This document shows, one piece after another, positions 1 through 64,000 of a DNA stretch of 64,000 nt. A program made the translations under genes and the position numbers. The stretch spans positions 1,860,001-1,924,000 of the forward strand of contig NZ_SNWG01000001.1 of the NCBI RefSeq assembly GCF_004362195.1, given 5' to 3'. Position 1 is the stretch's first letter. Each line of letters begins with the position of its first letter. The notes under the pieces were generated by a model, which worked only from the letters and a program-made list of their open reading frames with translations, did no database searches and was not told the DNA's origin. This DNA comes from Microbacterium sp. BK668. Its GTDB lineage: Bacteria; Actinomycetota; Actinomycetes; Actinomycetales; Microbacteriaceae.

Positions 1-10
1 CCGTCCGTCA

Positions 11-1204
11 TTGATCCCCGTCCCTCGCGTCGCGGTGATCGTGGTCGCGGCCGGGTCCGGCACACGCCTGGGCGGCGGATCGCCGAAGGCCTTCGTCGGC
101 ATCGACGAGCACACGATCCTCCGGCATGCGCTGCGGGGGGTGTTCGCCGCGCCGGAGGCGCAGGTGGTGATCGTCGCGCCCGCGGGACGTGAGGGCGACG
201 CGCTCACCGAGGCCCTGGAGGCCGCCGGTGACCGGCGCGACCTCGTGTCGGTCGTGGCCGGCGGCGCGAGCCGGCAGGCGTCCGTCCAGGCCGGCATCCA
301 CGGCGTCTGGCCGGATGTCGAGATCGTCCTGGTGCACGACGCCGCGCGCGCGCTCACCCCGAGCGACGTCTTCGACCGCGTCCTCGCGGCGATCGACGCG
401 GGCGCCGACGGAGCGATCCCCGTGCTTCCTGTCGTCGACACGATCAAGCGCGTGGAGGGGGCCGAGGTCGTCGCGGCCGTCGACCGCTCCACGCTGTCGG
501 CGGCGCAGACGCCGCAGGGTTTCCGCCGGGACGTGCTGGATGCCGCGTACCGCGCGGCGAAGGACGAGTTCACCGATGACGCGGCTCTCGTGGCCGCGGC
601 GGGGCATCCCGTCGCCGCCGTCGCCGGCGACCCGCTCGCGTTCAAGATCACGACGCCCGCCGACCTCGACCGTGCCCGGGGCCTCGTCGCGCCCATCGCT
701 CCCGTCCCGATCGATCTGGACCGCCTGCCGCCCGTGCCGCGCGTCGGTGTGGGAACCGATGTCCATGCCTTCGGCGGGGAGGACGATCTGTGGCTCGCGG
801 GCCTGCTCTGGCCTGGCGAACAGGGGCTCTCCGGGCACTCGGACGGCGACGCCGTCGCCCACGCGATCGTCGACGCGCTGCTGTCGGCGGCGGGGCTCGG
901 AGACATCGGCACGCACTTCGGCACCGACCGGCCGGAATACGCCGCGGCGCACGCCGACGCGTTCCTGTCGCGCACCCACGCGCTCCTCGGCGAGGCCGGC
1001 TGGCGCATCGGCAACGTCGCGGTGCAGGTGCAGTCCAACCGCCCGCGCTTCGCGCCGCGCCGCGCCCAGGCCGAAGCCGTCCTGTCGGCAGCGCTGGGCG
1101 GGGCATCCGTCTCCGTCTCCGCCACGACCACCGACGGACTCGGCTTCACCGGGGCCGGCGACGGAGTCGCGGCCTTCGCGGTGGCGGTGATCCTGCCCGC
1201 GTGA
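11..1204 (+). CDS. ispDF: Bifunctional IspD-IspF (MEP cytidylyltransferase / MEcPP synthase)
   Basis: This fusion of two non-consecutive enzymes of the methylerythritol phosphate isoprenoid pathway is cytosolic. The IspD half (about residues 6-225) makes CDP-ME from MEP and CTP. It shows the nucleotide-binding [10 protein letters not shown] (13-22) with K26, and VHDAAR around D110. The IspF half (about 242-397) cyclises CDP-ME phosphate. It has the metal-binding D250-x-H252, [10 protein letters not shown], and the C-terminal [10 protein letters not shown]. The usual linker is only about 15 residues. The TTG at 11 is the first start visible, but the frame stays open to the window edge, so the true start may lie upstream. 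The next gene is convergent. Confidence 0.95.
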
Positions 1205-1226
1205 CGACGGGCGCGGCGGCGCCCGA

Positions 1227-1697
1227 TCAGAGCGCCAGCGTCATGAACCGCGAGAAGGGATCGTGCGCATACCCGTCGAACGGCTCGCACGTCACGAATC
1301 CCTCGCTCTCGTAGAGGCGCTGGGCCGGCGCGAAGTCGGGCGTCGTGCCGGTCTCCAGCCAGAGGCTCGTCATCCCCTCGCGGCGCGCCTCCGCGACGAT
1401 GTGCCGCAGCAGGGCGCGACCCACCCCCGCACCCCGGAACCGGTCGTCGACCCGCATGGACTTGAGCTCGCCGCGCTCGTCGTCGAGCGCCTTGAGGGCC
1501 CCGATGCCCGCGAGGTCGCCATCGATCCACGCCGACCAGAACGTGACGCCGGGCGCGCGGAGCTCGTCGACGTCCAGCGCGTGCACGCTCTCGGGCGGTG
1601 AGTACTCGCGCATCCCGTCGAGGTGCCGGGCGATGAGACGCAGGGTCGCCTCGCTGGTGAGGTCGTCGACGAGGATGCTGATGCTCGGGGCAGGCAT
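1227..1697 (-). CDS. GNAT family N-acetyltransferase
   Basis: A 156-residue single-domain GNAT acetyltransferase that would transfer an acetyl group from acetyl-CoA to an unknown amine. The acetyl-CoA motif A is clear (RFRGAGVGRALL, about 87-97), and it is followed by the usual beta-strand and LYESEGF near the C-terminus. Length is normal for the family. The ATG start lies 6 bp after the stop of the upstream transporter gene on the same strand, so the two are probably one transcription unit. The gene converges with ispDF across 22 bp. The substrate cannot be deduced from sequence. Confidence 0.85.
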   Translation of the reverse strand: MPAPSISILVDDLTSEATLRLIARHLDGMREYSPPESVHALDVDELRAPGVTFWSAWIDGDLAGIGALKALDDERGELKSMRVDDRFRGAGVGRALLRHIVAEARREGMTSLWLETGTTPDFAPAQRLYESEGFVTCEPFDGYAHDPFSRFMTLAL

Positions 1698-1703
1698 GGG
1701 AGG

Positions 1704-2723
1704 TCATCCTTCCACGGCGAAGGGCCGGGGGTCGCGGGCGGCTCGGGAGCCCCACGCCAGGAGGGCGAGACCTGCCGCGAGCACGACGAGCCCCGCGACC
1801 GCGAGAACGCTCAGCCGTTCGTCGAGCACGGTGAGGCCGAGGATGGCGGCGGTGAGCGGCTCGCCGAGGGTCAGCGTCGCCGCGGTCGCCGCGGTCAGGC
1901 CGCTCAAACCCCAGGTGAACAGGACGTAGGCGATCGAGATCGTCGCGACGCCGAGCCAGAGCGCCATGGCGAGGCCGGCGGCCGTCGACAGCCACGACAG
2001 GTCGACGAACGGCAGGACGGCGAACGAGATGACGGCGGAGCTCGCGCCCATCGCGCCGACGACGGTGAAGGGGTCCCAGCCGCCGTCCAGCAGGCGCCGC
2101 TGCGCATTCGCGATGACGGCGAAGGATGCCGCGGCCCCGAGAGACCCTGCGAGTCCGACCGGATCCGTCCCACCGGCCCCCGAGCCCGCTGCGCCGCCTC
2201 CGAGGCCCAGGAGGACGACCCCCACGGTGGCAAGGGCCGTTGCGACCATCCAGGCGCCGCTCGGCACGCGTCGGGTCAGCGCCCACTCCAGGACGCCCGC
2301 CATGATCGGGGCCGACCCGAGGGCGATCACCGTGCCGACGGCGACGCCGTTGCGCTCGGTGCCCAGGAAGAACAGCGGCTGATAGATCGCCAGGCACGCC
2401 CCGGTGAGGACCATCAGCGCGAGCGGGCGGAGCCTCGCGCGTGTCGCCGGAAGCGACCGGAGGCTCAGCGGGGGCGCCGCGCCGGTGCGGTCGGCGCGGA
2501 CACGGTGGCGGTGGGCGAGCGCGAAGGCGAACAGAGCGAGGCCCGTGCCGCCGATGGCGAGGCGGACCGCGCCGACGGCGAGCGGGGTCGTCCCCTCGGG
2601 CCCGAGCGCCTGCGACGTTCCGGTCGTGCCGAACAGAACGGCCGCGGCGAAGACGGCGAGGACGTGGAGCACGCTCCATTGTCGCCCGTCGCTCGGATGC
2701 CCCGTGACGCCGGCCGCTGTCAC
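1704..2723 (-). CDS. EamA/DMT-superfamily membrane transporter
   Basis: A 339-residue integral membrane protein with about ten hydrophobic helices arranged as two five-helix repeats, the architecture of drug/metabolite (RhaT/EamA) permeases. These export amino acids or other metabolites; the substrate here is unknown. A short loop rich in Gly/Ala/Ser separates the halves around residue 180. The GTG start at 2723 falls inside a tandem repeat, so a start at the GTG about 17 codons further in (before LHVLAVFAAAV) is a real alternative. It is followed after 6 bp by the GNAT gene and diverges from cysS. Confidence 0.8.
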   Translation of the reverse strand: MTAAGVTGHPSDGRQWSVLHVLAVFAAAVLFGTTGTSQALGPEGTTPLAVGAVRLAIGGTGLALFAFALAHRHRVRADRTGAAPPLSLRSLPATRARLRPLALMVLTGACLAIYQPLFFLGTERNGVAVGTVIALGSAPIMAGVLEWALTRRVPSGAWMVATALATVGVVLLGLGGGAAGSGAGGTDPVGLAGSLGAAASFAVIANAQRRLLDGGWDPFTVVGAMGASSAVISFAVLPFVDLSWLSTAAGLAMALWLGVATISIAYVLFTWGLSGLTAATAATLTLGEPLTAAILGLTVLDERLSVLAVAGLVVLAAGLALLAWGSRAARDPRPFAVEG

Positions 2724-2781
2724 GTGGCCGCTGTCACGCCGGCCGCTGTAACGCGGCCGCTGTCACGCCGGCCCCTGTCAC
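2712..2781. repeat. Short tandem repeat between divergent genes
   Basis: Five consecutive copies of a unit close to GGCCGCTGTCACGCC begin at 2712, 2726, 2741, 2755 and 2770. Spacing alternates 14, 15, 14, 15 bp, which suggests a 29-bp higher-order unit. The array covers the 5' end of the transporter gene and the space before cysS, so it could affect either promoter. Confidence 0.8.
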
Positions 2782-2827
2782 GCTGTCACGCCCGGTCCGT
2801 CCGGATCCCCGCCGATAGGCTTGTCCG

Positions 2828-4303
2828 GTGACCGTCCGGCTCTACGACACCAAGGCGCAGCAGCTGCGTGACTTCGTGCCCCTCGACCCCGGCAACGTGA
2901 CGGTCTACGTCTGCGGCCCCACGGTGCAGTCCGGGCCGCACATCGGGCACCTCCGCGGTGCGCTGAGCTTCGACATCCTTCGCCGGTGGCTCGTGCACCG
3001 GTACGGCCGGGTGACGTTCGTGCGCAACGTCACCGACATCGACGACAAGGTGCTCGTGAACGCGACCGAGCGCGAGCCCTGGTGGGCACTGGCGTACCGG
3101 ATGGAGCTGGAGTTCTCGCGGGCCTATGCCGCGATCGGCATCCTCCCGCCGACGTACGAGCCTCGCGCGACGGCATCCATCACGCAGATGCAGGAGCTGA
3201 TCGAGCGCCTCGTCGACGCGGGACACGCCTATCCCGCGGCAACTGGCGGGGACGCCGAGGGCGACGTGTACTTCGACGTGCGGTCGTGGCCGAGCTACGG
3301 GTCGCTCACGAACCAGTCGCTCGACGCGATGGAGCCGGCAGAGGACGCCGACCCGCGGGGCAAGCGCGACCCGCGCGACTTCGCGCTCTGGAAGGGCGCC
3401 AAGCACGACGAGCCCGTCTCGGCGATCTGGGAGTCGCCGTGGGGGAGAGGGCGCCCGGGGTGGCACATCGAGTGCTCGGCGATGTCGCGTCGCTACCTCG
3501 GACCCGAGTTCGACATCCACGGCGGCGGCCTCGATCTCCGCTTCCCGCATCACGAGAACGAGCTCGCGCAGTCCACGGCGGCCGGCGACCCCTTCGCCCG
3601 CTACTGGGTGCACAACGGGCTCGTGACCGTAGGCGGGCAGAAGATGTCCAAGTCGCTCTTCAACTTCATCCTCGCCGAGGACGTGCTGCGCGAACGAGAC
3701 CCCCTCGTGGTGCGCTACGCGCTCGCCGCCGCGCACTACCGGTCGAGCCTCGACATCACCGCCACGTCCTTCGACGAGGCGGAGGCCGCCGTCGACCGGA
3801 TCCGCACCTTCCTGCAGCGTGCCGCGCGCGTGCTCGCCGCCGATGACGACGAACGGATCGACGCCGCCGTCCCCGCGCGTTTCGCGGCGGTGATGGACGA
3901 CGATCTCGGCGTGCCGCAGGCGCTCGCCGTCGTCCACGAGACGGTGCGGGACGGGAACTCGGCGCTCGACGCCGGCGACCGCGAGGGGGTGCTGAGCGCA
4001 TTCGGGCAGGTGGCGGTCATGACCGGCATCCTCGGCATCGATCCGGAGGACCCGAGGTGGCTCAGCGGCGCACGCGGGCCCGAGGCATCCGCTCTCGACG
4101 CGCTGCTGACGACGATGATCGAGCAGCGCGCGCAGGCGCGGGCTGCGAAGGACTGGGCTGCGGCCGACCGCATCCGCGACGCGATCGCGGCGGCCGGAAT
4201 CACCCTCGAGGACAGTCCTGACGGGACGCGCTGGAGTGTCGCCGACACTCCCGCGACGCGCACGGGAACCGACGGGGCCGAGCCCCGCGCAAAGGAGAAC
4301 TGA
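2828..4303 (+). CDS. cysS: Cysteinyl-tRNA synthetase
   Basis: A class I aminoacyl-tRNA synthetase of 491 residues that charges tRNA-Cys. It carries the catalytic HIGH motif at 38-41 and KMSKS at 272-276. Zinc ligands are visible at C29, C216 and the HH pair at 241-242. The C-terminal third is the DALR/anticodon-binding helical region, ending in a Thr/Glu-rich tail. The start is GTG at 2828. The stop codon overlaps the ATG of rlmB by one base, so the two are translationally coupled, a common actinobacterial arrangement. Confidence 0.97.
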   Translation: MTVRLYDTKAQQLRDFVPLDPGNVTVYVCGPTVQSGPHIGHLRGALSFDILRRWLVHRYGRVTFVRNVTDIDDKVLVNATEREPWWALAYRMELEFSRAYAAIGILPPTYEPRATASITQMQELIERLVDAGHAYPAATGGDAEGDVYFDVRSWPSYGSLTNQSLDAMEPAEDADPRGKRDPRDFALWKGAKHDEPVSAIWESPWGRGRPGWHIECSAMSRRYLGPEFDIHGGGLDLRFPHHENELAQSTAAGDPFARYWVHNGLVTVGGQKMSKSLFNFILAEDVLRERDPLVVRYALAAAHYRSSLDITATSFDEAEAAVDRIRTFLQRAARVLAADDDERIDAAVPARFAAVMDDDLGVPQALAVVHETVRDGNSALDAGDREGVLSAFGQVAVMTGILGIDPEDPRWLSGARGPEASALDALLTTMIEQRAQARAAKDWAAADRIRDAIAAAGITLEDSPDGTRWSVADTPATRTGTDGAEPRAKEN

Positions 4304-5304
4304 TGGCTAAGCCAGGGCGCCCCGGCGCCAGCAAGGGCGGCAAGGGTCCCACGAAGGGCTCGGGCGGCAAGAACAAGCGCGCTCTCGAGGGCCGGGGCCC
4401 CACCCCCAAGGCGGAGGACCGGGCCTGGCATCCGGCCGGCAAGCGCAAGGCGGCAGCCGAGCGCTACGCGGCCGCCGGCGGAAAGGGCCGGCCGTCGGGC
4501 CCCGGGAAGGGCGGCTCGAACCCCAACCGGGGCGGACGGGCGAAGCAGGACGACGACACGGAGACGGTCACCGGGCGCAACTCGGTGCTGGAGGCCCTTC
4601 GCGCGAAGATCCCCGCGACGGCCCTGTACATCGCGCAGCGGGTCGAGATGGACGACCGGGTGAAGGAGATGCTGTCGATCGCGACGAACCGCGAGATCCC
4701 GGTGCTCGAGGTGACGCGTCCAGAGCTCGATCGCATGGCGGGGTTCGACGGCGTGCACCAGGGCGTCGCCCTGAAGGTGCCTCCGTACGAGTACGCGCAC
4801 CCTCAGGATCTGCTCGAGGAGGTCGTCGAGGCGGGCGAGACCCCGCTGCTCGTCGCGCTCGACGGCGTGACCGATCCCCGCAACCTCGGCGCCATCATCC
4901 GGTCGACCGCGGCGTTCGGCGGACAGGGTGTCGTCATCCCGCAGCGCCGATCGGCGGGCGTCAACTCGGCGGCGTGGAAGACGAGCGCCGGCGCGGCGGC
5001 GCGGATCCCGGTCGCGATCGCCCCCAACCTCACCTCGACGCTCAAGGAGTTCAAGAAGCAGGGCGTCTTCGTGCTCGGACTCGACGGAGGCGGCGACGTC
5101 GAGCTGCCGGCGCTGGAGCTCGCCGACCGTCCCGTGATCATCGTCGTGGGATCGGAGGGCAAGGGCCTCTCGCGCCTGGTGACCGAGACCTGCGACCAGA
5201 TCGTGTCGATTCCGATCTCGGCGGCGACCGAGTCGCTCAACGCCGGGATCGCGACCTCCGTCGCCCTGTACCAGGTGGCGACGCTCCGGGCCGCCGCCGA
5301 CTGA
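4303..5304 (+). CDS. rlmB: 23S rRNA (guanosine-2'-O-)-methyltransferase RlmB (SpoU/TrmH family)
   Basis: A 333-residue SPOUT methyltransferase predicted to methylate the 2'-O of 23S rRNA G2251. The first 85 residues are a Lys/Gly/Pro-rich, probably disordered tail typical of actinobacterial members. The substrate-binding domain starts near 89 (TGRNSVLEAL). The three SpoU motifs follow: DPRNLGAIIRS at 191-201, GSEGKGLS, and SLNAGIATSVALY near the C-terminus, which form the SAM-binding knot. Its start overlaps the cysS stop by one base. The exact nucleotide is inferred from the family. Confidence 0.92.
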   Translation: MAKPGRPGASKGGKGPTKGSGGKNKRALEGRGPTPKAEDRAWHPAGKRKAAAERYAAAGGKGRPSGPGKGGSNPNRGGRAKQDDDTETVTGRNSVLEALRAKIPATALYIAQRVEMDDRVKEMLSIATNREIPVLEVTRPELDRMAGFDGVHQGVALKVPPYEYAHPQDLLEEVVEAGETPLLVALDGVTDPRNLGAIIRSTAAFGGQGVVIPQRRSAGVNSAAWKTSAGAAARIPVAIAPNLTSTLKEFKKQGVFVLGLDGGGDVELPALELADRPVIIVVGSEGKGLSRLVTETCDQIVSIPISAATESLNAGIATSVALYQVATLRAAAD

Positions 5305-5388
5305 TCGCCCACCGTCCGCCGATCCATTCGAGGGAATGAACCGCTCGGGCGGCGGATTGCACTCCGAGACACCGACGAAAGGAAGACC

Positions 5389-6030
5389 ATGGCCCGCATC
5401 GCCGTCATCGGAGGGACCGGCTATGCCGGAAGTCACATCGTCGCGGAGGCGGTGACCCGCGGTCACACCGTCGTCTCCGTCGCCCGCACCGTCCCCGCAG
5501 AGCGCGTCGAGGGCGCGACGTACATCGAGGGCACGCTGCTGGACGTCCCGAGCCTCGTCGCCGAGCTTCAGGGCGTCGACGTCGTCGTGGTCGCCGTCCC
5601 CGCGCGCGGCGACATGCAGGGCAACGTCCGCACGAACTCGGCACAGCTCGTCGCCGAGCTGCCCGACTCGGTGCGCATCGGCGTCGTCGGCGGGGCCGGC
5701 GGCAGCCTGGTCGCTCCGGGCGGCGGACGTGTGGTCGACCAGCCGTCGTTCACCGAGGAGTTCAAGCCCGAGGCGCTCGAGGCGATCGGGGTGCTCGAAG
5801 ACCTGCAGGCGCAGGACTACGGGCACGACTGGTTCTACATCCACCCGGCCGGCGGCTTCGGTGCGTGGAATCCGGGCGAGCGGACCGGCTCGTACCGCGT
5901 CGGCGGCGACGTGCTCGTGACGGACGAGAACGGCGAGTCGTTCATCTCGGGAGCGGACTTCGCGGTCGCGGTCGTCGACGAGATCGAAGACCCGAAGCAC
6001 TCCCGCGAGCGCTTCACCGTCGGCTACTGA
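5389..6030 (+). CDS. NAD(P)H-binding Rossmann-fold oxidoreductase (NmrA/YwnB-like)
   Basis: A 213-residue single Rossmann domain beginning with the dinucleotide-binding IAVIGGTGYAGSHIV (residues 4-18). Size and the absence of an obvious substrate domain match the atypical SDR group often annotated NAD(P)-binding oxidoreductase. A good ribosome site (AAAGGAAG) precedes the ATG. It stands alone, with 84 bp to rlmB upstream and a convergent gene downstream. The substrate is unknown. Confidence 0.8.
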   Translation: MARIAVIGGTGYAGSHIVAEAVTRGHTVVSVARTVPAERVEGATYIEGTLLDVPSLVAELQGVDVVVVAVPARGDMQGNVRTNSAQLVAELPDSVRIGVVGGAGGSLVAPGGGRVVDQPSFTEEFKPEALEAIGVLEDLQAQDYGHDWFYIHPAGGFGAWNPGERTGSYRVGGDVLVTDENGESFISGADFAVAVVDEIEDPKHSRERFTVGY

Positions 6031-6042
6031 GCCCTCAGGCGC

Positions 6043-7053
6043 CTATCCGGTGAGGAGCGCGGCGTTGCCGGTCGACGGATCGAGCTCGCCGCGCTCGATG
6101 CGGTGGGCGACATCGACGATGCGCTCGTTCGCCGGCGTCGCAACGCCCAGGCGCCGACCCTCGGCGACCACGAGGCCGTTGATGTCGTCGACCTCGCTGC
6201 GGCGTCCCTTGGTCCAGTCCTGCAGGACCGTCGTCGTGGCGCCCGGCACCACGAAGCGGTCGTAGAGCACGTCCAGCATCGTCTCGACGACGGCCGGCTC
6301 GTCGGCGATCTGCTGCGCCGTGAGTCCGAAGATCGGGAGGATGCCGTGCCCCCGCGCCCGCCCGACGGCGAGCGCCTCGCGGCCCGCCTCGAGCATGAGA
6401 TCTCGCATCCCGGTCACCTCGATGGCGTCGAGCATCGGGGCTCCGAGCACCGCCGTCGGCACGAGCACGGACGCGTTGCTGACGAGCTTCATCCACTTCG
6501 CCGAGCCGATGTCGTCGAAGGTCTCCACCCGCCCCGAGCTCCGGAGGAGCTCGGCGACCGGCGCCGCGCGAGGGTCCGCGTCGACGGCGAACCAGGAGCG
6601 GTCGGGCGGGGTGTGGCGCTGCACGACCCCCGGCTGGGTCATCGTCGCCGAGACCTCGATGACGGTGCCCACCGCGCGCTCCGGGCCCAGGGCCGCGGCG
6701 ACGGCAGGTGTCGTCATCCCGTTCTGCACGGCGGCGACGAGACCGTCACGCGTCACGTGCGGCGCGACCAGCTCGGCGGCCCACCGCGTGTCGTAGGCCT
6801 TCATCACGAGAAGGACCGCGTCGAACGGATGCCGGAGCTCCGCCACCTGGCACACGTGCAGCGCGCGGGGCCGGACGGTGGCTTCGCCCGCCGTCGTCCG
6901 CACCGTCAGCCCGTCGGAGCGCATGGCCTCGACATGGGCGGGCCACTGCTCGATGAGCGTGACGTCGTGGCCCGACTCGATCAGATCGGCACCGATGGAC
7001 GCCCCGTTCGCGCCGGCGCCCACCACCGCGATCCGAGCGGTGCCCGTGCTCAC
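6043..7053 (-). CDS. 2-dehydropantoate 2-reductase family dehydrogenase (PanE/ApbA-like)
   Basis: A 336-residue protein with an N-terminal Rossmann domain (RIAVVGAGANGASIG just after the start) and the C-terminal helical ApbA domain of ketopantoate reductases. I place the start at GTG 7053, which overlaps the stop of the upstream amidohydrolase gene by four bases (GTGA); the open frame extends further but without coding character. Because it is coupled to a catabolic amidohydrolase and has no pantothenate genes nearby, it more likely reduces or oxidises a pathway 2-oxo or hydroxy acid than ketopantoate. That functional shift is inference. Confidence 0.82.
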   Translation of the reverse strand: MSTGTARIAVVGAGANGASIGADLIESGHDVTLIEQWPAHVEAMRSDGLTVRTTAGEATVRPRALHVCQVAELRHPFDAVLLVMKAYDTRWAAELVAPHVTRDGLVAAVQNGMTTPAVAAALGPERAVGTVIEVSATMTQPGVVQRHTPPDRSWFAVDADPRAAPVAELLRSSGRVETFDDIGSAKWMKLVSNASVLVPTAVLGAPMLDAIEVTGMRDLMLEAGREALAVGRARGHGILPIFGLTAQQIADEPAVVETMLDVLYDRFVVPGATTTVLQDWTKGRRSEVDDINGLVVAEGRRLGVATPANERIVDVAHRIERGELDPSTGNAALLTG

Positions 7054-8477
7054 TTCTTGTACTGGTACGGGTTGTAGAGCACCTCGACCTCGGGGATCTC
7101 GGGATGCTGCCCCGCGATCCAGTCGTCGCCGACCTCGCGCTCGAGGAACGACACGGTGTCGGCGAGCTTCGCCTTCACTCCCTCGAGGTCGCCGGCAACC
7201 AGCCGGCCCTCGTGCTTGACGAGGTCCCCGCCCACGACGACCGTGTGCACGTCCCCGCGCTGAGCCTGGTAGACGACCTGCCCCCACGGGTTGATCAGAG
7301 GCGCCCACGTGGCCGAGTGCTCGTTCTTCAGCAGCACGACATCACCGAGCTTCCCGACCTCGAGCGAGCCGATCAGGTCGTCCTTGCCGATCGCCTTGGC
7401 ACCCCCGCGCGTGGCCATGTCGACCACGTCCTCGGCCCGCAGCTTCACGTGGGTCACCGTCTCTGCGGGGTCGAGCTGATGCGCGAGGTAGTGCTCGAGG
7501 GCGCGATCGGCATTGACGGTCGCGCGCATCGCCGAGAAGAGGTCGGCGCTGAACCACACGCTGGTGTCGACCGAGAGGGAAGCCGGGATGCCGTAGCGCC
7601 GCAGCTGGTGCACGGGCGGATAGCCCTGACCGCACGTGTCCTCGGACTCGGTCGCCAGCGACACGTTCCCGCCGGTCGCCGCGATCTTCTGGTAAGACTC
7701 CGCCGACAGCGACGCGGCGTGGACGTACGTGTACCCCTCCTTCATCACGCCCGCGGCGTAGGCGTTCTTGATGCCCCAGTCGTTGGTCGCTCCCCACACC
7801 CCGGCATGGGTGGTGACCCTCAGCCCGAGCTCCTCCGCGACGCGGTAGGCGGCGAGCTCGGGGAACTCCTCGTCCTGGTTCGGCACGTCGAAGGCGATCT
7901 GCGTGCCGAACATGCGCGAGTCGTCGCGGGAGCGCGTCAGAAGATCCTGGATCGCCTTGTCCGCGGTCCATTCCCACGGCGACTGCGCGAGGTTGCCGTA
8001 AGCGAGCACGAACCGACCGGGCGAGGTGGCGAGCGCCTCGTAGGCCGCCTCGCCGTGGTCGACGGTGCGAAGGCCGTGCGACCAGTCGACACTGGTCGTC
8101 ACTCCCGACTCGACCGCGTCGAGAGCAGAGATCAGATTGCCCGCGGCCACGTCCTCCGGGCGGAACTTCGCGCCGTGCTGCAGGTAGTACCAGACGAAGT
8201 ACTGGGTGAGCGTCCAGTCGGCTCCGTACGCCCGCATCGCCGTCTGCCACATGTGCCGGTGCGTGTCGACCATGCCGGGCATCACGATGCCGCCCTCGGC
8301 GTCGATCGTGAAGGCATCCTCGGGTGCGGCGACGCCGACCCCGACCTCGGCGATCCTGCCGTCCTTGACCAGGACGTCGCCACGATCCAGGACGGTGCGG
8401 GCGTCATCCATCGTGAGGACGATCCCGTTCGTGAAGAGAATCGGCTGGCCCTTCCGAGGGGTCGGCTTGTCCGTCAT
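7050..8477 (-). CDS. Amidohydrolase (SsnA/TrzN-like metal-dependent hydrolase)
   Basis: A 475-residue cyclic amidohydrolase of the TIM-barrel superfamily. It shows the first metal-binding segment GMVDTHRHMWQT (H-x-H), a later H in THAGVWG, HAASLS, and SVDTSVWFS carrying the conserved Asp. The N- and C-terminal beta-sandwich is present (ILFTNGIVLTMDD; GDVVLLKN). Relatives deaminate or dechlorinate triazines and purines or hydrolyse cyclic amides, and the substrate here is open. It starts with ATG at 8477 and is coupled to the PanE-like gene. It diverges from the Dabb-ADH operon, with 135 bp between that could hold shared control sites. Confidence 0.88.
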   Translation of the reverse strand: MTDKPTPRKGQPILFTNGIVLTMDDARTVLDRGDVLVKDGRIAEVGVGVAAPEDAFTIDAEGGIVMPGMVDTHRHMWQTAMRAYGADWTLTQYFVWYYLQHGAKFRPEDVAAGNLISALDAVESGVTTSVDWSHGLRTVDHGEAAYEALATSPGRFVLAYGNLAQSPWEWTADKAIQDLLTRSRDDSRMFGTQIAFDVPNQDEEFPELAAYRVAEELGLRVTTHAGVWGATNDWGIKNAYAAGVMKEGYTYVHAASLSAESYQKIAATGGNVSLATESEDTCGQGYPPVHQLRRYGIPASLSVDTSVWFSADLFSAMRATVNADRALEHYLAHQLDPAETVTHVKLRAEDVVDMATRGGAKAIGKDDLIGSLEVGKLGDVVLLKNEHSATWAPLINPWGQVVYQAQRGDVHTVVVGGDLVKHEGRLVAGDLEGVKAKLADTVSFLEREVGDDWIAGQHPEIPEVEVLYNPYQYKK

Positions 8478-8612
8478 CGCTCATCTCCTTCGATCAGCAG
8501 GGGAGGGCGGATCGGATCTCCGCCGTCGCCCGAAGTGTATTCGAATGACTGCACGGGCGTAAAGTGTCCCTGTACACGGCGAGCGGCCGCACACGTCGAA
8601 GCGAGGAGCGTC

Positions 8613-8918
8613 ATGATCCTTCACCTGGCTCTGTTCACCTGGAAGGGCGACGTCACCTCCGAGGACGTGGCCGAGCTGACCCGGCAGCTCACCGAGATGG
8701 CCGGGGAGATACCGGCCCTCCGGCGGTACGACTGCGGCGAGAACCTCCGCCTGCGCCCGAGCGACGCCGACTATGCCGTCGCCGCGATCGTCGACGACGC
8801 CGACGGCCTCGCGGGCTACCTCGATTCGGACGTGCACAAGGCGGTGTACGACCGCCTTCTGGGCCGGATGATCGCGACCCGTCACGCCGCGCAGCTCGAC
8901 ATCGGCTCGGCCGGCTGA
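8613..8918 (+). CDS. Dabb family (stress-responsive A/B barrel) protein
   Basis: A 101-residue dimeric alpha-beta barrel protein opening with the typical MILHLALFTWK and keeping the family's hydrophobic strand pattern and a C-terminal helix with HKAVYDRLLG. Such proteins are small cytosolic proteins, some acting in aromatic or polyketide chemistry, many without known function. The ATG at 8613 has GAGGAG upstream. Six bases separate it from the alcohol dehydrogenase gene, so they are co-transcribed and this protein probably belongs to the same pathway. Confidence 0.85.
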   Translation: MILHLALFTWKGDVTSEDVAELTRQLTEMAGEIPALRRYDCGENLRLRPSDADYAVAAIVDDADGLAGYLDSDVHKAVYDRLLGRMIATRHAAQLDIGSAG

Positions 8919-8924
8919 CGCACG

Positions 8925-9974
8925 ATGCGCGCGGCCGTCCTTCACGCGCTCCGCGATCTGCGGCTCGAGGAGCGCCCCATCCCGAGGCCCGGCGCCGGGG
9001 AGGTCCTCGTCCGGGTGACCGTGTGCGGAGTGTGCGGCACCGACGCGATCGAGTGGGATCGCGGACTCCTCTCGACGCCGCCCGTGGTGCTGGGACATGA
9101 GTTCACGGGGGTGGTCGAGCAGATCGGGGAGGGAGTCTCCGGGCTGCGGGCCGGGGCGACCGTCGTGTGCGGTGCCGGCATCTCCTGCGGCGCGTGTCGG
9201 CAGTGCTCTCGGGGCCGCACGAACCTGTGCCGCACCTACCGGACGGCGGGTCTGCAGGTCGACGGCGGGCTCGCCGGCTACGTCGTCGTTCCGGCCGCCA
9301 TCCTGCTCGACGTGTCCGAGGCGGGTCTGCCCAACGACACCCTGGCGCTCGCCCAGCCGATGTCGATCGCGGTGCACGTCGTGCGGCGAAGCGGCCTGCG
9401 CGCCGGCGACGAGGCGGTCATCGTCGGGGTCGGGGGGATCGGGGCATTCCTCGTCGTCGCGGCGGCGGCGACGGGCGCACGTGTGACCGCCGTCGCCCGC
9501 GACCCGGAAAGGCTGGCTCTTGCGGGGCGGCTGGGCGCGGCGGACGGCATCCGAGCCGGAGAGATCCCGCTCGCGGATGCGCTGCGGCAGCGCGGGGTGC
9601 AGCCGGACGTCCTGTTCGAGGTGAGCGCCACGGCGGAAGGGCTGGCCGACGTGCTCGGGGCGGCCCCGCGCGGCGCGGTCGTGGTGCCGGTCGGCGTGCA
9701 GAAGGTGCCGACGAGTCTGGCGCTGCGGGACGTCACGCTCGACGAGATCGCGATCGTCGGCAGCGTGGCGCACGTCTTCGCCGATGACATGCCCGAGGCG
9801 GTGAAGCTGCTGGCGACGCGGGCGGACTGGTCGGACGTCGCCGGCGAGGTGATCCCGCTCGACCTCGTCGTCGAGCGGGCGCTGCGGCCCCTGCTCGAGG
9901 GCACGGCCTCCCAGATCAAGACGCTCGTGGATCCGTGGGCCGAGGCTCCGCGCCCGGCGCGGCACCGGCGCTGA
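8925..9974 (+). CDS. Zinc-dependent medium-chain alcohol/polyol dehydrogenase
   Basis: A 349-residue MDR-family NAD(P)-dependent dehydrogenase. Catalytic zinc ligands are C37 (CGVCGTD) and H58 in GHEF. The structural zinc site is C88, C91, C94 and C102. The Rossmann segment reads VIVGVGGIGAFLVVAAAATGA. Closest in pattern to threonine/butanediol/sorbitol dehydrogenases, but the substrate cannot be chosen. It lies 6 bp after the Dabb gene and converges with the XRE-cupin regulator. Confidence 0.9.
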   Translation: MRAAVLHALRDLRLEERPIPRPGAGEVLVRVTVCGVCGTDAIEWDRGLLSTPPVVLGHEFTGVVEQIGEGVSGLRAGATVVCGAGISCGACRQCSRGRTNLCRTYRTAGLQVDGGLAGYVVVPAAILLDVSEAGLPNDTLALAQPMSIAVHVVRRSGLRAGDEAVIVGVGGIGAFLVVAAAATGARVTAVARDPERLALAGRLGAADGIRAGEIPLADALRQRGVQPDVLFEVSATAEGLADVLGAAPRGAVVVPVGVQKVPTSLALRDVTLDEIAIVGSVAHVFADDMPEAVKLLATRADWSDVAGEVIPLDLVVERALRPLLEGTASQIKTLVDPWAEAPRPARHRR

Positions 9975-9982
9975 CGCGGTTC

Positions 9983-10666
9983 TCAGCGCCTCCGGAGGCG
10001 ATCCATCGCCTGCAGCACGTCGACGGCCGACGCTATCGGCGCGTCCGCCCCGGCGGACGGGCTGCCGTCTGCGACGGGCATCGCCTCGATCTGCTCGCGG
10101 CGTCCGACGACGAACCAGATCCCGCGGGCCACGGCGTCGCCGCGATTGACGTACAGGTGCGGTCTGATCGAGTCGAAGTGCAGCGAGTCGCCCGGATGCA
10201 GGACGTGGGTGTCGAAGTCGAGCTGCAGGGTCAGCTCGCCTTCGAGCAGATACGCGTACTCGACGCCCGCGTGGCGCATGAGCCGTCCCTCGACCGAGCT
10301 CGACGCGCCGGGGGCGTAGGTCACCAGGAGCGCATCGGCAGCCCCGTCGCCGGCGGCGAGCCGTTCCCACTTCACCCCGTTCTCCATCTCGATGACGGGA
10401 TTCTCGTGCGAACGCTGGACGGCCGCGACGGTGGTGCTCTGCGGCGCCGGCTCGGGGACTCGTCCCACGCCCAGGAGCTCGTCGATCGAGACGCCCAGCT
10501 CCGACACGATCGCGTAGAGAGTCGAGACGGAGGGCTGTGTCTTGCCGGTCTCGATCTGCGAGATCAGGCTCGCCGAGACGCCGAGCGCCTGCGCGAGCCC
10601 GCGCACGCTCAGGCCTCGCGCGAGCCGGGCGTCGCGCAGACGCGCGCCGATCTCCTCCGTGGCCAT
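9983..10666 (-). CDS. XRE-family regulator with C-terminal cupin domain
   Basis: A 227-residue transcription factor: an N-terminal helix-turn-helix (GLSVRGLAQALGVSASLISQIE) followed by a cupin fold (GVEYAYLLEGELTLQLDFDTH, HPGDSLHFDS) that would bind the pathway effector. PuuR-like XRE-cupin proteins usually repress amine or amino-acid catabolism. I prefer the ATG at 10666 over the upstream one at 10711, because the latter would place the whole inverted repeat at 10691-10711 inside the gene. It is divergent from the M24 gene, which it probably controls. Confidence 0.88.
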   Translation of the reverse strand: MATEEIGARLRDARLARGLSVRGLAQALGVSASLISQIETGKTQPSVSTLYAIVSELGVSIDELLGVGRVPEPAPQSTTVAAVQRSHENPVIEMENGVKWERLAAGDGAADALLVTYAPGASSSVEGRLMRHAGVEYAYLLEGELTLQLDFDTHVLHPGDSLHFDSIRPHLYVNRGDAVARGIWFVVGRREQIEAMPVADGSPSAGADAPIASAVDVLQAMDRLRRR

Positions 10667-10690
10667 GTCGCTCCGTCTCCGGCGTTCCCC

Positions 10691-10711
10691 TTGCGACGTG
10701 ACATGTCGCAA
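10691..10711. promoter_or_regulatory. Inverted repeat, probable XRE-cupin operator
   Basis: Perfect 7-bp arms TTGCGAC and GTCGCAA are separated by 7 bp, in the 108-bp space between the regulator gene and the divergent M24 gene. This is the expected position for an autoregulatory operator. The assignment to this regulator is inference. Confidence 0.55.
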
Positions 10712-10774
10712 GTGTTCACTGTACCTTTACACCTGATCGCACGTGTTCGCACCACAGCGTCGCAGGAGGATCCG

Positions 10775-12157
10775 ATGAAGAACACCGGGACGACGGGATC
10801 GAACGCCGTCGACTGGGAGGCCAGGGTCGACTTCGACCGCCTCCGCTCCGACCGCCTGGCACGGCTCAAAGCCGAGCTCGACCGCTCCGACCTCGGCGCG
10901 GTGCTCGCCTTCGACTTCTCGAACATCCGCTACATGACGGCGACGCACATCGGGACCTGGGCGATGGACAAGCTCATCCGCTTCAGCCTCCTCACGCGAA
11001 ACAGCGACCCCATCTCGTGGGACTTCGGTTCGGCGGCCAAGCACCACGCGCTCTACAACCCGTGGCTCGACGTCACGACGGCGGAGATGGATGCCGATCC
11101 CGACGCGCCGCACGAAGGCGCGCTCCGGCCGCGGGCCGAGCGAGGCGCCCGCGCCGGCATCTCGACCCTGCGCGGTGCGTTCACCCCGGACGCGGGCATC
11201 GCCGAGGGGGTGGCGAGGAAGATCAAGCGCGAGCTGGAGAAGTTCGGTGTCGCGGACGAGCCGCTCGGCGTCGACGTGATCGAGCTCCCGATCCTCTTCG
11301 CGCTGCAACAAAAGGGCATCCGGGTCGTCGACGGCCAGCAGGTGTTCATGGAGGCTCGTCGGATCAAGACGGGCGACGAGATCCGGCTCCTCACGCAGGC
11401 GTGCTCCATGGTGGATGCCGCGTACGAGGAGCTGTACCGGTTCCTCCGCCCGGGAGTGCGCGAGAACGAGGCCGTCGGGCTGGTCGCCAAGACGCTCTAC
11501 GACCTCGGCTCCGAGTACGTGGAGGGGGTGAACGCCATCTCCGGCGAGCGCTGCTCGCCGCATCCGCATGTGTTCTCCGACCGGCTGATCCGTCCGGGAG
11601 ACCCGGCGTTCTTCGATATCCTGCACAGCTTCAACGGCTACCGCACGTGCTACTACCGCACCTTCGCCGTCGGGTCGGCGAGCTCGGCTCAGCGGGACGC
11701 CTACACGCGGGCGCGCGAGTACATGGACCGGGCCATCGCCCTCGTGCGACCCGGCGCCACGACCGCCGACATCGTCGAGGTGTGGCCGACGGCGCAGGAG
11801 TTCGGCTTCGCCGACGAGGAGGCGGCCTTCGCCCTGCAGTACGGGCACGGCGTCGGGCTCTCGATCTGGGAGAAGCCGATCTTCTCGCGGCTGGTCTCGC
11901 TGGATCACCCCGAGGTCCTGCAGGAGGGCATGGTGTTCGCCCTCGAGACGTACTGGCCCTCGGCGGACGGATGGGGTGCCGCCCGCATCGAGGAGGAGGT
12001 CGTGGTGACCGCCGACGGCTGCGAGGTCATCACGAAGTTCCCCGCCGAGGAGCTCATCGTCGCCGGTCGCCGCTACTACACGATCGACGGCCCCCTCAAC
12101 CTCGAACGCGACAGCCAGTCGCATCTCAACACGGCCTGGGGGCGCGGAGAGTCCTGA
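10775..12157 (+). CDS. M24 family protein, creatinase/DddP-like
   Basis: A 460-residue pita-bread fold protein. The N-terminal creatinase-type domain (AFDFSNIRYMTATH) is followed by the M24 catalytic domain. The layout resembles DddP-type DMSP lyases and other non-peptidase M24 enzymes more than true aminopeptidases. The metal site is altered: the segment FDILHSFNGYRTCYYRTF keeps the first Asp but has Cys where the second bridging Asp of M24 peptidases is expected. The His (GHGVGLS) and both Glu (ALETYW; IEEEVVV) are kept. GGAGGATCC precedes the ATG. It is translationally coupled to the next dehydrogenase. Function likely hydrolytic or lyase, substrate unknown. Confidence 0.82.
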   Translation: MKNTGTTGSNAVDWEARVDFDRLRSDRLARLKAELDRSDLGAVLAFDFSNIRYMTATHIGTWAMDKLIRFSLLTRNSDPISWDFGSAAKHHALYNPWLDVTTAEMDADPDAPHEGALRPRAERGARAGISTLRGAFTPDAGIAEGVARKIKRELEKFGVADEPLGVDVIELPILFALQQKGIRVVDGQQVFMEARRIKTGDEIRLLTQACSMVDAAYEELYRFLRPGVRENEAVGLVAKTLYDLGSEYVEGVNAISGERCSPHPHVFSDRLIRPGDPAFFDILHSFNGYRTCYYRTFAVGSASSAQRDAYTRAREYMDRAIALVRPGATTADIVEVWPTAQEFGFADEEAAFALQYGHGVGLSIWEKPIFSRLVSLDHPEVLQEGMVFALETYWPSADGWGAARIEEEVVVTADGCEVITKFPAEELIVAGRRYYTIDGPLNLERDSQSHLNTAWGRGES

Positions 12158-13083
12158 TGGCGACGATCGGATTCCTCGGGCTCGGCACGATGGGCTCGGC
12201 GATGGCACGCCGACTCGTGGATGCCGGCCACGACGTGCGGGTCTGGAACCGCTCGCCGGATGCCGCGGCCCCGCTCCTCGAAGCGGGCGCGGTGCTCGCG
12301 GCATCCCCGGGCGACGCGCTCGAAGCGGGCCTGTCGGTGTCGATGCTGGCCGACGACGCGGCCGCGGAGACGGTGCTCGACGCGGCCGCGGTACGGCGGG
12401 CTCGCGGCATCCACGTCAACATGGCCTCCATCAGCCCCGCGGCCGCCGACCGGCTGCGCGCGCTCTTCCGCGCCGCCGGCGCGGAGTACGTCGCCGCGCC
12501 GGTGCTCGGGCGGCCGACCGTCGCGGCAGAGGGGAAGCTCAACATCCTCGTGGCCGGTCGCCCTGCCGCCGTCGAGGACGTGCTGCCCGTGCTCGAGGTG
12601 CTCGGCGCCCGCGTGTGGCGGCTCGGCGAGGAGCCGCGCGTCGCCAACGTCGCCAAGGTGGTCGTGAACTACAACATCATCCATGCCATCCAGGCCATCG
12701 GCGAGTCGCTCGCGACGGTGGAGCGACACGGCATCGACGGCCGAGGATTCGTCGAGCTCCTCACGAGCACCCTCTTCGGCGGTGTCGCCTACTCGGTCTA
12801 CGGAGCCGAGATCGTGGACCGGTCCTACATCCCGCCCGGATTCCTCATGGCCCTCGGATACAAGGACCTGCGCCTGGCGGAGGAGGTCGCGGGCGAGGCA
12901 TCCGTGCATCTGCCCACCCTCGACGCGCTGAAGGCCGTCTTCGAGCGGGCTCTGGCCGATGAAGAACTCGCCCGATCCGACTGGGGAGCCGCCGCGGAGG
13001 TCAGCAGGCGAGGCCTGCTCGGCGGTGCGGGCCCGCTCGCACCGGACTCCGTCTCCCCGCCCCAACCCGAGGAGGAACAGTGA
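12157..13083 (+). CDS. NAD(P)-dependent beta-hydroxyacid dehydrogenase (HIBADH/6PGDH family)
   Basis: A 308-residue protein with the N-terminal dinucleotide-binding GFLGLGTMGSAMARRL and the all-helical C-terminal domain of 3-hydroxyisobutyrate dehydrogenases. The catalytic Lys is in the stretch NVAKVVVNYN. It oxidises a beta-hydroxyacid or reduces the semialdehyde; the substrate is unknown. Its ATG overlaps the M24 stop by one base, and its own stop overlaps the next GTG by four, so the three genes form a tight operon. The C-terminal about 20 residues are Pro/Glu rich and atypical. Confidence 0.88.
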   Translation: MATIGFLGLGTMGSAMARRLVDAGHDVRVWNRSPDAAAPLLEAGAVLAASPGDALEAGLSVSMLADDAAAETVLDAAAVRRARGIHVNMASISPAAADRLRALFRAAGAEYVAAPVLGRPTVAAEGKLNILVAGRPAAVEDVLPVLEVLGARVWRLGEEPRVANVAKVVVNYNIIHAIQAIGESLATVERHGIDGRGFVELLTSTLFGGVAYSVYGAEIVDRSYIPPGFLMALGYKDLRLAEEVAGEASVHLPTLDALKAVFERALADEELARSDWGAAAEVSRRGLLGGAGPLAPDSVSPPQPEEEQ

Positions 13084-13787
13084 CCGACCGCACCATCGTC
13101 GTCGTCGGCGGAACGTCCGGCATCGGACTCGCCCTCGCCCAGGACATCGTCGCTCAGGGCGACCGCGTCGTGCTCACGGGGCGCGACGCGACCCGCGCGC
13201 GCGAGATCGCGGCGGGAATCGGGGAAAGAGCCTCGGCGATCGGGCTCGACATCTCCGAACCCGAATCGATCGCCGGGCAGCTCGCGCCCCTCGGGCCGGT
13301 CCAGGGGCTCGTGCTGGCGGCGATCGAGCGCGACGCCAACACCGTCCGCGACTACGACATCGCCCGCGCCCGGCGCCTCGTGACGCTCAAGCTCATCGGC
13401 TACACCGAGGTCGTCCACTGCCTGCTGGATCGCCTCGCACCGTCCCGCGACACCGGGATCGTCCTCTTCGGCGGGCGGGCGAAGGATGCCCCGTACCCGG
13501 GGTCGACGACGGTGTCGACGATCAACGGGGGAGTCGAGGGTCTCGTCCGGACGCTCGCTCTGGAGCTCGCGCCCATCCGGGTCAACGGGATCCACCCGGG
13601 CATCATCGGCGACAGCCCGTTCTGGGCGTCGAAGCCCGCCGGCGTACTCGACGGCTACACGTCCCGCACGCCGGGAGGCGACCTCGCGACGATGGCCGAC
13701 ATCGTCGACGCAGTGCAGTTCCTGCTGCGCAACCGCGGCGTGTCGGGCACGAGCCTCGACGTCGACCGCGGGTGGCGGCTGACCTGA
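13080..13787 (+). CDS. SDR-family protein with degenerate catalytic motif
   Basis: A 235-residue short-chain dehydrogenase/reductase fold with a normal cofactor loop (VVGGTSGIGLALA). Where a YxxxK pair is expected, the sequence reads TTVSTINGGVEGLVR, so Tyr and Lys appear replaced by Val and Asn. The protein may therefore not be a classical alcohol oxidoreductase; it could be a hydratase, an isomerase or a binding protein. GTG start at 13080 overlaps the preceding stop (GTGA). It is the last gene of the M24 operon and converges with the GntR gene. Confidence 0.8.
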   Translation: MTDRTIVVVGGTSGIGLALAQDIVAQGDRVVLTGRDATRAREIAAGIGERASAIGLDISEPESIAGQLAPLGPVQGLVLAAIERDANTVRDYDIARARRLVTLKLIGYTEVVHCLLDRLAPSRDTGIVLFGGRAKDAPYPGSTTVSTINGGVEGLVRTLALELAPIRVNGIHPGIIGDSPFWASKPAGVLDGYTSRTPGGDLATMADIVDAVQFLLRNRGVSGTSLDVDRGWRLT

Positions 13788-13793
13788 CGCGGC

Positions 13794-14489
13794 TCAGGAG
13801 TCGCTGAACACCTCGGGATGCCTCGCCAGCTCGAGCCGGGTGCGACGGATGTGCCCCGCCAGCACGCGCTCGGCCTCGTCGGCATCGCCGCGCCGCAGGG
13901 CCGCGACCAGGAGGTGGTGCTCGTGGTGCACGCTGCGGTCGCCTTCCGCCCGGAACACGCGGGTGAAGGCGCGGCGATAGTGCTGCGTGCGGTTCCAGAG
14001 CTGCCGCACCAGATCGCCGAGCACCGATGTGGGCACCAGGTCGTAGCACGAGAGATGGAACGCGCGGTCGAGTGCGAGGAACTCCTCGACGTCGTCGGTC
14101 GCCTCCATCGCATCGGCCAGCCGCGCGAGCTCGGCGACATCCGCCGGCGAGAGCAGCGGCAGATTGAAGCGGAGGAGCAGCGGTTCGATCCGCTCGCGGA
14201 TCTGGTACATCTCCTCGCACTCCGCGAGGCTGATCCGCGACACCCACGCTCCGGTGTTGGCGACGAGCGTCACGAGACCCTCCGCGTCCAGCATGCGCAG
14301 CGCCTCACGCACGGGAACCCTGCTCGCGCCGTACCGCTCGGCGAGCACCTCCTGCCGGATCCGCTCGCCGGGCGCGTAGCGGCCGTCAAGGATGGCGCTG
14401 CGCAGTGCCTCCGCCACCCTGGCTCCCGCCGCGCCGTGCCCGTCCGGCGGACGCTCGACGGCGGCGGGCTGCGGCATCCCTTCACTCAT
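13794..14489 (-). CDS. GntR-family regulator, FCD subfamily
   Basis: A 231-residue FadR-type repressor with an N-terminal winged helix (ALRSAILDGRYAPGERI, LAERYGASRVPVREALRMLDAEGLV) and a C-terminal FCD domain with the Asp/His metal or ligand set (D in LDRAFH, then HEHHLLVAALRRGD and GHIRRT). These sense organic acids and related metabolites. Its ATG overlaps the stop of the upstream VOC gene by four bases, so it is co-transcribed with it. It probably binds the palindromes at 15030-15108 and so controls both itself and the E1-E2 operon. Confidence 0.88.
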   Translation of the reverse strand: MSEGMPQPAAVERPPDGHGAAGARVAEALRSAILDGRYAPGERIRQEVLAERYGASRVPVREALRMLDAEGLVTLVANTGAWVSRISLAECEEMYQIRERIEPLLLRFNLPLLSPADVAELARLADAMEATDDVEEFLALDRAFHLSCYDLVPTSVLGDLVRQLWNRTQHYRRAFTRVFRAEGDRSVHHEHHLLVAALRRGDADEAERVLAGHIRRTRLELARHPEVFSDS

Positions 14490-15016
14490 TCCGCCGGCCG
14501 CCCGGGATGCCACAGCAGCACGTCGGCGTCGCTCTCGTACGCCTTGCCGCCGGGGAAGCTCACGAGCTCGAACTGCATACCCCACGGGCTTCGGAAGTAC
14601 AGCCAGCGCTGCCCGGCCGAGGCGCCGGCGCTCGAAACGGGCTCGCCCATCACCTCGACGCCCTGAGACCGCAGGAACGCGACGGCGGCGTCCATGTCGT
14701 CCACGTAGAGAGCCACATGGTGACCGCCGATGTCGCTGTTGCGCGGTGGCGGGGCCTGTCCGTCCGCGCTGTCGTACTGGAACACCTCGAGGTTGCTGCC
14801 GCTGCCCAGGCGATAGAACCGGATCTCGCGGATCACCGTGCGCGGATGCACGCCGAGCTGCACGGTCATCCAGTCATCCGCGTCGGAGCGCTTGGCGCCC
14901 AGCGTGTAGACGTGCACGGCGCCGAGCACGCCGACGAGGAATCGCTCGGCCTCGTCGAGGTCGGGCACGGTGAATCCGATGTGGTCGACACCGCGCATGC
15001 CGGGGATCGCCATCAT
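14486..15016 (-). CDS. VOC (glyoxalase/dioxygenase superfamily) protein
   Basis: A 176-residue vicinal-oxygen-chelate protein made of two beta-alpha-beta-beta-beta modules. It opens with GVDHIGFTVPDLDEAERFLV, where the His is the first metal ligand. Later come HHVALYVDDMDAAVAFLR (second ligand His) and a Gln/Glu region at FRSPWGMQFELVS. Members are isomerases, lyases or dioxygenases. AAGGAGG lies just upstream of two adjacent ATGs (15016 and 15013); either may be used. It is divergent from the E1-E2 operon and coupled to the GntR gene. Confidence 0.85.
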   Translation of the reverse strand: MMAIPGMRGVDHIGFTVPDLDEAERFLVGVLGAVHVYTLGAKRSDADDWMTVQLGVHPRTVIREIRFYRLGSGSNLEVFQYDSADGQAPPPRNSDIGGHHVALYVDDMDAAVAFLRSQGVEVMGEPVSSAGASAGQRWLYFRSPWGMQFELVSFPGGKAYESDADVLLWHPGRPAE

Positions 15017-15029
15017 GGCCTCCTTCGCG

Positions 15030-15108
15030 ATTGGATCCATAGTGCTCCTCGTCTCAGCGGAAATCCACCCTGATCGCCCCGATCCGTTGATATTGGATGC
15101 AATCTGAA
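15030..15108. promoter_or_regulatory. Probable GntR operators in divergent promoter
   Basis: Two related sites lie between the VOC/GntR and E1/E2 operons. The stronger, ATTGGATGCAAT at 15092-15103, is the core of a longer symmetric sequence reaching 15087-15108. A second, ATTGGATCCAT, is at 15030-15040. Spacing and symmetry fit a FadR-type dimer. That the local GntR protein binds here is inference. Confidence 0.55.
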
Positions 15109-15134
15109 CTACTCTGGCGCTCGAGGAGGCGACG

Positions 15135-17318
15135 ATGCCGCACACACGAGCGCTGGAGACCGGCGTCGACTGGGTCGAGCTCGAGACGACGGCCGAGGAC
15201 TGGGATGCCGCCGACCCGGGCCTGCTCACCACGATGCTCGTGCAGCTGCATCTCATCCGCGCCTTCGAGGAGACGGTGCTCTCCCTCGCCGCCGAAGGGC
15301 TCGTCCACGGACCGGCCCACTCGAGCATCGGTCAAGAGGGCGGCGCGGTGGGATCCATCGTCGGCCTCCGCTCCACCGATGCCGTGAACGGCTCCCATCG
15401 CGGCCACCACCAGTTCCTCGCGAAGGCCCTCTCGCACGTGACGGGAGGGACGATGGATGCCGCGTCCCCCGTGACGCCGGCCGTCCAGGAGGTCCTTCAG
15501 CGCACGCTGGCCGAGATCCTCGGTCTCGCCCAGGGCTACTGCGGCGGTCGCGGCGGCTCGATGCACCTCCAGTGGCTCGAGGCGGGCGCGCTCGGCACGA
15601 ACGCGATCGTCGGCGGGGGTGCGCCCATGGCGGCGGGCAACGCGTGGGCGCAGAAGCACGCCGGCACGACGGATCTCACCGTCAACTGCTTCGGCGACGG
15701 AGCGAGCCAGATCGGCTCCGTGCTCGAGACGATGAACCTCGCGGCGGCCTGGAAGCTCCCGCTGTGCTTCTTCATCGAGAACAATCTGTACGCCGTCTCG
15801 ACGCGGGCCGACGAGATCACCGCCGACACCCGCTTCTCGGTCCGCGGGCAGGGGTTCGGCATCCCCGGCTGGCGGGTCGACGGAATGGATCCGCTCGCGG
15901 TCCACCTCGCGATGCGCGCCGCGTCGGAGCGCCTGCGGACCGGCGGCGGTCCGGCCATCATCGAGGCGGAGGTGTACCGCTTCTTCCACCAGAACGGCCC
16001 CTTCCCGGGCAGCGCCTTCGGCTACCGAACCAAGCAGGAGGAGGCCGAGTGGCGGGCGCGCGATCCGCTCGACCGGGTCGCGAACGAGATGCAGCGCCGC
16101 GGCCTGACCGACGAGGACGCCGTCGCCGCCCTGCGCGAGCGGGCCCAGCGGGCGATGGCCGAAGCTGCGGCGGCTCTGCTGGAGGACGACCCGGACAACG
16201 AGGGCAAGCAGCGCATCCGTCCCGCGCTGTGGCCCGACCCGGGGTTCGTCGACGTCGGCATCCGGAGCGACCTTCGCGAGCTCGAGGGAGTGGGAGCCCC
16301 GCTCCCGGACGACGCACCCGCCGCCGAGAGGCGCTTCGTCGACGTGGTGGCAGAGGTGATGGATCGCCGGATGGAGCAGGACCCCCGCATCGTGGTACTC
16401 GGCGAGGACGTGCACCGCCTCGCCGGCGGCACCAACGGCGCCACGAAGGGGCTCTTCGCCAAGTACGGCCCCGACCGGGTCATCGGCACCCCGATCAGCG
16501 AGAACGCCTTCTTCGGCCTGGCGGGCGGCATGGCCCTGGACGGCCGCTATCGTCCCGTCGTCGAGTTCATGTACCCCGACTTCATGTGGGTCGCCGCCGA
16601 TCAGGTCTTCAACCAGATCGCCAAGTCACGGCACATGTTCGGCGGCACGCACGCCGTGCCGCTCGTCCTGCGGACGAAGGTCGCGATGGGCTCGGGCTAC
16701 GGCTCGCAGCACCTCATGGATCCCGCGGGGATCTTCGCCACCAGCGCCGGCTGGAGGGTCGCCGCGGCATCCACCGCCGAGGACTACGTCGGACTTCTCA
16801 ACGCGGCCCTCGCCATCGACGACCCCGTGCTCGTGATCGAGCACGTCGACCTCTATCCCACCACCCAGACCGTGCGCGAGGGGGCCCTCGACCACGTCAT
16901 CGCGCCGGGCTCCGCGGCCGTCCGGCGCGCGGGGTCCGACGTCACGGTGCTCACCTACCTCTCGATGGTCGGGCACAGCGCCGAGGCGATCGAGCAGACG
17001 GGCATCGACGCCGAGCTCATCGATCTGCGGTGGCTCGACCGGGCGTCGCTGGACTGGGACACGATCGGCGACAGCACCCGCAAGACGAACGCCGTCCTCG
17101 TCGTGGAGCAGGGCGCCCGCGGCACGGGCTATGGAGCGTGGCTCGCCGACGAGATCCAGCGGCGGTTCTTCGACTGGCTCGACCAGCCCGTGGAGCGGGT
17201 CACCGGGGGAGAGGCGTCCCCCTCGATCTCGAGGGTGCTCGAGCGTGCCGCGATCGCGCGGACCGAAGAGGTGGCCGCCGCCCTCGAACGGATGCGCGCG
17301 GCGTGGGGAGGAGCGTGA
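15135..17318 (+). CDS. 2-oxo acid dehydrogenase E1, alpha and beta fused (acetoin/branched-chain type)
   Basis: A 727-residue thiamine-diphosphate enzyme joining E1-alpha (about 25-345) and E1-beta (about 360-720). The alpha half has the ThDP motif GDGASQIG (187-194) ending in ENN (215-217), and SRTHHQ-like NGSHRGHHQF. The beta half shows VVLGEDV, GTPISENAFFGLAGG, and the transketolase C-terminal domain. It decarboxylates a 2-oxo acid or cleaves acetoin and passes the acyl group to the lipoyl E2 encoded next. Start ATG with GAGGAGG; stop overlaps the E2 ATG by three bases. No E3 is present in the window, so it probably borrows a general one. Confidence 0.9.
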   Translation: MPHTRALETGVDWVELETTAEDWDAADPGLLTTMLVQLHLIRAFEETVLSLAAEGLVHGPAHSSIGQEGGAVGSIVGLRSTDAVNGSHRGHHQFLAKALSHVTGGTMDAASPVTPAVQEVLQRTLAEILGLAQGYCGGRGGSMHLQWLEAGALGTNAIVGGGAPMAAGNAWAQKHAGTTDLTVNCFGDGASQIGSVLETMNLAAAWKLPLCFFIENNLYAVSTRADEITADTRFSVRGQGFGIPGWRVDGMDPLAVHLAMRAASERLRTGGGPAIIEAEVYRFFHQNGPFPGSAFGYRTKQEEAEWRARDPLDRVANEMQRRGLTDEDAVAALRERAQRAMAEAAAALLEDDPDNEGKQRIRPALWPDPGFVDVGIRSDLRELEGVGAPLPDDAPAAERRFVDVVAEVMDRRMEQDPRIVVLGEDVHRLAGGTNGATKGLFAKYGPDRVIGTPISENAFFGLAGGMALDGRYRPVVEFMYPDFMWVAADQVFNQIAKSRHMFGGTHAVPLVLRTKVAMGSGYGSQHLMDPAGIFATSAGWRVAAASTAEDYVGLLNAALAIDDPVLVIEHVDLYPTTQTVREGALDHVIAPGSAAVRRAGSDVTVLTYLSMVGHSAEAIEQTGIDAELIDLRWLDRASLDWDTIGDSTRKTNAVLVVEQGARGTGYGAWLADEIQRRFFDWLDQPVERVTGGEASPSISRVLERAAIARTEEVAAALERMRAAWGGA

Positions 17319-18625
17319 TGGCGACCGTCGTGCGCATGCCCGCCGTCATGGCCGGCGCGACCGAGGCCGCGCTCCAGGCCTGGCTCGTGGCGGTCGGCGA
17401 CGCCGTCGAGGCGGGGCAGACCATCGCCGAGATCGAGACCGAGAAGGCCGTCTTCGAGCACGAGGCCGAGGCATCCGGGACCGTCGCCGGCCTCCTCGTC
17501 GCACCCGGCGAGGCCGTCGCGGTCGGCACCCCGATCGCCGTGCTGGCCGACGAGGGAGAGTCTCCGGATGCCGCACTCGCCGCCGCGGGTTCGCGCGCCG
17601 ATCCGGCACCGCCGCGCGAGGCGCCTGCGAGCCCGGCACCGGCGCACTCCGGTGGGGAGTTCCCCGCCGTGCCCGACAGCGCGGACCGGATCTTCGCCAG
17701 CCCGCTCGTCCGCCGGATCGCACGGGAGCGCGGGCTCGACCTCGCCGCAGTCCGTGGCACGGGTCCGGGGGGGCGCATCGTCCGTCGGGACGTCGAGCAG
17801 CTGGTGGGTGACGGGCTTCCGGACGGCTCGGCTCCGCCGCCCGCGCCGGCGCCGTCTTCCGGGGCCGCCGCCGACGGGCACGACGCGTCCCCGCCGCCGC
17901 CCGGCGCCGCCGCCGACGGGCGCGACGCGTCGCCGCGGGCGGCCGCGGAGCCGGTCGTCGTGCCGCTCACGCCGATGCGGCGCGCGATCGCCCGCCGGCT
18001 CACCGAGAGCAAGGCGACGGTCCCGCACTTCTATCTCCGCGCGGACTGCCGCGTCGACGGCCTCCTCGACCTGAGGCGCACGATCAACGCGGACCGCGAG
18101 CATCCTGTCACTCTGAACGACCTCCTGGTGAGGGCCGTCGCCGCTGCGTTGCGCGAGGTTCCCGACGCCAACGCGGTGTGGACGGATGCCGGCATCCAGC
18201 GCTTCTCGGACGTCGATCTCGCCGTGGCGGTCGCCCTCGACGACGGCCTCGTGACGCCGGTCGTGCGGAGCGTCGATCGCCTCGCGCTCGGCGAGCTGAG
18301 CGCGACCCTCCGGGATCTCATCGACCGGGCCCGCGCGGGGCGCCTGCGTCAGCATGAGCTCGAGGGCGGATCCTTCTCGATCACGAACCTGGGCATGTAC
18401 GGCACGCGCGAGTTCGCGGCCATCATCAATCCACCGCACGCGGGCATCCTGGCGATCGGGGCCGCCGAGCAGCGGCCCGTGGCGGTCGACGGCGAGCTCG
18501 CCGTGGCGACCGTCATGACGGTCACGCTGTCGGCGGATCACCGCGTGCTGGACGGGGCGCTTGCCGCCCGGTGGCTCGCCGCGTTCACCGCGCTCGTCGA
18601 GAACCCGGTGCGGATCCTCGTCTGA
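17318..18625 (+). CDS. Dihydrolipoamide acyltransferase (E2 component)
   Basis: A 435-residue E2 with one N-terminal lipoyl domain, the lipoylated Lys being in EIETEKAVFEHEA (about 44). A Pro/Ala-rich linker, a peripheral subunit-binding domain (ASPLVRRIARERGLDLAAVRGTGPGGRI), a second flexible linker and the catalytic domain follow. The catalytic domain ends with SADHRVLDGALAARWL, containing the active His and Asp. It takes the acyl group from the fused E1 and transfers it to CoA. Within the linker there is an imperfect duplicated segment (SSGAAADGHDASPPPP / GAAADGRDASPRA). Confidence 0.92.
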   Translation: MATVVRMPAVMAGATEAALQAWLVAVGDAVEAGQTIAEIETEKAVFEHEAEASGTVAGLLVAPGEAVAVGTPIAVLADEGESPDAALAAAGSRADPAPPREAPASPAPAHSGGEFPAVPDSADRIFASPLVRRIARERGLDLAAVRGTGPGGRIVRRDVEQLVGDGLPDGSAPPPAPAPSSGAAADGHDASPPPPGAAADGRDASPRAAAEPVVVPLTPMRRAIARRLTESKATVPHFYLRADCRVDGLLDLRRTINADREHPVTLNDLLVRAVAAALREVPDANAVWTDAGIQRFSDVDLAVAVALDDGLVTPVVRSVDRLALGELSATLRDLIDRARAGRLRQHELEGGSFSITNLGMYGTREFAAIINPPHAGILAIGAAEQRPVAVDGELAVATVMTVTLSADHRVLDGALAARWLAAFTALVENPVRILV

Positions 18626-18631
18626 GCGGGG

Positions 18632-19939
18632 TCACACCAGATCGCGCCAGTCGACGTCGTCGTCCTCGTCGCTGAGATCGATCGCTCCGGTGGTCAGCAC
18701 CGGGATCGACGTGGTCTCGGTCGGGGGGCCCATGACCGTCGCCTCGTCGCGGCGGTGGCGCAGGACGTCGTCGATGTAGCTCGTGAGCACCTCGGCCAGC
18801 GGCACCGCTCTGCCGCGCGCCTGCGACATGTACCAGCGGTGCTCGAGCACCTGGTGGAACACCTCGGCCGGCTCGAGCTTCGCCCGGAGATCGAACGGGA
18901 TCGCCTTCACGACGGGCTCGAAGACGCGCGTCAGCCATTCGTGCGCGACCATCTCCTCGTCGTCGCCGAGGCGGGAGACGCGCGCGCGGAACTCGTCGAG
19001 GTCGTTGAGGAGCCGCCGGGCCTGGTTCTCCTCGACGTCGAGGCCCGTGAGCCGCAGCAGTCGCCGCTGGTGGTGGCCGGCGTCGACCACCTTCGGCTGG
19101 ATCGACACCCTCGTTCCGTCGGTGGTGGCAACGATCGACATCTCGCCGATGTCGAAACCGAGGTCGTTGAGGCGCTGCACGCGCTCCGTCAGGCGCCACG
19201 CCTCGTTCGCCGCGAAGGACTCCTTGTCCGTCAGCGCGCCCCACAGCGAGTGGTAGGACGACATGATGCCGTCGGCGATGGCCAGTGCATCGACACCGCC
19301 CTCGAGCCGCCCGCCGGCTTCGAGGTCCATGATCTCGCCGGCGATGTTGGTGCGGGCGATCTCGAGGTCGTGCGCGCGCTGCCCGGGGGTGAGGCCCGAC
19401 TCGTGCAGCTCGCCGGTCTCGGCGTCGACGAGGTAGGCCGCGAAGGCGCCGGCATCCCGGCGGAAGAGCGTGTTCGAGAGCGAGACGTCGCCCCAGAAGA
19501 AGCCGACGTTGTGCAGACGCACGAGGAGCACTGCCAGAGCGTCGACGAGGCGATTGGCGGTGTCGGGGCGGAGCACCTGCGTGAAGAGCGCCCGGTAGGG
19601 GAGCGAGAACTTCAAGTGCGCGGTGACGAGAGCCGCCGGCAGCGGCTCGCCCGCGGCATCCGTCCTGCCGGCGATGACGGCCACCCGCTCGACGCACGGT
19701 GCGTCCAGGCGATGGAGGTTGCCGAGCATGTCGTACTCGCGGCGCGCCATCTCCTCCGTCGTCTCCTTGATGGCCACGACTCGGCCGGACAGGTTCGCGA
19801 AGCGCACCAGGTGCCGTGAGATGCCCTTGGGGAGGAAGACGATGTGACTGCTCGGCCACTCGGCGAGGGTCGTCGACCAGGGCAGGTTCAGCAGACCGGG
19901 ATCGACCGAGCTGGCGGTGATGCTCAGGGCAGCGGGCAT
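18632..19939 (-). CDS. DUF4032 domain-containing protein
   Basis: A 435-residue protein of the actinobacterial DUF4032 family. The N-terminal 200 residues resemble a kinase-like fold (HIVFLPKGISRHLVRFAN, VVAIKETTEEMARREYDML, LLVRLHNVGFFWGDVSLSNTL with a catalytic-loop-like pattern), and the DUF4032 part follows. It may be a lipopolysaccharide-kinase-like enzyme, but no substrate is known. It lies downstream of the UgpC-type ATPase on the same strand, a recurrent arrangement in Microbacteriaceae, separated by a terminator hairpin. It converges with the E2 gene. Confidence 0.85.
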   Translation of the reverse strand: MPAALSITASSVDPGLLNLPWSTTLAEWPSSHIVFLPKGISRHLVRFANLSGRVVAIKETTEEMARREYDMLGNLHRLDAPCVERVAVIAGRTDAAGEPLPAALVTAHLKFSLPYRALFTQVLRPDTANRLVDALAVLLVRLHNVGFFWGDVSLSNTLFRRDAGAFAAYLVDAETGELHESGLTPGQRAHDLEIARTNIAGEIMDLEAGGRLEGGVDALAIADGIMSSYHSLWGALTDKESFAANEAWRLTERVQRLNDLGFDIGEMSIVATTDGTRVSIQPKVVDAGHHQRRLLRLTGLDVEENQARRLLNDLDEFRARVSRLGDDEEMVAHEWLTRVFEPVVKAIPFDLRAKLEPAEVFHQVLEHRWYMSQARGRAVPLAEVLTSYIDDVLRHRRDEATVMGPPTETTSIPVLTTGAIDLSDEDDDVDWRDLV

Positions 19940-19956
19940 TGTTCTCCAGCAAGACG

Positions 19957-19993
19957 ACAGCGCGGGCGGTTCATGACGAGCCGCCCGCGCTGT
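19957..19993 (-). terminator. Hairpin terminator after the ABC ATPase gene
   Basis: Perfect 13-bp stem (ACAGCGCGGGCGG / CCGCCCGCGCTGT) with an 11-base loop, 12 bp after the stop of the minus-strand ATPase gene. There is no strong U-run, as is usual at this GC content. Confidence 0.75.
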
Positions 19994-20005
19994 GTCCGAT
20001 CGGTC

Positions 20006-21109
<1,104 letters not shown>

Positions 21110-21372
21110 CGTGCTCTCCTTCACCGGCAGGTACGTGCCGGACGATCCGTAGTGAATGGAATTGCGGGGGCTCACCCGCACGCCCATCGTCGGGCGTACC
21201 CCTCAGTATGACATGCCGGGCGGGATCGCTTCCCGCCGGGATTGCGACGGGTGGATGCCGCGCCCTCGCCAGGCGCCGTGTCTGGGCTTTTCCCAGCCTG
21301 CCTGGCTAGCATCGTCTGCGGTCGCGCCCGATCCGCGACCCGGCCCACGGCCCCCCGTCTCCAGAAGGTTTC

Positions 21373-22350
21373 ATGTCGAGCGACGAATCACAGAACGCGC
21401 CTGTCCCGAGCGACCGCCGCGAAGCGGTCCGCGAGAAGGCGCTTCAGGTTCAAGCGAAGCAGTCGCGCGTGCGCCTCCTCCGCGGCGCCGCCGTCGCCGT
21501 CGCCGTCGTCGCGATCGTCGCCGTCGCGGCGATCGTCGTCACGTGGACGGTCGGGTCCGCGGCATCCAAGCCCCTCCTGGACCCCGCGAACGTGACCGAC
21601 GACGGCGTTGTGGTGACCTCGGTCACCGGCACGACGCTCGAAGACAGCAAGGCCGAGATGGGCGCGCCGGGCTCGGGTGCCGCCGGCGCAACGCCCACGC
21701 CCACGCCGACGCCCGTCGAGACGCCCGCTCCCGACGCCGAGGCGACCGCCGCCCCGGCCGTCGACATCCGCATCTACGTCGACTACCTCTCGCCGGGGTC
21801 GCGCGAGTTCCAGCTCGCCAACGCCGCACAGCTGGCGACCTGGGTCAAGGAGGGCGCGGCCACCCTCACCTATCACCCGGTTGCGATGCTGACGTCGAAG
21901 TCCAACGGCACCAAGTACTCCCTGCGCGCCGCGAGCGCGGCCGCCTGCGTCGCGACGCACTCGCCCGATGCCTTCTTCGCCTTCACGCACTCCCTCCTCG
22001 AGCAGCAGCCCGAGGTCGACTCCGACGGCATCTCCGACTCGGATCTCGCGGCCGCCGCCATCGCCTCCGGTGCCTCTTCGCCGAAGGTCGTGCGCGACTG
22101 CATCGAGAACGAGGACTTCGCCGGATGGGCCAAGTCGGCGACCGACCGGGCCCTCAAGTCGATCCCCGGGACGGACGGCGTCGCCCTCACGACCGCCCCC
22201 ATGGTGCTCGTCAACGGGACGCAGTACATCGGCGCCCTCGACGACCCGGCGGAGTTCTCGCAGTTCGTCCTGACGATCGCGAGCGACGGATCGACGAAGA
22301 CGCCCTCGCCGACCCCCACTCCGACGCCCACGCCGACTCCCGCGCCCTGA
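21373..22350 (+). CDS. Membrane-anchored DsbA/thioredoxin-fold protein lacking the CxxC motif
   Basis: A 325-residue protein with a cytoplasmic N-terminus of about 38 residues, one membrane helix (about 40-60), an extracellular Thr/Pro stretch, and a DsbA-like domain from about 130. Where disulfide oxidoreductases have D-Y-x-C-P-x-C, this protein has DYLSPGS: both redox cysteines are Ser. The later cis-Pro loop (TTAPMVLVNGTQYIG) is kept. Two other Cys remain (ACVATH, VVRDCIEN). The C-terminus is a run of Ser/Thr-Pro dipeptides. It cannot act as a classical thiol oxidoreductase and may be a binding or structural version. Confidence 0.82.
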   Translation: MSSDESQNAPVPSDRREAVREKALQVQAKQSRVRLLRGAAVAVAVVAIVAVAAIVVTWTVGSAASKPLLDPANVTDDGVVVTSVTGTTLEDSKAEMGAPGSGAAGATPTPTPTPVETPAPDAEATAAPAVDIRIYVDYLSPGSREFQLANAAQLATWVKEGAATLTYHPVAMLTSKSNGTKYSLRAASAAACVATHSPDAFFAFTHSLLEQQPEVDSDGISDSDLAAAAIASGASSPKVVRDCIENEDFAGWAKSATDRALKSIPGTDGVALTTAPMVLVNGTQYIGALDDPAEFSQFVLTIASDGSTKTPSPTPTPTPTPTPAP

Positions 22351-22396
22351 TCGGGCGAACGGTCGCCACCGCGGGCGCGGCTAGACTTGTCGCTCT

Positions 22397-22472
22397 GCCG
22401 ACCTGGCGCAATTGGTAGCGCACCCGACTTGTAATCGGGCGGTTACGGGTTCGAGTCCCGTGGTCGGCTCCA
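22397..22472 (+). tRNA. tRNA-Thr(UGU)
   Basis: A complete cloverleaf: 7-bp acceptor GCCGACC/GGTCGGC, D-arm GCGC-GCGC, anticodon arm CCCGA-CTTGTAA-TCGGG with anticodon TGT, T-arm ACGGG-TTCGAGT-CCCGT, and an encoded CCA at 22470-22472. Confidence 0.97.
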
Positions 22473-22518
22473 CGGCGGATGCCTCGGCGATTCTCACCGG
22501 CGGGCAGGAGTCCTGAGG

Positions 22519-22728
22519 TCACTCCTCCTCCGGGACGAGCTCCGACGCCAGGTAGCGCCGGACCTCGCCGTCGTCCATCAGCACGTTCACCGCGCGGAGG
22601 ACGAACGGGTCGGTCAGCGGGTCGAAGAAGTCGACGGGCGGACCGGACGCCGGGTACACCACACGGGCGGTCTCGCCCGTCGGCAGCTTCACGACCTCCC
22701 CGTGGCCGAACATCTGCACTTCTCGCAT
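22519..22728 (-). CDS. Small conserved-type hypothetical protein
   Basis: A 69-residue ORF starting MREVQMFGHGEVVKLP at ATG 22728 and ending in an acidic ELVPEEE. Composition and codon use look real. The sequence has a beta-rich start and a short helix (VLRAVNVLMDDGEVRRYLA). I do not recognise a family. It lies between tRNA-Thr and a membrane-anchored protein gene on the same strand, 80 bp away. Confidence 0.6.
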   Translation of the reverse strand: MREVQMFGHGEVVKLPTGETARVVYPASGPPVDFFDPLTDPFVLRAVNVLMDDGEVRRYLASELVPEEE

Positions 22729-22808
22729 GAGCGCATCCTCCGCCGCCGAGGCGGGACTGTCGAGGGCCCTTGACAGGCGCCCGCCCGACGCCTGCGACCG
22801 GACCGCGC

Positions 22809-23462
22809 TCAGGCGACCGGGGCGAACGTGATCGAGAGGGTCGTGTTGCCGCTCGACCGGTCGAAGGCGAGCGTGCCGGTGACCTGCGCGGCATCCGTCG
22901 ACGTCACCTCGGCCGTGAAGATGCCTTCCGTGTTCTCGCGCGTGAAGTCCGAGACCTGCTGCTGCCACGAGGCGATCTCGTCCTGATCCCACCCGAACTC
23001 CGACGCGAGCCCCTGCACGGTGCCCACGGCGCTCGACCACGGCAGCGCCTGCCCGACGCCGAGGGTCAGCGAGGTCAGCTTCCCGTCCTTCGCCGCGGCC
23101 CGCATCGTCTCGACGTCCTCGATGACGTACACCTCGTCGCCCGCGGCGATGACGGCGCGGACGGGGCGCCGGAACTCCCCGGACTTCTCCTCGTCCGCGC
23201 CCAGGCCGACCTGCGTGGTCGGCAACGCCCCGGGGCCGATCCGGACGCGCAGCACCCCTTCGACGTTGACGTAGTCCAGGCCCGCGTCCGAGAGCATGCT
23301 GCTGCCGTCGGAGGCCTTCTGGTCACTCGAGGCGACAGGTCGGTCCTCGGCCCACCAGGAGTTCTGCACGGCGATCGTCGTGAAGACGACGCCCGCGATG
23401 ATCACGAGCAGGATCGCCGCCGGGAGCCACGAGAGCAGCTTCTGCCTGCGCGTTCGAGTCAC
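22809..23462 (-). CDS. Membrane-anchored hypothetical protein
   Basis: A 217-residue protein with a short basic N-terminus (TRTRRQKLLSW), one hydrophobic helix (LPAAILLVIIAGVVFTTIAV) acting as signal anchor, and an extracytoplasmic domain with alternating beta-strand pattern. The start is taken as GTG 23462, because upstream sequence lacks coding character. The C-terminal half (TSTDAAQVTGTLAFDRSSG, TTLSITFAPVA) looks like a beta-rich domain. No family recognised. Divergent from the DMT transporter. Confidence 0.7.
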   Translation of the reverse strand: MTRTRRQKLLSWLPAAILLVIIAGVVFTTIAVQNSWWAEDRPVASSDQKASDGSSMLSDAGLDYVNVEGVLRVRIGPGALPTTQVGLGADEEKSGEFRRPVRAVIAAGDEVYVIEDVETMRAAAKDGKLTSLTLGVGQALPWSSAVGTVQGLASEFGWDQDEIASWQQQVSDFTRENTEGIFTAEVTSTDAAQVTGTLAFDRSSGNTTLSITFAPVA

Positions 23463-23514
23463 ACTCCAGAGTACGTCGCAGGTCGGACACTCCCGGTCCG
23501 GGCAAGATTGACGC

Positions 23515-24477
23515 GTGACCCCGCCCCGCATGCCCGCCTGGCTCGCGCTCGGCGGAGCGGTGCTCGTGGGCGTCCTGACGGCCGTGCAGGCGCGCGTCAA
23601 CGGGTCGCTCGGCCTCGCTCTGGGCGACGGGTTCACGGCAGCGGTCATCTCGTTCGGCTCGGGGCTGGCGATCCTCCTCGTCCTGTGCGCGGTGCTCCCC
23701 GCCGGCCGGGCCGGGCTCGTAAGGCTCGTGCGGGGCGTGGGACGCGACATCCCGTATTGGATGCTGATCGGCGGCCTCGCGGGCGCCCTCACCGTCGCCA
23801 CGCAAGGCCTCACGGTCGCGACGATCGGCGTCGCCCTCTTCACGGTCGGGGTCGTGGCGGGGCAGACCGTCAACGGCCTCGTGCTGGACCGCGTGGGGTA
23901 TGGCCCTGCGGGGGTCGTCGCCGTGACCCTGGGCCGCCTGGCGGGCGGCCTGCTCGTGCTCCTGGCGGTCGTGCTCTGTCTCGCCGGCGAAGGCCTGGCC
24001 GCAGTGCCGTGGTGGATGCTGCTCCTCCCGTTCCTCGCGGGTGCGGGCATCGCCTGGCAGCAGGCCACGAACGGCCGGCTGCGTCAGGCGGTCGGCAGTC
24101 CGCTTGTGGCCACGCTCGTCAACTTCATCGGGGGAACCCTCGCCCTCGTCGTCGCCGACGTCGTCCACATCTCGACCGCCGGCGCACCAGAGCGCTTCCC
24201 GGCCGACGCGTGGCTCTATGCCGGAGGGGCCATCGGCGTCGTGTACATCTTCCTGTCGGCCGCCCTCGTGCGGCACACCGGCGTGCTGCTGCTCGGGCTC
24301 GGATCCGTCGTCGGCCTGCTCGCGACATCCGTCGTCCTCGATGCGCTCTGGCCGCCGCTGTCGGGGCCGTCACTCGGCGTCGCCGTCGCCGCGGTGTTCG
24401 TCGCGCTCGTCGGCGTCGTCGTGGCGGTCGTCCCGTGGCGGGCGGTGCTGCCGCGCCGAGGCGGGGCGCGCGGCTAG
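23515..24477 (+). CDS. DMT-superfamily transporter (DUF606/YdcZ type)
   Basis: A 320-residue integral membrane protein with about ten helices in two internally similar halves. The halves open LALGGAVLVGVLTAVQARVN and LLLPFLAGAGIAWQQATNGR, the repeated pattern of the DUF606 branch where Q-x-x-x-N recurs. Probably a small-molecule exporter, substrate unknown. It starts with GTG at 23515. Its stop overlaps the stop of the convergent nitroreductase gene by four bases. Confidence 0.82.
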   Translation: MTPPRMPAWLALGGAVLVGVLTAVQARVNGSLGLALGDGFTAAVISFGSGLAILLVLCAVLPAGRAGLVRLVRGVGRDIPYWMLIGGLAGALTVATQGLTVATIGVALFTVGVVAGQTVNGLVLDRVGYGPAGVVAVTLGRLAGGLLVLLAVVLCLAGEGLAAVPWWMLLLPFLAGAGIAWQQATNGRLRQAVGSPLVATLVNFIGGTLALVVADVVHISTAGAPERFPADAWLYAGGAIGVVYIFLSAALVRHTGVLLLGLGSVVGLLATSVVLDALWPPLSGPSLGVAVAAVFVALVGVVVAVVPWRAVLPRRGGARG

Positions 24478-25025
24478 GCCTTCGCGCCGGGCATGCGCGT
24501 CACGAATCGCGACGCGTCGAGGGGGCGGCGCCCGCCGTGCCGCTTGACCGGCGGCTTGCCGCCGACGTAGAGCCACCCGAGCAGCTCCTCGTTCTTCTTC
24601 AGCCCATGCGCCTTGGCGACGGCTTTGCTGCGCGTGTAATGGCCGGTGCGCCAGATCACACCCCACCCCGCCTCGTCCAGCAGCAGGCTCAGCACGTGGG
24701 CGACGCCCGAGGCGACGGCCTCCTGCTCCCATCTGGGGACCTTCCCGCTCTTGCGGTAGCTCGCCACGACGGCGAGGAGCAGCGGCGCTCGGAGGGGCTT
24801 GGACGAGGGGTGCTTGTCGCCCTCGGCCTTGGCGATCGCCTTGCCGAGCCGCTCTCGATCAGCGCCCCGCAGCTCGATGAGCCGCCACGGCCTGAGCGAG
24901 GAGTGGTCGGCGACACGGCCTGCCGCCGACACCAGCTCGAGCAGCTCGGCGGAGGAGGGCGCGGCATCCGTCACCTTCGACCAGGAGCGACGCGCCCGCA
25001 TCGCCTCCAGTGCGCCGCCGCTCAC
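24474..25025 (-). CDS. Nitroreductase family protein
   Basis: A 183-residue FMN-dependent nitroreductase-fold protein. The FMN-binding N-terminus (MRARRSWSKVTD) and the helical dimer interface (HVLSLLLDEAGWGVIWRTG) are visible. Near the C-terminus EELLGWLYVGGKP matches the family's flavin-contacting strand. The start is GTG at 25025, overlapping the stop of msrB by four bases, so the two are coupled; both being redox-repair enzymes fits. It is on the short side for the family. Confidence 0.82.
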   Translation of the reverse strand: MSGGALEAMRARRSWSKVTDAAPSSAELLELVSAAGRVADHSSLRPWRLIELRGADRERLGKAIAKAEGDKHPSSKPLRAPLLLAVVASYRKSGKVPRWEQEAVASGVAHVLSLLLDEAGWGVIWRTGHYTRSKAVAKAHGLKKNEELLGWLYVGGKPPVKRHGGRRPLDASRFVTRMPGAKA

Positions 25026-25423
25026 GCGTCGGGCGTGAAGGCGAGCGAGACGGAGTTCATGCAGTAGCGGTCGCCGGTCGGCGTGCCGAACCCGTCGGGG
25101 AACACGTGGCCGAGGTGCGAGCCGCACGCGGCGCACCGCACCTCGGTGCGCACCATGCCGTGGCTGCGGTCCTCGATCAGCTCCACGGCCTCCGGGCGGA
25201 TCGACTCGTAGAAGCTCGGCCACCCGCAGTGCGAGTCGAACTTGGTGCCGCTTTGGAAGAGCTCCGCCCCGCACGCGGCGCACGTGTACAGGCCCGCGCG
25301 GCTCTCGTCCAGCAGCTCGCCGGTCCACGGGCGCTCGGTCGCCGCCTCTCGCAGCACGGCGTACTGCTGCGGGTCGAGCTGCTCTCGCCACTCGGCGTCG
25401 GTCTTGGAAACTGCGTAGGTCAT
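25022..25423 (-). CDS. msrB: Peptide-methionine (R)-S-oxide reductase MsrB
   Basis: A 133-residue cytosolic enzyme that reduces methionine-R-sulfoxide in proteins. Zinc-binding CAAC pairs are seen in TCAACGAELF and RCAACGSHLGHVF. The catalytic Cys is in RYCMNSVSL near the C-terminus, and HCGWPSFY is the substrate pocket. The ATG at 25423 has GGAGATCC upstream. It is followed directly by the coupled nitroreductase-type gene. Confidence 0.95.
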   Translation of the reverse strand: MTYAVSKTDAEWREQLDPQQYAVLREAATERPWTGELLDESRAGLYTCAACGAELFQSGTKFDSHCGWPSFYESIRPEAVELIEDRSHGMVRTEVRCAACGSHLGHVFPDGFGTPTGDRYCMNSVSLAFTPDA

Positions 25424-25505
25424 GGGATCTCCTTCACCCTCCATTCAACCCGAGCCTGGGCCTGTGCGCTCCGGCGGGTTCTGCCGGTTCGCCGACAATG
25501 GACAC

Positions 25506-26525
25506 GTGACGACTGGTCCGGATGCCTCGCCCGCGAGTCCCGCAGCGCTCGGCCCGGTCGCGGCCGAGGTGCAGCAGCGGTACGCCCGGTTCGGACGGGA
25601 GGAGGCCCCGGGTCGCTCGGCGGTCTACGAGGAGTGGGCGAACGGCGTCGCGACGGATGCGTCCACCGCGCACCTTCTCGCGCGGATTCCCGCCACGCGA
25701 CGGCAGCCGCCCCTCGTCTTCGCCATCAGCCGCCTGCTCGGCGCTCCGCTCGCGGGGTACCGCGAGTGGGCGGCGTGGGTGGGCCGGAACATCGACGCCG
25801 TCGTGGCCGAGAGCGCGCGCCGCGGCCTCCAGACCAACGAGCCCCTGCGCTGCGCGGCGCTGCTGCCGGCGCTCAGCACGGTGACCGGCCCGCTGGCGCT
25901 TCTCGAGGTGGGGGCGAGCGCCGGGCTGTGCCTGTATCCCGACCGCTTCTCCTACCGCTACCGGGGCGATCGGACGGTGTCGCTCGACCCATCCGGGGGG
26001 CCGTCCTCGGTCACGCTGGAATGCGAGCTCCGGGGCGAGCCGGCCCTGCGCCTGCCGGATGTCGTGTGGCGCGCGGGGATCGACGTCGATCCCCTCGACC
26101 CCCGGGACGAGGACGACCGGAGGTTCCTCACCACCCTGGCCTGGCCGGGTGAGGAGGGCCGCGCCGAGCGGATCGAGGCGGCGCTCGACATCGCCGCCGC
26201 CGACCCGCCGCGGATCGTGCGGGGGGATGCCTCCGACCCGGCCGTGCTGCACGCGCTCGCGGCGGAGGCACCCGCCGGGGCGACGCTCGTCGTCACGACG
26301 CCCGGTGTCCTTCCGCACATCCCGCGCGCCGGACGGGAACGACTCCTCGCGGCGCTCGCCGACCTCGGCGGCGTGTGGATCTCGATCGACCCGCCGGGCC
26401 TGCACAGGGCCTGGGATCCTCCGGTCGACCCCGCGACGTGGGGCGGCTTCGTCCTCGGACGCGACGCCCGTCCGCTCGCCGCCGTCGATCCGCTCGGCGG
26501 GTTCGTGGAGTGGCGCGCCGGATAG
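25506..26525 (+). CDS. DUF2332 domain-containing protein
   Basis: A 339-residue member of DUF2332. The sequence looks like a methyltransferase-type Rossmann fold: GPLALLEVGASAGLCLYPDR resembles a SAM motif I, with a later LVVTTPGVLPHIP strand. The catalytic role is unknown. I take GTG at 25506 as start; the frame is open upstream but that part is not family-like. The next gene (DUF3263) follows after 27 bp. Confidence 0.82.
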   Translation: MTTGPDASPASPAALGPVAAEVQQRYARFGREEAPGRSAVYEEWANGVATDASTAHLLARIPATRRQPPLVFAISRLLGAPLAGYREWAAWVGRNIDAVVAESARRGLQTNEPLRCAALLPALSTVTGPLALLEVGASAGLCLYPDRFSYRYRGDRTVSLDPSGGPSSVTLECELRGEPALRLPDVVWRAGIDVDPLDPRDEDDRRFLTTLAWPGEEGRAERIEAALDIAAADPPRIVRGDASDPAVLHALAAEAPAGATLVVTTPGVLPHIPRAGRERLLAALADLGGVWISIDPPGLHRAWDPPVDPATWGGFVLGRDARPLAAVDPLGGFVEWRAG

Positions 26526-26552
26526 GAGGGGACGCCGGGCTACCGTGAGGCC

Positions 26553-26804
26553 GTGCCCCTCTCCGACCGCGACCGCGCCATCCTGGACTTCGAGGCGGAG
26601 TGGCGCCGGCACGCCGGCGCGAAGGAGGAGGCGATCCGCTCCGACCTCGGACTCGCCCCCGCCCGCTACTACCAGCTGCTCGGACGCCTGATCGACACGG
26701 CGGAGGCGCAGGAGCACGACCCGATGCTCGTCAAGCGCCTGCGCCGGATGCGCGACGTCTCGCGGGACACCAGGGTCGCCGGCGCCGCAGCCGATCCCCG
26801 ATGA
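26553..26804 (+). CDS. DUF3263 domain-containing small protein
   Basis: An 83-residue actinobacteria-specific protein with a helix-turn-helix-like fold. It carries the hallmark LSDRDRAILDFEAEWRRHAG, then YYQLLGRLIDT and the basic VKRLRRMRD. Probably DNA-binding, role undetermined. It is usually found upstream of a LytR_C-terminal protein gene, as here. Confidence 0.88.
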   Translation: MPLSDRDRAILDFEAEWRRHAGAKEEAIRSDLGLAPARYYQLLGRLIDTAEAQEHDPMLVKRLRRMRDVSRDTRVAGAAADPR

Positions 26805-26872
26805 CGGCCGGCTCGGCGCCGCGCCGACGCCCTCGAATCGGGTTCGCGGGCGTCGCCCGGTAGCATTTCCTG

Positions 26873-27463
26873 GTGCCGAAAACGACCTACCCGCGGGATC
26901 GCTTCGACGAACTCCCCGCGGACGGCGGCCGAGTCGGCGCGCATCGCGCCGAGAACCCCCGCATGCGCGGGTGGGTCGTGTTCCTCTGGGCGGTCCTCGC
27001 GACCATCGTCCTCGTCGCCGTCGGGATCTTCGGCACCCTGATCGCCTCCGGACGCGTCGTGCTCTTCCCGACCCCTGAGCCGACGGTCACCCCGCTGCCG
27101 ACCGTGGCGCCCGTCGTCGACACCTCGTACTCCGTCATCGTCCTCAACGCCACGCCGGAGACGGGGCTCGCGACCCAGCTGCGAGACCAGATCATCGCGG
27201 CAGGGTGGGCTCCCGACAGCGTCAACGCGGGGCAGGCGGGCTCGACGGACTTCGCCGAGACGACGGTCTACTACGCCTATCCCGAGGACGAGGCGGCGGC
27301 GCGAGGGCTCGCCGAGACCGTCCTCGGCGGGGCGCAGGTCTCCCAGAGCGACGTCTACCAGCCGCAGGACGACCCCGAGACGGCCGACGTCGACGAGAGC
27401 CGGACCAAGCAGCTCGTCGTCGTGATCGGCCTCGATCGCACGAGCACTCCGCCGAGTCCGTAG
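26873..27463 (+). CDS. LytR C-terminal domain protein
   Basis: A 196-residue protein with an N-terminal cytoplasmic segment, one membrane helix ([20 protein letters not shown], about 40-60), a Pro/Thr linker and an extracellular LytR_C domain ([52 protein letters not shown]). The domain occurs in cell-wall-associated proteins, with no enzyme activity known. The GTG start is directly preceded by a -10-like TAGCAT, so the message may be nearly leaderless. Confidence 0.85.
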
Positions 27464-27609
27464 CCCGCGTCCCGACCTCGGCCGGGGGTGCGTGTTTCGG
27501 TCGGGTAAACACTTCGCGGCATGCGTGTCAACAGTTGCCCACGCCGCGATTTCCGCTTTCGGGCGAACCATACGATGGGCCCACACACACGGCAACAGGA
27601 GTGATTCGC

Positions 27610-27813
27610 ATGACCCAGGGCACTGTCAAGTGGTTCAACGCCGAGAAGGGTTTCGGCTTCATCACCGTGGCGGACGGCCAGGACGTCTTCGTGCACTACT
27701 CGAACATCGACATGACCGGATTCCGCGTCCTCGAAGAGGGCCAGACGGTCGAGTTCACGGTGGGCTCGGGTCAGAAGGGGCCGCAGGCGGAGTCCGTGCG
27801 CATCGTCGCATGA
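27610..27813 (+). CDS. cspA: Cold-shock protein (CspA family)
   Basis: A 67-residue single cold-shock OB-fold domain that binds single-stranded RNA/DNA. RNP1 (KGFGFIT) and RNP2 (VFVHYSNI) are intact. ATG at 27610 with AGGAG upstream. A 147-bp leader separates it from the previous gene, with TTGCCC and CATACGAT as a plausible promoter near 27535-27575; long leaders are typical for cold-shock genes. A hairpin follows at 27860-27892. Confidence 0.95.
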
Positions 27814-27859
27814 GGTGACGGATGCCGCGGCATCCGTCCCGCGAAGCGGCGTGGTGAGA

Positions 27860-27892
27860 GACACCCCGGTGGCGTTCCGGCCCCGGGGTGTC
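27860..27892 (+). terminator. Hairpin after the cold-shock gene
   Basis: A 10-bp perfect stem GACACCCCGG / CCGGGGTGTC with a 13-base loop, 47 bp after the stop codon. No T-run. Confidence 0.65.
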
Positions 27893-27920
27893 GTCATGTG
27901 TCGGAAGGGCTTCCGCGCGG

Positions 27921-27980
27921 CTTGCACTCGATAGGGGCGAGTGCCAGAATGGCTTAGCACTCCGTATCTGCGAGTGCTAA
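27921..27980 (+). promoter_or_regulatory. Two CIRCE (HrcA) operators upstream of groEL
   Basis: A perfect CIRCE site at 27954-27980 (TTAGCACTC, 9-bp spacer, GAGTGCTAA) and an imperfect one at 27921-27947 (CTTGCACTC, 9 bp, GAGTGCCAG). HrcA bound here represses groEL until heat shock. The sites are 6 bp apart, as in other actinobacterial chaperonin promoters. Confidence 0.93.
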
Positions 27981-29636
<1,656 letters not shown>

Positions 29637-29651
29637 GTCGAGCTGAACCGC

Positions 29652-29685
29652 AAGAAGGCCCCCTCCTCCGGGAGGGGGCCTTCTT
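29652..29685 (+). terminator. Intrinsic terminator of groEL
   Basis: A 15-bp perfect stem (AAGAAGGCCCCCTCC with its complement) and a 4-base loop, starting 15 bp after the groEL stop. Confidence 0.92.
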
Positions 29686-29720
29686 CGCGCGTCGGGACCA
29701 TCTGCTTCCCGAGCAGGAAT

Positions 29721-29784
29721 GCGGAGATGTGCAGGATCGCGGATCGTGCCGGCCCTCGGCATCCGCGATCCTGCACTTCTCCGC
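29721..29784. repeat. Long near-perfect inverted repeat (mobile-hairpin type)
   Basis: Two 24-bp arms (29721-29744 and 29761-29784) match at all but one position, around a 16-bp centre. It is not needed as a terminator, because groEL already has one. Design and part of the arm sequence (GGAGAT..GCAG) resemble the inverted repeat inside dnaE2 at 50791-50858, suggesting a dispersed family. Confidence 0.8.
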
Positions 29785-29834
29785 ACCCCGGTGCGCCCGG
29801 GGGTGGGCCGCACCCCGGTTCGCCCGGGGGTGGG
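29781..29834. repeat. 27-bp tandem duplication
   Basis: Two adjacent 27-bp units (29781-29807 and 29808-29834) differ at a single base. They abut the inverted repeat and the 54-bp-family copy, so this 276-bp space after groEL is a repeat hotspot. Confidence 0.85.
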
Positions 29835-29836
29835 CC

Positions 29837-29871
29837 GTCTCGGCCGCTGCGCTCCCTCGCTTCACGACCGG
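29837..29871 (-). repeat. Single partial copy of the 54-bp repeat family
   Basis: On the minus strand this reads as the start of the family unit (CCGGTCGTGAAGCGAGGGAG, then CGCAGCGGCCGAGAC). The same unit is arrayed between imuB and dnaE2. Confidence 0.75.
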
Positions 29872-29911
29872 TGCCGCCGGTCGTCCTGAGCGCATCGGGA
29901 CGAGCCGCGGC

Positions 29912-30199
29912 TCAGCGGAACAGCGCGATCGAGGCCTGCTCGGCCTCGGCGTACTGCCGGCCGGCGACCGCCAGCGCCTGGTTGATGGCGCCGAGACTCT
30001 CTTCCACTTGGCGCTGCGTGGCCCGCCACTGGTCGACGGCGCCCTGGAAGGCGACGGCGGCCGCGCCCGACCACGCGGACTGCAGCTGGGTCAGCTGGCT
30101 GAGCATGGAGTGGGTCTCGGCTTCGAGGCGATCGATCGTGCCGCGGATCGAGCCCGTGGCGGAGAGGACGGCGTCGCTGTCGACGGAGAAGACGGCCAT
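29912..30199 (-). CDS. WXG100 family type VII secretion substrate-like protein
   Basis: A 95-residue helical-hairpin protein of the ESAT-6/CFP-10 group. The central turn is AWSGAAA and the two flanking helices have the expected heptad pattern. Such proteins are exported as dimers by ESX/type VII machines, but no EccC, EccB or mycosin genes are in this window, so it is an orphan here. An ATG with a nearby AGGAG starts it. It is downstream of a repeat-rich region and upstream of nothing on its own strand. Confidence 0.88.
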   Translation of the reverse strand: MAVFSVDSDAVLSATGSIRGTIDRLEAETHSMLSQLTQLQSAWSGAAAVAFQGAVDQWRATQRQVEESLGAINQALAVAGRQYAEAEQASIALFR

Positions 30200-30323
30200 G
30201 GGGACTCCTTGAGAGGTCGGTGAGGACGGGTTCAGTCACCGTAGAGGCCGCGGGCGCGGCATCCGTCCTCGTCCGCTCCGTCGGGGGATACAGGCGTCGC
30301 GCCGCGGCGTTGGGGAGGAGCGG

Positions 30324-32102
30324 TCAGCGCTCGTCGCGCGGACGGGCGATGGGCTGGGTCATGAGGGTGAGGTGCTCCTCGGCGGCCCGCTCGCGCGCGA
30401 GCGGGAGGGCGACGCGGAAGGTAGCCCCGCCACCGGGCGTGTCGACGACGTCGACGGTGCCGTGCAGCGCATCCACGATCGACGCCACGATCGACAGCCC
30501 CAGACCCGTGCCGCCCGTCTCGCGTGCGCGGGACGTATCGGCGCGCCAGAAGCGCTGGAAGATCTTGTCCTTGATCTGGTCGGGGACGCCCTCGCCGTGG
30601 TCGATGACCTCGATCCAGCCGGCCCCGAGCAGCGGATCGACGCCCACGCGCAGCTCGATGGGCGAGTCCTCGCCCGTGAAGCGGCGCGCGTTGCCGAGGA
30701 GGTTCGCCACCACCTGGCGGATGCGGTTCTCGTCGCCCAGCACGATCGGCTCCGGGAGCGGCTCGGAGGGCTCCCCGGCGTCGACCGGCGCGACGGGGGG
30801 CATCTCGCCGGAGACGGGGGCTTCGGACGCCGGCACGGGTCGGGGGCGCCGACGCAGGAGCGACAGCGTCGCGCCGCCGGCCCGGGCGATGGCGGAGGGG
30901 CTGGTCGTGCCGCGTCGTCCCTTGGGCGGGGGAGGCGGCGGCTCTTCGAGCACCTCGATCTCGGGCTCGGGCTCGGGCTCCGGTTCGACGAGGGTCGTGT
31001 CGATCACGGTGACGCGGCGCTGCGGTGAGGCGGCGCGCACGTCCATCGCGGCATCCCGCGCCACCGGGCGGAGGTCGACGGGGGCGATCACGACGTCCCG
31101 GCGTTCGTCGAGGCGGGCCAGCGCAAGCAGGTCCTCGACGAGCAGGCCCATCCGCTTGGCCTCGCTCTCGATGCGGTCCATGGCCTGAGCGACGTCGTCG
31201 TCGCCTTCGATCGCACCCATGCGATAGAGCTCGGCGTACCCGCGCACCGTCACGAGGGGCGTCCGCAGCTCGTGGCTCGCGTCGCCGATGAAGCGGCGCA
31301 TCTGCCGGACCGTCGCATCGCGCTGCGAGATGGCGGCGTCGACCCGGCCGAGCATCGCGTTGATCGCGGTCTTGAGGCGCCCGACCTCCGTCGTCGTCGG
31401 CTCGATGTCGGTCATGCGCTGGCTGAAGTCGCCGGCGGCGATCGACATGGCGGTCGACTCCACCTGACCGAGGCTGCGGAACGTCAGCGTGACGAGCCAG
31501 CGCGTCAGGAGCGCGCCCGCGACGATCGTGATGAGGGCGAGGACGCCGTAGATGCCGATGTAGGTCGTGACGACGCGGTTGATGGCAGCCATGGGCATGG
31601 CCACCACCTGCGTGTAGAGCGTGCTCGACCCGGGTGGCTGGTAGACGTCCATGACGGCCTTGAACGACCGCGTGCCGTCCAGGCTCGTCAGCCAGAACGC
31701 CTCCGTTCCGCGGATCCGGGCCTCCTCGAGGGTGACGGTGTCGGGGAAGTCCGGGTCGAGCTCATCCGGATCGCCGCCCGCCGTGATCACGAGGTTGTCC
31801 TCCTCGCTGCCCTCGTAGATCGCGACGTAGTAGTCGGTCGAGGCATCCTTCTTCGTCGTGAACTCCGGGATGCCGTCGACGATCGTCACCTCGATGAGGG
31901 CGTTGACCGCGACATCCGTCGACGTCAGCTGCTGCAGCTGCTCGTCGAGGTTGACGATGAGGGCGTTGCGGAGGAACGCGAGCGTGCCGATGCCGGCGGC
32001 CGCGAGCCCGATCACGAGGAGCGCGACCGTGACACCGGTGACCTTGGCGCGCAGGCTGATGCCGCGCCACCAGCCGGTGACCGCGTCGGATTTGCTCGTC
32101 AG
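30324..32102 (-). CDS. Sensor histidine kinase (HAMP, HisKA, HATPase)
   Basis: A membrane sensor kinase paired with the response regulator just upstream. It has two membrane helices flanking a 130-residue extracytoplasmic sensor, HAMP, then HisKA with the phosphorylated His in FIGDASHELRTPL, and HATPase_c with NLLGNARRF, WIEVIDHGEGVP and GTGLGLSIVASIV. About 100 residues of Pro/Glu-rich linker separate HisKA from HATPase, which is unusual. The first ATG/GTG in frame (GTG 32015) would cut the first membrane helix. A CTG at 32102, behind GGAAGGGGG, gives a full N-terminus (LTSKSDAVTGWWRGISLRAK), so I use it as a tentative non-canonical start. Confidence 0.85.
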   Translation of the reverse strand: MTSKSDAVTGWWRGISLRAKVTGVTVALLVIGLAAAGIGTLAFLRNALIVNLDEQLQQLTSTDVAVNALIEVTIVDGIPEFTTKKDASTDYYVAIYEGSEEDNLVITAGGDPDELDPDFPDTVTLEEARIRGTEAFWLTSLDGTRSFKAVMDVYQPPGSSTLYTQVVAMPMAAINRVVTTYIGIYGVLALITIVAGALLTRWLVTLTFRSLGQVESTAMSIAAGDFSQRMTDIEPTTTEVGRLKTAINAMLGRVDAAISQRDATVRQMRRFIGDASHELRTPLVTVRGYAELYRMGAIEGDDDVAQAMDRIESEAKRMGLLVEDLLALARLDERRDVVIAPVDLRPVARDAAMDVRAASPQRRVTVIDTTLVEPEPEPEPEIEVLEEPPPPPPKGRRGTTSPSAIARAGGATLSLLRRRPRPVPASEAPVSGEMPPVAPVDAGEPSEPLPEPIVLGDENRIRQVVANLLGNARRFTGEDSPIELRVGVDPLLGAGWIEVIDHGEGVPDQIKDKIFQRFWRADTSRARETGGTGLGLSIVASIVDALHGTVDVVDTPGGGATFRVALPLARERAAEEHLTLMTQPIARPRDER

Positions 32103-32132
32103 GGCCGCCGCCCCCTTCCGCAGGTCGCTGTG

Positions 32133-32825
32133 TCAGGCGGTCTTGCCGGCCTTCAGCATGTAGCCGAAGCCGCGCTTGGTCTGGATGAGCGGCTCGGACG
32201 AGTGCGGGTCGATCTTGCGACGGAGGTATGAGATGTAGCTCTCGACGATCCCCGCGTCGCCGTTGAAGTCGTACTCCCAGACGTGGTCGAGGATCTGAGC
32301 CTTCGACAGCACCCGGTTGGGGTTCAGCATGAGGTAGCGCAGGAGCTTGAACTCCGTGGGGCTGAGGTCGATCGACACGTCGCCGACCACGACGTCGTGC
32401 GTGTCCTGGTCCATCGTGAGCTCGCCCGCGCGGATCACCGACTCCTCGTCGGCCTGCATGGTGCGGCGGAGGATCGCCTGGATGCGCGCGACGATCTCGT
32501 CGAGCGAGAAGGGCTTGGTGACGTAGTCGTCGCCGCCCGCGTTGAGGCCGGTGATCTTGTCCTCGGTCTCGTCCTTGGCCGTCAGGAAGAGGATCGGCGC
32601 CGTGTACCCCGCCCCGCGGAGGCGCTTGGTGACGCTGAACCCGTTCATGTCGGGCAGCATGACGTCGAGGATGATGAGGTCGGGCTCCTCCTCCAAGACG
32701 GCCGAGATCGTCTGGGCTCCGTTGGAGACGGCGCGGACCTGGTATCCCGCGAAGCGGAGGCTCGTGATCAGCAGGTCGCGGATGTTCGGCTCGTCGTCCA
32801 CGACGAGGATGCGCGGTGCGGTCAT
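32133..32825 (-). CDS. OmpR-family response regulator
   Basis: A 230-residue two-domain regulator. The receiver domain has the acidic pair (VVDDEP), the phospho-acceptor Asp (LIILDVMLPDMNG) and the Lys (DDYVTKPF). The C-terminal winged helix (LSPTEFKLLRYLMLNPNRVL, SYISYLRRKID, TKRGFGYML) binds DNA. It is co-transcribed with the kinase gene, 30 bp downstream. The pattern is close to the MprA/TcrX branch, which senses envelope stress, but target genes are not visible. Confidence 0.93.
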   Translation of the reverse strand: MTAPRILVVDDEPNIRDLLITSLRFAGYQVRAVSNGAQTISAVLEEEPDLIILDVMLPDMNGFSVTKRLRGAGYTAPILFLTAKDETEDKITGLNAGGDDYVTKPFSLDEIVARIQAILRRTMQADEESVIRAGELTMDQDTHDVVVGDVSIDLSPTEFKLLRYLMLNPNRVLSKAQILDHVWEYDFNGDAGIVESYISYLRRKIDPHSSEPLIQTKRGFGYMLKAGKTA

Positions 32826-32905
32826 AGGCCCATTATGGTGACGGATGCTGTGGCACGCGGGATATCGCCCGACGCGGCCCCGGATCCGTCGCCTCCGGGT
32901 CTCGC

Positions 32906-33454
32906 TCAGTCGAGGCAGGCACGGACCGCGCGCTCGACGACGGGCCGGATCTCGGCATCCGGGTCCACCGTCACACGATGCAGCACGATGCCGTCCCCGG
33001 CGGCCATCAGCGTGCGGACGGCCTGCTCGGGATGCCGCGCGCCCACCCGGGCGAGGATACCGAGGGTCCACTCGACGTAGGCGCGACGCTGGGCGAGGAG
33101 CGGGGCCAGCAGCTCGGGGTTGCCCGCTCCTTCCAGGAACAGTGCGTAGCGGGCTCTCGTGCGAGGCGCGAGCGGTCCGGTCTGCACCGCGATGACATCG
33201 GCGAGAGCCTCGATGAGCTGCTCCGGTGTCTCGACGGGCGTTGCGTCTCCCGAGGCGAACTCGGCGCGCTCGGTCTCGGCGAGCCAGGCCACGACCCCGG
33301 CGACGAGCGCTTCGCGCGTGCGGAACCAGTTGGAGGTCGACCCCTTCGGCAGTCCTGCTCTTTCATCGACTCGCGCGTGCGTCAAGGCGCGGATGCCCTG
33401 CTCGCCGACGAGCGCGAGCGCGGCGTCCAGAGCCCGATCGCGCGTGGATGCCAT
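32906..33454 (-). CDS. TetR-family repressor
   Basis: A 182-residue TetR regulator with an N-terminal helix-turn-helix (LTHARVDERAGLPKGSTSNWFRTREALV) and a helical ligand-binding domain. It is divergent from the alpha/beta hydrolase gene and almost certainly represses both through the two matching palindromes at 33480-33515. The ligand is unknown, plausibly the hydrolase substrate. Confidence 0.9.
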   Translation of the reverse strand: MASTRDRALDAALALVGEQGIRALTHARVDERAGLPKGSTSNWFRTREALVAGVVAWLAETERAEFASGDATPVETPEQLIEALADVIAVQTGPLAPRTRARYALFLEGAGNPELLAPLLAQRRAYVEWTLGILARVGARHPEQAVRTLMAAGDGIVLHRVTVDPDAEIRPVVERAVRACLD

Positions 33455-33479
33455 GCCACGACCCTAGACGAGCGCTCAG

Positions 33480-33515
33480 ACTACGATCGTAGTGACACGG
33501 CACTACGGAAGTAGT
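33480..33515. promoter_or_regulatory. Tandem TetR operators
   Basis: Two palindromes with identical arms, ACTAC-GATC-GTAGT (33480-33493) and ACTAC-GGAA-GTAGT (33502-33515), are 22 bp apart, roughly two helical turns. They lie between the divergent TetR and hydrolase genes. Confidence 0.8.
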
Positions 33516-33555
33516 AACGTGGAGGGAAGCAACGGTGCTGTCAGGGGAGGGCCCC

Positions 33556-34476
33556 ATGGACGCGGAGAGCGAGCCATCCGTCACGGGAGGACGTCCGGCG
33601 GCGACGTCGCCGCCCGAGGAATGGCCGGACATGCCGGTCGTGCCGGGCTTCACTCACCGCTACGTCGATCTGCCGGGATTGACGGCTCATGTGGCCGAGA
33701 TCGGTGAGGGCGAGCCCGTGGTGATGCTTCACGGGCTTCCCCAGCACTGGTGGCAATGGCGCTCGATCGGCGCGGCGCTCGGCGCGCGCTATCGGGTCAT
33801 CTGCCCGGACCTTCGCGGCTTCGGCTGGACGCGGGCGGAGTCACCGCGGATCGGGCACCTCACGATCATGCAGGATGCCGTCGCGCTGATGGATGCTCTC
33901 GACATCCGTTCTGCGCGATTCGTGGCGCATGACATGGGCGGGCTGCCGGCGTGCCACCTCGCGTACGCTCACCCCGATCGGATGCGAGCGCTGGTCGTGC
34001 TGTCCGTCCCTCCGCCCTTCATGCGCATGAGCCTGGGACTCCTGCCGGCGCTGCGCCACGTGCCGCAGCTGCGCTTCCACCGCCGCGGAAGATCGCTCGC
34101 GTACCTCTTCCGGCCGCCGTACACATCGAGGCCGATGTCGCCCGAGACCGTCGCGACCTATCTCGCTCCGATGGCACGCCCCGAGATCGACGGCGCGATC
34201 AGCCAGCTGTACCGCGGCCTCGTGGGGGGCGAACTCCCGAGGCTCGCGGGTGGCTTCTACCGGACGGAGCGATTGCGAGTTCCCAGCCTGTACCTGTTCG
34301 GGGAGAAGGACGAGCCGCTCACGGAGTCCTTCGCACGCAGGCACAGCGGCGACGTCGCGCGGTATGCGGATCACTTCGAGACGGCCACGGTGCCGGGTGC
34401 CGCGCACTTCATGACCGACGACGAGCCGGATGAGGTCACTCGCCTGATCGCGGACTTCTTCAAGCGGATCGGCTGA
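33556..34476 (+). CDS. Alpha/beta hydrolase, epoxide hydrolase/dehalogenase-like
   Basis: A 306-residue alpha/beta-hydrolase. The oxyanion segment HGLPQHWWQWR and the nucleophile elbow AHDMGG, with Asp in place of Ser, point to epoxide hydrolases or haloalkane dehalogenases. The catalytic His is in GAAHFMTDDEPDEV. A ring-opening hydrolysis through an alkyl-enzyme ester is inferred. The ATG at 33556 follows GGGGAGGG, and I prefer it to the upstream GTG at 33535. Control is by the divergent TetR. Confidence 0.88.
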   Translation: MDAESEPSVTGGRPAATSPPEEWPDMPVVPGFTHRYVDLPGLTAHVAEIGEGEPVVMLHGLPQHWWQWRSIGAALGARYRVICPDLRGFGWTRAESPRIGHLTIMQDAVALMDALDIRSARFVAHDMGGLPACHLAYAHPDRMRALVVLSVPPPFMRMSLGLLPALRHVPQLRFHRRGRSLAYLFRPPYTSRPMSPETVATYLAPMARPEIDGAISQLYRGLVGGELPRLAGGFYRTERLRVPSLYLFGEKDEPLTESFARRHSGDVARYADHFETATVPGAAHFMTDDEPDEVTRLIADFFKRIG

Positions 34477-34479
34477 CGG

Positions 34480-36120
34480 TCAGGCCGCGACCTGGTCGGC
34501 GTCGAGGATCGTGTAGCTGTACCCCTGCTCGGCGAGGAAGCGCTGGCGGTTCTGCGCGAAGTCCTGATCGACGGTGTCGCGCGCGATGAGGGTGTAGAAG
34601 CTCGCCGTGTTGCCCGACTGCTTCGGACGCAGCAGGCGGCCGAGTCGCTGCGCCTCCTCCTGGCGCGATCCGAAAGAGCCCGACACCTGGATGGCGACGG
34701 ATGCCTCGGGCAGGTCGATCGAGAAGTTCGCGACCTTCGACACCACGAGCACGTCGATCGAGCCTTCGCGGAAGGCCTGGTAGAGCTCCTCGCGCTCGTC
34801 GACCGGCGTCGCCCCCGTGATCTTCGGCGCCCCGAGGGCCTCGGCCAGGATGTCGATCTGGTCGAGGTACTGGCCGATCACGAGGATGCGCTCGCCGGCG
34901 TGACGCTCGACGAGGTCGCGCACGACGCCGATCTTGGCCGGCGCCGTCGCGGCCAGGCGATACCGGTCCTCGTCCGCGGCGGCGGCGTACTCGAGGCGGT
35001 CGCCCGCCGGGAGGTCGACGCGCACCTCGTAGCAGACGGCCGGGGAGATGAATCCCTGCGCCTCGATCTCCTTCCACGGCGCGTCGAACCGCTTGGGCCC
35101 GATGAGGCTGAACACGTCGCCCTCGCGGCCGTCTTCGCGCACGAGCGTCGCCGTGAGCCCCAGGCGGCGGCGCGCCTGGAGGTCGGCGGTGAGCTTGAAG
35201 ACGGGGGCGGGGAGCAGATGCACCTCGTCGTACACGATCAGTCCCCAGTCGAGGGCGTCCAGCAGCGCGAGGTGGGCGTACTGGCCGCCGCGCTTGGCCG
35301 TGAGGATCTGGTAGGTCGCGATCGTGACGGGCTTGATCTCCTTGACCTGGCCCGAGTACTCGCCGATCTCCTCGGGCGTGAGCGACGTGCGCTTGAGCAG
35401 CTCGTCGCGCCACTGCCGGGCGCTCACGGTGTTCGTCACGAGGATGAGCGTGGTGGTCTTGGTGTCGGCCATCGCGCCGGCGCCGACGAGCGTCTTGCCG
35501 GCGCCGCACGGCAGCACCACGACGCCCGAGCCGCCGTCGGTGAACTTGTCGACCGCCTCGCGCTGGTACGGGCGCAGATTCCAGCCGTTCTCGGCGAGGT
35601 CGATGGGATGCGGCGTACCCGGCGTGTAGCCCGCGCGGTCCTCCGCCGGCCAGCCGATCTTGAGCAGCTCCTGCTTGATGTGGCCCCGAGCCCACGCGTC
35701 GACGAGGAACGAGTCCGGGGAGGGGCGGCCGATGAGGAGCGGAGCGATGCGCTTGTTCTTCGAGACCTCGGCCAGGACCGCGGCATCCGTCGACCGCAGG
35801 ATCAGCGCGCCCTCGTCGTTCCGCTCGATGACCAGGCGCCCGTAGCGATTCACGGTCTCGCGGATGTCGATCGACACCGACGGCGGCACGGGGAAGCGCG
35901 TCCAGCGGTCGAGCGTGCCGAGCATGTCGTCGGCGTCGTGGCCCGCGGCACGGGCGTTCCACAGCCCGAGCCGCGTGATCCGGTACGTGTGGATGTGCTC
36001 GGGGGCGCGCTCGAGTTCGGCGAAGATCGCGAGCTCGTGGCGCGCGCTCTCCGCGTCGGGATGCGCGACCTCGAGCAGCACGGTTCGGTCGCTCTGCACG
36101 ATGAGGGGGCCGTCAGCCAT
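34480..36120 (-). CDS. XPB/Rad25-type DNA helicase
   Basis: A 546-residue superfamily 2 helicase related to archaeal and eukaryotic XPB (ERCC3). It has an N-terminal damage-recognition-like domain (about 1-170), Walker A LPCGAGKTLVG, DEVH motif (IVYDEVHLLPA), motif III GLTATLVRED with the RED motif, and the C-terminal SF2 domain ending in QRLGRLLRPK. Mycobacterial relatives are 3'-5' helicases of uncertain role in repair. The partner gene upstream on the same strand is a helicase-associated protein, as next to Rv0861c in Mycobacterium. Confidence 0.92.
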   Translation of the reverse strand: MADGPLIVQSDRTVLLEVAHPDAESARHELAIFAELERAPEHIHTYRITRLGLWNARAAGHDADDMLGTLDRWTRFPVPPSVSIDIRETVNRYGRLVIERNDEGALILRSTDAAVLAEVSKNKRIAPLLIGRPSPDSFLVDAWARGHIKQELLKIGWPAEDRAGYTPGTPHPIDLAENGWNLRPYQREAVDKFTDGGSGVVVLPCGAGKTLVGAGAMADTKTTTLILVTNTVSARQWRDELLKRTSLTPEEIGEYSGQVKEIKPVTIATYQILTAKRGGQYAHLALLDALDWGLIVYDEVHLLPAPVFKLTADLQARRRLGLTATLVREDGREGDVFSLIGPKRFDAPWKEIEAQGFISPAVCYEVRVDLPAGDRLEYAAAADEDRYRLAATAPAKIGVVRDLVERHAGERILVIGQYLDQIDILAEALGAPKITGATPVDEREELYQAFREGSIDVLVVSKVANFSIDLPEASVAIQVSGSFGSRQEEAQRLGRLLRPKQSGNTASFYTLIARDTVDQDFAQNRQRFLAEQGYSYTILDADQVAA

Positions 36121-36232
36121 AACGTTCGATTCTACCGGCGACCCGCCCGACCCGGACGCCGGCCCCCCCGATCGGCGTGCGGGCGCCGGGCTCGCGCCGC
36201 TCGCACGCCACACCGCCCTGGCCGCACGCGCG

Positions 36233-37942
36233 TCAGGCCGGCTTGACGCTCACGATGCTCGAGACGGGGAGCGTGCGCTCGATGTCGGCGCCCCGGTCCC
36301 GGCCGCGGAGACGTCCGCCGCCGAGGCCCGTCGCCTCGAGGGTGAAGGTGCGCTCCGACCCGTCCGGGAGGTGCACCGCGACGTGGATGACCGAGCGCGC
36401 GCGGACGGCCTGCTCGAGTTCGCGTCCGAGCCAGGCGGCGTCGGCGTCGGTCTCGTGAGTATCGCGCAGCCGGGACAGGAGTGCCGCGAAGGGCCTGGCG
36501 TCGGTCTCCGCGACCGCGGCTCCAGCCCGCCGGCGACGGCTGACCGACTCCGGATCGCCCGCCGGACCCATCGCCACCACCGGGTACCGGGCATCGGCGA
36601 GCGACCAGTACACGACGTCGCGGGAAACGCGCGTGACGAGGGCCGCCCCGTCCTGCACCAAGCCCAGCGGGCGCAGCGCCTGGTCGACCGCGATCGAGCC
36701 GAGCACGCTCGGGTCGGCGCTCTCGACGACGGTGTTCCCATGCTCCCCGACGCGCACGCGCACAAGGCCGTGACGCGACGCCGTGCTGGCGAGGAGGTAC
36801 TCCAGCGGCTGAGGGATGCCGGTCAGCGACAGCCGCGCGAGGAAGTCCCTGATGGACTCGGCCGTCTCGCCCTCGGTCATGCCGGCGCCGAGGGAGTCGC
36901 TCGTGAAGCGGTAGGTCGAGGCCTGCGCGCGCGACTCGCGCACGGCGATCCGGCGCAGCCGCAGGTCGAGAGCCGGGGCGAGAGGACCCGGCGCGATGGC
37001 CGAGAGGTCGGCCTGGAGGTACACGCGGTCGATCTCGGCCGGAAGCAGGGCGGCGAGGGACGCGGCATCCGGAGCTGCGCCCGCGCGAAGCGGCGCCGCC
37101 CAGCGCGGCTCTGCGCCGTCGGGGGTCACGAGACCCCACCGCACGGCGATGCGCTCCAGCCGGACGGCCTCGGCGTCCCACTCGGGGTCGAGGGGGTAGG
37201 CGGTCGCCCACTCGGCCGGCGCGAGGTATCCGCCCGCCGCCGTGCGCAGTCCGGGCCGCAGAGCCGCGCGGAAGCCCTCGACCACTCGCGACCAGCGCAC
37301 GGTCGTCGGCGCCTCGAGCCACTCGTCGGCGGCCTCGCTCGCGACCCACTCGCGGTCGGGGGACTCCAGGAGCCCCGCCGCGTCCGCCGCCTGAACGAGG
37401 TCGTCCAGGTCTTCCGGGGTGGCGACGGCGCCGGCCTCGACGAGCCGCTTGCGGTCGACGGCGCTGACCGTGCCCGTCCCGGTCCGGGACAGCGGCGTGT
37501 GCTGCGTCGCGATGAGGAGGTCGGCCAGTGCGCCCGTCGTCGCGAGCACGCGTTCGGCGGCCGCCGCGGCGGCAGGGTCGTCCGCAGGCGGAGGAGCCGA
37601 GGCATCCGCCCTCGCCTCGAAGGCGGCGGGAGCGGTCGCCTTCGCCACCGCGACCCGTTCGGCGACCGCCGCGTACGGGGCGCCGTTCTCATCGACGAGG
37701 GCCATTCGCGAGAGCTCGGGCCGATCCGCCCCGGAACCGCTCGCGAGCGCGGCGAGAGCGGATCGCGGCAGCCGGGTGAGAGCGCGGTCGACGGATGCCG
37801 CGTCGAGGAGCCCCGCCGCGGCATCGAAGAAGTCGTGCCACGACGTCGAGGCGGAGACCGAGCGCAGGGCGAACGTCTCGGTCAGCTCCGCGTCGGCGCG
37901 GGCGGACAGCCACGTCGCGAGCGCGCGCTCGTCGGTGGTCAT
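36233..37942 (-). CDS. Helicase-associated domain protein, XPB partner
   Basis: A 569-residue protein of the helicase C-terminal-domain-3 type that accompanies XPB-like helicases in actinobacteria (position equivalent to Rv0862c). No ATPase motifs are visible. The Ala-rich N-terminal 240 residues are helical. A stretch from about 290 (DRVYLQADLSAIAPGPL) is the recognisable domain, and a C-terminal WYL-like beta part follows (SVIHVAVHLPDGSERTFTLEA). It probably regulates or recruits the helicase. It is shorter than the mycobacterial form. Confidence 0.82.
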   Translation of the reverse strand: MTTDERALATWLSARADAELTETFALRSVSASTSWHDFFDAAAGLLDAASVDRALTRLPRSALAALASGSGADRPELSRMALVDENGAPYAAVAERVAVAKATAPAAFEARADASAPPPADDPAAAAAAERVLATTGALADLLIATQHTPLSRTGTGTVSAVDRKRLVEAGAVATPEDLDDLVQAADAAGLLESPDREWVASEAADEWLEAPTTVRWSRVVEGFRAALRPGLRTAAGGYLAPAEWATAYPLDPEWDAEAVRLERIAVRWGLVTPDGAEPRWAAPLRAGAAPDAASLAALLPAEIDRVYLQADLSAIAPGPLAPALDLRLRRIAVRESRAQASTYRFTSDSLGAGMTEGETAESIRDFLARLSLTGIPQPLEYLLASTASRHGLVRVRVGEHGNTVVESADPSVLGSIAVDQALRPLGLVQDGAALVTRVSRDVVYWSLADARYPVVAMGPAGDPESVSRRRRAGAAVAETDARPFAALLSRLRDTHETDADAAWLGRELEQAVRARSVIHVAVHLPDGSERTFTLEATGLGGGRLRGRDRGADIERTLPVSSIVSVKPA

Positions 37943-37952
37943 CGGACTCGCC

Positions 37953-38222
37953 TTACGCGCCCTTGTTGGCCCGCGACCGGCGCACGAAGCTCATGACGAG
38001 AAGGACCACGATCATGACGAAGGCGATCGGCAGCGCCAGAAGCGGCAGCACGACGATGAGCGGCCAGACCCCCGTCGTGAAGTCCTCGACCCCGAGCGGA
38101 CGCGCGATGATGACCGCGAAGAAGCAGACGATCGAGAGGATCGTCAGCCCGAGCGCCATGTAGGCCAGGATGCGGTCGATGCGGCGGACGGGCAGGTCCG
38201 GGCCGCTGCTGCGCGTGCTCAT
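37953..38222 (-). CDS. Small membrane protein, two helices
   Basis: An 89-residue protein with two predicted membrane helices (about 20-40 and 58-80, LIVVLPLLALPIAFVMIVVL) and a positively charged C-terminus (RRSRANKGA). It starts at ATG 38222, and 10 bp separate its stop from the helicase-associated gene downstream, so they form one unit. No family function known. Confidence 0.75.
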   Translation of the reverse strand: MSTRSSGPDLPVRRIDRILAYMALGLTILSIVCFFAVIIARPLGVEDFTTGVWPLIVVLPLLALPIAFVMIVVLLVMSFVRRSRANKGA

Positions 38223-38330
38223 CCGCTCCAGCCTAGCCCCGCGGCGCCGGTGCCGTAGGCTTGAGGGAGGGACCCTCCGGTCCCGTCACGCCCTGCCCGC
38301 GAGAGCGGGCTTTCCACAGCGAGGTTCTCC

Positions 38331-38714
38331 ATGCCCACCGGCAAGGTCAGGTTCTACGACGAGGAGAAGGGGTTCGGCTTCGTCACCAGCGACGAGGGTC
38401 AGGACGTCTTCCTGCACGCCACTGCCCTTCCCGCCGGCACTCCGGCTCCGAAGGCGGGCACGCGGCTCGAGTTCGGCATCGCCGACGGCAAGCGCGGCCC
38501 GCAGGCGCTGTCGGTGCGCGTCCTCGAGGCTCCCGTGAGCCTCGCCAAGCGCGCCCGCAAGCCCGCCGACGACATGGCGATCATCGTCGAAGATCTCGTG
38601 AAGCTCCTCGACGGGATCGGGGGCGATCTGCGTCACGGCCGCTACCCCAGCGGCTCGCACGCCAAGAAGGTCGCCGCCGTGCTCCGCAAGGTCGCGGATG
38701 AGCTCGACGCCTGA
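38331..38714 (+). CDS. cspB: Cold-shock protein with C-terminal extension
   Basis: A 127-residue protein: an OB-fold cold-shock domain (about 1-68, RNP1 KGFGFVT, RNP2 VFLHATAL) followed by a 55-residue helical extension containing AIIVEDLVKLLDGIG and SGSHAKKVAAVLRKVADELDA. The extension is found in actinobacterial CspB orthologues of the ercC3-serC region. It overlaps the DUF3027 gene by 17 bp, so both are probably translated together. Confidence 0.9.
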   Translation: MPTGKVRFYDEEKGFGFVTSDEGQDVFLHATALPAGTPAPKAGTRLEFGIADGKRGPQALSVRVLEAPVSLAKRARKPADDMAIIVEDLVKLLDGIGGDLRHGRYPSGSHAKKVAAVLRKVADELDA

Positions 38715-39642
38715 TCCCGACGTGACATTCCCGAGCGAGCCGGCTGACGGCACGCAGCCCGATCCCACCGAGGCGCCCGCGGTCGCCGAGGGGTCGGAGG
38801 AGGCGGAGCCGGTCGAGCCCGGTGCCGCGGAAGAGCCCAGGGAGCCGGTGGAGCCCGCTGCCGTCGAGCCCGTCGAGCCTGCTGCCGCCGGGGAGCCGGA
38901 GGCGTCGGGCGAGACCGCGGCCACGGAGCCGGTGGAGCCCGATGCGCGTCTCCTCGAGGCGCACGACCTCGCGCTCGCCGCGCTGCGCGAGATCACGCCC
39001 GAGGCGACGATCGGCGAGCCGGCGGGCTACGCCGTGGAGGACGGGGGAGTCGTCTCGCTCCGCTTCCACAACCGCCTCGGAGGTTACCCGGGGTGGTTCT
39101 GGACGGTCAGCGTCGCGGTGGTCGAGGGCGCCGAGCCGACGGTGCTCGAGACCGAGCTGCTGCCCGGCGACGGTGCGCTCCTCGCGCCGGACTGGGTGCC
39201 GTGGGCCGAGCGGCTGGCCGACTATCAGGCCGCGCAGGCGGCGCTCGCCGAAGCCGAGCGCGACCGGGCCGGCGACGCCGAGGACGAGTCCGACGAGGCC
39301 GAGCTGGAAGACGTCGAAGACCTGGATGCGTCGGACTTCGACGACGACGGATCGCCGATCCTGCACGCGGGAGACGTCGACGGCGTCGACATCGACGAGC
39401 TCGCCGACGACGAGGACGAGGAGTCTGACGCCGACGCGGACGAGGACGACCTCGACGACGACGAATCCGACGACGAGGAATCCGACGACGACCTCGACGA
39501 CGACGAGGACCGGGACGAGGACGGCCTCGACGACTCCGACGACGAGGAATCCGACGACGACCTCGACGATGACGAGGATGACGACGACGAGGACGACGTG
39601 GACGACGTGGACGACCTCGACGACGACCTCGCCGAGGACTAA
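38698..39642 (+). CDS. DUF3027 protein with long acidic tail, interrupted near its end
   Basis: A 314-residue protein. The Glu/Pro/Val-rich N-terminus (to about 75) is followed by the DUF3027 domain (GYAVEDGGVVSLRFHNRLGG, YPGWFWTVSVAVVEGAEPTV, LLAPDWVPWAERLADYQ). The last 110 residues are almost only Asp and Glu. The start at ATG 38698 overlaps cspB, with GTG 38722 as the alternative. The TAA at 39640-39642 sits inside the acidic tail: the same frame continues with 18 more acidic codons (EKEDDVDDLDDDRL...) to a TGA at 39697, so the tail has probably lost its end by a nonsense change. Function unknown. Confidence 0.85.
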   Translation: MSSTPDPDVTFPSEPADGTQPDPTEAPAVAEGSEEAEPVEPGAAEEPREPVEPAAVEPVEPAAAGEPEASGETAATEPVEPDARLLEAHDLALAALREITPEATIGEPAGYAVEDGGVVSLRFHNRLGGYPGWFWTVSVAVVEGAEPTVLETELLPGDGALLAPDWVPWAERLADYQAAQAALAEAERDRAGDAEDESDEAELEDVEDLDASDFDDDGSPILHAGDVDGVDIDELADDEDEESDADADEDDLDDDESDDEESDDDLDDDEDRDEDGLDDSDDEESDDDLDDDEDDDDEDDVDDVDDLDDDLAED

Positions 39643-39715
39643 GAAAAGGAAGACGACGTCGACGATCTCGACGACGATCGGCTCGACAGGGACGACTGAC
39701 CGACGCCCGACGGGG

Positions 39716-40390
39716 TCACTCCGCGGGCCGCGGGAACGACGGTGCCGCGCGGCCTGTCCGCAGGCGGTCGACCAGTTCGTCCAGCATCTTCTCGACGACG
39801 CGCGGCATGTCGACCGCGCTCGGGTCGAGGAGCCACTGCACCTGCAGGCCGTCCATGAGGGCGATGAGTGCGCTGGCATCGTCGCGCACGTCCGGGTCCG
39901 AGGCATCCAGTCCCGACACCTCCGCCAGCACACCGGCGATCTTGTCTCGCAGTCGCGCGAAGCGATCCCGGAAGTAATCCTGGGCCGGATGCCCCTCGGT
40001 GACCGACTCGGCGGCGAGCACGGCGTACGTCTGCACCACGCCGGGACGCGCGGTGTTCTCGGCCACCGTGTCGAGAAGGTGATCGAGGAACGCGGGTCCC
40101 TCGGTCTGCGCCCGCCCTGGGATGCCGGCTGCCTCCTCGCCGTCGCGGTACTGCAGCATCGCGATGAGCAGGCCCTCTTTGCTGCCGAAGTGGTGCAGCA
40201 CTCCCGCGTGCGTCATGCCCGCCTGCTCCGCGACCTCGACGAGGGCACCCTTGTTGTAGCCGCGCTGCCCGAAGACCCTCATCGCCGCCCGCAGCACGGC
40301 CTCCCGCCGCGCGAGCGTCCGTGCGTGCGGCCTCGGCGCTCGCACTGCTTCCTGCTCAGGAGGACCCGTCGTCCTTGCGTCGGGCGTCAT
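39716..40390 (-). CDS. TetR-family regulator
   Basis: A 224-residue TetR regulator with N-terminal basic extension (about 20 residues) and HTH (YNKGALVEVAEQAGMTHAGVLHHFGSKEGLL, split across two helices). The C-terminal domain has the TetR_C pattern (LMDGLQVQWLLDPSAVDMPR). It is a stand-alone gene with a palindrome just upstream; no divergent partner, so the regulated genes are elsewhere or only itself. Confidence 0.88.
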   Translation of the reverse strand: MTPDARTTGPPEQEAVRAPRPHARTLARREAVLRAAMRVFGQRGYNKGALVEVAEQAGMTHAGVLHHFGSKEGLLIAMLQYRDGEEAAGIPGRAQTEGPAFLDHLLDTVAENTARPGVVQTYAVLAAESVTEGHPAQDYFRDRFARLRDKIAGVLAEVSGLDASDPDVRDDASALIALMDGLQVQWLLDPSAVDMPRVVEKMLDELVDRLRTGRAAPSFPRPAE

Positions 40391-40408
40391 GGTCCTCCCT
40401 CGCGGCGA

Positions 40409-40424
40409 CTTACCGAACTGTAAG
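40409..40424. promoter_or_regulatory. Probable TetR autoregulatory operator
   Basis: Palindrome CTTAC-CGAACT-GTAAG lies 18 bp upstream of the TetR start codon. Confidence 0.6.
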
Positions 40425-40504
40425 CATTATGACCGCCCTCGTGCGCGCCCGGAACTCCCGGTCGTCGAGCGAGCGATACAACACGCCCCAGGCTGCGGGA
40501 GACC

Positions 40505-43735
<3,231 letters not shown>

Positions 43736-43775
43736 TTAGCCTGATTCCGACGCTGAAAGAGGCGGAGGGAACTCG

Positions 43776-43886
43776 ATGGACGCCATGCCGCGCATCCGAA
43801 CCATGGATGCGCTCGGCCTGTTCGTCCTTCGGCATCGCATGAGCGGATGCCACGGCACGTCCGTGGCGCCAGGGCGCTGTCTGTGA
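43776..43886 (+). CDS. Short ORF (36 residues) ending inside a terminator
   Basis: ATG at 43776 is preceded by a strong GGAGGGAACTCG. The peptide starts MDAMPRIRTMDALGLFVLRH and ends in CL. Its TGA lies in the loop of the intrinsic terminator at 43873-43900. A TAGCCT -10-like element at about 43737 would start a transcript of roughly 150 nt. This looks like either an attenuator leader peptide in front of the HNH gene or a small-protein mRNA. No family recognised. Confidence 0.5.
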   Translation: MDAMPRIRTMDALGLFVLRHRMSGCHGTSVAPGRCL

Positions 43887-43900
43887 GACAGCGCCTTTTT
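43873..43900 (+). terminator. Intrinsic terminator
   Basis: A perfect 10-bp stem GGCGCTGTCT / AGACAGCGCC, 3-base loop GTG, then TTTTT. A textbook rho-independent terminator, rare at this GC content. Confidence 0.95.
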
Positions 43901-43977
43901 CATGCCCTTTCCACCTTCCTCAGCGTCGCACGTCGAACAATCCGCGAAGCCGTCCGGGCCGTTCGAGAGGATGAGGA

Positions 43978-44475
43978 ATGCGCACTCTGGTGCTGAACGC
44001 GGGCTACGAGCCGCTTGCTGTCGTGTCCTTCAAGCGGGCGCTCGTGCTCGTCATGAACGACAAGGCCACCGTCGTCGAACACATCGACGATGAACCGGTC
44101 TGGGGGACGACGCAGTCGTACGATCGCCCCGCCGTGATCCTGCTGACGCGGTACGTCCGCGTACCGGGAGGGCGCAGCATCCCCGTGACACGAAGAGGCG
44201 TGCTGCGTCGCGACGCGCACCGCTGCGGATACTGCGGGAAGTCGGCGTCGACGATCGACCACGTCCTGCCGCGCTCGCGCGGGGGCGGGGACTCGTGGGA
44301 GAACCTCGTCGCGTGCTGCCTGCGGTGCAACAACGTCAAGGGCGACCGGACGCCGCAGGAGATGAACTGGGAGCTGCGCACGACGCCCCGCCCGCCGCGC
44401 GGCGCGCAGTGGACCGTTCGCGGAACCGATCGGACCGACCCGCGCTGGGAGCCGTATCTCGCCCTCGCGGCCTGA
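43978..44475 (+). CDS. HNH endonuclease family protein
   Basis: A 165-residue protein with an N-terminal strand-rich part (LVLNAGYEPLAVVSFKRAL) and a C-terminal HNH nuclease. The HNH has zinc CGYC, the catalytic DHVLPRSRGGG, NLVACCLRCNN and a C-terminal helix. This type (McrA-like, 165-170 residues) is chromosomal in most actinobacteria, and the target is unknown. It is preceded by the short ORF and the terminator at 43776-43900. Confidence 0.88.
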   Translation: MRTLVLNAGYEPLAVVSFKRALVLVMNDKATVVEHIDDEPVWGTTQSYDRPAVILLTRYVRVPGGRSIPVTRRGVLRRDAHRCGYCGKSASTIDHVLPRSRGGGDSWENLVACCLRCNNVKGDRTPQEMNWELRTTPRPPRGAQWTVRGTDRTDPRWEPYLALAA

Positions 44476-44485
44476 CGAGGCGCGC

Positions 44486-44589
44486 GGCGCGGTCGAGCTC
44501 CCGGTGTAGCGGGCGCGGTCGAGCTCCCGGTGTAGCGGGCGCGGTCGAACGCGCGGTGTATCGGGCGCGGTCGAGCGCCACACTTTCCT
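44486..44589. repeat. 26-bp tandem repeats
   Basis: Four copies begin at 44486, 44512, 44538 and 44564, exactly 26 bp apart. The first two are identical, the third changed at a few bases, the fourth diverges in its second half. Core: GGCGCGGTCGAGCTCCCGGT. In the 252-bp space after the HNH gene. Confidence 0.85.
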
Positions 44590-44624
44590 GCGAGCGCGCC
44601 ACAGATCTCTGTCGCGTTCGCAGG
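44587..44624. repeat. Inverted repeat next to the 26-bp array
   Basis: 12-bp arms CCTGCGAGCGCG and CGCGTTCGCAGG match at 11 positions around a 14-bp centre. It could be the terminator of the HNH gene or another member of the dispersed hairpins. Confidence 0.6.
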
Positions 44625-44727
44625 ATGCTGTAGCGCGAGCGATCCGCGCACGGCATCGTGCCGAGGCATCCTGCCACCCTGACGCCTGCCGAGCCCGCGC
44701 TGTCGCGCACGTGATGGGATGGAGCGC

Positions 44728-45291
44728 ATGACCCGAGCTCTTCTGGTGATCGACATGCAGCGTGGATTCAACGACGTGGACTTCTGGGGCGGCACGACGA
44801 ATCCCGCATGCGAGGCGAACGTCGCCGCGCTGGTCGAGCGGTGGAGGGATGCCGGTGAACCGATCGTCGTCGTGCGCCACGACTCCGTTCTTCCGGACTC
44901 GCCGCTGCATCCCGACAACGCCGGCAACGCGCTCGTCGACGCCGTCGCCGCGGTGGAGCCGGCGCTGTTCATCACGAAGGACGTCAACTCCGCGTTCTAC
45001 GGCGACCAGGATCTGCACGCATGGCTCGGCGCGCAGGGGATCGACGCGCTCGTGATCTGCGGCATCCAGACCAACATGTGCGTCGAGACGACCGCGCGCA
45101 TGGCGGGCAATCTCGGCTACGACACGACGGTCGTGCTCGATGCGACGCGGACGTTCGACCTGACCGCCGAGGTGCCCGGCCTCGGCGCCGTGACCCGCAC
45201 GGCCGACGATCTCATGGCTTCGACGGCCCTCGTGCTGCAGGAGGGCGGGTTCGCGCGGATCGCGACGACCGCGGAGGTCGTCTCGGGGTGA
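44728..45291 (+). CDS. Isochorismatase-family cysteine hydrolase
   Basis: A 187-residue cysteine hydrolase. The Asp-Lys-Cys triad is seen as LLVIDMQRGF, FITKDVNSAFY and TNMCVETTARM. Members hydrolyse isochorismate, nicotinamide or N-carbamoyl amides; the substrate cannot be chosen here. ATG 44728 has GGATGGAG at normal spacing, so I prefer it to the ATG at 44719. It stands upstream of the SOS operon without linkage. Confidence 0.88.
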   Translation: MTRALLVIDMQRGFNDVDFWGGTTNPACEANVAALVERWRDAGEPIVVVRHDSVLPDSPLHPDNAGNALVDAVAAVEPALFITKDVNSAFYGDQDLHAWLGAQGIDALVICGIQTNMCVETTARMAGNLGYDTTVVLDATRTFDLTAEVPGLGAVTRTADDLMASTALVLQEGGFARIATTAEVVSG

Positions 45292-45355
45292 GCTGACGCC
45301 TCCGCCTCTCGCGATGTCGGAGGCCGGAGGTATCTTCGATCGCACCATTGAACAA

Positions 45356-45373
45356 ATAGAACATCTGTTCTAT
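45356..45373 (+). promoter_or_regulatory. LexA-binding SOS box of the mutasome operon
   Basis: The palindrome ATAGAACA-TC-TGTTCTAT matches the actinobacterial/Bacillus-type SOS box (GAAC-N4-GTTC), only 21 bp before the imuA start codon. It implies DNA-damage induction of imuA-imuB-dnaE2. Confidence 0.9.
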
Positions 45374-45394
45374 TCTGTGGAGGTGAGGGCGATC

Positions 45395-46261
45395 GTGCGG
45401 AACGAAGCGCTCCAGCAGGAGCAGGGTGACGAGGTGCTGCGTCTTCGGGCGCAGCTCGAGCGGGTGCAGGGCCGCCGTCTCGACGCGCCTGTGCTGCCGA
45501 CGCATCCCGCGTTCGCCGCGCTGCTCCCGGGCGGGGGGTTGCGCCCGGGAGCGGCGTACTCCCTCGCCCGGTCGATGTCGCTGCTGCTCGCGCTTATGGC
45601 GCGGCCGTCGCAGGAGGGGTCGTGGTGCGCCGCCGTCGGGATGCCCGAGCTCGGTGCCGAGGCGGCCGAATCGATCGGCGTCGATCTCGCGCGCCTCGTG
45701 CTGGTTCCCGATCCCGGACCGCGCTGGCTCGCCGTCACGGCGACCATCGCCGAGGTCGCGCCCGTCGTCGCCGTGCGGCCGCCGACGCGTGTGGCCGACG
45801 GCCAGGTGGCCCGACTCGCGGCGCGGCTGCGCGACCGCGGCACCGTGCTGCTCGTGCAAGGACCATGGCCGCAGGCCGAGGCGACGCTCGACGTGGGCGA
45901 CCCCGAATGGTCGGGTGTCGGCCGCGGCCATGGCTACGTGGCCGGCAGGGCGGTGACGGTGAGGTCGTCGAGCAGGCGCTGGCCTCGCGCGAAGAGGGAG
46001 CGGATGCTGCTGCCCGGCCCCGACGGCCAGGTCGCGCTCGTGGCGCCCTCGGTCGTTGAGCTTGTCGAAGGGTCGAACCCCTCGGTCGTTGAGCGACACT
46101 TCGACTCGCGCGGGGCGCTCGCTCAGCGCGGGTCTCCGCGAGACGAAACGCTCCGGACCGCCGAGGACCACGAGTACGAGGAGCTGCAGCGCCTCGAGGC
46201 CGAGGAGCGCCACCGCGAGCGTCTGCGCACGGCGAGGCGTGTGCTGGAGGCGGTGGGCTGA
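45395..46261 (+). CDS. imuA: ImuA-type RecA-like mutasome accessory protein
   Basis: A 288-residue protein at the head of the mutasome operon, in the position of ImuA/ImuA-prime, a RecA-fold partner that helps ImuB and DnaE2 in damage-induced mutagenesis. The fold is visible in PGGGLRPGAAYSLARSMSLL (P-loop-like but degenerate) and LLVQGPWPQAEATLDV. The start GTG 45395 has a perfect GGAGGTGA upstream. From about residue 218 to 254 the protein is made from inserted 54-bp-family repeat DNA (VVELVEGSN, VVERHFDSRG, RDETLR) and the native C-terminal helix resumes after it. Confidence 0.82.
   Translation: MRNEALQQEQGDEVLRLRAQLERVQGRRLDAPVLPTHPAFAALLPGGGLRPGAAYSLARSMSLLLALMARPSQEGSWCAAVGMPELGAEAAESIGVDLARLVLVPDPGPRWLAVTATIAEVAPVVAVRPPTRVADGQVARLAARLRDRGTVLLVQGPWPQAEATLDVGDPEWSGVGRGHGYVAGRAVTVRSSSRRWPRAKRERMLLPGPDGQVALVAPSVVELVEGSNPSVVERHFDSRGALAQRGSPRDETLRTAEDHEYEELQRLEAEERHRERLRTARRVLEAVG
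46046..46156 (+). repeat. Repeat-family insertion inside imuA
   Basis: CTCGGTCGTTGAG occurs at about 46049 and again 33 bp later. The second copy runs to GAGACGAAACGCTCCGG, the same ends as the 54-bp family, with a hairpin-forming middle. The reading frame stays open through it. Confidence 0.8.
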
Positions 46262-46262
46262 C

Positions 46263-47852
46263 GTGCGAGCCGCACCGCGCGAAGTCCTCACGACGCCCGG
46301 CGAGGCGAACCGCAGCATCGTGCTGTGGTTCCCGGACTGGCCGGTCACGGCTCTGGCACGCGAGGGAGCCGTCGACCCGTCCGCGCCGGTCGCGGTCTTC
46401 GAGCGCAACGAGGTCGTCGCATGCTCGGCCGCGGCCCGCGCCGACGGCGTCCGCCGCGGCCAGCGGCGCCGCGATGCCCAGGCGCGGTGCCCACGGCTCT
46501 CGGTCATCCCCGCCGATCCGATGCGCGATCACCGGGTCTTCGCGCCTCTCGTCGCGCGCATCGAGGAGCGTGCCCCCGGTGTTCAGATCGTGCGGGCAGG
46601 GCTGTGCGCGCTCAAGGCCCGCGGGCCGGCGCGCTACTACGGCGGAGAGCTCGAGGCGGCGATCGTCCTCCTCGAATCGCTCAGCGACCTCGGCGTGGAG
46701 ACGGCCCGGGCCGGGGTCGCCGACGGCCCGTTCACTGCCGAGCAGGCCGCGCGGGCCGGGACGAGACCCGACAGCCCGGTGTGCGTCGTGCCGGTGGGGG
46801 AGGGCGCCGGTTTCCTCGCGGGGCTTCCCATCGGCCTGCTCGACGACGTCACGCTCGGGGGCGGGCCGGAGTTCACGGGGCTTCTGGCACGGCTCGGAGT
46901 GCAGACGCTGGGCGAGTTCGCGGCGCTCGAAGCCGACCGGGTGCGCGAGCGGTTCGGGGAACGAGGCATCCGTCTGCACGCTCTCGCCGCGGGCCGCGAT
47001 CCCCGCGCGGTCGATCCGCGCACGCCCCCGCCCGAGCTGCATCGCGAGGTCGCGTTCGAACCGCCGCTCGAGATCGCCGATCAGGTCGCTTTCGGCATGC
47101 GCATCGCCGCCGACGAGTTCATCGCGAAGCTCGGCGCGGTCGATCTCGTGTGCACCGAGCTGCGCGTCGAGCTGACGGGCGACCGCGGCGAACGCAGCGA
47201 GCGTGTGTGGCTGCACCCCGGCTCGTTCGACGCGGCGGCGGTCGTCGACCGCGTGCGGTGGCAGCTGGGGGAGGATGCCGAGGGCCTCCGCAGCGGCGTC
47301 TCGGTCGTGCGGATCTCGCCCGAGGCCGTGGACGCGGCATCCCATCACGCTCCCGCGATCTTCGGCGCCGGGCCCGAAGAGCGCGTCCACCACACCTTCT
47401 CGCGCGTTCAGGCGATGCTCGGGCATCGTGGCGTGCTGACCCCCGTCATCGGCGGCGGTCGCTGGCTCGCCGAGCGTCAGGTGCTCGTGCCCTGGGGCGA
47501 TCGGGTCGCGCTGAAGAAGGAACGGTCCCGGCCATGGCCGGGAAGCCTCCCCGACCCGCTGCCGACGTCGGTCTTCGCCGATCCGCCGGTGGTCGAGGTG
47601 CTCGCGTCGATGGGCGGGTCGGTATCGATCGACGAGCGCGGGCGACTGCAGGGGCATCCGTCGCAGCTCATCGAGGGCGGCCGGCGCCGCGCGATCGAGC
47701 AGTGGGCGGGACCGTGGCCGATCAGCGAACGGGGATGGGATGCCGCGCGTGCGCGCCGTGCGCACCGCTTCCAGGTCGTCGACGCCGACGGGGTGGCGTG
47801 GCTGCTCGTGTGCGAGGACGCCCGCTGGACCGCGGAGGCCCGCTATGACTGA
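46263..47852 (+). CDS. imuB: ImuB, Y-family polymerase-like mutasome protein
   Basis: A 529-residue inactive Y-family polymerase homologue that bridges ImuA, DnaE2 and the sliding clamp. The N-terminal palm (SIVLWFPDWPVTALAREG, AVFERNEVVACSAAARADGV) lacks the catalytic acidic residues of true DinB enzymes, as expected. Helix-hairpin-helix (LARLGVQTLGEFAALEADRV) and little-finger regions follow. The GTG at 46263 is directly after the imuA stop. Its stop overlaps the small repeat ORF that leads into dnaE2. Confidence 0.9.
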   Translation: MRAAPREVLTTPGEANRSIVLWFPDWPVTALAREGAVDPSAPVAVFERNEVVACSAAARADGVRRGQRRRDAQARCPRLSVIPADPMRDHRVFAPLVARIEERAPGVQIVRAGLCALKARGPARYYGGELEAAIVLLESLSDLGVETARAGVADGPFTAEQAARAGTRPDSPVCVVPVGEGAGFLAGLPIGLLDDVTLGGGPEFTGLLARLGVQTLGEFAALEADRVRERFGERGIRLHALAAGRDPRAVDPRTPPPELHREVAFEPPLEIADQVAFGMRIAADEFIAKLGAVDLVCTELRVELTGDRGERSERVWLHPGSFDAAAVVDRVRWQLGEDAEGLRSGVSVVRISPEAVDAASHHAPAIFGAGPEERVHHTFSRVQAMLGHRGVLTPVIGGGRWLAERQVLVPWGDRVALKKERSRPWPGSLPDPLPTSVFADPPVVEVLASMGGSVSIDERGRLQGHPSQLIEGGRRRAIEQWAGPWPISERGWDAARARRAHRFQVVDADGVAWLLVCEDARWTAEARYD

Positions 47853-48117
47853 TCTTTTCCGGTCGTCGAGCGGAGGCACTCAGCGCCGCAGACAAGACGC
47901 CCCTGGTCACCCCCGGTCGTTGAGCGAGGGAGCGCAGCGCCGCAGACGAAACGCTCCTGGTCACCCCCGGTCGTTGAGCGAGGGAGCGCAGCGACCGAGA
48001 CGAAGCGCTCCCGGTTATCCCCGGTCGTTGAGCGAGGGAGCGCAGCGACCGAGACGAAACGCCCCGGACCGACGAGCAGCGCCGACCCCGTACGACGAAA
48101 ACGAGAGGTTCCGCTGA
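47845..48117 (+). CDS. 90-residue ORF built from 54-bp repeats, bridging imuB and dnaE2
   Basis: ATG 47845 lies inside the imuB end (ATGACTGA), and its TGA overlaps the dnaE2 ATG by one base, so ribosomes could pass through the whole operon by coupling. The product is mainly four copies of an 18-residue Arg/Pro-rich unit (HPRSLSEGAQRPRR). Non-repeat ends are MTDLFRSSS and PTPYDENERFR. An older small spacer ORF may have been filled by repeats. Whether the peptide has a function is unknown. Confidence 0.5.
   Translation: MTDLFRSSSGGTQRRRQDAPGHPRSLSEGAQRRRRNAPGHPRSLSEGAQRPRRSAPGYPRSLSEGAQRPRRNAPDRRAAPTPYDENERFR
47859..48076 (+). repeat. Four tandem 54-bp repeats between imuB and dnaE2
   Basis: GGTCGT cores sit at 47861, 47915, 47969 and 48023, exactly 54 bp apart. 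Units are CCGGTCGTTGAGCGAGGGAG, then CGCAGCGACCGAGACGAAAC, then a CGCTCC(C/T)GGTCAC-like tail. Copies 2-4 are nearly identical; copy 1 diverges. No unique spacers are present, so this is not a CRISPR array. 54 is a multiple of three, so copy-number changes do not alter the frame. Confidence 0.92.
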
Positions 48118-51100
48118 TGGGCTTCAACAACCCCTCGGTGCCGTGGTCCGAGATCGAGCGCGTCCTCAGCGACCGGCGCCGCCCCCGCAACATCCCGGCC
48201 GGCGCCGACGGCGGCGACAGCCCCGCGTGGTCGCACAAGCGCGGGAAGTACGTCGCGCCCGAGATCGAGCGCCCGTCCGACGTCGTGCCGTACGCCGAGC
48301 TGCACGCGCACTCGACGTACTCGTTCCTCGACGGCGCCTCGTCGCCCGAAGAGCTCGCCGAAGAGGCCGAGCGCCTCGGCCTGCACGCCCTCGCGATCAC
48401 CGATCACGACGGCTTCTATGGCATCGTCCGCTTCGCCGAGGCGGCCGAGGCGCTGCAGATCAAGACCGTGTTCGGCGCCGAGCTCTCCCTCGGACACGAG
48501 AACCACCAAGCGACCCCCGAGCGCAGGGGCGAGCCCGACCCCGAGGGCACCCATCTGCTCGTGCTCGCGCGCGGAGAGGAGGGGTACCACCGCCTCGCGG
48601 CGGCGCTCACACACGCGCAGCTGCAAGGGGCCGAGAAAGGACGGCCCCTCTACGACCTCGACGAGCTCTCGATGCAGGCGGGGGAGCAGTGGGCCGTGCT
48701 CACGGGGTGTCGCAAAGGCACGGTGCGCCGCGCCCTCGCGGTCGACGGACCTTCCGGTGCCGAACGCGAGCTCGACCGGCTCGTCGCCCTGTTCGGGAGG
48801 GAGTCCGTGCACGTCGAGCTCATCGACCACGGCAATCCGCTGGACTCCCGCGACAACGACCTGCTCGCCGCGCTCGCCGCCGACCGCGGGCTTCCGCTTC
48901 TCGCGACGAACAACGTCCACTACGCCGCCCCCGAGCGTGAGCACCTCGCCGCCGCCGTCGCCGCCGTGCGCGCGAACCGGGGGCTCGACGAGCTCGACGG
49001 CTGGCTTCCCGCCCACGCCGGCGCGCACCTGCGGTCGGGGGCCGAGATGGCCGAGCGCTTCGCGCGCTACCCCGGCGCCGTCGCCCGCACGGTGACCCTC
49101 GCCGACGAGCTCGCGTTCCCGCTCCGCCGTGCCAAGCCGGCCCTGCCGAAGCAGAAGGTCCCCGAGGGGCACACCCCGATGTCATGGCTGCGGCACCTCG
49201 TGTGGGAGGCGGCGCCCCGCAAGTACCCCGACCTCACCGCCGACCAGGCTCAGCGCATCGAGAAGGAGCTCGGGGTCATCGAGATGAAGGACTTCCCCGG
49301 CTACTTCCTGATCGTCTACGGCATCGTGGCGGAGGCGCGGCGCCGAGGCATCCTGTGCCAAGGGCGCGGCTCCGCCGCCAACAGCGCCGTCTGCTACCTG
49401 CTCGACATCACGGCGGTCGACTCGATCGCCTACGACCTGCCCTTCGAGCGTTTCCTGTCGTCGCTGCGCGACGAAGAGCCCGACATCGACGTCGACTTCG
49501 ACTCCGATCGCCGCGAAGAGATCATCCAGTGGGTCTACGCGGAGTACGGGCGCGAGCGGGCGGCACAGGTCGCGAACGTCATCCAGTACCGGCCCAAGAA
49601 CGCCGTGCGCGACATGGCGAAGGCCCTCGGGCACTCGGCGGGGCAGCAGGATGCCTGGTCCAAACAGGTCGAGCGCTGGGGCGCCATCCTCGAGACGGGG
49701 GCCGATCACGACATCCCCGATCAGGTCATCGAGTACGCGTCCGAGCTGCTGAAGGCCCCGCGGCACCTCGGCATCCACTCGGGCGGGATGGTGCTGACCG
49801 ACCGGCCCGTCGGCGAGGTCGTGCCCATCGAGCACGCGCGCATGGAGAACCGCACGGTCATCCAGTGGGACAAGGATGACGCGGCCTGGATGGGCCTGGT
49901 CAAGTTCGACCTGCTGGGGCTCGGCATGCTCGCCGCGCTGCAGTACTGCTTCGACATGATCCGCGAGTCGACGGGGGAGGAGTGGGAGCTCGCGACGATC
50001 CCCAAGGAGGAGAAGGCGGTCTACGACATGCTGTGCCGCGCGGATTCGATCGGGGTCTTCCAGGTCGAGTCGCGCGCGCAGATGGGTCTGCTGCCGCGTC
50101 TGCAGCCGCGACGGTTCTACGACCTCGTCGTGCAGATCGCGCTCATCCGCCCCGGTCCCATCCAGGGCGGCGCCGTGCACCCGTTCGTCCGGCGCAAGCT
50201 CGGGCGCGAGCCCATCACATATGCCCATCCGAACCTCGAACCCGTGCTCGAGCGCACGCTCGGCATCCCGGTGTTCCAGGAGCAGCTCATGCAGATGGCG
50301 GTCGCCGTCGGCGGGGTCAGCGGCGAGGATGCCGATCTGCTGCGGCGGGCGATGGGCTCGAAGCGGGGCATCGAGCGCATCGATTCGCTGAAGACGAAGC
50401 TGTACGAGGGGATGGCGCGCAACGGCCTGGTGGGTCAGGAAGCCGACGACATCTACTCGAAGATCCAGGCGTTCGCCAACTTCGGCTTTGCGGAGTCGCA
50501 CTCGCTGTCGTTCGGCCTGCTCGTCTACGCGAGTTCGTGGATCAAGCTGCACTATCCCGGAGCGTTCCTCGCGGGGCTGCTGCGCGCCCAGCCCATGGGG
50601 TTCTACTCGCCCGCGACGCTGACCGCCGACGCGCGGCGCCACGGCGTCGAGGTGCTGCGCCCCGACCTGCTGCGGTCGGGTGCCGAGGCGACCCTCGAAC
50701 CGGCCTCCAACCCCCCGGTCGTTGAGCGAAGCGGCGAAGCCGCGAAGACGAAACGCGCCGAACCCTCCCCGGTCGTTGAGCACAGCGCAACTGAGGAGAT
50801 TCGCAGTTCTGAGGACGTCTTGGGGTCGAGCGATCCTCAGAAGTGCGAATCTCCTCAGAAGCGGCTCGGCCCCACCGGCCTTGACAGCTGCATCGAGCGC
50901 AACCAGCCGCCCGTCGGAGACTTCGACCCCTCCGAGCCCGACGAGTACGAGGCTCACCGCCGCGACGGACACTTCGCCGTGCGGCTCGGGCTCGCCGGCG
51001 TGAAGGGGATCGGCTCGGCCGTCGCCGAGCGCATCGTGGCCGAGCGCGAGAGCGGCGGCGACTACCGCGACCTCCGCGACCTCGTGCGGCGCACGGGGGT

Positions 51101-51677
51101 GACGGCGGTGCAGCTCGAGTCGCTCGCGACGGCGGGGGCATTCGAGTGCCTGGGCCTCACGCGGCGCGAGGCGATCTGGCTCGCCGGGTCCGCCGCCGAA
51201 GACCGGGCGGAGTACCTGCCGGACTCGCTCGTCGCGGTGCAGCCCCCGCTCTTCGCCGACCCCACGAGCTACGAGCTCCTCGCCGCCGACCTGTGGGCGA
51301 CCGGGGTGTCGACCGACGACCACCCCATGACGCACTACCGCTCGGCCCTGGACGCGCGCGGAGTCCTCACCTCGAGCGAGCTCCGGTCGCACGAGTCGGG
51401 CAGGCGCGTCGAGGTCGCGGGACTGGTGACCCACCGGCAGCGGCCGGCCACGGCATCCGGAGTCACCTTCATCAATCTCGAGGACGAGCACGGCCTCGTC
51501 AACATCGTCTGCTCGGTGGGGGTCTGGAACCGCTATCGCCGGGTGGTGCGCGATTCGCCGGCTCTCATCGTGCGAGGGATGCTGGAGCGCTCGGTTGAAG
51601 GAGTGACGAACCTCCTCGCCGACAGGTTCGAGGACCTGCGGGTGGGGGTGCACCATCTGTCGCGCGACTTCCGGTGA
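48117..51677 (+). CDS. dnaE2: Error-prone DNA polymerase DnaE2/ImuC with repeat insertion
   Basis: A 1186-residue C-family polymerase alpha subunit used in SOS translesion synthesis. The PHP domain (YAELHAHSTYSFLDG, ITDHDGFYG) is at 59-110, the catalytic Asp motif PDIDVDFDSDRR near 455-465, and fingers/thumb, HhH (GLAGVKGIGSAVAERIV) and OB-fold (EVAGLVTHRQRPATASGVTF) follow. It is about 60-100 residues longer than usual because residues about 862-922 come from inserted repeats (VVERSGEAAKTKRAEP, VVEHSATEEIRSSED). The insertion falls just after the polymerase core, before HhH, a place likely to be a surface loop. Start ATG overlaps the preceding stop. Confidence 0.93.
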   Translation: MGFNNPSVPWSEIERVLSDRRRPRNIPAGADGGDSPAWSHKRGKYVAPEIERPSDVVPYAELHAHSTYSFLDGASSPEELAEEAERLGLHALAITDHDGFYGIVRFAEAAEALQIKTVFGAELSLGHENHQATPERRGEPDPEGTHLLVLARGEEGYHRLAAALTHAQLQGAEKGRPLYDLDELSMQAGEQWAVLTGCRKGTVRRALAVDGPSGAERELDRLVALFGRESVHVELIDHGNPLDSRDNDLLAALAADRGLPLLATNNVHYAAPEREHLAAAVAAVRANRGLDELDGWLPAHAGAHLRSGAEMAERFARYPGAVARTVTLADELAFPLRRAKPALPKQKVPEGHTPMSWLRHLVWEAAPRKYPDLTADQAQRIEKELGVIEMKDFPGYFLIVYGIVAEARRRGILCQGRGSAANSAVCYLLDITAVDSIAYDLPFERFLSSLRDEEPDIDVDFDSDRREEIIQWVYAEYGRERAAQVANVIQYRPKNAVRDMAKALGHSAGQQDAWSKQVERWGAILETGADHDIPDQVIEYASELLKAPRHLGIHSGGMVLTDRPVGEVVPIEHARMENRTVIQWDKDDAAWMGLVKFDLLGLGMLAALQYCFDMIRESTGEEWELATIPKEEKAVYDMLCRADSIGVFQVESRAQMGLLPRLQPRRFYDLVVQIALIRPGPIQGGAVHPFVRRKLGREPITYAHPNLEPVLERTLGIPVFQEQLMQMAVAVGGVSGEDADLLRRAMGSKRGIERIDSLKTKLYEGMARNGLVGQEADDIYSKIQAFANFGFAESHSLSFGLLVYASSWIKLHYPGAFLAGLLRAQPMGFYSPATLTADARRHGVEVLRPDLLRSGAEATLEPASNPPVVERSGEAAKTKRAEPSPVVEHSATEEIRSSEDVLGSSDPQKCESPQKRLGPTGLDSCIERNQPPVGDFDPSEPDEYEAHRRDGHFAVRLGLAGVKGIGSAVAERIVAERESGGDYRDLRDLVRRTGVTAVQLESLATAGAFECLGLTRREAIWLAGSAAEDRAEYLPDSLVAVQPPLFADPTSYELLAADLWATGVSTDDHPMTHYRSALDARGVLTSSELRSHESGRRVEVAGLVTHRQRPATASGVTFINLEDEHGLVNIVCSVGVWNRYRRVVRDSPALIVRGMLERSVEGVTNLLADRFEDLRVGVHHLSRDFR
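50711..50858 (+). repeat. In-frame repeat and hairpin insertion inside dnaE2
   Basis: Two 54-bp-family units have cores at 50717 and 50771 (54 bp apart). They are followed by a 25-bp-arm inverted repeat (50791-50815 and 50834-50858, one mismatch, 18-bp centre). All is read through in the dnaE2 frame. Confidence 0.9.
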
Positions 51678-51700
51678 TCCCCGAGGCGTAGCCTCGCAGG

Positions 51701-52258
51701 GTGACCGAACAGCAGCCTTACGACGTCGTCCAGCAATTCGACTCGTGGGAGCTCCGCAGCTATCCGTCCCATGTCGTCGCCGAGACCGTCGTCCGCGGCG
51801 CCTCGTTCGAGGATGCGGGCAACCGGGCCTTCCGCTCGCTCGCCGGCTACATCGGCGGCGAGAACGTCGGCCGCCGGTCGATCGCGATGACGGCGCCAGT
51901 CGTGCAGTCACCGGAGAAGATCGCGATGACGGCGCCGGTGCTTCAGCAGAAGGAGGGCGAGGGCTTCGTCGTCGCCTTCGTGCTTCCCGCAGGGATCACC
52001 GAAGCGGATGCTCCGGTCCCGACCCACCCCGACGTCCGGCTGCGCACGGTTCCGGAGCAGCTCGTCGCCGCACTTCGGTTCCCGGGCCGCTGGACGCGGA
52101 GCTCGTGGGAACGCCATCGCGACGATCTGCTGGCCGACGTCCGCGCCGCCGGACTGATCGTGCAGGGCGAGCCCCGCTTCGCCCGGTTCAACCCGCCGAT
52201 CACCCCGTCGTTCCTGCGCCACAACGAGGTTCTGGTCGACGTCGCGCGTTCTGCCTGA
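51701..52258 (+). CDS. SOUL-family heme-binding protein
   Basis: A 185-residue single SOUL domain (YDVVQQFDSWELRSYPSHVV, FRSLAGYIGGEN, IAMTAPVVQSPEKIAMTAPV). The duplicated AMTAPV is a hallmark. SOUL proteins bind heme or other hydrophobic ligands; bacterial roles are unclear. GTG at 51701, 23 bp after dnaE2; it may be read from the SOS operon, but no overlap shows coupling. Confidence 0.92.
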   Translation: MTEQQPYDVVQQFDSWELRSYPSHVVAETVVRGASFEDAGNRAFRSLAGYIGGENVGRRSIAMTAPVVQSPEKIAMTAPVLQQKEGEGFVVAFVLPAGITEADAPVPTHPDVRLRTVPEQLVAALRFPGRWTRSSWERHRDDLLADVRAAGLIVQGEPRFARFNPPITPSFLRHNEVLVDVARSA

Positions 52259-52332
52259 CGTGTCCGGCTCGCCGGGTGTGAGCGGGCCGGCGCGCGGTGC
52301 CGCCGGCTGGAGCGGAACGGAGCCTGACAGAG

Positions 52333-52366
52333 CGCGGGCCCCGGCGCATCGCACCCGGGGCCCGCG
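52333..52366. terminator. Bidirectional hairpin terminator
   Basis: A 12-bp perfect stem CGCGGGCCCCGG / CCGGGGCCCGCG with a 10-base loop between the convergent SOUL and HesB-like genes. Confidence 0.8.
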
Positions 52367-52378
52367 AGAAGCACAGCG

Positions 52379-52660
52379 TCAGCTCTGCGGCGCGAGCTCG
52401 AAGCTCACCCGACCGTCCTGCGTGAACTGAGCGTCGAGCACCTGTCCGTCGAGGGCCGCCGCAGCGGTCGTGTCGAGGAAGACGCGGGCGCCGTCCGCGT
52501 CGACGACCGTGTCGGTCGCCTCGGGAGCGGGCGCGATGGTGAGCGCGAAGCCGACGGTCTCGCCGTCGTCGCTGATGCGCACTCCGCCGTCGGCGGCGTC
52601 GGGAATCCGGGCCACGATCGTCTTGACAGCCTCGGCTGCGGTGTCGGTCATCGTGAGCAT
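52379..52660 (-). CDS. HesB/IscA-like protein lacking the cluster cysteines
   Basis: A 93-residue protein with the HesB core (GGVRISDDGETVGFALTIAP, DTVVDADGARVFLDTTAAAALDGQVLDA). The three Cys that bind Fe-S in true IscA proteins are absent; the sequence has none. It is therefore probably not a cluster carrier, although commonly annotated so. ATG at 52660. Upstream 247 bp hold the divergent promoter region of the MFS gene. Confidence 0.85.
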   Translation of the reverse strand: MLTMTDTAAEAVKTIVARIPDAADGGVRISDDGETVGFALTIAPAPEATDTVVDADGARVFLDTTAAAALDGQVLDAQFTQDGRVSFELAPQS

Positions 52661-52907
52661 GATCGTCCTTTCCGTTGCTTCGGTTGGAGCATCGAGTCCG
52701 CCACGATTCCGAGAATCCGGCCGGGGTGCAACGAAATGGAGGTGCTTCGGAGGCTTCTCACACCGGGAGCACACCGGGGCGAAGCATCCATTCGCTGTCA
52801 TCTCGGCCGCGCAGTCGTCCGCCCCTCCCGCCGATCTGCGGGTTTACGATGAGCCGAGACTGACGACGCGGGAGTCGCCGAGCCCAACGACCTCTTGGGG
52901 AGAATCC

Positions 52908-55070
52908 ATGTCGGACGTCGCCGCCTCACGCACCGGCGGTGCAGCGCGCACCGATCCCGTCATGACGCACCGGATGATCCTGTTCGTCATCTTCGGCCTG
53001 ATGGCGGGCATGTTCCTGTCAGCTCTCGACCAGACGATCGTCGGGACCGCCATCCGCACGATCGGCGACGACCTGCAGGGACTCAGTCAGCAGGCGTGGG
53101 TGACGACGGCATACCTGATCACATCGACGATCTCGACGCCGATCTACGGCAAGCTCTCCGACATCTTCGGCCGGCGGCCGCTCTTCATCTTCGCGATCGT
53201 GATCTTCATCATCGGGTCGATCCTCGCCTCCTTCTCCACCTCGATGACCGAGCTCGCCGCGTTCCGCGCCGTCCAGGGCCTCGGCGCCGGCGGACTCATG
53301 TCGATGCCGCTCGCGATCATGGGCGACATCCTCGCGCCCCGTGAACGTGCGAAGTACCAGGGCTACTTCCTCGCGGTGTTCGGGGTCTCGAGCCTCCTCG
53401 GCCCGCTGATCGGCGGCTCCTTCGCCGGCACCGACGAGATCCTGGGCATCGCGGGGTGGCGCTGGATCTTCCTCATCAACGTGCCGATCGGGCTCTTCGC
53501 GCTCGCGATCGTGCTCCGGTTCCTCCACATCCCGAAGCACCCCCGCCACTCCGTGCGGATCGACTGGTTCGGCGCCGCTTTCGTCATCATGGCCCTCGTG
53601 CCCCTGCTGCTCGTAGCCGAGCAGGGCCGCGAGTGGGGATGGACCTCGCCGATCGCCGTCCTCTGCTACGCGATCGGCGCGATCGGCATCGTGGCGTTCA
53701 TCATCACCGAGATCCGCATGAAGGATGACGCGCTCATCCCGCTCAAGCTCTTCCGTTCGCCGACCTTCTCGATGGCGACCGTCATCGGGGTCTTCGTCGG
53801 CTTCGGCATGTTCGGGGCGATGCTGACGATTCCGCTCTACCTGCAGCTCGTGCTCGGCTCGACGCCCACCGAGAGCGGCCTGCAGATGCTGCCGATGATC
53901 CTCGGCCTCATGATCGCATCGATCGGGAGCGGCCAGATCATCGCGCGCACCGGGCGCTACCGGATGTTCCCGATCCTCGGCACCGCACTCATGACCGCCG
54001 CATTCTGGTGGCTCACGCATCTGCAGTACGACGGCTCGTACTGGTTCATGGCCGGCGCGATGCTCCTCCTCGGGCTCGGCCTCGGTCAGCTCATGCAGAC
54101 CCTGACGATCGCGAGCCAGAACTCCGTCGGCCTGCGCGACATGGGGGTCGCCACGAGCTCCTCGACGTTCTTCCGCCAGATCGGCGGAACCCTCGGGACG
54201 GCGGTGCTGCTCTCGCTCATGTTCGGTGTGATGCCGGCCAACATCCAGACCTCTTTCGCCGACGAAGACACGCTCACGTCGGCCCTCGACGCCGCCCTCG
54301 ATCCCGACATCGCGGACGATCCGGCCAATGCCGCGATCATGGAGCGGATCTACGCCCCGATCATCAGCGGGATCACCGAGGCGACGACGGCTCAGATCCA
54401 GGCGGGGCTCTCCGAAGCGACCTTCGCCGCGACTCAGAACATCGCTGAGCAGGTAGCTGCCGGCACCATCCCGCCCGAGGCGCAGGAGGCCGCGACGGCC
54501 CAGGCCGTCGCCCAAGCCCAGCAGGCTGCTGTGCAGCAGATCCAGGAGCAGGTGCCGGTCGCCCGCATCGCCGACGACGGCACCGTGGGTCTCGACTTCT
54601 CCGACCCGGACCAGCGGGCCGCGTTCGTGGCATCCGTCGTCCCGACCCTTCAGGACCGCTTCGCCGACAGCGGCGGCGAGTCGGCGACGGACGACTCCGC
54701 GATCAACGACACCTCGTTCCTGCTCGGCGCCGCGCCGGCTCTCACGAAACCGATGCTCGTCGCCTTCAACGCGTCGGCGGTGACCGTGTACTGGGTCGCC
54801 ATGTGGGTCGTGCTCGTGGCCTTCGTTCTGTCGCTCTTCTTCCGCACCCCGCCCCTGCGCGACAAGTCCGCCTTGCAGGAGGCGGTCGACGAGCAGGCCG
54901 CCCTCGAGGCGCAGCGCGCGGCGAACGAGATGGGGGCGCTCGTCGAGCCGAACGCCTCGAGGACCGAAGAGCTCGCGGTGGTCGGCGCCGGTGGTCCGCC
55001 CCAGACCCGGCGCGAGGCCCGCGCAGCTCGGGAAGCGGCCGAGCGCGCGGACGGCGGCCCGGATTCCTGA
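52908..55070 (+). CDS. MDR-type MFS exporter, DHA2 family, 14 membrane helices
   Basis: A 720-residue proton-driven drug exporter. Motif A/D features are visible (LDQTIVGTAIRTIGDDLQ, YGKLSDIFGRRPLFI) and the DHA2 motif C-like GPLIGGSFAG. An insertion of about 190 residues rich in Ala, Gln and Asp (from about 445 to 640, DEDTLTSALDAALDPDIADD, AQAVAQAQQAAVQQIQEQ) lies between helices 13 and 14, on the extracytoplasmic side. A 70-residue cytoplasmic tail follows the last helix. ATG at 52908 with a weak GGGGAGA ribosome site. A TTTACGATG -10-like element occurs at about 52843. Confidence 0.9.
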   Translation: MSDVAASRTGGAARTDPVMTHRMILFVIFGLMAGMFLSALDQTIVGTAIRTIGDDLQGLSQQAWVTTAYLITSTISTPIYGKLSDIFGRRPLFIFAIVIFIIGSILASFSTSMTELAAFRAVQGLGAGGLMSMPLAIMGDILAPRERAKYQGYFLAVFGVSSLLGPLIGGSFAGTDEILGIAGWRWIFLINVPIGLFALAIVLRFLHIPKHPRHSVRIDWFGAAFVIMALVPLLLVAEQGREWGWTSPIAVLCYAIGAIGIVAFIITEIRMKDDALIPLKLFRSPTFSMATVIGVFVGFGMFGAMLTIPLYLQLVLGSTPTESGLQMLPMILGLMIASIGSGQIIARTGRYRMFPILGTALMTAAFWWLTHLQYDGSYWFMAGAMLLLGLGLGQLMQTLTIASQNSVGLRDMGVATSSSTFFRQIGGTLGTAVLLSLMFGVMPANIQTSFADEDTLTSALDAALDPDIADDPANAAIMERIYAPIISGITEATTAQIQAGLSEATFAATQNIAEQVAAGTIPPEAQEAATAQAVAQAQQAAVQQIQEQVPVARIADDGTVGLDFSDPDQRAAFVASVVPTLQDRFADSGGESATDDSAINDTSFLLGAAPALTKPMLVAFNASAVTVYWVAMWVVLVAFVLSLFFRTPPLRDKSALQEAVDEQAALEAQRAANEMGALVEPNASRTEELAVVGAGGPPQTRREARAAREAAERADGGPDS

Positions 55071-55119
55071 TCGCGAGGGGTGGATGCCGCGCCCCGCCGT
55101 GTGCGCCAGACTCTGAGGC

Positions 55120-56079
55120 GTGAGAGCCGCCGTCTACGACGCCTACGGTCCGCCGTCCCGCCTGCGGATCGCTCAGATCCCGGCGCCGACGCCGCGAGCG
55201 GGTCAGGTGCTCATCGAGGTCGTCGCGACCTCGATCAATCTGAGCGACTGGGAGGGACTGCACGGGAGTCCCGCGTACGCCCGGATCGGCGGGCTGCTCG
55301 CCCCGAGACGGCACGTCCTCGGCTCGGACATCGCCGGCCGCGTCGTCGCGGTGGCGCCCGACGTCTCTTCGTTCCGCGTCGGTGACGAGGTCTACGGCGA
55401 CAACCTGCAGCTCATGGGCGGCTTCGCGGAGTACGCCGTCGCCCCGGCGTCGGCGCTCGTGCTCAAGCCGCGCGAGCTGACGTTCGTCGAGGCATCCACG
55501 ATCCCGCAGTCCGGCGCGATCGCGCTGCAGGCGGTCGCCCGCGGACGAACGGGGGAGCGGATGCTGCTCAACGGCGCCGGCGGCGGTGCGGGCTCGTTCG
55601 CGATCCAGGTCGCGAAAGCGGCCGGCCTGCACGTGACCGGCGTCGACAACGCCGCGAAGCTCGACTTCATGCGCGAGCTCGGGGCCGACGCGGTCTTGGA
55701 CTACCGCACCCAGGACTTCACGCGCACCGGCCCGTACGACCTCGTGATCGACCTCGTGGCGCACCGGTCGGTGTTCGCGCTGCGGCGCGCGCTCGCGCGC
55801 GGCGGCCGCTACTTCATGGTGGGGGGCACGGCGCGCACGATGGCGCGGCTGCTGACGGTCGGAACGGTCGTGGGTGCGGTGACGCGAACCCGGCTGGGGA
55901 TTCTGTTCGTGCGGGAGGGGCCGGCTCACTTCACGCCGCTCGCCGACTCGATCCTCGCCGGGGACATCCGAGTGCACGTCGACCGGGTCTTTCCGCTGGA
56001 GGAGATCCGCGACGCGCTCGCCTATCACGGTGAGGGCCATGCCCTCGGAAAAGTCGTCGTTCAGCTTCGGGACGAGTAG
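55120..56079 (+). CDS. Zinc-independent MDR oxidoreductase (quinone reductase-like)
   Basis: A 319-residue medium-chain dehydrogenase/reductase without zinc ligands. N-terminal GroES-like fold (VYDAYGPPSRLRIAQIPAPT), GSDIAGRVVAVAPDVSSFRVGDEV, and the cofactor loop LNGAGGGAGSFAIQVAKAAG (NADPH type). Probably reduces quinones or enones. Start GTG at 55120, 49 bp after the exporter. The last chromosomal backbone gene before tRNA-Arg. Confidence 0.88.
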   Translation: MRAAVYDAYGPPSRLRIAQIPAPTPRAGQVLIEVVATSINLSDWEGLHGSPAYARIGGLLAPRRHVLGSDIAGRVVAVAPDVSSFRVGDEVYGDNLQLMGGFAEYAVAPASALVLKPRELTFVEASTIPQSGAIALQAVARGRTGERMLLNGAGGGAGSFAIQVAKAAGLHVTGVDNAAKLDFMRELGADAVLDYRTQDFTRTGPYDLVIDLVAHRSVFALRRALARGGRYFMVGGTARTMARLLTVGTVVGAVTRTRLGILFVREGPAHFTPLADSILAGDIRVHVDRVFPLEEIRDALAYHGEGHALGKVVVQLRDE

Positions 56080-56128
56080 CCGCCTGGCGCGGGTCGTCTG
56101 AGTGCGCCGCCTAGAATGGATGCCGTCA

Positions 56129-56200
56129 GCCTCTGTAGCTCAATGGAAGAGCAGCTCCGTCCTAAGGAGAGGGTTGGGGGTTCGAGTCCCTCCAGGGGCA
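56129..56200 (+). tRNA. tRNA-Arg(CCU), island insertion site
   Basis: Acceptor GCCTCTG/CAGGGGC, D-arm GCTC-GAGC, anticodon loop GTCCTAA with anticodon CCT, T-loop TTCGAGT. CCA is not encoded (CAG follows the discriminator). The 3' half is the likely attachment core for the integrases downstream; no second copy of it was seen in the window. Confidence 0.93.
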
Positions 56201-56424
56201 CAGTCTCTTTTTCTCTCTGACCAGGTATTTCTTCTGTGGTCAGACCAGTCAGAGTGCGTTTTGGCCGCATTTTGGCCGCATTCGAGTTTGCTACGAGCCA
56301 AAACCGAGGCAGATTCGACGCCCTTCGCGGAGCGTCGTTCGACGCCTCAGAACGACGAAATCGAGCATTTCTGACGTCCTGAGCCTCGCCGAAAAGTTGA
56401 GCAGTCTGCTCTCCGGCGTTACGT

Positions 56425-56610
56425 CGGTCGGGCATAGCGGGTCTGCGGACCTGACGGCAGTGTTACCAGCGGCATCTGGTCGTTCACTCGCGTCGCGACC
56501 GCATCCCGATCTTCGTCGACGAGCTGGTGGGGGCAAGCAGGCCGAGCGCTTCCCGTGTGCCTTCGGCGTGCCGACTTCGTAGACGATCATCACCGCTTTC
56601 CTGGGGAATT
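56425..56610 (-). pseudogene. Tyrosine-integrase remnant with internal deletion
   Basis: On the minus strand a short piece equal to the middle of the downstream integrase (MMIVYEVGTPKAHGKRS versus AYEIHVGTPKTHEKRS) is joined to a piece equal to its C-terminus (MPLVTLPSGPQTRYARP versus MPLVALPSGPQTRYARP). The catalytic region between is deleted and the frame shifts. About 430 bp between tRNA-Arg and the next gene hold only this relic and short direct repeats (TTTTGGCCGCA twice near 56258-56281). Confidence 0.85.
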
Positions 56611-56629
56611 AGAGCTACGACGCAGCAGG

Positions 56630-57463
56630 TCACGCCACAGACACGTCGATAGCCTCCAAACCCGCTCGAAATGCCCCTACAATCTCGACTTGGCGATCTT
56701 GGCTCTTCGGTTGCACCGCCATGTGCGATGCAAACCTTAGGAGATCCGAGCCCGCGAATGCCAGCGCCAAGGCGTCAGCATTCGACGGGGCGAGGCTCGC
56801 GCGCACATCAGATCCGAGCAAGTGCGCCGCCGCGAGAGGCATGTCGAACTCATATCGCTCAGCAATGTTCAGCTGGTCGCCGTAGAGCCGGTCCTGCACC
56901 TCGGTCCAATCGTCATACCAGCGGAGAATGAGGCCAAAATCGATCGCGTCCTTGGGCTCGCCATAGACCGATCGGTCCACCCAGGCCCGAGCCTTTAGCG
57001 CCGCATAGCCGGCGGGCGTAGGGATCCTGATCCGATGGCCTGCGCCGGGGAGATCGATCAGCAGGGCCTGAGCGAACACGTCCTCGAAACCGAACACCAC
57101 GAGACCCTCCGTCCTTGTTGCGGGGCTCGATATCCCGCTTGGGTCTTCGATGGGTGAGCCGAATGGCATGACGTCGACGGGAACTCCCGAGATTAGGTAG
57201 CGAATGCCATTGCTACCAACACGACGAAAAGCACGTTCGACGCGCTCGAACGCGGCCCAGTCGGCTAGCGCGATTCCCAGATCGAGGTCTTGCGTCGCGG
57301 TGTTGGCGCTTGTCTGACCGAGTGCGCCGTGGAGCGCATCCCGGCAGCGGGCACCGACGAGCATGATGCAGCTCGGATCGATGTCGGCCAGCCTGACTAG
57401 GTCCTCGACGACCAGGCCGACGTCATCGAGCTGGCGCAGGTCACTGGGCGCGAAGGTCAGCAT
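56630..57463 (-). CDS. AbiEii-type nucleotidyltransferase toxin
   Basis: A 277-residue protein with a nucleotidyltransferase fold (CIMLVGARCRDALHG, then TQDLDLGIAL with the D-x-D metal pair, and VPVDVMPFG carrying the third Asp). In AbiE systems such enzymes are toxins that add nucleotides to tRNA or proteins. The upstream AbiEi-like gene overlaps its start by 23 bp, the classical order (antitoxin first). Sequence similarity to known AbiEii beyond the fold is not visible, so the family name is tentative. Confidence 0.7.
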   Translation of the reverse strand: MLTFAPSDLRQLDDVGLVVEDLVRLADIDPSCIMLVGARCRDALHGALGQTSANTATQDLDLGIALADWAAFERVERAFRRVGSNGIRYLISGVPVDVMPFGSPIEDPSGISSPATRTEGLVVFGFEDVFAQALLIDLPGAGHRIRIPTPAGYAALKARAWVDRSVYGEPKDAIDFGLILRWYDDWTEVQDRLYGDQLNIAERYEFDMPLAAAHLLGSDVRASLAPSNADALALAFAGSDLLRFASHMAVQPKSQDRQVEIVGAFRAGLEAIDVSVA

Positions 57464-58445
57464 GCTCGGAGCGAAGGTAGTCGGCCGCTTCGCGTTGACG
57501 CGAGTCGTTTGATGTGACGAGGTCTGCGTATACGAGTAGTGGTGGAGCGGTCCGGACGCGCGGCTTCATGTCAAGGCTCGGGGGTTCGTTCCAGAAGATC
57601 GGCCGGACGAAGATGTTCGGTTCGCCCGCACGTGCCGCCCAACGCCCAGCGGCTGCCGCCTCTCGAGGGATCTCGTTGCAGTACAGCGTCCATGTCTTGT
57701 TGCCCCTAAGCCAGTCGGCTGCGGCCTCGCCGCTGATGTAGATGTCGGGACCTTCATCGGACACGAGACGAGGGTCGAAGTCCCCACGGAAGGCGCGGGT
57801 TTTGTCCGGAGACCCAATCGTGCCCCGGAACGACGCCACCCATCCGTCGATGAGCGCGTCGAGATCGTTCAGACGCCGTCCGCCGCGTGCACCTGTGCCC
57901 GTCTCGATGTAGTTCGCGATCTCGAGGTCCGCGAGAGTGCGCTGTGCGAATCCGACCGAGACGCCAGCTACCTGGGCGATTTGTCGCAGCTTCGCGTTCA
58001 GGATGTCGGGCCAGCAGATCAGCGCGAAAATGACCTGGGCACGCTTTGGGCTGAAGAGGTTGGACATGCTCGGTCTAGCTTGGTATTCGGTCGCAAGAGG
58101 ATCGCCGGAGCGCCCACGGACATCCACGAGCACGTTGCCAAACTCGAAGTAGGCGTTCCCATTGGCGTCGATGAAGTTGATCCCCAGATCGCGAAAGCGG
58201 TCGGCGTTGCGCGGAGTGATCTTGGCGCCCATCACCAGAAGAGGGTGGGCTGTCCAGCGAGCCTGCGTGTACGAGTCAGGCATCTGCATGTGGGGACTCA
58301 GTAGCGTGAGGTACTCCTGCGACTGCGTCTGCCGTCTAACACGCGCGAGGGTAATAGACTCACCCTGCTCGAGCGGCCCTGTGTCTAGGATCTCGATGTC
58401 GTAGGCTGCGGCGCGCTGCAGGAGTGCCTTGAGGAGGTCGTCCAT
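57441..58445 (-). CDS. AbiEi-type antitoxin/repressor
   Basis: A 334-residue protein with a winged-helix part in the middle (KRAQVIFALICWPDILNAKL, QIAQVAGVSVGFAQRTLADLEIANYIE). The C-terminal half (DIYISGEAAADWLRG, WTLYCNEIPREAAAAGRW) is AbiEi-like, and LLVYADLVTSNDSRQREAADYL is near the end. The N-terminal part (about 1-120) looks like a restriction-endonuclease-like beta fold. It would bind the inverted repeat immediately upstream and repress the pair. It overlaps the toxin gene. Confidence 0.78.
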   Translation of the reverse strand: MDDLLKALLQRAAAYDIEILDTGPLEQGESITLARVRRQTQSQEYLTLLSPHMQMPDSYTQARWTAHPLLVMGAKITPRNADRFRDLGINFIDANGNAYFEFGNVLVDVRGRSGDPLATEYQARPSMSNLFSPKRAQVIFALICWPDILNAKLRQIAQVAGVSVGFAQRTLADLEIANYIETGTGARGGRRLNDLDALIDGWVASFRGTIGSPDKTRAFRGDFDPRLVSDEGPDIYISGEAAADWLRGNKTWTLYCNEIPREAAAAGRWAARAGEPNIFVRPIFWNEPPSLDMKPRVRTAPPLLVYADLVTSNDSRQREAADYLRSEHADLRAQ

Positions 58446-58456
58446 GGTTCCTCCCA

Positions 58457-58494
58457 GATTATTCTCTGATCAGATTTCTTCTCTGAGAATAATC
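58457..58494. promoter_or_regulatory. Inverted repeat at the AbiE promoter
   Basis: Perfect 10-bp arms GATTATTCTC and GAGAATAATC with an 18-bp centre, 11 bp upstream of the AbiEi start codon. AT-rich compared with the surroundings. AbiEi proteins are known to repress through inverted repeats in this position. Confidence 0.8.
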
Positions 58495-58589
58495 CCACAC
58501 AGAATGAACAGCCCGTCTATCGATCTCTAGCAACGAGATTCAACTGCAAACAGATGCGATACCGAGCGCCGTGCGTAGGAGCGCGGCGG

Positions 58590-59720
58590 TCAATGCGGCC
58601 GGGCGTAGCGAGTCTGCGGACCCGACGGCAGCGCCACGAGCGGCATGGCGTCGTTGAGGCGCGATGCGACGGCATCCAGATCGTCGTCGAAGAGGTCGGC
58701 GTAGGTGTCGAGTGTCATGGCCGCGGACGCGTGCCCCAGCATCCGCTGCACGGCTTTCACGTTGGCGCCGGAGCTGATCGCGAGCGACGCGGCGGTGTGG
58801 CGGAGATCGTGGGGCGTCAGCCGTGGGATCGATGGGTCCACAGCCTGCGCGCGGCGGACGGCGTTCGCGAACCATCCCTGTGCGCCTGAGTTGCGCATGT
58901 GGTTGACGCCGTCGCCGAACAGCAGCCCTTCCGGCCCCTTGCCGGCGCACGCCTGCTCGATCATCGGAGCGAGGCGCCCCGGGTAGGGCACCGAGCGCTT
59001 CTCGTGCGTCTTGGGCGTGCCGACGTGGATCTCGTACGCGATCATCACCGCGTTCTCCTCGATCACGAAGCGCCGACGCAGCCGGTTCACGCTGCGCACG
59101 CGCAGCGCCGTCGCCTCACCCCACCGCAGGCCGGTGTAGGCCAAGGTCAGGACCATCGTCGGATGCGCCGAGCACGCCGCCAACGTCGCCACCTGGTCAT
59201 GCGAGAGATAGACGCGGCGCTTGCCCGGTCCGCTCCGAGGGAGATTGCGGATGTGTCGCGCCGGATTGCTCGCAAGGCGCCGATCATCGATGGCGACATC
59301 GAGGGTGCCGGCGAGGACTCCCAGCGCGCGAAGAACGACCGTACGCGTCTTCGCAGTCGCGAGCTCTGACACCCAATCCTGAACTTCAGACCGCCGGATC
59401 GACCAGATCTCCCTGTCTGCCCAGACGGGAGCGACGTGGTTCTTCCACGCCCGCTCCAAAGTCATGTAGTACGAAGGCTTCGACATCGGCGGCTGCTTCG
59501 ACCGCAGCCAGCTGTCGGCGAACATCCGGACCGGCACCCGGGACGCCACGGGGTCGATTTACTCGCCCTTCGACTTGGACACGGTGACCATGGACAGGTA
59601 GAGCTTCGCCTCGCGCATCGTCGTGAAGCCGCGCTTCTGCCCTTCGGTGCGATCAGGCTTGCGGTAGCGCACACGGTAGCGGCGGCCGCTCGCCGTTTCG
59701 TACGGGGTGATGGTGCCCAT
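58590..59720 (-). pseudogene. Tyrosine integrase split by an in-frame TAA
   Basis: The complete frame would be 376 codons: an N-terminal arm-binding domain from ATG 59720 (MGTITPYETASGRRYRVRYR), SAM-like core-binding domain, and catalytic domain with R (TGLRWGEA), HDLRHTAAS, and the nucleophile Tyr in LDTYADL. A TAA at 59561-59559 replaces the residue between KGE and IDP, most likely a Tyr codon in the ancestor. The remaining ORF from GTG 59549 gives 319 residues without the arm domain. The enzyme is probably inactive or needs reinitiation. Confidence 0.85.
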
Positions 59721-59730
59721 CTCGACCTCC

Positions 59731-59761
59731 GCTCATACCGGCTCGATGGTCGGTATCGAGC
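59731..59761. promoter_or_regulatory. Inverted repeat upstream of integrase
   Basis: GCTCATACCG and CGGTATcGAGC pair across a 10-bp centre, 10 bp upstream of the integrase ATG. Possible operator or arm-type integrase site. The rest of the 320 bp to the MazG-like gene shows no gene. Confidence 0.45.
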
Positions 59762-60039
59762 CAGTTTCGAACACTGCTCGGATGCCGTCAACGCGGCCGA
59801 CGACGGATGTGGATAGATGACGGAAGACGTCGTCAATTGGCGTCAGGTTGGAGCGGATGCCTCCCTCCGACGCCGAGAGTGTAGCGATCGGTCGCGCCTC
59901 CGTTCTCGCCGCTCACTCCTTGCAGACTCCGCGCTGGCGCGCGTCGCTTAGCAGCCGCTCGACGACGAGCATACGCCGCGCCCGATCGCTGGAACGGCTG
60001 ATTGTCGGAGGGGAGGCCGCTGTGCGATACCTTCACACC

Positions 60040-60360
60040 GTGACGAGTGAGCGAGTTCGTGAAGCCTTGTCGGAGTTCGTGCGCGAGCGCGACTGGGCCC
60101 AATTTCATACGCCAGCAAACCTCGCGAAGAGCATTTCGATCGAGGCTGGCGAACTGCTCGAGTGCTTCCAGTGGAGCGACGATGCAGACGAGGTTCGCGT
60201 ACGCGATGAACTTGCCGACGTCGTCACATACTGCACACTGCTCGCCGCTCAACTGGGAATCGACCTGGACGAGATCGTCCTCCAGAAGCTCGCGGTAACA
60301 GGCTCGAAGTACCCCGCCGATCGATCGAGAGGGCGGAGCACGAAGTATGACGCCCTTTGA
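60040..60360 (+). CDS. MazG-like nucleotide pyrophosphohydrolase
   Basis: A 106-residue all-alpha NTP pyrophosphohydrolase of the dCTPase/RS21-C6 branch. The metal-binding set is EAGELLECFQW and ELADVVTYC. It would cleave (d)NTPs to monophosphates. The GTG at 60040 is preceded by GATACC seven bases earlier, so the transcript may be leaderless. Its last 14 bases overlap the next gene, which suggests a functional pair. Not a housekeeping MazG by size and location. Confidence 0.85.
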   Translation: MTSERVREALSEFVRERDWAQFHTPANLAKSISIEAGELLECFQWSDDADEVRVRDELADVVTYCTLLAAQLGIDLDEIVLQKLAVTGSKYPADRSRGRSTKYDAL

Positions 60361-62086
60361 GATCGAACGGCTCGACTTCACCACACCCGCGATCTCAACT
60401 TGGGCGTCCGGTGATGAACGGCGGACGAACTGGCCTGTCGTCTACGTTCTCGACAGCGCCGGGTCCCCGGATGCGCCATCTGTCTATGTCGGCGAGACGG
60501 TCAGCGCCGTGTCACGCCTGCGTCAGCACATCCCGAATCCATCAAAGGCAGGGTTCCGCCGGGTGCGTGTCGTCATAGACGAGACGTTCAACAAGTCGGC
60601 GTGTCTCGACCTCGAGTCGCACCTCATCCGCTGGCTCGCCGGCGACGGGCACTTCACAGTGCTCAACGGAAACGAGGGCATCATCGACGCGCGGTACTAC
60701 GAGCGCGACCAGTACCGCGAGAGCTTTCGTGACATCTTCGAGCAGCTGCGATCGGACGGGATCTTTCAGCGCAGCATCCCCGAGATCGAGAACAGCGATC
60801 TCTTCAAGCTCTCGCCTTTCAAGGTCCTAACTCGAGAGCAGGCAATCGCCGTCGAGCAGATCGTTGAATCGCTGCTCGCGGATCTCGCGACGGGCACACG
60901 ATCGACCAGCGTCATCCAGGGGAATCCGGGTACGGGCAAGACGATCGTGGCGATCTTCCTCATGAAGCTGCTGGCTGACATCCGCGACTACGACGACACG
61001 GATGAGATCGAGCAGGACTCCCTCTTCTCAGAGTTCTTCGTCCCTGAGAACCGCGAGCTACTGAAGAGCGTCCGGGTCGGACTGGTCGTACCCCAGCAGT
61101 CGCTTCGAGACTCGATCAAGAAGGTGTTCAAGAAGACGCCGAAGGTCAGTGAGGACCTCGTGTTGAACCCGTTCGACGTCGGCAAGTCGTCCATGCCGTT
61201 CGACCTCCTCATCGTCGACGAGACGCACCGGCTCAACCGCCGCGCGAACCAATCCTCGGGTATGCGTAACCGCGACTTCGCGGACATCAACGAACGACTC
61301 TTTGGGTCCGATGACCTCCGCAAGACCCAGCTCGACTGGATCCGCGCCCAGAGCACGCACCAAATCCTGCTCATCGACGAGCGCCAAGGTGTGCGGCCGG
61401 CGGACCTCCCGGGCGAGACGCTCGCCGCCGAGATTGCCGATGCAAAGCAGTTGCATCGGTGGTTTCCGTTAGCAAGGCAGATGCGGGTGAACGCGGACGC
61501 AGACTACGTGGGATTCATTCGCCAGCTTCTTCAGGGCGAGCTTCGCGTAGGGGGCCGACCGGACTTCGGCGAGTACGACCTGCGGTTCTTTGACAGCATC
61601 ACCGAGATGCAGGAGGCGATTTGCGAGCGCGACCGCGAAGCCGGCCTCGCCCGACTTGTAGCTGGCTACGCCTGGGACTGGAAGACCCGCGGCAACAAGC
61701 CCGGCTTCGACTTCGAACTCGAGGGAATCGAGTTCACCTGGAATCGCACCGACACGGACTGGATCAACTCGCCCAGCTCGACCCATGAAGTCGGCTCGAT
61801 CCATACCGTGCAGGGCTATGACCTCAACTACGCCGGCGTAATAATCGGCATGGACCTCCGGTACGACGAGGTCATGCGACAGATTGTCGTAGACCGTGAC
61901 GCCTACCGCGACAAGAAGGGGAAGGAGAACCTCGCACAACTCCGTCGGTCAACGACGAACGAAGATCTCCTCGCCCTCATCCAGAACATCTACGGAGTTC
62001 TGCTTACGCGGGGTATCCGAGGCACATACATCTACGTGTGCGATCCAGATCTCCGTCACTACTTCAAGTCCGTCCTGCAAGGTTGA
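60347..62086 (+). CDS. GIY-YIG nuclease fused to DUF2075 ATPase/helicase
   Basis: A 579-residue protein. An N-terminal GIY-YIG-type nuclease (about 30-110) reads VVYVLD, VYVGET, R57, catalytic Glu in LDLESHLI (E90), and Asn in LNGNEG. From about 160 there is a P-loop ATPase of DUF2075 (Schlafen-like group): Walker A QGNPGTGKTI (191-200), Walker B LLIVDETHRLN (DETH at 291-294), then IDERQGVRP, a QMRVN motif and HTVQGYDLNYAGVIIG. It likely cuts and unwinds nucleic acid under ATP control. Coupled to the MazG-like gene. Seen in defence islands, mechanism unknown. Confidence 0.85.
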   Translation: MTPFEIERLDFTTPAISTWASGDERRTNWPVVYVLDSAGSPDAPSVYVGETVSAVSRLRQHIPNPSKAGFRRVRVVIDETFNKSACLDLESHLIRWLAGDGHFTVLNGNEGIIDARYYERDQYRESFRDIFEQLRSDGIFQRSIPEIENSDLFKLSPFKVLTREQAIAVEQIVESLLADLATGTRSTSVIQGNPGTGKTIVAIFLMKLLADIRDYDDTDEIEQDSLFSEFFVPENRELLKSVRVGLVVPQQSLRDSIKKVFKKTPKVSEDLVLNPFDVGKSSMPFDLLIVDETHRLNRRANQSSGMRNRDFADINERLFGSDDLRKTQLDWIRAQSTHQILLIDERQGVRPADLPGETLAAEIADAKQLHRWFPLARQMRVNADADYVGFIRQLLQGELRVGGRPDFGEYDLRFFDSITEMQEAICERDREAGLARLVAGYAWDWKTRGNKPGFDFELEGIEFTWNRTDTDWINSPSSTHEVGSIHTVQGYDLNYAGVIIGMDLRYDEVMRQIVVDRDAYRDKKGKENLAQLRRSTTNEDLLALIQNIYGVLLTRGIRGTYIYVCDPDLRHYFKSVLQG

Positions 62087-62267
62087 TCCGGTCATCGCCC
62101 GCCAGCCGGCACTCCGCAGTGAGGCTCCCTGCTGCGAAAGCAGAGTTGCTGGCGCTCGACCCGGCCGATCAGGATTGGGTACGCCGACTCCGGCGGAGAG
62201 AGGTCACCATTTTCGTGGTGCACGCTCCGCGCTAAATGCCGTGGACTCGCGAGGGATCCGGCTCGCT

Positions 62268-63449
62268 TTACGCGACCGCGAGCGCGGCGGCTCGATCGGC
62301 TATGCCGCGATCCTCGGCCAGGTGGAACTTGACCTGACGGGCGATTGCGCGCGCCAAACCCGAAGGTACCGCGTTTCCGATCTGGCGAGCGACTTGAATC
62401 TTGGTTCCCACCCATCGGTAGTCACGCGGGAAGTCTTGAATCAATGAAGCTTCGTAGTGCGTGATGACTCGATCGACCGACCGCGCCGGGTCACCTCGGA
62501 GCCGCGAGTGCTCCTCATCCCACTCGCCAGCCTCCCATTGCGGGTGCAAGTACTGCCCCTTTTCTGGCTTGAAGAACTCAGTCCTGATCGTGACAGACGG
62601 ATGATCCCAGCGGAGCCGCCCCATGACGTCAGTCGTGCCGGTTGGTTTATTCACCCAGCACGTGGGCAGTAGCGAGACCGGCAGGTCGAAGCGGCCGCCC
62701 CCGGGAGGAACGAAACTGTAGCGGCGCAGACTCTTCTCGGTAGGTCGACGCTTGATGTGAAGCTCGACGCCGACGAACTCGCCGGGCATTGCCTCACCGA
62801 AGTGAACCGACGATCGGGCTGGTAGCTCAGTTGTCAACGGGTCCGCAGGGAGGCCTTCAATGACGTCGCGTACGGTCCTCCACGGCAGGAGGCCGGATCC
62901 CGGAGTCGGAGACTTTGCGTGAGTTGGTTCCGGAAGAGGTATCACTCCGACACGAGATCCGATGATGATCGTCCGCTTGCGCCGCTGGGCAACGCCATAA
63001 TCGGCGGCGTTGAGCACCGCGTGCTGCAGTTCGTATTCACGAAGTGCGCCGTGCTCGGTTTCCGCGAGCAGCATCTGGAACTCAGGTGATTTCGCGAATC
63101 GATCAACGTTCTCGATAACGAAAACCTTCGGGTTCGATATCTTGACAAACCGCATGAACTCGCGCCACAGCTGATTGCGAGGGTCATTGATGTCCTTGAG
63201 GCCGAGATTGGAGAACCCCTGGCACGGGGGGCCGCCTATCACGATGTCGGCTGCCGGGATGATGTGATCGGGAACGCCAGCGATGTCGCCCGCGATCACG
63301 TGGTCCTCGCCGAAGTTGGCGGCGTAGGTGGCAGCCGCCGCCCTGTCCCATTCAACCGCAAGGATCGGTCGGAACCCCTCTTCGGCGAACCCGACGGTCA
63401 TCCCACCGCATCCGGCGAACAGGTCGATCAAACGAAGCGCGGAGGTCAT
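62268..63449 (-). CDS. C5 cytosine DNA methyltransferase, NaeI-type R-M
   Basis: A 393-residue cytosine-5 methyltransferase. Motif I LFAGCGGMTVGF (10-21), catalytic PPCQGFS with C76, ENVDRF, QRRKRTIIIG (motif VIII), a target-recognition region about 205-300 and motif X (QIGNAVPSGLARAIA) are all present. It protects the host from the adjacent endonuclease. The likely site is GCCGGC, taken from the NaeI similarity of the neighbour. It lies 81 bp downstream of the endonuclease gene on the same strand. Confidence 0.93.
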   Translation of the reverse strand: MTSALRLIDLFAGCGGMTVGFAEEGFRPILAVEWDRAAAATYAANFGEDHVIAGDIAGVPDHIIPAADIVIGGPPCQGFSNLGLKDINDPRNQLWREFMRFVKISNPKVFVIENVDRFAKSPEFQMLLAETEHGALREYELQHAVLNAADYGVAQRRKRTIIIGSRVGVIPLPEPTHAKSPTPGSGLLPWRTVRDVIEGLPADPLTTELPARSSVHFGEAMPGEFVGVELHIKRRPTEKSLRRYSFVPPGGGRFDLPVSLLPTCWVNKPTGTTDVMGRLRWDHPSVTIRTEFFKPEKGQYLHPQWEAGEWDEEHSRLRGDPARSVDRVITHYEASLIQDFPRDYRWVGTKIQVARQIGNAVPSGLARAIARQVKFHLAEDRGIADRAAALAVA

Positions 63450-63530
63450 ACAGCGATCGTACGCAAGACCTCAGACACGAACCCGCTTCTTCGTCGGGTG
63501 TCGATATGGCCGCACCGGACTTCGTCAAGC

Positions 63531-64000
63531 TCAGAGGGTCCTAGGGAGCAGCGGCGCCGGGGTGGGGGGATCATCGTTGCGAGCCTTCGCCCACCGCTTG
63601 CCGTCCAGTACTGTGAACTTCCGTGTATCGGCTTCGTTGACGGGCACTACCCGTACGCTGATCCATTCGCCTTTAGCGGGAGCGGGCAGACCGAGTTCTC
63701 GCGCGACACGTTGATGGGCCAGCTCATGCCCAATCACTAGCATCCCGTCCGGTCGGAGGTGTGGCCGAGCGTCACGCGCACGCTTCGGTGCGTCGTCTTG
63801 CTGGGCGACGGTAAGGACGGTCTGGCGGCCAATTAGTTGCTGCTGAACCTCTCGAAACAGCTGGTTCACTCGCGCTTGACCGGAGCGGGCGTTGGCGAAC
63901 ACGCGAGCACGCGCCTCCGGACTCATGTGTAGAAGGAGGTTGCGCGGAAGGTCACTCTGCCGGCCGCCCCAGAGCCAGAAGATGTCTTTCGCTGCTGCGT
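63531..64000 (-). CDS. NaeI-type type II restriction endonuclease, 3' part only
   Basis: At least 156 codons; the frame is open to the window edge, so the N-terminal catalytic domain lies outside. The visible part matches my memory of the NaeI C-terminal DNA-binding (topo-like/CAP) domain over most of its length: DLPRNLLLH, SGQARVNQLFREVQ, LIGRQTVLTVAQQDD, HLRPDGMLVIGHE, LGLPAPAKGEW. NaeI cuts GCC/GGC and needs two sites. With the methyltransferase it forms a compact R-M system in the island. Confidence 0.85.
   Translation of the reverse strand, partial: AAAKDIFWLWGGRQSDLPRNLLLHMSPEARARVFANARSGQARVNQLFREVQQQLIGRQTVLTVAQQDDAPKRARDARPHLRPDGMLVIGHELAHQRVARELGLPAPAKGEWISVRVVPVNEADTRKFTVLDGKRWAKARNDDPPTPAPLLPRTL

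Follow-up and report, generated by a model that had tools for sequence, protein, structure and literature searches.

A dCTPP1-type MazG-like enzyme and a GIY-YIG nuclease-helicase form a conserved two-gene module, a candidate defence system

Defence by proteins that combine a nuclease with a helicase is already known, and AbiO and Nhi are examples. A bacterial GIY-YIG nuclease in a shown or proposed defence role is CMoRE, which the available part of its description presents as a single-component type IV restriction enzyme with a GIYxY-YIG motif that acts against hydroxymethyl-cytosine phages (PMC12923530). On the nucleotide side, human DCTPP1 is a nucleotide-pool enzyme that, according to the accessible portion of the article, prefers dCTP and its 5-methyl and 5-halo derivatives and has a docking pocket of eight residues: His38, Trp47, Glu63, Glu66, Trp73, Glu95, Asp98 and Tyr102 (PMC4491611). 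The phage Thanatos, whose cytosine is altered, encodes a predicted dCTP pyrophosphatase (PMC12838424, available excerpt), and DefensePredictor placed MazG among the nucleotide-acting domains predicted, without validation, to be defensive; the main text of that study, in its accessible part, cites a 2015 bioinformatic study and has no entry for GIY or DUF2075 (PMC13092281). In its available part, PMC12839542 refers to a preprint that deals with bacterial Schlafens. Literature searches, whose coverage excludes subscription papers and most preprints, brought up no description of the gene pair reported here, in which the new element is a nucleotide-hydrolysing partner.

The window, a 64,000-nucleotide stretch of Microbacterium sp. 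BK668 (contig NZ_SNWG01000001.1, positions 1,860,001 to 1,924,000), carries this pair on its forward strand. The first gene (60040..60360, +) encodes a 106-residue dCTPP1-type MazG-like NTP pyrophosphohydrolase from a GTG start that agrees with the starts of its relatives. The second (60347..62086, +) encodes, from an ATG start, a 579-residue protein in which a GIY-YIG nuclease is fused to a Schlafen-group-3 (SLFN-g3) SF1 helicase. The coordinates and the 14-bp gene overlap (60347..60360, +) agree with an earlier, sequence-only reading of the window. With the start taken as the ATG at the homologous place, a few relatives having further start codons upstream, the identical overlap is found in 23 of the 29 same-order relatives fetched; one has a 4-bp overlap, one a 1-nt gap and one an 8-nt gap, while MazG lies downstream in two (L019, L022) and is divergent in one (L031). 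An overlap common to so many relatives is not due to chance, and its position is fixed in part because the second gene takes its ATG from the codons for the Lys-Tyr-Asp conserved at the C-terminus of MazG. A Shine-Dalgarno-like GGAG inside mazG (60335..60338, +), read from the sequence, precedes this ATG by 8 nt, and purine-rich stretches appear to occupy the same place in many relatives. The overlap arrangement suggests coupled translation, through which both proteins would be made together.

The two predicted enzymes

The small protein scores 68.3 bits with PF12643 (E 7.2e-19; cut-off 27) and 21.1 with the plain MazG model PF03819, under its cut-off of 22. Its nearest relatives in the PDB are RS21-C6 / dCTP pyrophosphatase 1 (2a3q, 6sqw; E 9e-19). 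With PF03819 below cut-off and dCTPP1 closest, we rejected assignment to generic MazG. Alignment of 18 rows, window included, revealed invariant residues at E35, E38, E41, E57, D60, W19, W45 and Y64. Counted along the PDB alignment, seven of the eight pocket residues named in the accessible part of the DCTPP1 article map to positions invariant in 18/18 rows: Glu63, Glu66, Glu95 and Asp98 correspond to E35, E38, E57 and D60, and Trp47, Trp73 and Tyr102 to W19, W45 and Y64. We take the four acids to be the metal-binding residues of dCTPP1. The window protein thus resembles dCTPP1 in sequence, in this Glu/Asp set, in the equivalents of both tryptophans and the tyrosine, and in a C-terminal KY motif. 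However, it lacks an equivalent of His38, position 10 being a leucine in the alignment with dCTPP1, shows a 10-residue alignment gap after residue 50, and is encoded together with a nuclease-helicase. Because seven of the eight pocket residues are kept, and given the preference of dCTPP1 itself (PMC4491611, available portion), our best guess from sequence is that the substrate is dCTP or 5-modified dCTP. The sequence-only reading had proposed a MazG-type enzyme that drains the dNTP pool; the enzyme type stands, but since the protein is dCTPP1-like the pool should be narrowed to dCTP or 5-modified dCTP. A search of PHROGs matched MazG to a phage pyrophosphatase family (E 1.2e-10) and returned no match for the large protein.

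The C-terminal part of the large protein, residues 187-566 (60905..62044, +), contains the SLFN-g3_helicase domain PF09848, formerly DUF2075 (219 bits, E 1.5e-64). Residues invariant in 19 aligned rows include G195-T199 and D291/E292/H294, which we take to be the Walker A and DExH motifs, as well as D344/Q347, Q489-G490 and R555. The AlphaFold2 model (pLDDT 88.7, pTM 0.88) has human SLFN11 as its best Foldseek match in the PDB (E 4.3e-10), and the BFVD matches listed are mostly viral helicases and replicases. These fold searches are dominated by the helicase half and therefore do not test the nuclease domains. Schlafen group 3, exemplified by SLFN11, has the helicase domain in common with the window protein, which differs in carrying an N-terminal GIY-YIG domain; the Schlafen nuclease core is absent from its Pfam matches at E 0.01. 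Membership of the Schlafens was rejected on this basis, so that an initial description as Schlafen-like holds for the group-3 helicase but not for the nuclease core.

The GIY-YIG domain spans residues 26-111 (60422..60679, +). PF01541 scores 19.4 in the whole protein, just under its cut-off of 22.6, and 23.2 bits when the domain is scanned on its own; of 23 N-terminal domains, 22 match this model at E 0.01. A domain profile searched against the PDB returned 11 sequences at E up to 10 (best 0.027), all of the GIY-YIG superfamily: I-TevI, SLX1, Endo II, UvrC and UPF0213, counting Endo II and UPF0213 as members, as we assume. Y33, Y47, G49, R57, H61 and E90 are invariant in the 23 domain rows, and Y33, Y47-x-G49, R57 and E90 are also invariant across 19 aligned large proteins; the latter are presumably the catalytic Tyr, YxG, Arg and Glu of GIY-YIG nucleases. 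The three domain assignments of the sequence-only reading (MazG-like by PF12643, DUF2075 by PF09848 and GIY-YIG by PF01541 in the isolated domain) were therefore borne out, and with their catalytic residues invariant among aligned relatives both genes look active, an activity predicted from the alignments.

Comparison with the PADLOC v2.0.0 models and with CMoRE did not identify a described system. At E 0.01 no family in PADLOC v2.0.0 matches the MazG gene (0 families), and the large protein has partial matches only and no full-length model: its Walker-A region matches AbiO and Nhi, its GIY domain PDC-S14 (residues 26-111) and its C-terminus PDC-S41. Each is a short local likeness; none of these models spans the large protein and none models the MazG gene. 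This lack of a full-length PADLOC v2 model for either gene agrees with the sequence-only reading. CMoRE differs in both motif and architecture, as far as the available part of its description goes: the tyrosine two residues after the first tyrosine (Y33) is found in 0 of 23 rows, where Leu, Ile or Met stands in 21 (L35 in the window), and the window system has a helicase and a MazG partner in place of a single component (PMC12923530). Identity with CMoRE was rejected on these grounds.

Linkage across genomes and a sister form

With duplicates (L002, L047, L048, L050) omitted and the window included, MazG was found within 500 bp of the helicase gene at 48 of 54 GIY-type loci, and the linked loci span Actinomycetota, Bacteroidota and Bacillota. 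Among SLFN-g3 helicases without GIY-YIG the figure was 14 of 27, one of these archaeal. MazG was absent from the flank examined at the other 6/54 and 13/27 loci, some of these flanks being only 1.5 kb long so that a MazG gene may have been missed. By source, linkage of the GIY type was 30/30 in the order set, which held no non-GIY genes, 11/12 among the GTDB contig loci listed (others 3/4), 5/7 in the phylum set (others 10/20) and 2/5 in plasmid, phage and viral records (others 1/3). Within the order a helicase homologue at E 1e-30 occurs in 30 of 297 genomes, the window's included, a patchy distribution, and MazG lies beside the helicase in all 29 relatives fetched. In a phylum sample, 31 of 396 genomes had homologues (E 1e-15). 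A profile scan of GTDB contigs, which is a sample and no census, gave at least 15 loci, with MazG near in 14 of the 15 listed; the latter include Clavibacter, Nesterenkonia, Corynebacterium, Flavobacterium, Sphingobacterium, Coriobacteriaceae, Lachnospiraceae, Solobacterium and Pseudomonas, among others.

The same-order counts are not independent because of shared ancestry; the distribution across phyla argues more strongly for a unit. Considering this linkage, chance pairing can be rejected: MazG and the nuclease-helicase are a conserved two-gene module. MazG and helicase distances are also correlated (Mantel 0.73 over 46 pairs, reached by 0 of 2000 permutations, and 0.43 over 501 close comparisons; L011, whose mazG is split over two frames, was omitted), a result that carries little weight because common descent alone could give it.

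Searching from the MazG side gave matches at E 1e-6 in 75 of 297 genomes, at 78 places (80 rows, split matches joined). Thirty-one of these places were partners already found from the helicase side. All 47 others were fetched, and an SLFN-g3 helicase was found within 500 bp at 21 of them. Six of these helicases are of the GIY type, five of which come from one family and are encoded on the opposite strand to MazG, and the other 15 resemble the non-GIY profile more closely. In total 52 of 78 MazG places are linked to an SLFN-g3 helicase within 500 bp. The 26 without one include all of the weakest MazG matches and one place with a helicase fragment 3.9 kb away. The outcome that would have homologues mostly unlinked was not seen for the GIY type; co-occurrence is clear there (48/54) but incomplete for the non-GIY helicases (13/27 unlinked) and from the MazG side (26/78 unlinked).

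Helicases without GIY-YIG appear to carry a PD-(D/E)XK domain in its place. Their first 250 residues contain an invariant D...E-x-K and Q-x3-Y (19 and 17 rows), represented in a Pseudomonas protein by D95, E113-L-K115, Q146 and Y150. The predicted fold there (pLDDT 83.7 overall) consists of a helix, three strands, a few short strands, a helix and a strand. We take this motif and fold to be a PD-(D/E)XK nuclease core with the Q-x3-Y of RecB- and Cas4-like enzymes. Pfam gave a single sub-threshold NERD match, in one of these N-termini. The archaeal pair, on a Halalkalicoccus jeotgali plasmid (L083), is of the non-GIY type and is annotated as 'nucleotide pyrophosphohydrolase' followed by 'DUF2075'. 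Since the MazG pair also occurs with an apparently different nuclease, the GIY-YIG pair represents one branch within a larger family, in which the MazG partner appears to persist where the nuclease changes.

The usual gene order raises the possibility that MazG is a safety catch, hydrolyzing an activating nucleotide or binding the nuclease-helicase, so that a toxin/antidote-like pair would fire when a phage disturbs the pool. MazG is usually upstream with a coupling-type overlap, like an antidote before its toxin, the predicted effector would cut DNA, and Gabija-like nucleotide gating is a precedent for a nucleotide-gated nuclease. However, the order varies, as in the downstream and divergent cases above; at some helicase loci the flank examined contains no MazG, which indicates that MazG may not always be needed; and MazG retains every catalytic residue compared. 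We consider a safety catch unlikely.

Genomic surroundings

The window pair sits in an integrated island of roughly 24 kb that is rich in defence genes and whose ends are defined by a 20-bp repeat and a drop in G+C alone. The left end is a tRNA-Arg(CCT) gene (56129..56201, +), and the 20 bp at its 3' end (56180-56199) recur exactly at 80099 on the window scale, outside the window. G+C is approximately 0.61-0.67 over most of the island, with a peak of 0.69 near 71 kb, compared to 0.66-0.75 outside. No usable copy of the uninterrupted site was found with the left flank in 29 same-genus genomes, including the window's own. Upstream of the pair are an AbiEi-like antitoxin gene (57441..58445, -; PF09952, 51 bits), a weak AbiEii-like nucleotidyltransferase (56630..57463, -; PF08843, 18.2 bits, below the cut-off of 22.5) and a tyrosine recombinase of the phage integrase family (58590..59549, -; PF00589, 68.2 bits). 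Downstream, a C5-cytosine methyltransferase (62268..63449, -; PF00145, 202.7 bits) lies beside a NaeI-type restriction endonuclease (63531..64000, -; PF09126, 135.2 bits), whose 412-codon frame runs past the window end and was read in L002. The island also contains a Vsr endonuclease. The AbiE and restriction-modification context noted in the sequence-only reading is thus correct, with AbiEii its weak member.

For the neighbour sets, genes of at least 100 aa were called with a simple script. At 28 pair loci the nearest genes, 137 in all, have matches to 56 PADLOC models at 1e-10; 137 control genes, taken from sites that were chosen by a coordinate offset in 20 of these genomes, match 11. These counts are of models, not proteins, and are redundant, three mREase_IV proteins accounting for 8 of the 56. 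Three long proteins were dropped from each set of 140; the pair set leaves out the window's own neighbours and one of 29 loci (L108), at which the gene caller missed the pair. Among the pair-neighbour models listed are type IV restriction (3 proteins) and PDC-S01, PDC-S48, NsnB and AriA (2 each); the control models are mad3 and mad8 (4 proteins each), WYL, HerA, REase_II, AriA and others. A wider set, without a control of its own, comprises 88 genes around 14 of the 15 GTDB loci listed (L034 and proteins over 1500 aa omitted) and matches 80 models, including DpdF, AbiD, PsyrT, SspE and mREase_IV. In three genera (L095, L097, L104) a type IV restriction enzyme (mREase_IV, 1047-1139 bits) lies beside the pair or one gene away. 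Restriction-modification genes adjoin several plasmid loci, MazG being present in one of those four.

Many pair loci sit among ordinary metabolic genes. Near the pair, alcohol dehydrogenases are the Pfam families that occur most often (4 of 137 genes), and in one genus the adjacent genes are presumably arginine-biosynthesis-like. There is no third conserved gene: no cluster of genes within 6 kb reaches more than 7 of 29 loci, counting the window, and the clustered genes encode ordinary enzymes. Metabolic neighbourhoods, redundant PADLOC models, matches of control genes to some of the models, a His38 that is not conserved and incomplete linkage are points against a defence function.

These metabolic surroundings also favour a unit for DNA hygiene, with MazG clearing damaged or modified dCTP and the nuclease-helicase removing such bases from host DNA, which would join pool sanitation to repair. 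The nuclease domain counts the repair nuclease UvrC among its weak matches, and dCTPP1 is itself a nucleotide-pool enzyme (PMC4491611, accessible portion). Against this, the distribution is patchy (30/297 genomes), and the window pair lies in a tRNA island with restriction-modification and AbiE genes. Exchange of nuclease domains, as the motifs imply for this family, is moreover more typical of conflict systems. We regard DNA hygiene as rather unlikely.

The integrase-bearing island suggests, in turn, that the pair could be cargo or a maintenance gene of mobile elements, serving for example plasmid or island competition rather than phage defence. Among plasmid records, 39 have a relative of the helicase, and in 12 of these the match covers more than 80% of its length. 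However, no mobile genes are shared by the neighbours within 6 kb at the 29 loci, and true phage records are nearly empty: four contain a helicase relative, of which three are unannotated faecal contigs. IMG/VR gave one weak relative among the matches listed with the profile as query and none with the window protein. We believe this explanation to be highly improbable.

A possible role in defence

We lean slightly towards the reading that the pair is a two-gene accessory module for anti-phage or anti-plasmid defence, composed of a nuclease-helicase and a dCTPP1-type enzyme. The large protein would be the effector: its SF1 helicase would load on and move along foreign or replicating DNA, which the N-terminal GIY-YIG nuclease would cut. 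The small enzyme may meanwhile turn dCTP, or more probably 5-modified dCTP, into the monophosphate and so alter the cytosine nucleotide pool during the attack. This could starve viral DNA synthesis, or it could deprive the virus of modified dCTP and thereby of the protection that modified cytosine would give its DNA. Through the fixed overlap the two proteins would be made together by coupled translation. The modified-cytosine option is attractive because of the mREase_IV neighbours at three loci, CMoRE and the pyrophosphatase of Thanatos, the last two as given in the available parts of their descriptions. The C5 methylase in the window's own island counts against it, since a nuclease that attacked any 5-methylcytosine would be hard to tolerate.

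In a wider reading, which we hold to be quite unlikely, the pair belongs to a new defence family of wide distribution, whose Schlafen-type helicases have an exchangeable nuclease, GIY-YIG or PD-(D/E)XK, and are usually partnered by a dCTP-specific pyrophosphatase. The pyrophosphatase would keep host DNA free of modified cytosine and the nuclease-helicase would destroy DNA bearing it, making nucleotide hygiene the mark of self and non-self. Relatives of vertebrate dCTPP1 and of the helicase half of SLFN11 would then share one operon.

Nuclease-helicase defence is usually studied separately from enzymes that attack the nucleotide pool; in this case both are predicted from one overlapping gene pair, whose linkage extends over several bacterial phyla and to an archaeal plasmid. 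If the pair defends, nucleotide-pool control would be tied directly to DNA cleavage, and the module would offer a compact two-gene system for studying how modified and ordinary cytosine are told apart.

The island and its restriction genes

The integrative island that carries the pair is approximately 24 kb long and lies in tRNA-Arg(CCT), where it bears a 20-bp terminal repeat. It occupies positions 56129-64000 of the window and continues to approximately 80118 on the window's numbering (stretches L002 and L134). No Pfam match at an E value of 0.001 was obtained for nine of the ten island genes scanned beyond the window. A Vsr mismatch endonuclease is encoded within the island at 68842-69360 on the same numbering (L002:14843-15361). 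Vsr usually accompanies a C5 methylase, and the island also holds a C5 methylase at 62268-63449.

In relatives of the pair from three genera, a type IV restriction enzyme (PADLOC mREase_IV) adjoins the pair or lies one gene away (L095:4886, L097:4741, and L104:10614). These proteins are 1027-1047 residues in length and share 48-50% identity with one another.

Divergent, tandem and decayed arrangements

In L136-L140, which come from a single family of small genomes (f4), a divergent GIY-type helicase is encoded on the strand opposite MazG; the matched domains of the two genes are approximately 200 bp apart. Two SLFN-g3 helicase genes occur in tandem in a Corynebacterium MAG (L034:6390-10357; non-GIY type, then GIY type) and in Hymenobacter (L084:5281-9279; both non-GIY types), and MazG was not found in either stretch. 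Decayed copies were found in a single genome: the mazG of L011 is divided between two reading frames, and a second copy of the helicase gene (G156:C54) contains one in-frame TGA.

Sister modules lacking GIY-YIG

The same helicase without GIY-YIG adjoins MazG in 14 loci (L042, L043, L044, L058-L060, L062, L064, L066-L068, L070, L071, and L083), including an archaeal plasmid of Halalkalicoccus jeotgali (L083). Alignment of the helicase proteins from 12 of these modules, with L066 and L068 left out, revealed an invariant D, E-x-K, and Q-x3-Y, a pattern that we take to be that of PD-(D/E)XK nucleases.
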